A stretch of 38,539 bases of DNA from Dehalococcoidia bacterium (lineage in GTDB: Bacteria; Chloroflexota; Dehalococcoidia; GIF9; AB-539-J10), in assembly GCA_021162545.1 (NCBI GenBank), contig JAGGYM010000003.1:1-38539 (forward strand). Direction: 5' to 3'. Both the position numbers and the translations under genes were made by a program. The notes under the pieces were generated by a model. That model saw nothing but the letters and a program-made list of their open reading frames with translations, was not told the DNA's origin and did not search any database. Each line of letters begins with the position of its first letter. Within the stretch, counting starts at the first letter, position 1. This document shows, piece after piece, positions 1-38,539 of the stretch.

Positions 1-289
1 CCTTGAATTTCCGCTTCTGCTTACAGCGTAGACCCAGCTTCCTTTTGATACGCTTGATCCGGCAAATCCCTACCTGGATGCCATATTCCACCAGATCTTG
101 CTGCAGTCTCTCGGCACCATAGGTCTGTCTTGTCCGTTTATGCGCCGCTCTAATCTCTACCTCCAGCCTGGCTTCCTCCCGAGCCCACTTCGACAGCGGC
201 CGGTCCACCCAGAAGTAGTACCCGCTTGCCGATACATTCAAAGCTTGGCAAAGGTGCGGTAACGGGTAGTCGAGCCGCAATTCCTTCAT
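1..289 (-). CDS. IS3-family transposase OrfB, N-terminal part (runs off the window)
   Basis: Translating the minus strand from an ATG at 289 gives MKELRLDYPLPHLCQALNVS, then SGYYFW and a basic stretch with RTYGAERLQ. This is the HTH_21-type N-terminus of IS3 OrfB, the half that carries the DDE integrase domain. The catalytic core lies beyond the window edge. The ATG overlaps the OrfA stop as ATGA. The OrfB frame is also open upstream, back into the A-run near the end of orfA, so the protein is probably made mainly as an OrfAB fusion by -1 frameshifting. The ORF track misses it because it is partial. The family call is strong; whether the element is intact cannot be judged. Confidence 0.85.
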   Translation of the reverse strand, partial: MKELRLDYPLPHLCQALNVSASGYYFWVDRPLSKWAREEARLEVEIRAAHKRTRQTYGAERLQQDLVEYGIQVGICRIKRIKRKLGLRCKQKRKFK

Positions 290-603
290 CGACGCGTACT
301 GGGCAGCGACTCCTTCGCAAAGTACGCGGCTGCTTTTTTTAAGATATCCCGTTCCATCTTCGCTTCGACCAGTTCTTTCTTCGTCCGAGCCAGTTCCATC
401 TCGATCTCCGTCAGAGGCCTGTACGTCTTACCTATCTCTCCAAGTTTGCCTTCCTTATATGCCCTGACCCAAGTCGTCAACGTCGATGGCGGCAAGGACA
501 ACCGACGAGCTGCTCTCGGTAACGACAGCTTCTCTTCCGTTACCAGTTTCACCGCTTCCTCTCGAAACTCCTTCGTGTACCTTCCCTGTAGAATCCCTTT
601 CAT
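286..603 (-). CDS. IS3-family transposase OrfA (helix-turn-helix)
   Basis: This 105-residue protein has the Tnp_1/IS3 OrfA layout. An N-terminal helix-turn-helix (about residues 8-50, with FREEAVKLV and LPPSTLTTWV) binds the IS ends. A C-terminal leucine-zipper-like helix (about 65-95, IEMELARTKKELVEAKMERD) mediates oligomerisation. It ends in the usual DILKKAAAYFAKE motif. The Lys-Lys codons sit in a run of seven A residues followed by G (about 334-340), the expected IS3 slippery site. A -1 shift there continues without a stop into orfB. The start ATG at 603 follows a GGAGG sequence. The left end of the IS should lie between about 604 and 660, but the terminal repeat cannot be fixed because the other end is off-window. 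Confidence 0.9.
   Translation of the reverse strand: MKGILQGRYTKEFREEAVKLVTEEKLSLPRAARRLSLPPSTLTTWVRAYKEGKLGEIGKTYRPLTEIEMELARTKKELVEAKMERDILKKAAAYFAKESLPSTRR
333..342 (-). promoter_or_regulatory. Probable -1 programmed frameshift site in IS3 orfA
   Basis: On the minus strand the codons TTA AAA AAA GCA give an A_AAA_AAA_G heptamer near the end of orfA. Slipping back one base yields a frame reading SSRVLCEGVAAQYAS directly into orfB. This matches the known IS3-family way of making the OrfAB transposase. No stimulatory stem-loop or pseudoknot was established. Confidence 0.6.
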
Positions 604-689
604 TCTGACACCTCCGTCTTTCTATTTTACCCAACTTTGGTGTCCTTTAAATCCATCCTACCTCAAAGGAGACCTGTGATCGGTTGCGT

Positions 690-719
690 TTGCAATGTGA
701 ATGGGTCTAGCTGTATAAT
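690..719 (+). promoter_or_regulatory. Predicted sigma-70-type promoter for the ferredoxin/AOR unit
   Basis: A TTGCAA hexamer (690-695) is followed after 18 bp by a perfect TATAAT (714-719). This predicts transcription starting near 726 and a leader of about 90 nt before the ferredoxin ATG. It lies just outside the presumed end of the IS3 element, so the IS does not obviously supply it. It was assigned by eye. Confidence 0.5.
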
Positions 720-818
720 CACGCTAAAATAGCAAGCAGTGGAATAACACTGCAGCAACTGGCTCCATTCAGCAGGAGTGCAGGAGCGTTGTGTTGTCTG
801 AAAGGGGTACCTGCGAGC

Positions 819-1088
819 ATGTCCAAGCTAGTAGTCGATAGTGAAAAGTGTACCGGTTGTCGATCATGCGAAATTGCCTGTTCATATCACCATAGCAAAA
901 CCTTCAACCCCAACATCGCCAGCTTACATATCCACTTCGTGGAGAAGAAAGGAGAAATAACAGTTATTCTGTATAAAGACCTGAAACAGGAAGAAAAGAA
1001 AAGCAGGATTCCCTGTGATGGGTGCTTCAATGAGCCCAAACCGTTGTGCGTTAAATACTGCGTTTCGGGAGCCATCACAGTATCGTAA
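819..1088 (+). CDS. Polyferredoxin-like 4Fe-4S protein, AOR partner
   Basis: From the ATG at 819 this 89-residue protein has a CX2CX2CX3C motif (C11, C14, C17, C21; CTGCRSC) and a second group, CX2CX7CX3C (C66, C69, C77, C81). Together they could bind two [4Fe-4S] clusters. Such small ferredoxins commonly sit directly upstream of tungsten aldehyde:ferredoxin oxidoreductases and probably carry their electrons. The AOR gene starts 17 bp downstream, supporting one transcript. The ORF track begins at a TTG at 789. I prefer 819 because it gives the compact MSKLVVDSEKC start and has an AAAGGGG sequence about 11 nt upstream. Confidence 0.8.
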   Translation: MSKLVVDSEKCTGCRSCEIACSYHHSKTFNPNIASLHIHFVEKKGEITVILYKDLKQEEKKSRIPCDGCFNEPKPLCVKYCVSGAITVS

Positions 1089-1105
1089 TACCACAAGGAT
1101 TAATC

Positions 1106-3040
1106 ATGTCGATAAACAATACCTTTTCTTTCGGTGGCAAGGTGTTAAAGGTCAATTTAACCACCGGGCAGATATTGACAGAGTCCACCTGGAACTATGC
1201 GCGGAAGTTTCTGGGCGGTAGAGGCGTAGATAACTGGCTTCTGTATAGCGAAGTAAAGCCCTGGGTGGGATCTCTTGATCCCGCCAACAGGTTAATATTC
1301 GGCACCGGCGTCCTCACTGGCACTCTAGCCCCCAGTGCCTGCCGTCACAGCGTGGATGCCAAGAGCCCCATAACGGGCGGCGTGGGTTCAGCAAACTCAT
1401 GCGGGCACTTTGCTGCAGAACTGAAGTACGCCGGATACGATCACGTAGTTTTTCAGGGACGCGCCAGAAGTCCCGTTTACCTGTGGATAAAAGATGACCA
1501 GGTGAAATTGATGAATGCATCACGCGTCTGGGGGAAAACCACGGGAGAAACCAGCGACTTGATACGAGAAGAGCTGGGAGATGAGCAAATTCCAATTGCC
1601 TGTATAGGCCCTGCAGGTGAAAATTTAGCCCGCAGCGCCTGCGTTATGGCCAACCGCGCCAGGGCATCGGGGAGATGCGGACTGGGGGCAGTAATGGGAT
1701 CCAAGAACTTGAAAGCCGTCGCTGTAAGAGGATCCAGAGCGGTGGAAGTAGCGCAACCCGAGAGATTTATGGAGCTCGTGGACAGGGCATGGAAAAAGAT
1801 AAGGGCATCCAATTCGGCGGAACAGCGTAGAATCTGGGGAACTTATAAAACACCAGACCTTTACAACGAGCGAGGCCACCTGCCGGCAAGAAATTTCCAA
1901 GATGAATACGTTAACCCCAAGATCATCAGCAAGGTAACCCCTGAAATCTACAAAAGAGACTATGAAGTTAGAAGGCTGGGATATACCTCATGTCCCATAA
2001 GCTGCAGCCACTTTTACCGGGTTACCGACGGGCCTTATGCAGGCTTGGCCTGTGAAGGAATTGAAATTAACGACCTGATGAATTTCGTCGCTAAATTTGA
2101 AATAGATTACGCTCCAGCGATAATAAATCTGCATTGCCTGTGCAATGAATATGGCCTGGACCAGGACAATGCCTCGGGAGCAATTTCCTGGGCGTTCGAG
2201 TGCTACCAGCGAGGGATTCTTACCCAAAAGGACACTGACGGTCTCGAGCTCCGCTGGAGCGATCATAAGACCGTAGCAGAGATCCTGCGGAAAATAGCAT
2301 ACAGGGAAGGAATCGGAGACCTACTCGCCGAGGGGGCGAAGAGAGCTTCCGACATAGTGGGTAAAGGGTCCGAAAAATTTGCCATCCACGTTAAAGGACA
2401 GGATTCCGTAGAATGCATGAGAGGGTCAGGAAGAAGCTGGGCATTGGGTTGTGCTGTTTCGACTAGGGGTGGAACGCATACAAGAGGTGCCAATTTAATA
2501 GAAGCCATGAATGTCCCTCCCGACATCTGCGAAAAGATCTGGGGAGTACCGAAAATCAATGGACCACTTTCCTATCAAGGTAAAGCTCACTTGGTGGTAT
2601 ATTACGAAAAATTACAAGCTGTTTTAGATAGCCTAGGCATGTGCTTGTTTTGCAGCAACTGGTCCGGTCCCGACCTCCTCGGCCCGGATGATCTGGCCGG
2701 CTTGTATTCAGCTGCCACTGGAGAGGAGATTACTAGCGACGAGCTCATGCTAAAAGGAGAGCTAATTCACAACGTAGAGAAGGCTTTCAATTCACTCCAT
2801 GCCGGCTTTAACCGCAGCGATGATTTCCCTCCTACGAGATTCATGGAAGAGCCCGTTTCGTCAGGTCCAATGAAGGGAGAACTACTCACCCAGAGCGAGT
2901 GGGAGAAAATGCTTGATGAATACTACGAGCTTCATGGATGGGACAAGCAGACAGGTTTACAGACCCAAAAGTGTCTGGAAGATTTGGACTTGAAGCCGGT
3001 AGCCGATGACCTGAGCAGAGTAAAGAGGCTGCCAGCATAG
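1106..3040 (+). CDS. Aldehyde:ferredoxin oxidoreductase family protein (tungsten/molybdenum bis-pterin enzyme)
   Basis: This 644-residue protein matches the AOR family across its length. The N-terminal bis-pterin domain begins GGKVLKVNLTTGQI and contains FGTGVLTGT and a GGVGSANSCG stretch. The cluster-binding region has SCPISCSHFY (C296, C300), and the late cysteine is in DSLGMC (C503). Characterised relatives oxidise aldehydes to acids, or reduce acids, with ferredoxin; the substrate here is unknown. At the position of the first cysteine of the usual CX2CX3C motif the sequence has Tyr293 (codon TAT at 1982-1984), so one [4Fe-4S] ligand may be missing or replaced. It is slightly longer than the ~605-residue Pyrococcus furiosus enzyme. 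Its neighbour is the polyferredoxin; no pterin-synthesis gene is adjacent. Family call firm, substrate not known. Confidence 0.92.
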   Translation: MSINNTFSFGGKVLKVNLTTGQILTESTWNYARKFLGGRGVDNWLLYSEVKPWVGSLDPANRLIFGTGVLTGTLAPSACRHSVDAKSPITGGVGSANSCGHFAAELKYAGYDHVVFQGRARSPVYLWIKDDQVKLMNASRVWGKTTGETSDLIREELGDEQIPIACIGPAGENLARSACVMANRARASGRCGLGAVMGSKNLKAVAVRGSRAVEVAQPERFMELVDRAWKKIRASNSAEQRRIWGTYKTPDLYNERGHLPARNFQDEYVNPKIISKVTPEIYKRDYEVRRLGYTSCPISCSHFYRVTDGPYAGLACEGIEINDLMNFVAKFEIDYAPAIINLHCLCNEYGLDQDNASGAISWAFECYQRGILTQKDTDGLELRWSDHKTVAEILRKIAYREGIGDLLAEGAKRASDIVGKGSEKFAIHVKGQDSVECMRGSGRSWALGCAVSTRGGTHTRGANLIEAMNVPPDICEKIWGVPKINGPLSYQGKAHLVVYYEKLQAVLDSLGMCLFCSNWSGPDLLGPDDLAGLYSAATGEEITSDELMLKGELIHNVEKAFNSLHAGFNRSDDFPPTRFMEEPVSSGPMKGELLTQSEWEKMLDEYYELHGWDKQTGLQTQKCLEDLDLKPVADDLSRVKRLPA

Positions 3041-3296
3041 ATAGACCTGAATGACCTCATGACCTCCGCCAATTATCTGCAGGAAACTAGAACATAGAGA
3101 ACGCGCAACGAATAGCGCTACTTACCGAAAATATTTTCCAGATTGGGCGGTACCCATATCGCCCCCGCAGAATTCAGCTTCAAAAAATGCTGGGCCTTGC
3201 TAAGCACAAAATTGCTGCTTACAATAATGCAATGAGGCCTGGAAGCGACGCTCAATTGCCGGGCGCCAGAACGGAAGAAGGCAAGAAGGTTCTACT
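3041..3296. other. Intergenic stretch, no supported gene
   Basis: Between the AOR stop and the flavodoxin relic I see no start-plus-RBS ORF and no RNA gene. One minus-strand frame stays open for about 57 codons (stop at 3118-3120, containing SNFVLSKAQHFLKL). It has no ATG, and I cannot link it to a family. It may be further debris in a decayed segment. Confidence 0.4.
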
Positions 3297-3458
3297 ATGG
3301 CAAAAGTATCGTCTATGAATCGAAATATGGAACCACCTGACTCGCGGCCCAGGCCATTGCGAAAGAAATGAACCAAATGGCAGGAGCAGAAGCCTTTATC
3401 ACAGAACCCCACGAGATAGATCTCAACCACGTGGGCGTATTCGATGCCGTTGTACTGT
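3297..3458 (+). pseudogene. Flavodoxin-family protein, broken 5' remnant
   Basis: After an AAGAAGG ribosome site, ATGGCAAA is followed one base out of phase by a frame reading SIVYESKYGTT-stop-LAAQAIAKEMNQMAG and then HEIDLNHVGVFDAVVL. This is the start of a flavodoxin: first beta strand, phosphate-binding YESKYGTT loop, first helix, and DAVVL strand. Three lesions are visible. A base is missing in the A-run after the second codon, a TGA interrupts the reading, and homology stops where a truncated transposase begins on the other strand. The gene is therefore dead. It may once have worked with the upstream redox genes, but that is a guess. The ORF track shows nothing here because of the lesions. 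Confidence 0.65.
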
Positions 3459-3824
3459 CGCTCGGCTGATGGAACTAAGCTTCTCTTCGACCTCAGCTGT
3501 GAGAGTAGACTCCTCCCACTCCGCTAGTTGGCACGCTGTGTCCAGTAGCGCTGGTATTAGCTGCTCGGCACAAACATAATCCAGTCTCTCCCAGACTATT
3601 CGTACCACCTCAACCACAGCCACTCCATCCCACCTTGCTTTGAGACGCACCTTCCTGAGAGCACGCTCCAGAATCGGCATATTCATTAGCCGTATCAGAC
3701 TCTTACGGTGTAGTCCGGTCACCTCTCCCATTTCGGTCAGTAATTGAATACGTTCCTTTCGCCCTGATTGGACATACCTCGAGAGAACTAGTTTCAGGTA
3801 TTTTCTTCGTTCGTTTACGCTCAT
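3423..3824 (-). pseudogene. Truncated integrase-type transposase (ISNCY-like), N-terminal fragment
   Basis: The 133-residue ORF starts MSVNERRKYLKLVLSRYVQ and includes TGLHRKSLIRLMN and SSISRATVQR. These resemble the helix-turn-helix N-terminal region of integrase-core transposases of the ISNCY type. The DDE catalytic domain is absent. After SSISRATVQ the reading is simply the antisense of the flavodoxin relic and soon stops, so the true junction is near 3450-3465. Upstream of the start are two copies of a ~27-bp repeat that look like the IS terminus. The piece cannot encode an active transposase. Family assignment is moderate. Confidence 0.6.
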
Positions 3825-3850
3825 CTTTTCGCTGCTCGGAATGATCCTCC

Positions 3851-3912
3851 CTCAGTAACATTTTTATCTGAGTGAATCATACCCCTCTCGGTAACATTTT
3901 AGATGAGTGAAT
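3851..3912. repeat. Two imperfect ~27-bp direct repeats, probable IS terminus
   Basis: CTCAGTAACATTTTTATCTG (3851 onward) and CTCGGTAACATTTTAGATG (3887 onward), each continuing AGTGAAT, are near-identical copies 36 bp apart. They lie just upstream of the truncated transposase start. Tandem copies at an IS end are typical transposase-binding sites, so the outer edge of the element is probably near 3912. The matching end was not found, in keeping with truncation. Confidence 0.55.
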
Positions 3913-3971
3913 ACGACTACAGAGCAAGACAAAGGGAGCAACTTTCTACGCCTACAATATCTCTGCATCTC

Positions 3972-3980
3972 TGCTATAAT
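3972..3980 (+). promoter_or_regulatory. Predicted extended -10 promoter for ftsH
   Basis: TGCTATAAT combines an extended -10 TG with a perfect TATAAT (3975-3980); no good -35 is visible. Transcription would start near 3987, only about 9 nt before the ftsH ATG at 3996. The transcript would have almost no leader, and an AGGTGAG sequence overlaps its 5' end. Assigned by eye. Confidence 0.45.
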
Positions 3981-3995
3981 GATAGGTGAGAAGTT

Positions 3996-5825
3996 ATGAA
4001 ATCTCTTTGGGGGCGCAACAGTCTTTTATACCTGCTATTTCTGATAGTGATGGTTGCCCTGATATTTGCCTTTATGCCTCATGGAGGGCCTGAAGAAGTA
4101 ACGCTGGGTGCGTTTATCGACCAGGCCAAACAGGGGCAAATTGACACTATCAGACAGGAAGACAGTTCTCTTGTTGGCCTGGCAGGAAGCGAAGACAAAA
4201 TTAAAGCGTCCTTCCTGGGTAACACCGAGGACCTGCGAAATTTCCTGACGCAGGAAGGCGTAACCATAGGGGAAGGCGGAGTAAAAATCGATGTTAAGGC
4301 TGCCACCCGCGACTGGGGAACGATAGCTCTGCAAATCATCCTGCCTCTCGCATTGTTTGGCTTTCTCTTCTTTTTCTTGTTCAAATCAGCCCGTGGCATG
4401 GGATCACAGGCCTTTGACTTCAGCAAAAGTCGTGCGCGTCTATCTCACGGCGACAAATCCACAGTGACTTTTGCCGACGTTGCTGGAGCTGAGGAAGCGA
4501 AAGAAGAAGTTCAGGAAATAGTAGAATTCCTCAAATACCCCGAGAAGTTCACTGCGCTGGGAGGACACGTGCCCTGCGGCGTGCTCCTTGTAGGACCTCC
4601 GGGAACGGGAAAGACCTTGCTGGCTAAGGCCATAGCAGGAGAAGCCAAAGTGCCCTTTTACTCCATCAGCGGCAGTGAGTTTGTAGAGATGTTCGTCGGG
4701 GTTGGCGCTGCCCGGGTAAGGAACCTGTTTGAGCAAGCCAAGCACACTGCCCCCAGCCTTATATTTGTCGATGAAATCGATGCCGTGGGACGGCACCGCG
4801 GAGCGGGTCTGGGAGGAGGGCACGATGAAAGGGAACAGACATTGAACCAGATCCTGGCCGAGATGGATGGCTTTGACACCAACACCAACGTCATCGTTAT
4901 AGCTGCAACCAACCGTCCCGACATCCTTGACCCAGCTTTGCTGCGACCAGGACGCTTCGACCGTCACATCGTCATAGACCTCCCCGACATGAAGGGTCGC
5001 GAAGCCATCTTAGAAGTACACGCCAGAAACAAGCCCCTGGCCAAGACAACCAACTTCAAGACCATAGCTAAGGAGACGGCAGGGTTCAGCGGTGCCGACC
5101 TGGCCAATTTAATTAACGAGGCAGCTATACTATCCGCTCGCCATGACCTCAAAGAAATTACCGCCCAGGAGCTTGAATCTGCCGCCGAACGAGTTATCGC
5201 CGGGCCAGAGAAGAAAAGCCGTACCATTTCCACAAAGGAAAAGGAAATCATTGCTTATCATGAAAGCGGGCATGCCCTGACCTCCAGAATGTTGCCCAAT
5301 GCCGATCCAGTGCACAAAATTTCCATCATCGCCCGCGGCATGATGGGAGGTTGGACGCGCTTTCTGCCTGCTGAAGACCACCACCTCTGGACAAAATCCC
5401 AATTTAACGACAGGATAGCAGTGACCCTAGGGGGACGGGCTGCAGAAGAGATAAAGTACGGAGAAGTAACCACTGGAGCAGAAAATGACCTGGAACAGGC
5501 AACCAAGCTGGCCCGGAAGATGGTTACGGAATATGGCATGAGTGAAAAACTGGGGCCGCGGACTTTTGGGCAGAAGCAGGAACTTGTCTTTCTGGGCCGC
5601 GAAATTAGTGAACAAAAAGATTACAGCGACGAAACTGCTAATGAGATAGACCAGGAAGTGCATAACATAATCCAGCGCGCCTATGGCACCACAAAACGAA
5701 TCCTCTCTGAGAACAAAGTCACCTTAACGAAAATGGCAGAAGACCTCATTGCCAAGGAAACGCTGGGGGAAGAGGAACTCAACAAGCTGTTCAAAGAACT
5801 GGTTCCAAAACAGATCTACGTTTGA
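3996..5825 (+). CDS. ftsH: ATP-dependent zinc metalloprotease FtsH
   Basis: FtsH is a membrane-anchored hexameric AAA+ protease that degrades misfolded membrane proteins and short-lived regulators. The 609 residues show an N-terminal membrane segment (about 9-27), a small external domain and a second membrane segment (about 108-130). The AAA+ module follows: Walker A GPPGTGKT at 200-207, Walker B LIFVDEID around 255-262, and the second region of homology ending LLRPGRFDR at 315-323. The zinc motif HESGH is at 422-426, a Ser variant of the common HEAGH, with a downstream AENDLEQAT supplying the likely Asp ligand. Length is normal. It stands alone on the plus strand between a decayed IS and the oppositely oriented metG, with its own predicted promoter. 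Confidence 0.97.
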
Positions 5826-5870
5826 GCTGATCTTCCTTCACTGATACCAGGTTCACACCCAGCATAAATG

Positions 5871-7544
5871 CTATTCCCCGGATACAATCCCGAGACGGCT
5901 GTTCTCCTCATCCACAATGGAATCATCAAGTTTGGCAAACAGCGGATACGGCTCAGGAAGTTTCTGCCCCGGCTCAGGGAGCTGAAATTCCCACCCCACC
6001 TCTCTTAAACTTCCATCGAACCCAAGCAGAGAATGAAGCTTCTCAGAACTGAAAGGGAGAAAAGGATAGAGGACAATTTTTAAAGCTGAAAGTAAAGATA
6101 ACGCGGTATAAATAGACCTGGCTGAAGCTTGTCTCTCCTCCTTGATTTTCTTCCACGGAGACTGCTCATCAAGATACTGATTTGCCTCCCGTGCCAGAGA
6201 CATAGCCTCATTTATAGCCTCCTTAAAATTACACCCATATATCAGCTCATCGACAGTGCGCATAACAGTTGTCGCCCGTTGCATTAATTCTTGACTTCGC
6301 GCATCAAGGTCGCCTGGCGCAGGCACGGCTCTATCGAAGTTACGATAAGTAAAAGTAAGGACGCGGTGCACCAGATTGCCATAGGTTGCCACAAGTTCAT
6401 TGTTGTTGCGACGCAGGAACTCACGCCAGGAAAAGTCGCTATCGCTGGTCTCAGGCATGTTGACTGACAGGATATACCGTAAAGGGTCCGGTTGATACCG
6501 TTCCAGATAATCTGGTAGCCAAACAGCCCACTTGCGGCTGGTAGAGAGTTTCTGTCCCTCAATGGTCAAAAATTCATTGCCTGGAACATTATAAGGAAGA
6601 TTCAAATCGCCATATCCCAGCAACATCGCCGGCCACACAAGCGTATGAAAAAAAATGTTGTCCTTGCCCACAAAATAGAAACTCTTTCCTTCTCCTCGCC
6701 AGAAAGGTTGCCATGCCGACTCATCACCGCGCAATCTTGCCCACTCTTTACTCGCCGACAGATAGCCAATGACGGCCTCAAACCAGACATAAATTCGCTT
6801 GTCATCAAAACCATCTTGAGGAACACTTATTCCCCAGTCCAGATCACGCGTTATGGCTCTGTCCTTCAACCCTTCATCCAGGAACTTCCACGTAGCCCCC
6901 AGTACATTGCGCCGCCAGCAAGTCTGTCCACTCATCCACTCCTCGAGCTGCTTCTGAAAAGCACTGAGGCGTAAAAAGAAGTGCTCTGAACTTCGGAACT
7001 GTGGCGTTGCAGAACAAAGGTAACACCGCAGATCCTTAAGGTCAAAGGGGTTCACGGGACGACCACAAACCTCGCACTGATCCCCACGCGCTTTATCAAA
7101 ACCACAATGAGGGCAGGTGCCCTCCAGGTAACGGTCGGGAAGAAAGCGCTGACATCTGGAACAGTACGCTTGAAGCATCGTGTCCCGGTAGATATATCCC
7201 TTACGGAGAAGGGTAAGAAATATATCGTGTGTAACTTCAGTGTGATTTACCGTGCTCGTCGTAGTAAACAGGTCGAAGGAAATGCCTAGCTTTTGCCAGC
7301 AATCTCTAAATTGCTGATCATATCTATTCGCTATTTCCTCTGGAGACGTGGATTCCTCAGCAGCCCGGATGGTGATCGGTGCTCCATGTTGATCACTCCC
7401 CGAAACCATCAACACTTCATTGCCCTTGAGCCGATGATAACGGGCAAAAATATCAGCCGGCAAATAGGCACCAGCGATATGTCCCAGGTGCAAAGGCCCA
7501 TTGGCATAAGGCCAGGCAATACCTATTAAAATATGTTCACTCAT
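5871..7544 (-). CDS. metG: Methionyl-tRNA synthetase
   Basis: A class I synthetase that charges tRNA-Met. In 557 residues it has the HIGH-type motif HLGH (19-22) and the KMSKS-type motif as KLSTS (332-336). The connective-peptide zinc region has four CXXC pairs (C128/C131, C144/C147, C157/C160, C174/C177), the two-knuckle form. The anticodon-binding domain follows. There is no C-terminal EMAP/Trbp111-like domain, so it is the short form. The ATG at 7544 follows GAGGAG at suitable spacing. It lies downstream of rsmI and the small zinc-finger ORF on the same strand, probably co-transcribed. The next gene (ftsH) is convergent. Confidence 0.97.
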   Translation of the reverse strand: MSEHILIGIAWPYANGPLHLGHIAGAYLPADIFARYHRLKGNEVLMVSGSDQHGAPITIRAAEESTSPEEIANRYDQQFRDCWQKLGISFDLFTTTSTVNHTEVTHDIFLTLLRKGYIYRDTMLQAYCSRCQRFLPDRYLEGTCPHCGFDKARGDQCEVCGRPVNPFDLKDLRCYLCSATPQFRSSEHFFLRLSAFQKQLEEWMSGQTCWRRNVLGATWKFLDEGLKDRAITRDLDWGISVPQDGFDDKRIYVWFEAVIGYLSASKEWARLRGDESAWQPFWRGEGKSFYFVGKDNIFFHTLVWPAMLLGYGDLNLPYNVPGNEFLTIEGQKLSTSRKWAVWLPDYLERYQPDPLRYILSVNMPETSDSDFSWREFLRRNNNELVATYGNLVHRVLTFTYRNFDRAVPAPGDLDARSQELMQRATTVMRTVDELIYGCNFKEAINEAMSLAREANQYLDEQSPWKKIKEERQASARSIYTALSLLSALKIVLYPFLPFSSEKLHSLLGFDGSLREVGWEFQLPEPGQKLPEPYPLFAKLDDSIVDEENSRLGIVSGE

Positions 7545-7592
7545 AAGATTTCTTTACTCCTCAGGGCCAACATACCAGTCAACACCGCAATA

Positions 7593-7802
7593 TTACACCT
7601 CCTCCCGGGAGAAGAAAGTAATTGTCTCTTCTCCTTCCTCCTCCTTGTACGAGGCATATCCCAGTTTCAGACAACACTCAACGCAAAGGCGCTGTTCGTT
7701 ACTTTCCCCACCTTCAAGCATCAGATACCGCTCCCCATGACCAAGAGAACGATGACAACCATCACACTGCATTTTACCTATAGCGATACATCCACGTCGC
7801 AT
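7593..7802 (-). CDS. Small zinc-finger-like hypothetical protein
   Basis: This 69-residue acidic protein has a CDGC pair (residues 13-16) and a CVECC group (about 40-44), the spacing of a small zinc ribbon or treble-clef fold. Between them is HGERYLMLEGG. Its ATG lies one base past the rsmI stop, and a GGAGG ribosome site sits inside the rsmI end, so translation is probably coupled to rsmI; metG follows. I do not recognise a named family. The position between two translation-related genes hints at a role there, but nothing in the sequence proves it. Confidence 0.65.
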   Translation of the reverse strand: MRRGCIAIGKMQCDGCHRSLGHGERYLMLEGGESNEQRLCVECCLKLGYASYKEEEGEETITFFSREEV

Positions 7803-7803
7803 T

Positions 7804-8664
7804 TTAGCCTCCTTTCTTAAAATTCAACCAGGTCTGATAAAGATTCCTCTTCGACACAGTGCCCAACAGGCAAACACCAGAGATGGCATCGCGAGCACTA
7901 ACCCCCCTCTGGAAGAGCTCTCGTAAGATGCTCTCCATTTCCCCTGTGATTTGTCCTTCCTTCTCAGGGTTTCCTTCAATAACCAGAGTAAACTCTCCTC
8001 TCGGCTCGGAAAAGTGAACTCTGGCCTGGCTCACCATACCCCTGAACACTTCTTCATGGACTTTGGTAAGCTCACGACAAACGGATATCCTCCTGTCCCC
8101 CAGAACATTCTCTATATCTTCCAGTGCCTTTCCAATGCGGTGTGGAGCCTCGAAAGCCACTATAGTTCTCGCCCCTTTGGCAATGGAAGACAGAAGGCGT
8201 TTTCTCGCACTCTGGCGGCGGGGAAGAAAACCAAGATAGATAAACTGGTCTGTCGGCAATCCGGAAATTGCCAGGGCAGCAACGGGCGCCGAGGCCCCAG
8301 GCACCGGCACAACGGAACTCCCCTGCTCAATGGCGGCAACGGTGAATTCATAACCGGGATCGCTTACTCCCGGCATACCTGCCTCAGAGACCAGCGCCAC
8401 ATCATGCTCTCCAAGATAACGCAACAAATAATCCAGTTTGGCCTGTTTACTGCCTTCATAGTAACTGGTCATAGCGGTTTTTATATTATAGACGTTAAGC
8501 AAGCGGCGCGTGGTACGCGTATCCTCCGCTGCAATAAGATCAACTTCCTTCAAAATACGTAAAGCTCGCAAGGAAACATCTTCCATATTGCCTATGGGAG
8601 TAGCAACGATGTAAAGGGTAGACACAACTGGGTAATTGTAGTTCGCAGCTGTAATTTTGTCCAC
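7804..8664 (-). CDS. rsmI: 16S rRNA (cytidine1402-2'-O)-methyltransferase RsmI
   Basis: RsmI 2'-O-methylates C1402 in the decoding centre of 16S rRNA using S-adenosylmethionine. The 286-residue protein has the tetrapyrrole-methylase fold: TLYIVATPIGNMEDVSLRAL near the N-terminus, AAEDTRTTRRLL, the glycine-rich GMPGVSDPGYEF loop, and ISGLPTDQFIYLGFLPRR. Most family members begin right at the TLYIVATPIG strand. The extra ~14 residues before it (MDKITAANYNYP) have no good ribosome site, so the true start may be an internal GTG. The zinc-finger ORF and metG follow closely downstream. Confidence 0.95.
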   Translation of the reverse strand: MDKITAANYNYPVVSTLYIVATPIGNMEDVSLRALRILKEVDLIAAEDTRTTRRLLNVYNIKTAMTSYYEGSKQAKLDYLLRYLGEHDVALVSEAGMPGVSDPGYEFTVAAIEQGSSVVPVPGASAPVAALAISGLPTDQFIYLGFLPRRQSARKRLLSSIAKGARTIVAFEAPHRIGKALEDIENVLGDRRISVCRELTKVHEEVFRGMVSQARVHFSEPRGEFTLVIEGNPEKEGQITGEMESILRELFQRGVSARDAISGVCLLGTVSKRNLYQTWLNFKKGG

Positions 8665-8752
8665 ATATGTACCATACAGCAGTCGCCCTTGTAAACGCGA
8701 ACCTTGCCTGCATCTGACAACGTCCCTGCAGGGCCAGATTATGCCGTTTGAC

Positions 8753-10195
8753 TTACTTTGCGCCTTCCTTCATCAACTCCTGGTGCAGGACCCCAATAAA
8801 GGGCAGGTTGCGATATTCCCCTCCGCGATCCAAACCATAACCTACTATAAATTCGTCCGTAATTTCAAAGCCAACGTAATCAAGCGGTACATCCACGAGA
8901 CGACGGACTCTCTTATCCAGAAAAGTACACACACGGAGGCTTGCCGGGTTACGAGCTGAAATATATTTGAGCACATAGTTCAACGTCATGCCCGTATCTA
9001 CGATATCTTCCACCATCAGTACATGCTGCCCCGTAATAGTACTATCAAGGTCTTTGGTTATTTGCACCACATGGGCATCACTACCATAGCGCGATATGGC
9101 CATAAAATCAGGGATAACGGGGAGAGAAAGATTCTGCATCAAGTCAGACATGAAGCAAACGACGCCCTTCAGGATTCCTACCAGCACCAACTTCTCACCG
9201 GCATAGTCCTGAGATATGCGCTTGGCCAAAACCCTGACCCTGCGCTGAATCTGTGTATGGCTATACAAAACGTGTTCGACCCCCTCAGTTTTAGCTTCAC
9301 CCGCAAAGCCATAACCATATTTAGCAAGGAGCCTGGTATAATCATTCTTATTCAGCAGCTTAATATTAATCCCGGGATAAAGTTCCCTCAGGCGACGCAC
9401 CTTTCGATTTTTTTCAGTTATCAGACTTTGCTTCAACGTAGTCAATTCAACATAGAGGTCCATCTCAGAGAGATAAAAATCTGGAGTGAACATTTCAGCC
9501 ACCCCGTTCTTTCCCCAGCGGAGAGGAAAAGCGCGAGGTTCATACAACCACTCGATGCGGTAGAAATCCAGCAGCTTGGCAAATTCCCCCTCGCTGGGGT
9601 GAGCAAAGTTGGTCGGCCGCAAGGCACTGGTGGGCAATTGAGGCACCTGAGGCTCTATTCGCTCCTTATCTGACTTGTAGCCCTTCTCCAGCAAGCGGTA
9701 CAGTTCCATCTTTTCAAATAAGAGGGCACATATATCAGCAACGCTAAGAAGAAAACTCCTGTCAGATTCGGAGAATTCCTGAGGTTCCCGGGTGTAAATT
9801 CTGATCTCGCCAACAACTTCGCCATTTTTAGTGATGGGAACTCCAAGGATAGAAGATATTCCCTGGTCCCTATCCTCTTCAGGATATTGAATCCCGTGCG
9901 TCACGGCAATATCAGCAATATCAGCAATATATACTATTCTTCCATCGAGTATGTCGGGAAGACTCTTGCGCGCATCAAGGGGGCCCTTCCTGAGAAAAAG
10001 ATCGCTTAAACCATAAGCGCCTACGGTAACCAGATATCTCTTCAGAGGATTGAGGAACAAAATGCGACATCCCTGCCCGTGCACCGTCTTGGCAGCGCTT
10101 TTAGCTATAGAATTGCCGATTTTCCTCAGGCCAAAGGCCGAATTGGATACCTTACTTATCTGTTTAAGTGCTGGGTAATAGTTGCCGCTCATCAC
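8753..10195 (-). CDS. hpt: GAF domain - nuclease-like domain - hypoxanthine phosphoribosyltransferase fusion
   Basis: This 480-residue protein is far longer than a normal HPRT (~180). Residues ~300-480 are a complete type I phosphoribosyltransferase with VLVGILKGVVCFMSDL and the PRPP loop VEDIVDTGMT (395-404). This part salvages hypoxanthine/guanine to IMP/GMP. Residues ~10-165 look like a GAF sensor (ILGVPITKNGEVVGEIRIY). Between them, ~203-295 resembles a PD-(D/E)XK fold: E204, TPDFYL (D239), YVELTT (E250), then KNRKVRRLRELYPG. The usual E-x-K lysine is Thr252, so cleavage activity is doubtful. I recall similar middle domains fused to HPRT in Chloroflexota and Actinobacteria. A 9-bp tandem triplication (9906-9932) encodes IADIADIA in the GAF part. 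It is transcribed after nrdJ and before rsmI on the same strand. Confidence 0.88.
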   Translation of the reverse strand: MMSGNYYPALKQISKVSNSAFGLRKIGNSIAKSAAKTVHGQGCRILFLNPLKRYLVTVGAYGLSDLFLRKGPLDARKSLPDILDGRIVYIADIADIAVTHGIQYPEEDRDQGISSILGVPITKNGEVVGEIRIYTREPQEFSESDRSFLLSVADICALLFEKMELYRLLEKGYKSDKERIEPQVPQLPTSALRPTNFAHPSEGEFAKLLDFYRIEWLYEPRAFPLRWGKNGVAEMFTPDFYLSEMDLYVELTTLKQSLITEKNRKVRRLRELYPGINIKLLNKNDYTRLLAKYGYGFAGEAKTEGVEHVLYSHTQIQRRVRVLAKRISQDYAGEKLVLVGILKGVVCFMSDLMQNLSLPVIPDFMAISRYGSDAHVVQITKDLDSTITGQHVLMVEDIVDTGMTLNYVLKYISARNPASLRVCTFLDKRVRRLVDVPLDYVGFEITDEFIVGYGLDRGGEYRNLPFIGVLHQELMKEGAK

Positions 10196-10268
10196 ACCTC
10201 CTGGCTCAATCTACCTTTATATCTTCCACCTCGATCATCCTTTCCGCGATGAAAGATAAGCTAGGCCT

Positions 10269-12824
10269 TCAGCCACATTTAGTAAAACCACATTCAAGAC
10301 AAATATTGCAACCTTCCTGGTAAATTAAAGGCCCTCCGCACTCAGGACACTGGCCTGCCCCACGCATATCAGAACCGGAATTCGAGACCTGCGAGTTCAA
10401 ACTCTCGCCCCCGTGATCAGATACAATATATTCAGATTCATAGCGCACATGATCAGCAGCCTCTTGCTTGACGTACTTCTCGAGAACTCCAGCAATGGCA
10501 TCAGCACAGGACATAACAGCATGACCTTGCTCCCACGAAATAGAGGGGCAACGAATGCCACGCAGTTGCCTAACGACAGAATCCAGGTCCATGCCGGACC
10601 TCAAGGCCAGCGAGATGAGACGGCTGATAGCCTCGAGTTGTGCCGCAGCACAGCCGCCAGCTTTCCCCAGAGTAGAAAAAACCTCGCATATTCCAGCTTC
10701 ATCAAAATTCACCGTCACATAAATGTAACCACATCCCGTATTCACTCTCTCGGTTACACCTCTAGTAATTTTAGGCCGCTTCCTGGGAGTGACCCCTGTC
10801 CCTGTCTCCTCCACCACCTTTCCCACAGAAAGAACTTGTCCCTCACGACTTCTGTCTCGATAGATGGTGATTCCTTTTAATCCCTCATGATAGGCCATCA
10901 TATACACCTGCCTGACGTCTTCAGGAGTCGCTTCATAAGGAAAATTCACCGTCTTGGATACAGCACTATCGGTATATCGCTGAAAAGCTGCCTGTATCCC
11001 GACATGCCACTCCGGAGATATATCATGAGCAGTAACAAAGACTTTCTCGAGCTCTTCAGGAAGGTCCACAACCCCTTTTCCCTTCTTCCCTTCTGCCAAT
11101 CCTTTCATCAACTCCGCAGAATAAAATCCCTCTTTCTTGGCCCTCTCCTCAAAGTGAGGATTAACTTCAACGAACTCTTCACCCCCCAGAATGTGGCGCA
11201 CGTAACTCAAGGCATACAGGGGCTCGATTCCACTGGAACAGTTGGCAATTATGCTCAAACTACCGGTAGGGGCAACGGTAGTTCTAGAAGCATTACGAAA
11301 TCTGGGCCCACCAGCCACATCATAAATACTGCCTTCAAAGGCAGGGAACTCCCCCCTCTGTTCAGCCAGTGACATGGAGGCTTTATCCGCCTCTTCAGAT
11401 ATGAACCGCATGACCTGCTCCGCCGTATCGATTGCCCTCTTGCTATTATAAGGAATGTTAAGCTGAACCAGCATATCGGCAAAACCCATTACGCCCAATC
11501 CTATCTTCCTGGTAGCCCGTGTTCTCTCCGTTATCTCAGGCAAAGGGAAGAGGTTCACATCGATAACATCATCGAGAAATCGTACAGCCAGGCCAACGAT
11601 GCAAGCCAGTCTATCATAATCGATCTGGGCCGCGCCGCCATTCCGGCAAATCACCATTTTCGCCAGGTCTATAGAGCCCAGGTTACAGGATTCATAGGGA
11701 AGCAGTGGCTGTTCCCCGCAGGGATTGGTACTTTCGATCCTGCCAAGATTGGGAGTGGGGTTATACTGGTTTATCCGATCGATAAACACAATGCCTGGAT
11801 CACCGGTGCGCCAGGCCATGCTAACTATTTTGTCAAAAACCTCTCCGGCGTCGAGCTTACCCGCTATCTCTCCAGTTCTTGGATTTGTTAAATTGTAGTC
11901 TGTTCCCTTCTTTACCGCCTCCATGAATTCATCGGTAACAGCGACTGAGAGATTAAAATTGGTCAAGTTTTGCAAGTTTTCCTTAGCGGTAATGAATTTC
12001 AAAATATCGGGGTGCTCGACATTGAGTACAGCCATATTGGCTCCGCGGCGCATACCACCCTGCTTGATAACGTCGGTGGTGATATCCAGGACTCGCATAA
12101 AGGAAATAGGGCCACTTGCTATACCACCGGTAGAGCCAACCCTGTCCTTCTCGGGTCTAAGCCGGGAAAAGGAGAAACCCGTGCCTCCACCACTCTTATG
12201 GATTAAGGCGGTAGACTTGACAGCATCAAAAATCGACTCCATGGAATCGCCAATTGGAATGACGAAACAAGCCGATAACTGTCCCAATTCTCGCCCCGCA
12301 TTCATCAGCGTGGGCGAATTGGGCAAGAACTCAAGGTTCGCCATTATCTGATAGAACTTCTCCTCCCAGAAGGAAACGTCCGCCCGGGAATCATAAAGCT
12401 TCTCTGCGGAGGCAATATGCCGGGATACGCGGCGAAACAGATCTTCGGGGGTTTCAATGACGTCTCCTTCGGAATCTTTCTTCAGATATCTTCTCTCCAG
12501 CAATCTCAAGGCATTGTCGCTCAACACAATCCCCGAAACGGCCCGGCTCCTTGCCTGGGGCAAAAGCTCCTCAATCGCAGAAACGCCCTCCATCGTATCC
12601 CTGACCTCCAGAGAAGAACCAGAAGGCCCACCTCGCGGTGAAATGAATTCTTCCATTCCGGGCAAAGGTTGCGCCGCTCCCAAACGTTGGCTCAGTTGCT
12701 CGGTAAAATTCTCCAGAAAGGCTCTATCGCTGACACCCAGTGATTCAGCGGCAGAGAAAACAGCTTTGGCTACCCTATCTTTGCGAATAGCTCCCTCCCT
12801 ACCTTTCTTGCCTGCTCTGGACAT
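10269..12824 (-). CDS. nrdJ: Adenosylcobalamin-dependent (class II) ribonucleoside-diphosphate reductase
   Basis: Reduces ribonucleotides to deoxyribonucleotides with a cobalamin-derived radical, needing no oxygen. The 851-residue protein has the first redox cysteine in GQLSACF (C186), the active-site NPCGE (367-371) followed by LLPYESCNLGSIDL, and an APTGSLS loop. The C-terminal zinc-ribbon tail (CPECGG...CLECGFTKCG) carries the cysteines that re-reduce the enzyme. Residues ~14-50 (RKDRVAKAVFSAAESLG) look like half of an ATP-cone, so allosteric control may be reduced. nrdR lies 7 bp upstream and is the expected repressor. No nrdA/B or nrdD is in the window. Confidence 0.96.
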   Translation of the reverse strand: MSRAGKKGREGAIRKDRVAKAVFSAAESLGVSDRAFLENFTEQLSQRLGAAQPLPGMEEFISPRGGPSGSSLEVRDTMEGVSAIEELLPQARSRAVSGIVLSDNALRLLERRYLKKDSEGDVIETPEDLFRRVSRHIASAEKLYDSRADVSFWEEKFYQIMANLEFLPNSPTLMNAGRELGQLSACFVIPIGDSMESIFDAVKSTALIHKSGGGTGFSFSRLRPEKDRVGSTGGIASGPISFMRVLDITTDVIKQGGMRRGANMAVLNVEHPDILKFITAKENLQNLTNFNLSVAVTDEFMEAVKKGTDYNLTNPRTGEIAGKLDAGEVFDKIVSMAWRTGDPGIVFIDRINQYNPTPNLGRIESTNPCGEQPLLPYESCNLGSIDLAKMVICRNGGAAQIDYDRLACIVGLAVRFLDDVIDVNLFPLPEITERTRATRKIGLGVMGFADMLVQLNIPYNSKRAIDTAEQVMRFISEEADKASMSLAEQRGEFPAFEGSIYDVAGGPRFRNASRTTVAPTGSLSIIANCSSGIEPLYALSYVRHILGGEEFVEVNPHFEERAKKEGFYSAELMKGLAEGKKGKGVVDLPEELEKVFVTAHDISPEWHVGIQAAFQRYTDSAVSKTVNFPYEATPEDVRQVYMMAYHEGLKGITIYRDRSREGQVLSVGKVVEETGTGVTPRKRPKITRGVTERVNTGCGYIYVTVNFDEAGICEVFSTLGKAGGCAAAQLEAISRLISLALRSGMDLDSVVRQLRGIRCPSISWEQGHAVMSCADAIAGVLEKYVKQEAADHVRYESEYIVSDHGGESLNSQVSNSGSDMRGAGQCPECGGPLIYQEGCNICLECGFTKCG

Positions 12825-12831
12825 CTTTCTG

Positions 12832-13350
12832 CTACTGAGAAACCCCCTGGAGATTCACCGCCCCGGGAGATAATGGCGATAAGCGATTTGCCGAAACGTC
12901 GATTCCCCTGGAAGCCAAGTTATCCACCGCCTGCTTCAGCTCTCCTATATCGGCAAACTCGCGGTAAATGCTGGCAAAACGGATATACGCTATGTGATCC
13001 ATCTCCTTCAAACCCTCCATAACCAGGTCTCCAATGAGAGAACTGGGAATTTCACTTTTCCCCTCCTGGTAGACTTCAGCCTCAACGCTGTCTACAAGCT
13101 TATCAACCGAACCCATGGGCAAAGGCCGTTTTTCACAAGCCTTCCGAATGCCACGAAAGAGCTTATCTCTATCAAATCCCTCTCGCCGCCGGTCCTTCTT
13201 GACCACAAAAATGCTGTGTGGCTGTACGCGCTCATAGGTAGTAAACCTGGCAGCACACCGAAGGCACCTCCTCCGCCTGCGCACCCCTGCATCCACCGCC
13301 CGTGAATCTATCACTTTAGATTCCACTGCCCCACAAGATGGACACTTCAC
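12832..13350 (-). CDS. nrdR: Transcriptional repressor NrdR
   Basis: NrdR senses ATP/dATP and represses ribonucleotide reductase genes. In 172 residues there is the N-terminal zinc ribbon (MKCPSCGAVESKVIDSR, then RRRRRCLRCAARFTTYE) followed by an ATP-cone (FVVKKDRRREGFDRDKLFRGIRKAC). The last ~25 residues beyond the cone are not conserved family sequence. It starts the nrdR-nrdJ pair; the stop and the nrdJ ATG are only 7 bp apart. A NrdR-box-like palindrome about 36-50 bp upstream suggests autoregulation of the pair. Confidence 0.96.
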   Translation of the reverse strand: MKCPSCGAVESKVIDSRAVDAGVRRRRRCLRCAARFTTYERVQPHSIFVVKKDRRREGFDRDKLFRGIRKACEKRPLPMGSVDKLVDSVEAEVYQEGKSEIPSSLIGDLVMEGLKEMDHIAYIRFASIYREFADIGELKQAVDNLASRGIDVSANRLSPLSPGAVNLQGVSQ

Positions 13351-13385
13351 TGCTTCACCACAAATTGTATTATGTGGTTAGTCTA

Positions 13386-13401
13386 ACACTAAATATAGTA
13401 A
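13386..13401. promoter_or_regulatory. Putative NrdR box upstream of nrdR
   Basis: ACACTAAATATAGTAA matches the known NrdR box (acaCwAtATaTwGtgt) at 13 of 16 positions by my alignment. It sits 36 bp upstream of the nrdR start. A weaker related stretch, CCACAAATTGTATTAT (13358-13373), is 28 bp away rather than the usual 31-32. Pairing of two boxes is therefore uncertain. Confidence 0.5.
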
Positions 13402-13580
13402 AAAACAACCGTTTTGCCTCTATTTGAAAGGAAAAGCGCCCTGAATGAAATACCGTCACCACCACACGTCACCCTCCGACTGAGGGGCACACCTCTATAA
13501 GATTTAAGAACTTGGGTTAGTTCTCAACACCGCTTCCTCTGCAACCAGGGCAATCCTTATTCACATCTCGCAGAGAACAG

Positions 13581-13609
13581 GAGAGGGGAGTTGCGATAGC
13601 TCCCCTCTC
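13581..13609 (-). terminator. Strong hairpin just past ftsZ (terminator-like, no U-tract)
   Basis: GAGAGGGGAG and CTCCCCTCTC form a perfect 10-bp stem around a 9-nt loop, 22 nt beyond the ftsZ stop. On the minus strand the bases after it are not a T-run, so it may block 3' decay or act as a Rho-assisted end rather than a classical intrinsic terminator. The rest of the ftsZ-nrdR gap holds the NrdR-box region and nothing else I recognise. Confidence 0.5.
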
Positions 13610-13630
13610 TCACAGCAGCAAAATTCAGAC

Positions 13631-14767
13631 TCACCACTTGGAGACCTTGGACGCATCAGGGAAAGTCGCTCTATTAGTAGTCAAAGAACCGCCTATGACG
13701 TTGTCCGACGCAGGAAAGCTCTTGGAGCGACGCAAGAAGGAAGGCACATCCAGAACCTCAGAATCGTTTTTTATCAGGTGACGCAGTTCATCAGTGGTAG
13801 CTTTTCTCTTGCCGTACTGGGTAACAAAGCCCGTTGCGATAATGGTAAGTTCGATCTCGCCATCCATCTTGGGGTCAAATACCACGCCAAAGATTATGTT
13901 GGCACCAGGGTCAACCGCCTGGGCAATCACCTGAGCAGCCTCATTACACTCAAACAGAGTAAGGCTCGTCCCTCCGGTAATATTGAACAACACTCCCTTG
14001 GCACCCGCTATGGACACATCAAGCAGAGGGCTCGCCAGTGCTTCCTTGGCGGCTTCAGCCGCACGGTTTTGCCCACTGGCTCTCCCCGCGGACATCCATG
14101 CAGGACCAGCATCTTTCATTACCGCCTTGATGTCAGCGAAATCGAGATTAATTAAGCCAGGGACGGTAACTACTTCTGAGATGGCTTTAACCCCCAGGCG
14201 CAGGGCATCGTTTGCCAGTCCGAAGGCACTATCCACAGTCGTCTTGGCATCACAGAGTTGCAGTAAGCGATCGTTAGGAAGAATAATCAGCGTATCGACC
14301 TTTTCACTCAAATGCAGCAAGCCCTCTTCCGCCACCCTCGCCCTGTTTGCTCCCTCAAAAGTAAATGGTTTCGTTACAACCGCAATGGTAAGAGCCCCGG
14401 ACTGCTTGGCAACCTCAGCTACGACAGGAATACCTCCCGTACCTGTACCACCCCCCATGCCTGCAGTGACAAACACCATGTCGGCTCCTTCAACAACGGC
14501 CTCTATTTCCTGCCGGCTCTCTTCCGCTGCTTTGCCACCAACCTTATGGTCACCTCCAGCACCCAATCCCCGCGTTAACCTTTCCCCCAGTTGAATCCTG
14601 GTGGACGCTTCGGCCAGGGACAATGCCTGCCCGTCGGTATTCATGGCTACGAAATCAACCCCTCTTATCCCCTCCCTCACCATACGGGTGATGGCATTGC
14701 TCCCACCCCCACCAATACCTATGGCCTTGATCTTCGCTACTCCTGGAGTATAAATCTGCTTAGCCAT
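13631..14767 (-). CDS. ftsZ: Cell division protein FtsZ
   Basis: Tubulin-like GTPase that forms the division ring. The 378-residue protein has IKAIGIGGGGSNA at the N-terminus, the tubulin signature GGGTGTG at 105-111, NDRLLQL, and the C-terminal GTPase-activation domain ending TIIATGF. A short linker leads to LDVPSFLRR (about 339-347), which matches the conserved peptide that binds FtsA. Usually this peptide is nearly the end of FtsZ; here 31 more Ser/Thr/Asn-rich residues follow. ftsA lies 26 bp upstream, and the ribosome site for ftsZ is GGAGG in that gap. It is the last gene of the division cluster, followed by a strong hairpin. Confidence 0.97.
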   Translation of the reverse strand: MAKQIYTPGVAKIKAIGIGGGGSNAITRMVREGIRGVDFVAMNTDGQALSLAEASTRIQLGERLTRGLGAGGDHKVGGKAAEESRQEIEAVVEGADMVFVTAGMGGGTGTGGIPVVAEVAKQSGALTIAVVTKPFTFEGANRARVAEEGLLHLSEKVDTLIILPNDRLLQLCDAKTTVDSAFGLANDALRLGVKAISEVVTVPGLINLDFADIKAVMKDAGPAWMSAGRASGQNRAAEAAKEALASPLLDVSIAGAKGVLFNITGGTSLTLFECNEAAQVIAQAVDPGANIIFGVVFDPKMDGEIELTIIATGFVTQYGKRKATTDELRHLIKNDSEVLDVPSFLRRSKSFPASDNVIGGSLTTNRATFPDASKVSKW

Positions 14768-14793
14768 TTTAACCTCCTTATCTTATCTTCAAA

Positions 14794-16014
14794 TTAACTA
14801 CGAAAGAACTTCTTGACAAAACCGACTATGGAGCTCCAAGGACCACTTCTGTGCAGCTTGATTTCCGAACTGGTCTTTCCACCCACCTGCCACAGAACCA
14901 ATCCCAGCGTGGTAGCATAGGCTGGGTCGTGGAGAATATCTGAGATGCCGTAGATGCCCACGTTCAAGGGTCTGCCTATCCGCACCGGCATTTGCAACAC
15001 CTCTTGTCCCAGCACATCAAGTCCGGAGAGATTGGATGTACCCCCGGTGAGAACCAAACCATGCGGAGCCAGAGTACGGTAATCGGTGGTAGGCATCTCC
15101 AGGAGCGTCAGTTGCAGTAACTCTTCCATTCGAGAGCGAATGATGCCACAAAGACTTCGATAAGAAGCGCTGTGTCCATTTGTGCCAACCCTGGTGGTCT
15201 CCTCGATCTCCAGGCTTGGAGTCACATCTGCATACTGCTTTTTCACCTTCTCTGCAATCTCAAAAGGCAAGCCCAAACCAATCGAGAGATCGCTGGTTAC
15301 CTGATACCCTGCTACAGGAATAATTGCAGTATGGTAGATACTCCCACCCTTAAATACAGCGACATCGGTAGTACCACCACCAATATCAGCCATAATCACA
15401 CCAATTTCCCTTTCCTCTGGAGTCAACACGGCCTCAGCACTGGCTAGAGGTTCCAGTACCAGGTCTTCAACGTCAATTCCGATGCTCCGGATGCACTTGA
15501 CCAGATTTTGGATCGAGGTTATCGAAGCAGTGATGATGTGAGTTTCCACATCCAGCCTGGTACCGTGCATGCCCACGGGCTCCTGCACCTTTTCTTGTCC
15601 ATCGAGAGCATAATAGCGGGGAATAGCATGTAACACCCGCTTACCCTCGGGAACGGAAACGCTGCGCGCCGCTGACAATACCCGTTTAAGATCCTGAGGA
15701 CGCACCAGCCGGTCATCCCTGGGAATAGATATAACTCCCCTGTTGTTCAAGCTGGTTATATGTCTGCCAGTGACTCCTACATATACAGATTCTATGCGCG
15801 TTCCGCTGATTCTCTCTGCCTCTTTTATTGAAGCAGAGATAGAACGTTTGGCTTCATCCATATTGACTACTATCCCTTTGTGCAAACCGTGACTGGGTAC
15901 TATTCCCACTCCTAGAACTTCGATGTCATTTGGTGCTTTGGCGTTGGCCACGATGGTGGCAATTTTAGTCGTGCCCACGTCAATAGCAGAAAATATCTTC
16001 CTTGCTTTGGCCAT
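14794..16014 (-). CDS. ftsA: Cell division protein FtsA
   Basis: Actin-like ATPase that anchors FtsZ filaments to the membrane. In 406 residues it shows the phosphate-1 motif AIDVGTTKIATIVA near residue 11, an SHS2 (1C) domain region with ESVYVGVTG, and the phosphate-2 motif MADIGGGTTDVAVF near 210. The C-terminus VGFVKKFFRS is an amphipathic basic helix, the usual membrane-targeting tail. It lies between rsmH and ftsZ on one strand, with a GGAGG ribosome site. No ftsQ, ftsL, ftsI or mur gene separates it from rsmH, unlike in most bacteria. Confidence 0.96.
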   Translation of the reverse strand: MAKARKIFSAIDVGTTKIATIVANAKAPNDIEVLGVGIVPSHGLHKGIVVNMDEAKRSISASIKEAERISGTRIESVYVGVTGRHITSLNNRGVISIPRDDRLVRPQDLKRVLSAARSVSVPEGKRVLHAIPRYYALDGQEKVQEPVGMHGTRLDVETHIITASITSIQNLVKCIRSIGIDVEDLVLEPLASAEAVLTPEEREIGVIMADIGGGTTDVAVFKGGSIYHTAIIPVAGYQVTSDLSIGLGLPFEIAEKVKKQYADVTPSLEIEETTRVGTNGHSASYRSLCGIIRSRMEELLQLTLLEMPTTDYRTLAPHGLVLTGGTSNLSGLDVLGQEVLQMPVRIGRPLNVGIYGISDILHDPAYATTLGLVLWQVGGKTSSEIKLHRSGPWSSIVGFVKKFFRS

Positions 16015-16048
16015 TTTCCACCTCCTTATTCTCGTGGATGTTGCCTTT

Positions 16049-16987
16049 TCAATTGAGCCGCTCGGCTATTCTTAATTTAGCGCTACGGCTACGCAGGTTG
16101 GATTTTATCTCCAACGAAGTAGGGCTAATGGCCTTCCTTGAAATGAGCCTTAAGGTAGGGGTATGCCCGCGGCGATTTACCATCGCTCCTGAGGGACATA
16201 AGCAACTGCTGGCTTCACAGTGCATAAACTGTTTGACTATGCGGTCCTCCAGGGAGTGATAGCTGACAACTGCCAATCTCCCGCCGGGACGAAGGAGGCT
16301 AATAGTTTGCTTCAATGCCATCTCCAGGCTCTGTAGTTCGCTATTGACTGCAATGCGAAGGGCCATGAATGTCCTGGTAGCTGGATGAATTCTGGAACGT
16401 TTGCCTCCAAGAGCCTGCTCAACAACTCGAGCAAGCTGCAGCGTTGTAGAAATGGGGCGATTCTGTACAATAAGATGCGCTATCCGCCGGTAATGGCGCT
16501 CCTCACCATATTCTTTAACGATTCGGCCCAGTTCCCGTTCAGAGAAGCCATTGACGATATCGGATGCGGTCAACTCCTGTCCCGAGTCAAATCTCATATC
16601 CAGGGCAGCTTCCCGTTGAAAACTAAAGCCTCGCTGGGCCGTGTCCAGTTGCAGGGAGGAAACACCAAGGTCGAAAAGAATACCATCGACTGGATAGAAA
16701 TGGTACTTTATGCAGATAACTTTGAGATCGGTGAACCTTTCATTGACCAGAGTAACCGCCGCCTCATATTTTTCAAGCCTGCTTTCAGCTACTCTCAATG
16801 CCCCGGCATCAACATCGATACCCAAAAGCCTTCCCGATGGAGAAATTCGCTTCAATATGGCTGCGGCATGCCCTCCTAACCCCACAGTACAGTCAACGAA
16901 GTACCCTCCCGGCCAAGGCCGCAATCCCTCGACTGTCTCACGAAGCAAGACGGGGATATGTACGGGCAAAGAGCCGTTTAAATTCAC
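16049..16987 (-). CDS. rsmH: 16S rRNA (cytosine1402-N4)-methyltransferase RsmH (MraW)
   Basis: N4-methylates C1402 of 16S rRNA, the same nucleotide RsmI modifies, so this window encodes both enzymes of that m4Cm mark. The 312-residue protein has HIPVLLRETVEGL, the SAM-binding VDCTVGLGGHAAAIL, ILFDLGVSSLQLD, and the C-terminal SYHSLEDRIVKQF. Its ATG overlaps the mraZ stop (ATGA), so translation is coupled. It is the second gene of the mraZ cluster, with ftsA downstream. Confidence 0.97.
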   Translation of the reverse strand: MNLNGSLPVHIPVLLRETVEGLRPWPGGYFVDCTVGLGGHAAAILKRISPSGRLLGIDVDAGALRVAESRLEKYEAAVTLVNERFTDLKVICIKYHFYPVDGILFDLGVSSLQLDTAQRGFSFQREAALDMRFDSGQELTASDIVNGFSERELGRIVKEYGEERHYRRIAHLIVQNRPISTTLQLARVVEQALGGKRSRIHPATRTFMALRIAVNSELQSLEMALKQTISLLRPGGRLAVVSYHSLEDRIVKQFMHCEASSCLCPSGAMVNRRGHTPTLRLISRKAISPTSLEIKSNLRSRSAKLRIAERLN

Positions 16988-17412
16988 AATTGCGCTCCAA
17001 AATTCTCAATTATTTCTGACGCCTGTTTCTCATCTTCAGCTACCTCTTTCTCCCACAACTCCTTATTCCAGAGTTCTACATAGCTATTAACTCCCACGAC
17101 GATCACTGTATCGCCAATTTCAGCATAGCTACGCAGTGAGGGAGACAACACTATCCTGCCCTGCCCATCGAAGACAGCATCGGAAGCAGAACCAAAAATA
17201 GCGCGGTTCAGTTTTCTTAACCTGGCAGGAGTCACTGCCTGCGCAGCCAGGCTATCAGCCAACCTCTTACCCTCGGCTATAGGGTAAGCTGCAATGCATT
17301 TCTCCGTCCCCTTAATCAACATCACGCCCTCTTTCATTTGCCGTCTGAATTTGGGGGGCAGTGGTAACCTGCCCTTTTCGTCAACTTTATATTCATGTTC
17401 GCCAAAAAACAT
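16984..17412 (-). CDS. mraZ: Transcriptional regulator MraZ
   Basis: MraZ is a ring-forming DNA-binding protein of the AbrB/SpoVT fold that represses its own division cluster. I place the start at the ATG at 17412 (MFFGEHEYKVDEKGRLPLPP, 142 residues) rather than the track's GTG at 17421. That GTG lies inside the ribosome site GAGGTGAG, and family members begin MFFGE. Two duplicated SpoVT-like halves are visible: DEKGRLPLPPKFR in the first and DGQGRIVLSPSLR in the second. It overlaps rsmH by 4 bp. C-run repeats just upstream (on the plus strand) look like its own operator. Confidence 0.95.
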   Translation of the reverse strand: MFFGEHEYKVDEKGRLPLPPKFRRQMKEGVMLIKGTEKCIAAYPIAEGKRLADSLAAQAVTPARLRKLNRAIFGSASDAVFDGQGRIVLSPSLRSYAEIGDTVIVVGVNSYVELWNKELWEKEVAEDEKQASEIIENFGAQL

Positions 17413-17505
17413 ATCTCTCACCTCAAATCCCGGGCATCCTTTTCATTTTCATTACTCCAAACAAACACCACTCCCCACCTGCCCTCTCACTATCTCCTTT
17501 TTCTA

Positions 17506-17529
17506 CCCCTTATTCCCCCTTTTTCCCCA
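17506..17529 (-). promoter_or_regulatory. MraZ-box-like G-rich direct repeats
   Basis: On the minus strand TGGGGAAAAA, GGGGGAATAA and GGGGTAG follow one another with a 10-bp period. Known MraZ operators are TGGGN repeats separated by 5 bp, the same period. They fall just after the predicted start of transcription, which suits repression by MraZ. Confidence 0.55.
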
Positions 17530-17536
17530 CACATCA

Positions 17537-17567
17537 ATTGTAAGCACTACACCCTCTACTTTGTCAA
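17537..17567 (-). promoter_or_regulatory. Predicted promoter of the mraZ-rsmH-ftsA-ftsZ cluster
   Basis: A perfect TTGACA (17567-17562) is followed by 19 bp and TACAAT (17542-17537) on the minus strand. Transcription would begin near 17530, at the edge of the MraZ-type repeats and about 118 nt before the mraZ ATG. The 19-bp spacing is longer than ideal. Confidence 0.5.
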
Positions 17568-17631
17568 GTGCTTTTGTGCCTCCTTCAGGCAAAATCTACA
17601 ATTTCCCCGGCTTTTCTTATGTACTTCTATA

Positions 17632-17640
17632 TGCTAAGAT
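17632..17640 (+). promoter_or_regulatory. Possible extended -10 promoter for trmD
   Basis: TGCTAAGAT is an extended -10 (TGn followed by TAAGAT) about 80 bp before trmD; the -35 (TTTTCT) is poor. It would drive the plus-strand trmD-rplS-priA run, divergent from the mraZ promoter. Assigned by eye. Confidence 0.35.
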
Positions 17641-17721
17641 GAGCGACTTGGGCTTCATATCAGGCACAAAAGACAGCTCTAACAGACTACAGATTAGCGA
17701 AGGACCTTTTTAAGCAATCAA

Positions 17722-18462
17722 ATGCATATCGACATATTTTGCCTTTTCCCCGAAATGTTGGATTCTCCCCTGGAACAAAGCATCATCAAGAGAGCCAGGG
17801 AGAAGGGTCTGGTAGAGATCACCGCTCACAACATTCGGGACTATACCCATGACAAACATCACACCGTAGATGACTATTCTTACGGAGGTGGACCGGGGAT
17901 GGTGCTCAAACCAGAACCCATCTTCGAGGCAGTGGATACGATAAAGCAGCGAATTCCTGCAGTAGAAGTGCCCATCGTCTTGCTCACTCCAGCGGGCAGG
18001 CTGTTCAATCAAAGGATTGCTCTGGAGATGGCATCTTCATCCCACCTGATGCTAATCTGCGGCCACTACGAAGGCATTGACGAAAGAGTGCGTGAACACC
18101 TCGCTACCGATGAGATCAGCCTTGGCGACTATATCCTCAGCGGAGGTGAAACAGCCGCCATCGTATTGATAGATGCCGTAGTCAGACTCATACCAGGAGT
18201 GCTCGGCTCGGAAATGTCATTAAATACTGACTCCCACACCAATAATTTGTTAGAATATCCCCAGTACACCCGACCCCCGGTATACCGGGATTGGGAAGTG
18301 CCGCCAATTTTGTTTTCGGGAAACCATAGAGAGATCGATGAATGGAGGAGAAGGAAAGCTATCTTACGCACATGCGAACGGCGCCCTGACCTGTTAGAAA
18401 GGGCAAATCTTAGCCCAGAGGAGAAACAATGGATATTCGAGAGCTTGTCGAGCCCAAAATAA
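17722..18462 (+). CDS. trmD: tRNA (guanine37-N1)-methyltransferase
   Basis: TrmD methylates G37 next to the anticodon to prevent frameshifting. The 246-residue protein has [25 protein letters not shown], and the trefoil-knot SAM site [11 protein letters not shown] followed by [11 protein letters not shown]. The ATG at 17722 has only a distant AAGGA upstream. The 3' end overlaps rplS by 34 bp, the widespread trmD-rplS arrangement. The usual rpsP-rimM genes are not upstream; mraZ is divergent instead. Confidence 0.97.
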
Positions 18463-18851
18463 ACCACAGTGTGCTTCAGGCATCCGCAGGAGACACGGTC
18501 AAAGTCAGCATCAAGACTACCGAGGGAGATAAGGAACGGTTGCAGCATTTCCAGGGAATGGTCATACGGGTAAGGAAAGGAGTTGATGGAGGAAGTTTGA
18601 CTGTAAGGAAAGTTAGCTATGGCGTCGGGGTAGAGTATACCTTCCCCGCTCAATGTGTTTCTCTCCAGGACATCGAAATCCTCAAACGGGGCAAGGTGCG
18701 CCGCGCCAAACTTTACTACATGCGGCAGTTGAGCACCAAGCAAGGCAGGTTAAAGGAAAGACCAGACAAAAAAAAGGCACAAATTGCTATCCCAGAAGAG
18801 GAAATTTCTTCGACCTCTCCCGATTCCCAAGCGTCACAAAACGATGAATGA
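18429..18851 (+). CDS. rplS: 50S ribosomal protein L19
   Basis: L19 sits at the 30S-50S interface. The core matches the family: [43 protein letters not shown]-type sequence (here [13 protein letters not shown]), and [11 protein letters not shown]. At 140 residues it is longer than usual (~115) because of an acidic, Ser-rich tail ([18 protein letters not shown]). The ATG at 18429 lies inside trmD with GAGGAG 6 nt before it. The stop overlaps priA as ATGA. Confidence 0.96.
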
Positions 18852-21277
18852 AATATGCCGAGGTAGCGGTTAACTCTCCGGCAACGCATCGCACATATTG
18901 TTACGCTATCCCCGAGCACCTGAAGGTCAAGCCAGGACAGGCAGTCTGGGTTCCCTTTGGCTCCAGGACCATTCAGGGCATCGTTGTTGAACTCAACGAA
19001 CAGCCCTCAGTAGAAACAGTTAAAGAGCTATCCGGTGTCACCGGCCTCCTGCCTCTGCTCACACCCGCGCAACTTGAACTTGCCCGATGGATGAGCAAGC
19101 GCTACTTTTCCCCTCTCTTCGAGTGCCTGGCTTTGATGTTCCCACCCAATTTCCAGCATAGATTCACCACTTATCTTCAGACAACCCGCATCCAACCAGG
19201 CCAACCGTCACTTACCCCAGAAGAAAAAAACGCCCTTGCATTCATAAACGGTGGAAACAAGGTAAGCCTGCATGCTCTAGAGAAAAAATTCGGCACACAC
19301 AGAGCCAGCCAACTTATTGCCTCTCTCCTTCAAGATGGTCTGGTAACGAAAACCTGCGAGTTAAAGCCCCCCAGGGCAAAGCCAAAATCATGCACTTACC
19401 TCAAACTCGAGAGAGAAAGTAACGAAATTGACGCTGAAATCAACAAACTGAACAAATCCAGGGCCTTCAAGCAAGCAGAGCTGCTGAGTTTCCTGGACAA
19501 GCAAGACCGCTCCATCTCTATCAAAGAAGCTCAAAAATGCGTCAATTGCTCCCCGAAATCGATAAGGTCACTGGAACAACGCGGCCTCATATCCATGGAG
19601 AGCATCAACGTAAGGAGAGATCCTCTAGCCCGCTTAACCATCGCCCACGCCACGCCCCCACCATTGACCCCTTCACAGGAAATTGCCTGCAAATCCATTG
19701 AGGAGAAACTGCAAAACGGCCGCAACGACCCATCGCCCATATTTCTCCTGTTCGGCGTCACCGGCAGTGGCAAAACCGAACTCTACCTGCAAGCTCTAAG
19801 CAGGATAGTCTCCTTGGGCAAGCGGGGTATTTGCCTCATTCCTGAAATCGCCTTAACCACTCAAATGGTGGAACGCTTTGCCAGTCGTTTCCCCGGACGC
19901 GTGGCAATACTGCACAGCAAGCTCTCTCCCGGCGAACAACTCGACGAATGGCAAAGGATACAGGAAGGAAGATGTGACGTCGTCATTGGCCCCAGAAGCG
20001 CTTTATTCTCCCCACAACCCAATTTAGGGCTTATCATTATAGACGAAGAGCATGAATGGACCTATAAACAGGAGGACAAGTCTCCCCGTTACCACTCCCG
20101 CGATGTAGCCCTCAAACTTGCAGAACTCCACGGTGCCGCTGTAATTCTGGGAAGTGCTACACCAGACATCGATAGCTTTCACCGGGCACAACAAGGCAAA
20201 TATCACCTGCTTACTATGAAAGAGCGCATTACTTCTCGCGGTTACTCGCCTCTGCCACAAGTAAGCATAGTGGATTTAAAGGAAGAACTTAAAAGAGGAA
20301 ACACCAATCTCTTAAGCGATTCTCTGGCCAGCGCTATCAGGGAAGCCCTGGAAAGAGAGGAACAGGTGATTCTGTTCCTCAACCGCCGCGGGGCTACCAC
20401 CTTTGTCCAGTGCCGCCGCTGTCATTTCGTCTTCCGCTGCCCCCGTTGCTCTATAGCTCTTACCTGCCATGCGGTGGAAGGAAAGCTGTTCTGCCATCGC
20501 TGCAACTACTCCATCCCGGTGCCTTCAGCCTGTCCCCGGTGCTCCAGTACCAACCTCAATTTCCTGGGGGTGGGCACACAAAGAGTAGAAGAAGAGGTAA
20601 AATGTCTTTTCCCGGAGGCAAGAATCCTCCGCTGGGATAAAGACACGGTCACCCGGAGATATGCCCAGGAGGAACTGTTGCGAGATTTCCGCGAGCACAA
20701 GGCAGACATACTGATCGGCACACAGATGATCGCCAAAGGGTTAGACCTGCCCCAGGTAACGGTGGCAGGAATAATCATGGCCGACACAGGACTCAATTTC
20801 CCCGATTTTCGTGCAGGAGAGCGCACCTTTCAGTTGTTGTGTCAAGTGGCGGGCCGGGCCGGGCGTGGCCCCAGGGGAGGGAAAGCCATCATCCAGACAT
20901 ATGCCCCCGAAAACTATGTCATTCAGTTCGCCGCCAAACACGACTACCCCGGATTCTACCAGCAAGAGATGAATTACCGGCAACAGTACAATTATCCCCC
21001 CTTCAGTCATCTCGTTCGCCTGATATATACCCACTCCAGTAACAGCCGCTGCCAGCTGGCAGCAGAAAGAATGAGACAGATGGTCCTGAAAGAAAAAGGA
21101 AGCCAGGCCATGAATGACCTGGGCCTGATTGGGCCCTTACCTGCATTCAATGCCAGGGTGCGAGGCAAGTATCGATGGCAACTCCTGCTCCGTGGAGATG
21201 ACCCGTCAAGGATACTCCAGAAATTAACTCTGCCACAGGGCTGGACTATAGATGTTGACCCCATAGGACTATCTTGA
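18848..21277 (+). CDS. priA: Primosomal protein N' (replication restart helicase PriA)
   Basis: PriA recognises stalled forks and reloads the replicative helicase. The 809 residues show the N-terminal DNA-binding domain ([20 protein letters not shown]) and a Walker A GVTGSGKT at 303-310. The Walker B DEEH is at 399-402, and HSKLSPGEQLDEW lies between them. Zinc-binding cysteine pairs run from 522 to 565 (CRRC, CPRC, CHRC, CPRC). The C-terminal helicase lobe includes GTQMIAKGLDLPQVT and QVAGRAGRG. Its start overlaps the rplS stop by 4 bp, so it is translated from the trmD-rplS message. Confidence 0.97.
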   Translation: MKYAEVAVNSPATHRTYCYAIPEHLKVKPGQAVWVPFGSRTIQGIVVELNEQPSVETVKELSGVTGLLPLLTPAQLELARWMSKRYFSPLFECLALMFPPNFQHRFTTYLQTTRIQPGQPSLTPEEKNALAFINGGNKVSLHALEKKFGTHRASQLIASLLQDGLVTKTCELKPPRAKPKSCTYLKLERESNEIDAEINKLNKSRAFKQAELLSFLDKQDRSISIKEAQKCVNCSPKSIRSLEQRGLISMESINVRRDPLARLTIAHATPPPLTPSQEIACKSIEEKLQNGRNDPSPIFLLFGVTGSGKTELYLQALSRIVSLGKRGICLIPEIALTTQMVERFASRFPGRVAILHSKLSPGEQLDEWQRIQEGRCDVVIGPRSALFSPQPNLGLIIIDEEHEWTYKQEDKSPRYHSRDVALKLAELHGAAVILGSATPDIDSFHRAQQGKYHLLTMKERITSRGYSPLPQVSIVDLKEELKRGNTNLLSDSLASAIREALEREEQVILFLNRRGATTFVQCRRCHFVFRCPRCSIALTCHAVEGKLFCHRCNYSIPVPSACPRCSSTNLNFLGVGTQRVEEEVKCLFPEARILRWDKDTVTRRYAQEELLRDFREHKADILIGTQMIAKGLDLPQVTVAGIIMADTGLNFPDFRAGERTFQLLCQVAGRAGRGPRGGKAIIQTYAPENYVIQFAAKHDYPGFYQQEMNYRQQYNYPPFSHLVRLIYTHSSNSRCQLAAERMRQMVLKEKGSQAMNDLGLIGPLPAFNARVRGKYRWQLLLRGDDPSRILQKLTLPQGWTIDVDPIGLS

Positions 21278-21300
21278 ACGAACAAATCCCTCGATGAGAT

Positions 21301-21329
21301 TTGCCAATGCAATTGCAAAGCTCTATACT
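21301..21329 (+). promoter_or_regulatory. Predicted promoter for a leaderless dnaJ transcript
   Basis: TTGCCA (21301-21306), 17 bp, then TATACT (21324-21329). The predicted start is near 21336, within about 3 nt of the dnaJ ATG at 21339. No Shine-Dalgarno precedes that ATG, as expected for a leaderless mRNA. No CIRCE-like inverted repeat was seen in the 61-bp gap. Confidence 0.5.
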
Positions 21330-21338
21330 TTATAACCT

Positions 21339-22418
21339 ATGTTAGCAGGGCAAGATTATTATCAGGTGCTGGGAGTGCTTCGCGATGCCAGTGAAGACGA
21401 GATCAAGAAGTCTTTTCGTAAATTAGCTTTCCAGTATCATCCTGACCGCAACAAAGATCCAGAAGCCGAAGCCAGGTTTAAGGAGATAAACGAAGCTTAC
21501 CAGGTTCTTTCCGTTTCTGAAAAGCGGAGCAGTTATGACCGCTATGGCAGAGTGGTGGAAGATGGGGAGACTCCCGATTTCAACTTTGGCGGACTGGGAA
21601 GCATTTTTGAATCTTTCTTCGGGGGTTTTGCTGACACCCCCTTCGGGAACCCCCCCCAGCATATCCCGCAAAAAGGCAACGACCGGCACGGACATCTCGC
21701 GCTTTCTTTCGAAGAAGCTTCTTTCGGATGCAAAAAAGAGGTGGAGATACAACGTATCGAAGTATGCCCCTCATGCCAGGGTAGTGGCAGCCAGCCAGGA
21801 ACGAGACCTCAAAGCTGCCCCGAGTGCCGCGGCACAGGCCAGGTAAAGAGAATACAGCAGAGTATATTTGGCCGCTTCGTTCACATGACCACCTGTCCCC
21901 GGTGCCAGGGCAATGGCACCGTGATAACCAATCCCTGTTCTCAGTGCCATGGAAACGGAATTATAAAAGCAAAGCGCAAATTGACAGTAGACATACCCGC
22001 GGGGGTAGATCAGAACTACCAGATTCTCCTCAGCAACGAGGGCGATGCCGGCTCATATGGAGGCCCACCCGGCGACTGCTACTTCACGCTTTCAGTTAAA
22101 CCACACCAGCTATTCCACAGAGAACAGGACGATATCTCCTATGAAATCCCCATCAATCTCACTCAGGCTGTTCTGGGCGGTGAGATAGATATCCCTTCTC
22201 TGGAAGGCACGCTTAGTCTTAAGATACCTCCAGGTTCTCAAAGCGAGAAAATTTTCCGCATCAAAGGCCAGGGAATTCCCCACGTTAAGGGAAGGGGAAG
22301 GGGAGACCTCCTTGTCCAGATCAAAGTAGTCACACCCGAGCATCTGGACAAAAACCAACGCCGCCTCTTTGAAGAACTGTCCAGGATACTACCCAAGCCC
22401 AAAACACCGCAAGCTTAA
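21339..22418 (+). CDS. dnaJ: Chaperone DnaJ (Hsp40)
   Basis: Co-chaperone that delivers clients to DnaK and stimulates its ATPase. The 359-residue protein has the J-domain with HPD at 34-36, a Gly/Phe region (~80-105, [15 protein letters not shown]), and four CXXCXGXG zinc repeats (about 143-207: [32 protein letters not shown]). The C-terminal client-binding domain carries [12 protein letters not shown] and GRGRGDLLV. This is a full type I DnaJ. It follows priA after 61 bp and seems to have its own promoter; dnaK and grpE are not in the window. gpsA is convergent. Confidence 0.96.
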
Positions 22419-22480
22419 TTCACTTCCTTTCCGGAGGTGCCATCCAGTCCCCATTTCTCTAAATTCGACGTTTTGCCTTC

Positions 22481-23497
22481 TCAATCAGAAAGATGTGGAA
22501 TCCGAGAAGAGGCAGCTCCGCCCGGAGTGTGTGGAGGTTGATGGTATATAGCAGACCCCGTAATCGCAATTTTAATTTCCCCAACGGGCAAATCGCGAAA
22601 CAAGATGTCATAGACGACATCCGCAATGGGCAATTTCACCTGGAGTTCCTGCGTCAGGCGGTGAAGTGCCTCCGCAGTATAAACTCCTTCGGCAATTTGT
22701 GTCATGGAAGCGCGTATCTCAGACAGAGGATGCCCCCTGCCCAATTCATAGCCAACATAATGATTTCGGCTGAGATTCCCGGCGCAAGTGGTTATCAAAT
22801 CCCCCAGTCCAGCCAGGCCATGAAAGGTACCGGCATCAGCTCCTAAAGACACTCCCAGTGAGACAAGTTCATTCCACCCGTAGGTGATGAAGGCAGACTT
22901 AGCATTATCCCCCAACCCCAGGCCATCTATCATCCCCGCCCCCAGGGCCACAATGTTCTTCAAGGCGCCGCACAATTCCGTCCCCACGACATCCACGCTG
23001 GTAAAAAGGCGAAAACTAGCGCATTCCATCATCTCGCGGGCCTTCTCAGCAACCGCTATATCCCGGGAAGCAACTATCGAAGCAGCAGGCAACCCCCGAG
23101 CGATTTCTTTAGCTAAATTGGGCCCGGACAGAACGCAAATCCGCCCCCTCAACTCAGATGAAATTTCCTCTGCCATCACCTGCGACATCCTTTTTCCCGT
23201 ATCAACTTCCAGGCCCTTCGCAGCACTCAGCAGTAACATGGTGCTGTCAAGATAATCCCTGGTTACAACGACATTTTGTCTCAGTTTCTGAGAGGGCACT
23301 GCCCAAATCACCAGGTCAGCTGAATCTAAAGCTTCCTCCACGCTACTGGTAGAAGAGTAACTGTGGTTGCTCCTGTTTAATGCTTTAGCCTCTGCCTCAC
23401 TCCGGGTCCAGACCCTTACCCATGCCCCCCTACCACACAGCAGGACAGCCAGAGCATCTCCCCAGGTAGTATTACCTATAATTGCAACTCTAGCCAT
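22481..23497 (-). CDS. gpsA: Glycerol-3-phosphate dehydrogenase [NAD(P)+]
   Basis: Reduces dihydroxyacetone phosphate to sn-glycerol-3-phosphate for phospholipid synthesis. The 338-residue protein has an N-terminal Rossmann start, VAIIGNTTWGDALAVLL (a Thr variant of the common GAGSWG). It also has CVLSGPNLAKEIARGLP, the catalytic-lysine region CGALKNIVALGAGM, and GLAGLGDLITTC. The last ~20 residues (PPHTPGGAASSRIPH) are not typical of the family. plsY ends 2 bp before this start, so the two glycerolipid genes form a coupled pair: GpsA makes the acceptor PlsY acylates. Confidence 0.95.
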   Translation of the reverse strand: MARVAIIGNTTWGDALAVLLCGRGAWVRVWTRSEAEAKALNRSNHSYSSTSSVEEALDSADLVIWAVPSQKLRQNVVVTRDYLDSTMLLLSAAKGLEVDTGKRMSQVMAEEISSELRGRICVLSGPNLAKEIARGLPAASIVASRDIAVAEKAREMMECASFRLFTSVDVVGTELCGALKNIVALGAGMIDGLGLGDNAKSAFITYGWNELVSLGVSLGADAGTFHGLAGLGDLITTCAGNLSRNHYVGYELGRGHPLSEIRASMTQIAEGVYTAEALHRLTQELQVKLPIADVVYDILFRDLPVGEIKIAITGSAIYHQPPHTPGGAASSRIPHLSD

Positions 23498-23499
23498 TA

Positions 23500-24144
23500 C
23501 TAGAAGAGCTGGCGCTCTGTCCCCCGACTCAGTCTCTTAACGTTATCCCAGTGCCGCCAAATAACCAGCACCGCACCAACCAGCCCATACAAAAGATATA
23601 TCAAGGGTAAACTGTAAGCGCTGCATAGAGGAATCATCAGGCAGCAAGTAGCTGCAACCCCTAGGATAGACCCCAGTGACATGCGCTTGCTGCCCAGCGC
23701 TACCGCAGCCCAAACCTCAACACCCAGCAAAGCTGCCGGAGGATAAATGGCAAACATCGTCCCAAAAAATACGGTAACTCCCCTGCCCCCCTTGAATTTG
23801 GCGAACACAGGCCAATTATGCCCCACAAGCACGCTTAATCCAGTCATAACCTGCGCCACCTGCCAGTCAAGCGAAAGACTGCCCAACAACAAAACACCTT
23901 CCCCCACAATCGCTTTGGCCAGCAAGACCGCACCAAGCGCCTTGACCACATCAAGAACCATGGTCAATGCGCCGAACCTGGTGCCGGCAGCTCTCATCAC
24001 ATTTGTAGCGCCGGTTTTGCCACTTCCTTGTTCTCTCACATCGACGCCCCTGGCCAATTTGCCCACTATCAACCCGAAGGGGATGGAGCCAAAAAGATAG
24101 CCCGCAACTACTGCAACAACAAACCTGGTTATTATCATGCACAC
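23500..24144 (-). CDS. plsY: Acyl-phosphate:glycerol-3-phosphate acyltransferase PlsY
   Basis: Integral membrane enzyme that acylates glycerol-3-phosphate from acyl-phosphate, the first step of phosphatidic acid synthesis. The protein (214 residues from GTG 24144, or 212 from ATG 24138) has several membrane helices. The conserved PlsY motifs are present: GSIPFGLIVGKLARGVDVREQGSGKTGATNVMRA (quoted in part) and the second, HNWPVFAKFKGGRGVTV. The linked gpsA supplies its substrate. der ends a few bases upstream. Confidence 0.95.
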   Translation of the reverse strand: MCMIITRFVVAVVAGYLFGSIPFGLIVGKLARGVDVREQGSGKTGATNVMRAAGTRFGALTMVLDVVKALGAVLLAKAIVGEGVLLLGSLSLDWQVAQVMTGLSVLVGHNWPVFAKFKGGRGVTVFFGTMFAIYPPAALLGVEVWAAVALGSKRMSLGSILGVAATCCLMIPLCSAYSLPLIYLLYGLVGAVLVIWRHWDNVKRLSRGTERQLF

Positions 24145-24151
24145 ATTACCG

Positions 24152-25495
24152 CTAGTTTCCCCTATTTTTACTCTTATACTTATTGAAGATCAACCGCAGG
24201 GGGGACCCACGAAAACCAAATTTGCGGCGCAGCCGTTTTTCCAGATAGCGCTGGTAAGAAGGATAGACCAGTTGCGGGTCGTTGACCGACAGAATAAAGG
24301 TTGCCAGACTGGTTTCATCCTGGTAAGCCTTAACAATGCGCAAACGTCTCATTCCCTTTGCAACCGGGTGGCTTTCATCCACTGCCTGCTTAATCACCCT
24401 CTCAATTACCCGCTGCGACAATCGCTTCCGACTTTGCTGCCATATAGCCCACGCTCCAGGCAATATCCTGCTTATCCCGGTCCCCTTTTTAGCAGAAACG
24501 TAGAGGAAAGGAACATAAGAGAGGAACTTGAACCGCCACAAAATGAAAGCCTGAATCTCCTTCTTCTGTGTCGCAGGAACAAGATCCCACTTGTTCACCA
24601 CCACCACTATGCTTTTGCCAACTTCAACAATATAGTTAGCGATATGCATATCTTGAGCGGTAACAAACTCAGTGGCATCAATCAGCAACAGGGCAACATC
24701 ACAGCGATCAATAGCCTGGAGGGAACGGAGCAAACTATAATACTCAACACCCCGACCAACTCGCCCCCGCCGTTTAATGCCTGCAGTATCGATAAGTAGA
24801 ACTTCCTTATCCACCCACCGAACCACTGCATCTAAAGAATCCCTGGTCGTGCCAGGAACTTCATCGACAATAGCTCTCTCCTCGCCCAACAAAGCATTCA
24901 ACAACGTTGATTTGCCTGCATTTGGTTTCCCCACAATAGCCAGCTTCATATCCTGCAGCCCGGGTGAAGGTTCCCCAAACTGCTCGGGAAGAAGTGCCAC
25001 GACCGTTTCCATTAGCCTGTCCATCCCCAGGTTGTGGTAGGCGCTCACAGGTATGGGCTGCCCCAGCCCGAGACGATAGAAGTCAGCAATCTGATTTTCC
25101 TTCCCGCGAGCATCCATTTTATTTACAGCCAAGGTGATGGGCTTGCCTGCTCTGCGCAGAATTTCAGCTATTTCCTCATCTGCAGCAATAACCCCCTCCT
25201 TACCATCCACAAGAAAAATTATGGCATCCGCCTGAGAGACGGCTCTTTCTATTTGATGCGCCACCTTTTGCTGCAAAGGTATCTCCGCCGGTTGAAATGA
25301 AAAGTCAGACAAATAACCACCGGTGTCGATCAACGTCATCTCTCTCCCCTGCCACGTAACGGATGCGAGAACGCGGTCCCTCGTCGTCCCTGGCAAATCT
25401 GCCACCACCGCCAGGCGCTTCCCCGCTAAACGGTTAAGCAGGGTGGATTTGCCTACGTTAGCTCTGCCCGCAATAGCAATTACAGATTTCGCCAT
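24152..25495 (-). CDS. der: Ribosome-associated GTPase Der (EngA)
   Basis: Essential double GTPase for 50S subunit assembly. The 447 residues contain two G domains in tandem. The first has GRANVGKSTLLN, DTGG and NKMD; the second has GKPNAGKSTLLN, DTAG and NKWD. A C-terminal KH-like domain follows (FGFRGSPLRLIF). The ATG at 25495 has AAGGA upstream, 12 bp after the argF stop, so it is likely co-transcribed with argF above and plsY-gpsA below. Confidence 0.97.
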   Translation of the reverse strand: MAKSVIAIAGRANVGKSTLLNRLAGKRLAVVADLPGTTRDRVLASVTWQGREMTLIDTGGYLSDFSFQPAEIPLQQKVAHQIERAVSQADAIIFLVDGKEGVIAADEEIAEILRRAGKPITLAVNKMDARGKENQIADFYRLGLGQPIPVSAYHNLGMDRLMETVVALLPEQFGEPSPGLQDMKLAIVGKPNAGKSTLLNALLGEERAIVDEVPGTTRDSLDAVVRWVDKEVLLIDTAGIKRRGRVGRGVEYYSLLRSLQAIDRCDVALLLIDATEFVTAQDMHIANYIVEVGKSIVVVVNKWDLVPATQKKEIQAFILWRFKFLSYVPFLYVSAKKGTGISRILPGAWAIWQQSRKRLSQRVIERVIKQAVDESHPVAKGMRRLRIVKAYQDETSLATFILSVNDPQLVYPSYQRYLEKRLRRKFGFRGSPLRLIFNKYKSKNRGN

Positions 25496-25507
25496 TTTCT
25501 GATATCC

Positions 25508-26419
25508 TTATCGCAAAAGCACCCTGGCCAGCAGCGATTTCTGAAGGTGAAGCCTGTTCTCTGCCTGGTCAAAGACCACCGACCTGGAATCCTCCAGCAG
25601 ATTATCTGAAATCTCCTCCCCGTGGTGAGCAGGAAGGGGATGCATAAATAAAACATCCGCCGCAGCCAGGTCCAACAGTTTCTCTTCCACCCGATAACCG
25701 GAGAAAATCTCACGACGCCTGTCCACTTCTGCCTCCTGCCCCATACTAATCCATACATCGGTATATACTACATCAGCGCCCTTAACTGCCTCCTCCGGGG
25801 CATCAGCCAATTCAATCTGGCTGCCACTGGAGGCAGCGAACTCCCTGCCCCTCTTCAATATGCCCTGACCAATCTCATAGCCAGAGGGAGAGGCAATGCG
25901 AAAGTTCATGCCGGTAAGCGTAGCGGCGAGAAACAAACTGTTGGCCACGTTATTGCCATCACCAACAAATGCTACCGTCAACCCAGAGAGTTTACTTTTC
26001 TTCTCGTATATAGTGAGCAGGTCGGAGAGAGCCTGGCATGGATGCTCCAAATCAGACAGCGCATTAATAACGGGCACGGATGAATACTCGGCCAAAGTAG
26101 ACAGCGTTCCGTGATAGAACGTTCGAGCAACAATGCCGTCAAAATAGCGACTGAGTACTCTGGCCACGTCAGAAACCGGTTCCCTCCGCCCCATGCCCAC
26201 TTCATCCGGAGCCAAATACACGGCATGACCTCCCATCTGGTGCATGGCCAGATCAAAGCTAACTTTGGTCCGCAAGGAAGGCTTTTCGAAAAGAAGGGCC
26301 AGGGCCATTCCGGAGAGGGAATTCTCTCTCCGCCCCTGCTTCATAAGCAGGGCTTGCTCGATAAGCCGGTCAACTTCCCCTCGGTCAAGGTCACATATTG
26401 AAAGCAGATCCTTCTTCAT
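25508..26419 (-). CDS. argF: Ornithine carbamoyltransferase
   Basis: Makes citrulline from ornithine and carbamoyl phosphate in arginine synthesis. In 303 residues the carbamoyl-phosphate site appears as KPSLRTKVSFD, with HPCQALSDL and FVGDGNNVANS downstream. The ornithine-binding loop is DVWISMG. The usual HCLP motif reads MHPLPAHHGEE, with Pro for the conserved Cys. I believe HPLP occurs in some related enzymes, so it need not mean loss of function. The rest fits OTCase rather than ATCase. A GGAG site precedes the ATG. There is no other arginine gene in the window; its neighbours are purS and der. Confidence 0.92.
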   Translation of the reverse strand: MKKDLLSICDLDRGEVDRLIEQALLMKQGRRENSLSGMALALLFEKPSLRTKVSFDLAMHQMGGHAVYLAPDEVGMGRREPVSDVARVLSRYFDGIVARTFYHGTLSTLAEYSSVPVINALSDLEHPCQALSDLLTIYEKKSKLSGLTVAFVGDGNNVANSLFLAATLTGMNFRIASPSGYEIGQGILKRGREFAASSGSQIELADAPEEAVKGADVVYTDVWISMGQEAEVDRRREIFSGYRVEEKLLDLAAADVLFMHPLPAHHGEEISDNLLEDSRSVVFDQAENRLHLQKSLLARVLLR

Positions 26420-26512
26420 CGGCTAACTCCATGATACAAGCATATCAACCGGTCCACACCATTCCTGCCGCAGGGAATTAAGCAGAAACGCAAGAAAGAG
26501 ATACGCTATGCC

Positions 26513-26761
26513 TTAGATTTTCTCCAGGTCAAAAGAGTAACTTTCAATGACAGGGTTAGCCAGCAACTCATGACACATCCGGCCGATTCTCTCTCGTGTT
26601 TTGTCCATCCCGTCTCCATCTATCTTTATCTCGATATACTTTCCTGCCCGAACCTGCGATACCTCACTGAAGCCCAGGTTATGCAACGCCCCTTTGATAG
26701 TCAAACCTTGAGGATCGTTAACCGTGGGTTTTAAAATCACATAAACTTTCGCCAAATACAT
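26513..26761 (-). CDS. purS: Phosphoribosylformylglycinamidine synthase subunit PurS
   Basis: PurS bridges PurQ and PurL in the three-part FGAM synthase. I choose the ATG at 26761 (MYLAKVYVILKPTV, 82 residues) over the track's GTG at 26776, because a GTGAGGA ribosome site lies between them. It matches the family with KPTVNDPQGLTIKGALHNLGF, RAGKYIEI and a CHELLANPVIE ending. It is the last gene of the pur run. purQ and purL, usually right after purS, are not here; a 94-bp gap and argF follow instead. Confidence 0.93.
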   Translation of the reverse strand: MYLAKVYVILKPTVNDPQGLTIKGALHNLGFSEVSQVRAGKYIEIKIDGDGMDKTRERIGRMCHELLANPVIESYSFDLEKI

Positions 26762-26793
26762 AACAGCATTCCTCACTTGCTCATCTAAATAAT

Positions 26794-27690
26794 CTAGACA
26801 GTTAGTCTATCATAGACTTCACGGTACCTTCTCGCCGTTTCTTCAATTACCTCCTGGGGCAATGCAGGAGATGGTGGTTCTTTATCCCACCCCGAAGATA
26901 CGAGCCAGTCGCGAACCGACTGCTTGTCAAAATTATGCTGGCAAACTCCCACCCTGTACTGATCAGCATCCCAGAAGCGGCTGGAATCGGGCGTCAGCAA
27001 TTCATCCACAAGGATCAACTCGCCCTTCGTTAAACCGAACTCCAACTTGGTATCCGCAATCACAATTCCTTTGCCCTGGGCATAATTCCGAGCATAGTTG
27101 TAAATGAGCAGACTCTTTGCTTCCAGTTCCCCGATTAAAGGCCGTAAGCCAAGTTCACTCACGTCCTGCTCCGTCAAAGGCTGGTCATGCCCCACCTCGT
27201 TCTTGGTAGTAGGAGTAAATATGGGGTTGGGCAATTCCTGACTTTCTCTCATCCCGGGAGGCAAGACTATCTTGCCAACCCAGCCCGTCTTTTCATATTC
27301 TTCCCAGGCTGACCCCGCAAGGTAACCTCGCACGACGCACTCTACAGGAATGCGCTCAGTTTTGGTAACGAGCATTGAGCGATCTATCAGGTAGTCGGGC
27401 AATTCGCCAGAATAACTCCAGTGAGCCTTCATTTCCTCCAGAACAGCTGCGCTATCAACTGCTCGAATAAGGTGGTTGGGCATGAAGTGCCTCGTCTTTT
27501 CAAACCAGAAGGCCGAAATTTGATTAAGCACCTTCCCCTTACCAGGGATGCCACAGGGCAATACAAGATCAAAAGCAGAGATGCGATCGGTAGATACAAT
27601 AAGAAGTTCATCCCCCAGATCGTATATATCTCTTACTTTACCACGGCAGAATAAGGGCAGTGCCAATTCAGTTTCTAATACTATACTCAT
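26794..27690 (-). CDS. purC: Phosphoribosylaminoimidazole-succinocarboxamide synthase
   Basis: Joins CAIR and aspartate to give SAICAR, using ATP. The 298-residue protein has GKVRDIYDLGDELLIVSTDRISAFD at the N-terminus, the signature PVECVVRGYLAGSAWEEY, and the second signature IADTKLEFGL. This is the longer form with a C-terminal extension, as in yeast Ade1-type enzymes. It lies 15 bp after purB and about 30 bp before purS in the purD-E-B-C-S run. Confidence 0.96.
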   Translation of the reverse strand: MSIVLETELALPLFCRGKVRDIYDLGDELLIVSTDRISAFDLVLPCGIPGKGKVLNQISAFWFEKTRHFMPNHLIRAVDSAAVLEEMKAHWSYSGELPDYLIDRSMLVTKTERIPVECVVRGYLAGSAWEEYEKTGWVGKIVLPPGMRESQELPNPIFTPTTKNEVGHDQPLTEQDVSELGLRPLIGELEAKSLLIYNYARNYAQGKGIVIADTKLEFGLTKGELILVDELLTPDSSRFWDADQYRVGVCQHNFDKQSVRDWLVSSGWDKEPPSPALPQEVIEETARRYREVYDRLTV

Positions 27691-27705
27691 TGCTCCATAA
27701 AAAGG

Positions 27706-29004
27706 TTAACGCTTATTCAAACCCAGGCTCTCAAAGATGCTGTCCACGTACTTCAAATAATAGCTGTAATCAAAGAGAGATTCCAGCTCAGACCGGGACA
27801 AGCGCGTTGAAATGCGCTCGTCGGACTCAAGTAAATTCAGGAAACTGGTCCTCTCCCTCCACGACTGCATAGCATTAGCCTGGACCATCTTGTACGCCTC
27901 CTCTCTCCCCAAGCCCTTGTTTACCAGGGCAAGCAGTACTCGCTGGGAGAAAATCAGCCCCTGCGTGAGCTCAAGATTGCGCCGCATGTTTTCAGGATAG
28001 ACTCTGAGTCCATTCATGACCGAAGCAAATATGAACAGCATGTAATCCAGCGCGAGGCAGGAGTCAGGTAAGATTATGCGCTCCACCGAGGAATGGCTGA
28101 TGTCGCGTTCGTGCCACAGGGCCACGTTCTCCATGGAACTCAAAGCGTGTCCCCGTATCAATCTTGCCAGGCCACAAATACGTTCGCAGAGCTCGGGATT
28201 TCGCTTATGCGGCATCGCTGATGAGCCCGTCTGCCCCTCTTCAAAGGGTTCTTCAAGCTCCATGATCTCGGTCCTCTGCAACCCCCTGATTTCAGTGGCA
28301 AATTTCTCCAGGGAACTGGCAATCAAAGCCAGCGTAGTGACAAACTGTGCATAGCGGTCGCGCTGGATTATCTGGCTGGATATTGGAACCGCCGGCAAAC
28401 CCAACTTCCCACAAGCCAGCTTCTCCACCTCAGGAGAAACAGTAGCATGCGTGCCCACTGCGCCTGATATCTTCCCAACAGCGATAACTTCCTTCGCTGC
28501 GGCCAGCCTGTGAGCATTACGCTTCATCTCCTCTAACCACAGTGCCATCTTCAAACCCAAGGTAATGGGTTCAGCGTGAACGCCATGTGTCCGCCCCATC
28601 ATTATGGTATATTTGTGCTCTATGGCCTTGTCCTCCAGGGCAGAAATGACCCCGGCTACATCTTCTTCCAGGATGCCTGTTGCTTCTTTCAACTGCAAGC
28701 CCTGAGCAGTATCCATCACATCAGAAGAAGTGAGCCCAAGATGCAGGTATCGGGACTCCTCGCCCAGGCTCTGGGAAACCGCTCCCAGGAAAGCCGTCAT
28801 GTCATGATGGGTTACCTCGAGAATTTCCCCCATGCGTCCCAGATCGAAGCTGGCTTTTCTTATTTTAGATATATCTTCCCCGGGAATTTCACCGACCTCA
28901 GCCAGGGCCTCACAGACAGCTACTTCCACCCCAAGCCACAGGGCAAACTTGTTCTCCTCCGACCACACCTTCTTCATCCGCAGTCTGGAATAACGCTCTA
29001 TCAT
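27706..29004 (-). CDS. purB: Adenylosuccinate lyase
   Basis: Cleaves SAICAR to AICAR and adenylosuccinate to AMP. In 432 residues it carries HHDMTAFLGAV, TSSDVMDTAQGLQL and GRTHGVHAEP. The fumarase/aspartase-superfamily signature is GSSAMPHKRNP, with the catalytic Ser in that flexible loop. Its ATG overlaps the purE stop (ATGA), so translation is coupled. Its product step directly follows that of PurC, the next gene. Confidence 0.97.
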   Translation of the reverse strand: MIERYSRLRMKKVWSEENKFALWLGVEVAVCEALAEVGEIPGEDISKIRKASFDLGRMGEILEVTHHDMTAFLGAVSQSLGEESRYLHLGLTSSDVMDTAQGLQLKEATGILEEDVAGVISALEDKAIEHKYTIMMGRTHGVHAEPITLGLKMALWLEEMKRNAHRLAAAKEVIAVGKISGAVGTHATVSPEVEKLACGKLGLPAVPISSQIIQRDRYAQFVTTLALIASSLEKFATEIRGLQRTEIMELEEPFEEGQTGSSAMPHKRNPELCERICGLARLIRGHALSSMENVALWHERDISHSSVERIILPDSCLALDYMLFIFASVMNGLRVYPENMRRNLELTQGLIFSQRVLLALVNKGLGREEAYKMVQANAMQSWRERTSFLNLLESDERISTRLSRSELESLFDYSYYLKYVDSIFESLGLNKR

Positions 29005-29465
29005 GCCAGATCTTCTCCCATTGCCACCTTGTATTTGCAGTAAGCCCGCTTTATTTCCTCGTGCTTCGAGCCCACGATCTGAACAGCAAGTAAAGCTGCA
29101 TTTTTAGCTCCGCTCTCACCAATGCCAACGCAGGCCACCGGCACTCCGCCAGGCATCTGCGCTATTGAGAGCAAGGCATCCACTCCTTTTAAATCGCTGG
29201 TAGGCAAAGGAACACCAATAACAGGCACCGTTGTCCAGCCAGCCAGGATGCCAGGAAGATGCGCAGCCCCACCAGCAGCAGCAATTACAACTTCTATACC
29301 CCGCTCCGCTGCTTTCAAGCCATACTCTCTGGCTTTTTCCGGATTTCTATGCCCCGAGATAACGGAAAGCTCGTAATCAACACCCATGCCCTGCAATACA
29401 TTCAGAGCAGGTTCGATCATCTCTCTATCCGTTTTGCTACCAATAACGATACCCACCAACACCAT
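29001..29465 (-). CDS. purE: N5-carboxyaminoimidazole ribonucleotide mutase (PurE)
   Basis: Converts N5-CAIR to CAIR (class I), or carboxylates AIR directly in class II. The 154-residue protein has GSKTDREMIEPAL, AAAGGAAHLPGILAG, PVIGVPL and MPGGVPVACVGIGESGAKNAA. The conserved SAHR-T/M-P loop reads SGHRNPEK. purK is absent from the pur run here, so whether AIR or N5-CAIR is the substrate cannot be settled from the window. It sits directly between purD (0-bp gap) and purB (4-bp overlap). Confidence 0.95.
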   Translation of the reverse strand: MVLVGIVIGSKTDREMIEPALNVLQGMGVDYELSVISGHRNPEKAREYGLKAAERGIEVVIAAAGGAAHLPGILAGWTTVPVIGVPLPTSDLKGVDALLSIAQMPGGVPVACVGIGESGAKNAALLAVQIVGSKHEEIKRAYCKYKVAMGEDLA

Positions 29466-30731
29466 TCAGTTCGTCTCCCTTAAAGCGATATCCTTACGAT
29501 AATGACAGCCCTCAAAAGAAACAGCAGAAATGTTACGATAAACCTTCTCCCTTGCTTCAGTCAAATCTCCGCCTCTGCTCACTACTGTAAGTACGCGCCC
29601 CCCACCGGTATAGATTTCACCACCCGCACCCATCTTTGTGCCCGCATGAAAGACAAGTGCATCCCTGTCCACATCATGCAAACCACTGATGGGAAAACCC
29701 GTCTCATAGCTACCAGGGTAACCGCCCGAAGCCATAACTACACCGACACAAGCGCCTCTATCCCACTCTATCTTCAGCTGATCAAGGTTGCCGCGAACCA
29801 CCGACATAAATATATCTGTCAGGTCAGTTTTCAGTAAGGGCAAAATCACCTGTGTCTCGGGGTCGCCAAAGCGAGCATTAAATTCTATCACTACCAGTTC
29901 GCTATCAACGACCATCAACCCGGCGTAAAGAACTCCTCTGTAAGGCGTTCCTTCATCAGCCATGGCCTGTACTGCCGGCAACAGAACCGCATTAACGGCC
30001 TTATCCACAAGCTCAGGGGGAAAGAACCCCGGAGGACTGTAGCTCCCCATGCCCCCGGTATTGAGCCCCTTATCTCCATCGCCAACTTTCTTATAATCGC
30101 AGGCAGGTATCATGGGCACCACCGTTTTGCCATCGGTAAAAGCCAGCAGGCTCACTTCAAACCCCGTCAGGTATTCATCAATGAGCACCTGATCACCAGC
30201 AGCCCCAAAAACTTTAGCCTCCATGATATCGCCGAGAGCTTTTTCCGCCTCGGCCATAGAGCTGGCAATAACGGTGCCCTTGCCCGCAGCCAGACCATCT
30301 GCCTTGATAACGACGGGCAACCGTCGTTGTCGCAGGTACTCACGAGCCTCAGGATAGGAAGAAAAGACGCCCCCCTCAGGACAAGCGATTCCATATTTGC
30401 GCATCAAATCCCGGGCAAAAACTTTACTTGATTCGATCCGGGAGGCCGCCCGGGTGGGACCAAAGACGGAGATGCCCAGACCATCGAAATAGTCAACTAT
30501 TCCCAGGGACAGCGGCACCTCAGGGCCAACAACAACAAGAGCAATGTCTCTGTCTTTAGCAATTCTGCCCAGAGCTTCAAAATCCACGGGAGAGACCTCC
30601 AGGTTTTCAGCCATAAGCGCTGTGCCTGCATTTCCAGGGGCCACGAAGACCTTATCGACCCTGGGGCTCTGAGCTATCTTCCAAACCAGCACATGCTCTC
30701 TGGCACCACCACCAACAACTAATACATTCAA
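29466..30731 (-). CDS. purD: Phosphoribosylamine-glycine ligase
   Basis: ATP-grasp enzyme that makes GAR from phosphoribosylamine and glycine. The 421-residue protein has VLVVGGGAREHVLVWKI at the N-terminus, VVIKADGLAAGKGTVIA in the ATP-grasp, and the family signature EFNARFGDPETQ. The start is TTG at 30731 (MNVLVVGGGAREH), with AAGGAGAT about 9 nt upstream. It is the first gene of the purD-E-B-C-S run; the 174 bp before it carry no clear promoter or PurR-like palindrome I could identify. Confidence 0.97.
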   Translation of the reverse strand: MNVLVVGGGAREHVLVWKIAQSPRVDKVFVAPGNAGTALMAENLEVSPVDFEALGRIAKDRDIALVVVGPEVPLSLGIVDYFDGLGISVFGPTRAASRIESSKVFARDLMRKYGIACPEGGVFSSYPEAREYLRQRRLPVVIKADGLAAGKGTVIASSMAEAEKALGDIMEAKVFGAAGDQVLIDEYLTGFEVSLLAFTDGKTVVPMIPACDYKKVGDGDKGLNTGGMGSYSPPGFFPPELVDKAVNAVLLPAVQAMADEGTPYRGVLYAGLMVVDSELVVIEFNARFGDPETQVILPLLKTDLTDIFMSVVRGNLDQLKIEWDRGACVGVVMASGGYPGSYETGFPISGLHDVDRDALVFHAGTKMGAGGEIYTGGGRVLTVVSRGGDLTEAREKVYRNISAVSFEGCHYRKDIALRETN

Positions 30732-30905
30732 CAGTTACCATCTCCTTTCATTTGTCCCCTTTTCATAGCCGAAGGTATCCCCAACACTTCACAAAAACGC
30801 CTCCCCTCTCGCTGTAACAACATTCCGGTCAACAGGAAGACTCCACGTTATCCTTTACCAGAATAAGAGGGAGGCAACTATATAACCCATGCGCTGGCAT
30901 TCTCG

Positions 30906-31157
30906 CTAAAAGTGCTCTTTGAATTTCTCTGCCTGCGTCGGGTCAAGGCTCTGAATCAAGGCAAGTAGCTCAACAACATGCTCCTTTTCTTCTCCAAGGA
31001 TATGTTCCAGCGTGGCAACAGCTTCCTCGCTTTCCAGACTCAGCACATGTTCCTGATATTGATTGATAGCTTCCAATTCACCTATTAAGTCCTCACGAAG
31101 CATTTCCAGATCATCTTCCACTACTACTTGTTCCTCTTCTTCAAAAGAATTATCCAT
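30906..31157 (-). CDS. Ferritin-like protein resembling encapsulated ferritin
   Basis: This 83-residue acidic protein contains LIGELEAINQYQEHVLSLES and LEHILGEEKEHVVELLALI. That is the E...EAxxxY and HxxxEEKEH pattern of short ferritin-like proteins such as encapsulated ferritin (EncFtn). EncFtn forms a ferroxidase site only by dimerising two short helical hairpins, because each chain is half a ferritin bundle; the length here fits that. The C-terminal part is short, and no encapsulin shell gene is adjacent. An AAGGAGGG site precedes the ATG. It sits after a small coiled-coil ORF and rsmG. Iron oxidation or storage is inferred. Confidence 0.65.
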   Translation of the reverse strand: MDNSFEEEEQVVVEDDLEMLREDLIGELEAINQYQEHVLSLESEEAVATLEHILGEEKEHVVELLALIQSLDPTQAEKFKEHF

Positions 31158-31177
31158 TTTACCCTCCTTTTATTTAG

Positions 31178-31369
31178 CTAAGGATTCTTTTTTACCTCTT
31201 CTATTTCCATCTCTACCTCTTTAATCTCCTCCAGAAGTTCCTCCTTATAATCTTGAAGCATACCGAGATATTCCTGTTTTTCCGGAAGCGACTTAAGCCC
31301 CCGAAAATAGAAACCGACGGGAGGCAAACCAAAATAGAATCTCCAAGACTTTCTGCGCCACATGTCCAT
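31178..31369 (-). CDS. Short coiled-coil protein, DUF5320-like
   Basis: The 63-residue protein has a basic aromatic N-terminus (MWRRKSWRFYFGLPPVGFYF) and a charged helix (EKQEYLGMLQDYKEELLEEI) ending EVEMEIEEVKK, predicted to form a coiled coil. The C-terminal half resembles DUF5320 proteins, but the Gly/Met-rich N-terminus of that family is missing, so the match is tentative. It starts 6 bp after the rsmG stop with AGAAGG upstream, and the ferritin-like gene follows 20 bp later. Confidence 0.5.
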   Translation of the reverse strand: MDMWRRKSWRFYFGLPPVGFYFRGLKSLPEKQEYLGMLQDYKEELLEEIKEVEMEIEEVKKNP

Positions 31370-31375
31370 GACCTT

Positions 31376-32101
31376 CTAGAGGGGGCGTCGCTTCACCATA
31401 CTGGAGCAGCGTGGGTACCTCTCCCCTGTAGGGCTTATTTTATCAAGAATTACCAAATAACGCTCATCGTTGAATTCTTCCATCGCTATCTTTTTTACCT
31501 GATTTAATCTGCCCCCCAGAGTAGTAATTGCACTGTCCGCTGCAGCCACTTCCTGTCCGATATCACCTTTCTTAAGGGCAACAAACTTTCCTCCGACGCG
31601 ACAGAAAGGCAACGCCAGCTCTACCAGAGAAGGTAACGCAGCCACCGCACGTGAGACAGCCAGAGCGAATTGCTCCCGGTATAGCTGCGAATGAGCTACA
31701 TCCTCAGAGCGCCCCCGCACCACTTCCACATCATCCAGACCCAGTTCAAATACGAGGTGCTGAAGAAAAGTCGTTTTTTTGGTTATGGATTCAACAAGCA
31801 CCAACCTGGGGCTGCCAAGGAGAATTTTCAGAGGAACACCAGGAAAGCCCGCCCCGGCGCCAATATCAACGATACTGGATAGACCTTCCAGTTCATCTTC
31901 AGTCAAGGCTAGAGCGACGGTCAAAGAATCGAGGAAATGTTTTACCTCTACTTCCGGATAATCCGTTATCGAGGTAAGATTGAACTTCCTGTTCCATGCA
32001 ACAAGCTCTTGATAGTAAAGTTCGAATTGCTCCACCTGCCTGGCCCCAAGCTCCAGACCCAGTTTACCCACACCTTCAATAAGTTTTCTCATCAGGGACA
32101 C
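31376..32101 (-). CDS. rsmG: 16S rRNA (guanine527-N7)-methyltransferase RsmG (GidB)
   Basis: N7-methylates G527 of 16S rRNA; loss gives low-level streptomycin resistance in other bacteria. The 241-residue protein has the N-terminal YYQELVAWNRKFNLTSITD and HFLDSL. The SAM motif is VDIGAGAGFPGVPLKI, followed by VSRAVAALPSLVELALPF. The track start is a GTG at 32101; an ATG at 32092 is equally possible and neither has a strong ribosome site. mnmG (gidA), its common partner, is not adjacent. Confidence 0.95.
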   Translation of the reverse strand: MSLMRKLIEGVGKLGLELGARQVEQFELYYQELVAWNRKFNLTSITDYPEVEVKHFLDSLTVALALTEDELEGLSSIVDIGAGAGFPGVPLKILLGSPRLVLVESITKKTTFLQHLVFELGLDDVEVVRGRSEDVAHSQLYREQFALAVSRAVAALPSLVELALPFCRVGGKFVALKKGDIGQEVAAADSAITTLGGRLNQVKKIAMEEFNDERYLVILDKISPTGERYPRCSSMVKRRPL

Positions 32102-32298
32102 GTGCGAATAGAAATGAATGGGAACTCTTCACCCCTGGCTGCCGCAAGGGGAATAAACTGCCGCTCGCCTCTAGAGATATATCTTCCGGGGCATCCCATG
32201 GAGGAGAACCAGATTTCGAGAGGACAGTTATTTAACCCTCAACCTGTATAGCTTCATGGCCCCGGAAAAAAGAGAGCACTGTAAAGGCACCTTCAGCA

Positions 32299-33312
32299 TC
32301 AGAATCCCTGCCTGGCGATATAGGCTGCAAGATCGGCGAGGCGGCAACTGTAGCCCCATTCATTATCATACCAGGCCAATACCTTCACCAGATTACCATC
32401 GACAACCATGGTGCTCAAGGCATCAAGAATAGCGCTGGATGAATTGCCCTTGAAATCTATGCTCACCAGCGGTTCATCGCAATACTGTAAAATCCCCTTC
32501 ATCCTGCCTTCAGCCGCATCCCTGAAGGCCCTGTTGACCTCGTCAACAGTCGTCTCACGAGACACATCAGCCACAAAATCAACAACGGACACCGTAGAGG
32601 TAGGCACTCTCATGGCAAGGCCATGAATCTTTCCTTCAAGGTCAGGTATAACCTGAGTTACCATTCGAGCTGCCCCCGTAGTAGTCGGGATAATATTCAT
32701 GGCAGCGGCCCGCGCCCTCCTCAGGTCCTTGTGAAATACATCCAGTATCTTCTGATCATTGGTATAGGAGTGAATGGTGGTCATCAGGCCATGTGTAACC
32801 CTTAAGGCCTGATGCAAAACCTCGACTACAGGAGCAATACAATTGGTAGTACAGGAGGCATTGGATATAACGTTGTGCCTGGCGGGATCGTACTGCTTCT
32901 CATTAACGCCTAGAACGATCGTTATGTCCTCTTCCTTGGCTGGCGCTGAGATGATAACTTTCTTAACGCCACCATGCAGGTGAGCCCTGGCCTTACTTCC
33001 CTGAGTGAAAAGCCCGGTTGACTCGATAACGATGTCCACACCATAGTCGCTCCAGGGAATATTAGCTGGTTCTCGTTCAGCCAGAACCTTTATCGTTTTA
33101 CCATCAACTATGATAGATTCCCCTCCAGATTCCACTCTCCCGGGATAAATGCCGTAGTTGCTATCATATTTAAAGAGGTGTGCATTCGTTTCCGCGTCGG
33201 TGAGGTCATTGAGCACCCTGACCTCCAACTCATCACCACAGCGCTGAGCTATTGCCTTGAGAGTTAATCTTCCAATGCGTCCAAAACCATTAATTCCTAC
33301 TCCTGTCGCCAT
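32299..33312 (-). CDS. gap: Glyceraldehyde-3-phosphate dehydrogenase (type I)
   Basis: Glycolytic/gluconeogenic enzyme oxidising G3P to 1,3-bisphosphoglycerate with NAD(P). In 337 residues it has [16 protein letters not shown] at the NAD site and the catalytic [13 protein letters not shown] with the active Cys. [15 protein letters not shown] is near the C-terminus. The ATG at 33312 follows AAGGAGGTGT, a near-perfect ribosome site. A TATAAT on the minus strand (33354-33349) is a plausible -10, though the -35 is weak. No pgk or tpi is adjacent, so it appears to be a single-gene unit. Confidence 0.97.
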
Positions 33313-33472
33313 CCTTACACCTCCTTTTTTATTTTCGAAACCTCGCCCATTATAAATTAATCCCCTGCATCAATTCCACCCACAGGAGGCATAACTTGTA
33401 AAGAAGGCTAAAAGGCAGTTAAGATTAAGGGACAACCCTGAGAAGCAAATTAACGAACAAGACAAAGTAAAT

Positions 33473-33916
33473 ATGAATTTCCTGGATCAAATCGCAGCCA
33501 TGAAGTTACTGATCGTTCCCGTTATTGCCTGGTTTATAGCACAGGTATTGAAAGTGATCATTCAATCGATCAGAGAGAAGCAGCTAAAGCTGCGATATAT
33601 GACCAGCTCAGGAGGAATGCCCAGTGCTCACTCTGCTATAGTTTGCGCGCTGGCAACAGCTATGGGCAGGGTCTATGGCATAGATTCAGGTGCCTTTGCC
33701 ATCAGTACCATCCTGGCCTTCATAGTAATGTACGATGCTGCCGGCGTACGTCAGGCAGTAGATAAACAATCTGCCGCGCTGGATCACCTGCTAACCAGTT
33801 TCCCCAAAACACCTCCTGAATTTGAGCATTTCTTGGAAAATCTGGTGGGACATACCCGATTTCAGGTCGTAGCTGGAGCGGCATTGGGAGTTCTCCTGGC
33901 GTGGTGGTGGATTTAA
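33473..33916 (+). CDS. Divergent PAP2 family (DUF212) membrane protein
   Basis: The 147-residue protein has the DUF212 motifs: LIVPVIAWFIAQVLKV at the N-terminal membrane helix, SSGGMPSAHSAIVCALATAMG (quoted in part here), MYDAAGVRQAVDKQS, and GHTRFQVVAGAALG near the end. These resemble the histidine motifs of PAP2 acid phosphatases, so a lipid- or prenyl-phosphate phosphatase is suggested, but the bacterial function is not established. Several hydrophobic segments indicate an inner-membrane protein. It is divergent from gap, and the radical SAM gene follows 47 bp later. Confidence 0.85.
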   Translation: MNFLDQIAAMKLLIVPVIAWFIAQVLKVIIQSIREKQLKLRYMTSSGGMPSAHSAIVCALATAMGRVYGIDSGAFAISTILAFIVMYDAAGVRQAVDKQSAALDHLLTSFPKTPPEFEHFLENLVGHTRFQVVAGAALGVLLAWWWI

Positions 33917-33963
33917 CGCCACCAGCCTCTTTCTCACTCCCCTGCTGACCAGTTCAAGGAGAT

Positions 33964-35220
33964 ATGATTAAAGTGCTCGCAAATTTCCTGGGGAAGGTTA
34001 CTCAGCTTGAAGGCAAAAAATTCCTCAAGCTCGGCGAGGAAGTCAATGACTCGGAAATTATTGCCCCTGAAATGAAAAACAGCGAGGTCTCACTCTACAT
34101 ACATATTCCTTTCTGTAAAACGCTCTGCCCTTACTGCTGCTTTAACAGATACCTATTCAACGAGGAAAAGACAAGAAAATACTTCCAGCACCTGAAAAAA
34201 GAACTTGACCTCTACCTTCAAAAGGGTTTCAGGTTTTCAAGCTGCTACTTTGGTGGAGGAACCCCCACCGTGTTGATGCCCGAATTGCTGGAATTCATAG
34301 ACTACCTGAAAAGTAATTCCCTCGGGAAAGAGATTTCTCTGGAAACAACTCCACGCGAGATAGATGAAGTAAACGTAAACCTCCTGAAGCAAGCCGGGGT
34401 CAACAGGCTCTCCATCGGCATTCAAAGTTTCGACAGCGATATATTGAGGGCTATGGGGAGGGCATTCTGCAACGAAGAAGAGCTGAAGGAAAAAATCTTA
34501 ACCGCCAGGAACAATTTCGATACCCTCAATCTGGATTTCATCTTCAATTTTCCTTCGCAATCCATCGAAAGCTTCCAGGCTGACCTGGAGATCTTTAACA
34601 GCCTTGACATAGACCAGGTTACATTCTATCCCCTGATGCCTTCCCCTCATAAAAAAAACGCCCTGGAGAGAAGATTTCGCAAGGTAGATACCTCCAGGGA
34701 AAAGGATTTTTACGACGTCATTCTTCAAACCACACACGCCAGCGGATATAACGCCTCGACCGCCTGGTGTTTTTCCAAAGGCAAGAGAATGATAGATGAA
34801 TACGTGGTTGATTTCGATGATTACGTAGGAATTGGAGCAGGATCTGTAAGCCTCCTACAGGGAAATTTCTACGTGAACTCATTTTCCCTGGACAAATATG
34901 CAGAGCTTACAGGACAAAACAGGCTGCCGATAATCAGGTTGAGAAAACTTTCAGACCACGAATTAATGTACTACTACCTTCTGTCAAAACTATTTGGTAT
35001 AAAGCTGGACACGGATAAATTCCGCCAGAAATTCAAGGTCGACATACACAAAACGCTGAGGAAAGAACTAATGTTTCTCAAGCTCTCTGGCCTGGTTCAA
35101 GAAGAAGAGAGCGCGATAGAAGTAACCCTGAAGGGCATGTATCCCCTGAACGTGATGATGAGAGAATTTTTCTCTTCCTTGAACGGATTGAGAGAATACT
35201 GCATTGAGAACCAGCTTTGA
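33964..35220 (+). CDS. Radical SAM protein of the HemN/HemW (coproporphyrinogen oxidase-like) family
   Basis: This 418-residue protein has SLYIHIPFCKTLCPYC, a CX3CX2C cluster motif followed by CF rather than the C-x-C of true HemN; this is closer to HemW. Further motifs are CYFGGGTPTVL, LSIGIQSFDSDILRAMGR and FIFNFPSQ. The C-terminal half has YVGIGAGSVSLL and a HemN_C-like winged-helix segment. HemW relatives handle heme rather than oxidise coproporphyrinogen, so a substrate cannot be named. A GGAG site lies only 2 nt before the ATG; a GTG 9 bp later is better spaced. The gene ends 5 bp from the convergent menA. Confidence 0.8.
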   Translation: MIKVLANFLGKVTQLEGKKFLKLGEEVNDSEIIAPEMKNSEVSLYIHIPFCKTLCPYCCFNRYLFNEEKTRKYFQHLKKELDLYLQKGFRFSSCYFGGGTPTVLMPELLEFIDYLKSNSLGKEISLETTPREIDEVNVNLLKQAGVNRLSIGIQSFDSDILRAMGRAFCNEEELKEKILTARNNFDTLNLDFIFNFPSQSIESFQADLEIFNSLDIDQVTFYPLMPSPHKKNALERRFRKVDTSREKDFYDVILQTTHASGYNASTAWCFSKGKRMIDEYVVDFDDYVGIGAGSVSLLQGNFYVNSFSLDKYAELTGQNRLPIIRLRKLSDHELMYYYLLSKLFGIKLDTDKFRQKFKVDIHKTLRKELMFLKLSGLVQEEESAIEVTLKGMYPLNVMMREFFSSLNGLREYCIENQL

Positions 35221-35225
35221 ACTAA

Positions 35226-36119
35226 CTACAAAACCACCGACAGGATATAGCCCACACCCAGAAGCACCTGCGTCAGCATCACAACGAGAACGTTGTTCTT
35301 CATCGCCACCGCCATTTTCTCTGGCACCTCTCGCTGACTCAAAGCAGCCTGAACGGCCTTTATAGCCAGGGGAAGCGTCAGCAAAGCTATTAGCGAGAAG
35401 ACCGGCATCATCTCCATTGCTACAGCGCCAACTATCCACAAATAGGCCACCGCGGTGAGTATTGAATAAACCATCCCTGCCTTTCTCTGGCCCATAACGA
35501 TGGGCAAGGTTTTTCTGCCGGCTTTCCTGTCAGCTTCCACATCAGGAAATTCGTTCAGAAGAAGCAGGTTATGCACCAGTATTCCCGAAGGTATGCACAT
35601 GACAACTGCCGGGAGGGTATAAGCAGCAGTCTGCACAAAATAGCAGCCAAGAACGGGCAAAGCCCCCATCCCCACCCCGGGGGCCCACTCGGGCCATCCC
35701 ATTCTGGTTAAGAAGGGCGTGTAAAGGACAACGCACATCGCCCCTACCACAATTAAAGGCAGCAACAACCATCCTCTGGTCATGATAAAGTAAACGCCTA
35801 TGGGCACCGCCAGTACGAGCGAAACCACCCCAAACCAGAGAACCTGGCGCGGAGCAAGGAGGCCGGGCGGCAATATGCCACTGCCACCGCTGAAAGGAGT
35901 CCTTTTTGTTTCCAGGTCTATACCGCTTCTATAGTCAAAGTAGTCGTTGAGGACGTTCACGCTGATATGGCACAGGAGCAAGCCCAGGAAAGCCAGCAGA
36001 GCATAGCCCAGCCGAAACGAACCGTCATGCCAGGCCACAGAAGTACCCAGAAACGCCAGCACAACGGAAAGCACCAGAAACTGCGGCCTCGTTTCCAGAA
36101 ACCATATCTTCAGCCTCAT
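35226..36119 (-). CDS. menA: 1,4-dihydroxy-2-naphthoate prenyltransferase-like protein (UbiA family)
   Basis: MenA attaches the polyprenyl tail to DHNA in menaquinone synthesis. The 297-residue protein is highly hydrophobic (about eight or nine membrane helices). It has the UbiA Asp-rich motif NVLNDYFDYRSGID, a second Asp motif NEFPDVEADRKAGRK, and ETRPQFLVLSVV at the N-terminus. menG/ubiE is about 77 bp upstream on the same strand, which supports a menaquinone role. Some UbiA paralogues use other acceptors, so the gene symbol is probable rather than certain. It is convergent with the radical SAM gene. Confidence 0.82.
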   Translation of the reverse strand: MRLKIWFLETRPQFLVLSVVLAFLGTSVAWHDGSFRLGYALLAFLGLLLCHISVNVLNDYFDYRSGIDLETKRTPFSGGSGILPPGLLAPRQVLWFGVVSLVLAVPIGVYFIMTRGWLLLPLIVVGAMCVVLYTPFLTRMGWPEWAPGVGMGALPVLGCYFVQTAAYTLPAVVMCIPSGILVHNLLLLNEFPDVEADRKAGRKTLPIVMGQRKAGMVYSILTAVAYLWIVGAVAMEMMPVFSLIALLTLPLAIKAVQAALSQREVPEKMAVAMKNNVLVVMLTQVLLGVGYILSVVL

Positions 36120-36196
36120 TATCTGCCTGCCGCTATTTTATCCCGGGAATCAACCCTGACGCAAACAAGACGATCAGCCCACCATCCATTGCCAGA

Positions 36197-36949
36197 TCAC
36201 CTCTTTCCTAAATAGCTCAGTTCTACCTTCCTGGTGGCGACATGAACTGTCACCGCACCAAAAGTCAGTGGATAAGCTTCAATATCTCTCAAGCCTGCCT
36301 TCTCCATAACCCGCTTCAACTCAGGAGAGCTGGGAAATTCTGATATCGACCGCGGAAGATAAGCATAGGCTTCCTTATTTCCTGAGATAGCTTTCCCCAG
36401 AAAGGGGAGAATTCGAAAGAGATAGAGAGAGTAAATCCTGCCGAATATCCTGCGCCGGGGCTGGCTGAATTCAAGACAGAGCAGCTTCCCCCCTTCTTTC
36501 AATACCCTTGCTATTTCCCCAAGCGTCCCCCCGATATCCGCGTTCCTCAAGCCAAAGCCGATAGTGACACTATCAAAGGTATTATCAGGAAAGGGAAGAA
36601 GCTCTGCCTGAGCGCAGATAAGCTCCAACTTGCTGCGTGGGGACTTTCTTATCTTATCCTGAGCTTTCACCAGCATATCCTGGCAAAAATCGACCCCGAC
36701 GATATCGCTCCCCTCACCAATTCTGCGGGCCACCTCCACAGCAAGGTCACCGGTGCCCGTAGCTATATCCAGAACCATTCCCCCAAACCCAGCATCAATC
36801 CTGGAAGCAGTGAATCTCCTCCAGTATTTATCCCTGCCAAAACTGAGCAATGCGTTGAGGAAATCGTAGCGAAAGGCAATGCCAGAAAACATCCTGCGGA
36901 TATATATTCCCCTATCTGTCATTTTCCTGCTACTGTTGCCGCCACACAT
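36197..36949 (-). CDS. menG: Demethylmenaquinone methyltransferase (MenG/UbiE)
   Basis: SAM-dependent methylation of demethylmenaquinone, the last step of menaquinone synthesis. The 250-residue protein has the UbiE signature: IAFRYDFLNALLSFG, VLDIATGTGDLAVEVA (SAM motif I), DSVTIGFGLRN, and LCLEFSQP. The start is either the ATG at 36949 (MCGGNSS, no ribosome site) or the ATG at 36922 (MTDRGIYI), preceded by CAGGAA at short spacing. It lies upstream of menA on the same strand. Confidence 0.92.
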   Translation of the reverse strand: MCGGNSSRKMTDRGIYIRRMFSGIAFRYDFLNALLSFGRDKYWRRFTASRIDAGFGGMVLDIATGTGDLAVEVARRIGEGSDIVGVDFCQDMLVKAQDKIRKSPRSKLELICAQAELLPFPDNTFDSVTIGFGLRNADIGGTLGEIARVLKEGGKLLCLEFSQPRRRIFGRIYSLYLFRILPFLGKAISGNKEAYAYLPRSISEFPSSPELKRVMEKAGLRDIEAYPLTFGAVTVHVATRKVELSYLGKR

Positions 36950-37028
36950 ATTAACAAAGAAGACAACCGCTGAGACCGGCCCGGGGCCCCGGCGACAGAA
37001 CCTTTGTTCCAGAAGACCTTCTCAACGC

Positions 37029-37043
37029 AAGTATAGTATACTT
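37029..37043. promoter_or_regulatory. 15-bp palindrome AAGTATAGTATACTT between menG and hydrolase
   Basis: A perfect inverted repeat (AAGTATA/TATACTT around one G) lies in the 207-bp divergent gap. It overlaps a plus-strand TTGACA (37042-37047) and a minus-strand TATACT. This placement would suit an operator acting on one or both divergent genes. No regulator gene is nearby, and no -10 at standard spacing was found for the TTGACA. Confidence 0.35.
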
Positions 37044-37156
37044 GACAAGCGTCGCGCTGCCTTGATTGCTTTCTTGAGCCAGGGAGAAGGAACGAGAGCA
37101 GTGCCCGGCTTTTTCTCGAGGAATGGAAGCACTCTTTACAAAGAGACAGCTATATA

Positions 37157-37924
37157 GTGAAACCAGAAGTTTTTTGCCTGCAAAGTGAAGGCCTTGATCT
37201 CATCGGAGAAATCTATATTCCACTGGGGAATAAACCTCACCCCTCCCTGTGCATCTGCCACGGCATCCCCGCCACCCCATATAGCCCCGATGGTGAAGGA
37301 TATGCTTCTCTGGCACAAAGGTTTTGCGCCGCAGGTTTTGCCACCCTGATCTTCAATTTCCGCGGTACCGGAAAAAGTCAGGGCAATTTCGACATGCAGG
37401 GATGGAGCAGGGACCTGCAGGCTATTCTGGATTTTCTTACCGGCCTTGATGAGGTGGACAGGAACCACATCCATCTCCTCGGTTTCAGTGGAGGAGCAGC
37501 AGTAAGCGTCTACGTTGCCTCTCAAGACCCCCGCATATCTTCTCTAATCGCCTGCGCCTGCCCTGCCGAGTTCAGTATCCTGGCCAACAAAGAAACGCTC
37601 CACTCTTCCATCCAGCATTTCCACGAAATTGGGGCCATCAAAGACGAAGACTTCCCTCCCTCACCCGAAGAATGGCTGGAAGGATTCGAGACAGTTTCTC
37701 CAATTAAATGGATAGACAAGATTTCTCCCCGCCGGTTGCTCCTGGTCCACGGGGACGCCGATGAAGTAGTGCCCCTGGAGCATGCATACAAACTGTATCA
37801 AAAAGCCAGAGAACCCAGGGACCTGGCCATAATTCCTGGAGCCAGGCATAAACTGCGTTTGGATAAGGCCGCAATGGACACCGTCCTGGACTGGCTCAAG
37901 AGCAAACAGGCAGGCACAATTTGA
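37157..37924 (+). CDS. Alpha/beta hydrolase, unknown substrate
   Basis: The 255-residue protein starts with GTG at 37157. It has the alpha/beta-hydrolase oxyanion region ICHGIPATPYSPDGEGY, the nucleophile elbow GFSGG (Ser111), the acid in HGDADEVVP (probably Asp202) and the base in PGARHKLRLD (His231), so the triad is complete. FNFRGTGKSQG after the third strand is typical of serine aminopeptidase/acyl-esterase-like members. The substrate is unknown. It is divergent from menG and followed directly by the rplU promoter, so it is not part of the ribosomal operon. Confidence 0.85.
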   Translation: MKPEVFCLQSEGLDLIGEIYIPLGNKPHPSLCICHGIPATPYSPDGEGYASLAQRFCAAGFATLIFNFRGTGKSQGNFDMQGWSRDLQAILDFLTGLDEVDRNHIHLLGFSGGAAVSVYVASQDPRISSLIACACPAEFSILANKETLHSSIQHFHEIGAIKDEDFPPSPEEWLEGFETVSPIKWIDKISPRRLLLVHGDADEVVPLEHAYKLYQKAREPRDLAIIPGARHKLRLDKAAMDTVLDWLKSKQAGTI

Positions 37925-37950
37925 CACCTGCCAGTTTGGACTGATAGAAT
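37921..37950 (+). promoter_or_regulatory. Predicted strong promoter of rplU-rpmA
   Basis: A perfect TTGACA (37921-37926), 18 bp, then TAGAAT (37945-37950). The -35 overlaps the end of the hydrolase gene. Transcription from about 37957 would give a ~120-nt leader to rplU, long for this compact genome. Confidence 0.6.
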
Positions 37951-38011
37951 CCCTATGCTTTTGATTGTTCATTTGAATGGTCACTACGAGGGAGAATAAA
38001 GGTCCAGTAGC

Positions 38012-38055
38012 TTTTCCCCCGGCCCCGGTGGGCGCTTTGCATGTAAAGGGGAAAA
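38012..38055 (+). promoter_or_regulatory. Hairpin in the rplU leader, possible L21 autoregulatory element
   Basis: TTTTCCCC (38012-38019) pairs perfectly with GGGGAAAA (38048-38055) around a GC-rich interior (CGGCCCCGGTGGGCG). The ribosome site GGAGG at 38066 is only 10 nt beyond. Ribosomal protein leaders, including L21 leaders, are known in other bacteria; I cannot say whether this matches a described class. Confidence 0.4.
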
Positions 38056-38077
38056 CCATATAAGTGGAGGCATTAAG

Positions 38078-38398
38078 ATTTACGCCATTATTGATCAAGG
38101 CGGCAAACAGTACAAAGTCGCTCTGAACCAGACGATAGAAGTCGAGCGCCTCGATGCACCTCAGGGTGAATCCGTGGAGCTGGGCGAGGTACTGTTCATT
38201 GGAGACACCAGCGATATCCTCGTGGGCAATCCAACTATCAAAGATGCCAAAGTTATGGCCACTTCCCTAGGTGAAGCCAAAGGAAACAAAGTCACGGTGT
38301 TTAAATATAAATCCAAAGTGCGATATCACAGAAAACAGGGCCACCGCCAGATACATACCAGCCTGCTCATAAATGAAATTATCAAGCCCGGAGATTAG
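38078..38398 (+). CDS. rplU: 50S ribosomal protein L21, apparently starting at AUU
   Basis: L21 is an early-assembling 50S protein. The track lists only 38174 onward, but the conserved N-terminus is upstream in the same frame: ATT TAC GCC ATT reads (M)[13 protein letters not shown], the standard start of L21. No ATG, GTG or TTG occurs in this frame between the stop at 37997-37999 and that point. A GGAGG ribosome site (38066-38070) stands 7 nt before the ATT. I therefore call an AUU start, giving 106 residues, the usual length. The rest matches ([28 protein letters not shown]). A G-to-T sequence error at 38080 would also explain it. rpmA follows 1 bp after the stop. Confidence 0.9.
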
Positions 38399-38399
38399 G

Positions 38400-38539
38400 A
38401 TGGCACATAAGAAAGCAGGTGGGAGCATAAGGGGCGGGCGCGATAGTCAGTCAAAGCGCCTGGGGGTAAAAAAATACGGAGGAGAGCAAGTGCGCGCTGG
38501 AAATATTTTGATGAGACAGCGCGGAACGCGCATATTTGC
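38400..38539 (+). CDS. rpmA: 50S ribosomal protein L27, N-terminal part (cut by window end)
   Basis: The ATG at 38400 opens [20 protein letters not shown], then [23 protein letters not shown] up to the window edge. This is L27, whose N-terminal tail reaches the peptidyl-transferase centre. The usual GSTKNGRDS reads GSIRGGRDS. There is no N-terminal cleaved extension of the Firmicutes kind. Its ATG lies 1 bp after the rplU stop, the standard rplU-rpmA pair. Confidence 0.95.

Follow-up and report, generated by a model that had tools for sequence, protein, structure and literature searches.

The window analyzed here, 38,539 nucleotides of contig JAGGYM010000003.1 from a Dehalococcoidia bacterium, carries on its forward strand an open reading frame at 1106-3040 with no internal stop codons and a predicted product of 644 amino acids. 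Both AFOR domains were detected in this product with Pfam, AFOR_N at 242.5 bits (cut-off 29.8) and AFOR_C at 348.6 bits (cut-off 27). An AlphaFold2 model of the protein had a pLDDT of 95.6, and when used as a Foldseek query it matched 9MQX, 1AOR and 9G7J with E < 1e-50 and a TM score of 0.94 by target, as expected for the AOR fold. By both domains and by fold, the protein is an intact large subunit of the AOR/WOR family. On the relation to BamB and YdhV, it scored 259 against the NCBIfam model PRK09849, for which the cut-off is 868. The 1.39-Mb source genome encodes three further AOR paralogs, all of which retain the CX2CX3C motif and the late cysteine.

Directly upstream, at 819-1088 on the same strand, lies a gene for a small ferredoxin-type subunit of 89 amino acids, identified from Fer4-type Pfam matches and an alignment of the cysteine pattern. 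Its eight cysteines, arranged in two motifs, would be enough for two clusters. Most of the superclade described below has a short eight-cysteine ferredoxin gene of this kind upstream of its AOR gene; it is shorter than WorS, the four-cluster subunit known from class II enzymes.

IS3-type transposase genes occupy positions 2-603, where they are cut by the contig start. The AOR gene is followed at 3041-3990 by a degenerate stretch containing an ORF (3423-3824) that has no Pfam match; two imperfect direct repeats of 16-19 nt, 35-36 bases apart, were seen at 3846-3912. Misbinning of the contig was considered and rejected: the MetG encoded on it is 85% identical to that of a same-genus genome, and thus the contig belongs to the source genome. 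The nearest same-genus relative of the window AOR, however, is only 43% identical and falls on a different branch of the tree, and the best relatives of the AOR-ferredoxin pair are found in genomes whose titles give Proteobacteria, Pseudomonadota or Deltaproteobacteria, all assigned to one class in the genome collection. Since the best matches lie outside the genus and transposase genes adjoin the pair, horizontal acquisition would be the simplest reading. GC content does not differ between the AOR gene and its neighbour, and so lends no support either way on transfer. Elsewhere in the class Dehalococcoidia, some genomes have two AOR genes in tandem (L066, L068 and L070); at L070 the two are separated by a gene for a ferredoxin-type protein of about 180 aa.

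Tyrosine at the first cluster-cysteine column

The protein was aligned to the P. furiosus AOR (PfAOR, 1AOR). Residues 292-300 of the window protein read GYTSCPISC, and the column of PfAOR C288, the first cysteine of the cluster motif, is occupied by Tyr293 (codon TAT, 1982-1984). The three other cluster ligands are kept: Cys296 (PfAOR C291; codon at 1991-1993), Cys300 (PfAOR C295; 2003-2005) and the late Cys513 (PfAOR C494; 2642-2644), all on the forward strand. The sequence-only reading of this DNA had reported Y293, C296 and C300 within Y-T-S-C-P-I-S-C, and both the translation and the alignment to PfAOR agree with it. It was also right that a late cysteine is present, but its numbers for this residue and the one three positions further on (503 and 506) were ten too low, the correct ones being C513 and C516. 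Judged from the alignments, the tyrosine is beyond the ordinary variation of the family, because outside the tyrosine clade and a phenylalanine clade introduced below this column holds cysteine in 118 of 120 proteins (and of the two that differ, one is a fragment of a phenylalanine-clade protein), and because a structure paper gives the share of the family with the four-cysteine motif as 99% (PMC10413684).

A scan with the single sequence gave no matches, but when 84,980 species genomes were scanned with an alignment as the seed, three full-length relatives with tyrosine in this column came to light, each in a different genome: L088 (JADFWK010000203.1; 75% identical, motif GYSVCPISC), L089 (JAUVXZ010000002.1; 64%, GYFACPLYC) and L090 (JAIPEI010000121.1; 63%, GYTSCPVSC). 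The sequence-only reading had itself set relatives with the tyrosine as a refuting condition, and such relatives do exist. Equivalents of C296, C300 and C513 are kept in all four proteins. In each of the three relatives the gene immediately before the AOR gene encodes a ferredoxin (63, 51 and 53% identical to the window copy), and the pattern of eight cysteines in two motifs can be aligned across the four loci. In these three genomes the AOR genes also adjoin, as judged by eye, genes for a transporter (TRAP-like, or resembling ABC systems for branched-chain amino acids) and for organic-acid enzymes. The closest relatives with the full motif (L198-L201) are 48-50% identical to the window protein and have C293, and G99 where that site is covered.

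The tyrosine codon is TAT or TAC among the four genes, pN is 0.15-0.27 and pS is saturated, which indicates purifying selection. From these observations and the ferredoxin gene upstream in all four cases, the tyrosine is to be regarded as an inherited and maintained character, and the cluster site is almost certainly a variant conserved in its clade. There is only a very slight chance that it stems from one base change, TGT to TAT, in a gene copy dying beside IS debris, or from an assembly error: transposase genes and a degenerate stretch do lie nearby, but the residue recurs in four separate assemblies with synonymous codon drift, the complete reading frame shows purifying selection, and the ferredoxin gene that partners it is likewise intact. 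Contamination by one sequence is excluded, since the carriers share 63-75% identity. Decay, one of three outcomes offered by the sequence-only reading, is thus effectively excluded; the other two, an altered cluster or a substitute ligand, are supported.

Two other cysteines named in that reading, C316 and the one now numbered C516, were considered as substitutes, and neither fits. C316 is not specific to the tyrosine variant, because it occurs also in relatives with all four cluster cysteines (L084, L109, L172 and L198-L201), and it is missing from the phenylalanine clade. C516 is replaced within the tyrosine clade itself, by Thr in L089 and by Val in L090. The candidate that emerged instead is C99.

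Residue 99 and repeated loss of the first cysteine

A maximum-likelihood tree was built from 81 sequences with columns 97, 99 and 293 left out. The four tyrosine proteins formed one clade (SH-aLRT 99), and proteins with phenylalanine at the first-cysteine column formed a second (14 rows, SH-aLRT 99). A single member of the latter (L105/L176) has tyrosine at 293, and many members show CX4C spacing (FPGCxxGGC) in place of CX3C. Taken broadly, the phenylalanine clade comprises L094, L101, L105, L107, L108, L111-L113, L115-L117, L119-L122, L124, L125 and L131, and judged by record titles it extends over Desulfobacterota, Clostridia, Atribacteria, Chloroflexi and others. The two clades are separated by two lineages with the four-cysteine motif, L093 and L153, so on this tree the first cysteine is lost at least twice. 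L043, of the same superclade, with Gly in place of the first cysteine, is a third loss. The third cysteine is lost in three other members of this superclade (L114, L202 and L104, the last a same-genus homologue of the window genome). The superclade as a whole seems loose at the cluster site.

Column 99, which corresponds to PfAOR G95, was exposed by a scan for residues that are fixed in the tyrosine clade and rare elsewhere. It holds Cys in all four tyrosine-clade proteins (Cys99 of the window protein; codon at 1400-1402, forward strand), Asp in all 18 phenylalanine-clade proteins covering the site, and Gly in 115 of the 120 others. There are 46 near-invariant columns, defined as at least 95% conserved in the remaining proteins. 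The tyrosine clade has fixed departures at just two of these, 99 and 293, with column 385 varying in two of its four members; losses are not scattered over the protein, which again argues against decay. In the phenylalanine clade fixed departures were found at five of the 46 (columns 38, 80, 99, 100 and 293).

The overlap of departing columns between the two clades had a p of 0.028 with column 385 counted, and when the four changes at column 99 were placed randomly by branch length, at least two fell on the three loss branches with p of about 0.0008; both values are indicative only, because column 99 was picked post hoc and the signal consists of two events. An independent-pairs sign test was not significant (two pairs for, none against, one without change), nor could it be with so few events.

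The neighbourhood of this residue is known from characterized enzymes. In the A. aromaticum AOR the equivalent of PfAOR G95 is Gly94, which forms a hydrogen bond with the metallopterin; Arg76, a residue of this pocket in PfAOR, links the cofactor to the cluster (PMC10413684). By alignment, then, the change at residue 99 is in the cofactor pocket, beside a residue able to touch the cluster. The phenylalanine clade has Lys at the position of R76 along with Asp at that of G95.

Relation to known enzymes

The window protein resembles AOR sensu stricto (1AOR, 9MQX, 9G7J and 8C0Z) in its fold, both domains, three of the four cluster cysteines and, among the second-shell residues in PfAOR numbering, T243 and H448. 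It differs in having Tyr for the first cysteine, Cys for G95 and Asn for E313, and in lacking Tyr427, whose column holds a gap or C, S or A. As neither the four-cysteine motif nor the second-shell set T243/E313/Y427/H448 is complete, it should be kept apart from AOR sensu stricto, and one should not assume that the putative enzyme carries out ordinary aldehyde oxidation.

In the WOR5/ASOR of P. furiosus (6X1O, 6X6U) the first cluster cysteine is replaced in the same column and there is likewise a small Fe-S subunit. The replacement there is Asp, in WADYGCPVNC, rather than Tyr, and the small subunit holds four clusters (PMC12096430) as opposed to the two for which the eight cysteines here would suffice. 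P. furiosus WOR4, compared by its description, also lacks one cluster cysteine, but there the change is to Gly and the cluster is Fe3S4 (PMC12096430). On the precedents of WOR5 and WOR4, the cluster site appears to tolerate change. Class II WORs share the adjoining genes for a large and a small Fe-S subunit (WorL and WorS; PMC13328260), but the definition of WorS calls for four [4Fe-4S] clusters (PMC13328260) and the subunit here has eight cysteines. Taken together, the tyrosine variant is an intact and selectively maintained large subunit of the AOR/WOR family, partnered with a short two-cluster ferredoxin and WOR-like in having a small electron-transfer subunit.

Possible arrangements of the cluster

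Our leading reading, unproven and held tentatively, is that the fourth cluster ligand has been relocated from the CX2CX3C loop to residue 99 in the N-terminal pterin-binding loop. A [4Fe-4S] cluster would still be bound through C296, C300 and C513, C99 would supply the fourth ligand, and Tyr293 would fill the space left by the first cysteine. The phenylalanine clade would have undergone a parallel change, with Asp99 as ligand and Phe293 in the vacated position. A phenylalanine side chain cannot bind iron, and since both Phe and Tyr nevertheless occur in that clade, the aromatic residue at 293 looks like a filler. Three points of this picture are inferred: contact of residue 99 with the cluster, the [4Fe-4S] type of the cluster, and a path for electrons from tungsten by way of the cluster to the small ferredoxin subunit. 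In a wider reading, which we hold about as tentatively, the two clades that separately lost the first cysteine each gained a ligand, Cys or Asp, at one pterin-loop position in a different domain. Against relocation, a Cys or Asp in this position might serve the pterin, tungsten or the Mg site rather than the cluster, and L043 lost the first cysteine with column 99 unchanged.

That last protein bears on the main rival, which we consider somewhat unlikely: the cluster bound by C296, C300 and C513 would be [3Fe-4S], or else [4Fe-4S] with one iron left open or bound by water, and C99 would be otherwise used. The Cys-to-Gly change of L043, unaccompanied by any other, suggests that loss of a ligand can be tolerated without replacement, and WOR4, with one cysteine changed to Gly, gives an Fe3S4 EPR signal (PMC12096430). 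A three-cysteine cluster alone, however, leaves unexplained why two of the losses are accompanied by a metal-binding residue at the near-invariant Gly95.

It is improbable that the substitutions have a different purpose altogether, with C99 ligating tungsten or tuning the pterin, the cluster altered or absent, and electrons leaving by another route. Residue 95 does contact the metallopterin (PMC10413684), two of the four second-shell catalytic residues are changed, so that the active site differs overall, and YdhV and BamB have a Cys ligand to the metal, although at a different position (Cys336 in YdhV; PMC12096430). The retention of three of the four cluster cysteines throughout the tyrosine clade speaks for continued binding of a cluster.

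The chance that the phenolate oxygen of Tyr293 is itself the fourth ligand, in place, seems small. An oxygen ligand is possible in exactly this column, since the Asp of WOR5/ASOR is there and its cluster is held by three Cys and one Asp (PMC12096430), and the tyrosine is fixed throughout its clade. The interchange of Phe and Tyr in the phenylalanine clade makes this less likely and suggests space filling, and the tyrosine side chain is bulkier than that of Cys or Asp.

The family is already known, and it is the tyrosine-type cluster site that would be new within it. No description of a Tyr or Phe variant at the first-cysteine column was found in the open-licence literature, which, because only open-licence papers were covered, is weak evidence of absence. 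Few cluster-site variants, namely WOR4 and WOR5, have been characterized, and these observations call for caution against annotating the Tyr and Phe variants as plain aldehyde:ferredoxin oxidoreductases. The coupled changes yield a directly testable prediction, that C99 and D99 are ligands, and the two clades that carry them would be natural experiments on how the ligands of the cluster tune the flow of electrons from tungsten. If ligand relocation is true, it would tie the cluster and the tungsten cofactor pocket together more directly.
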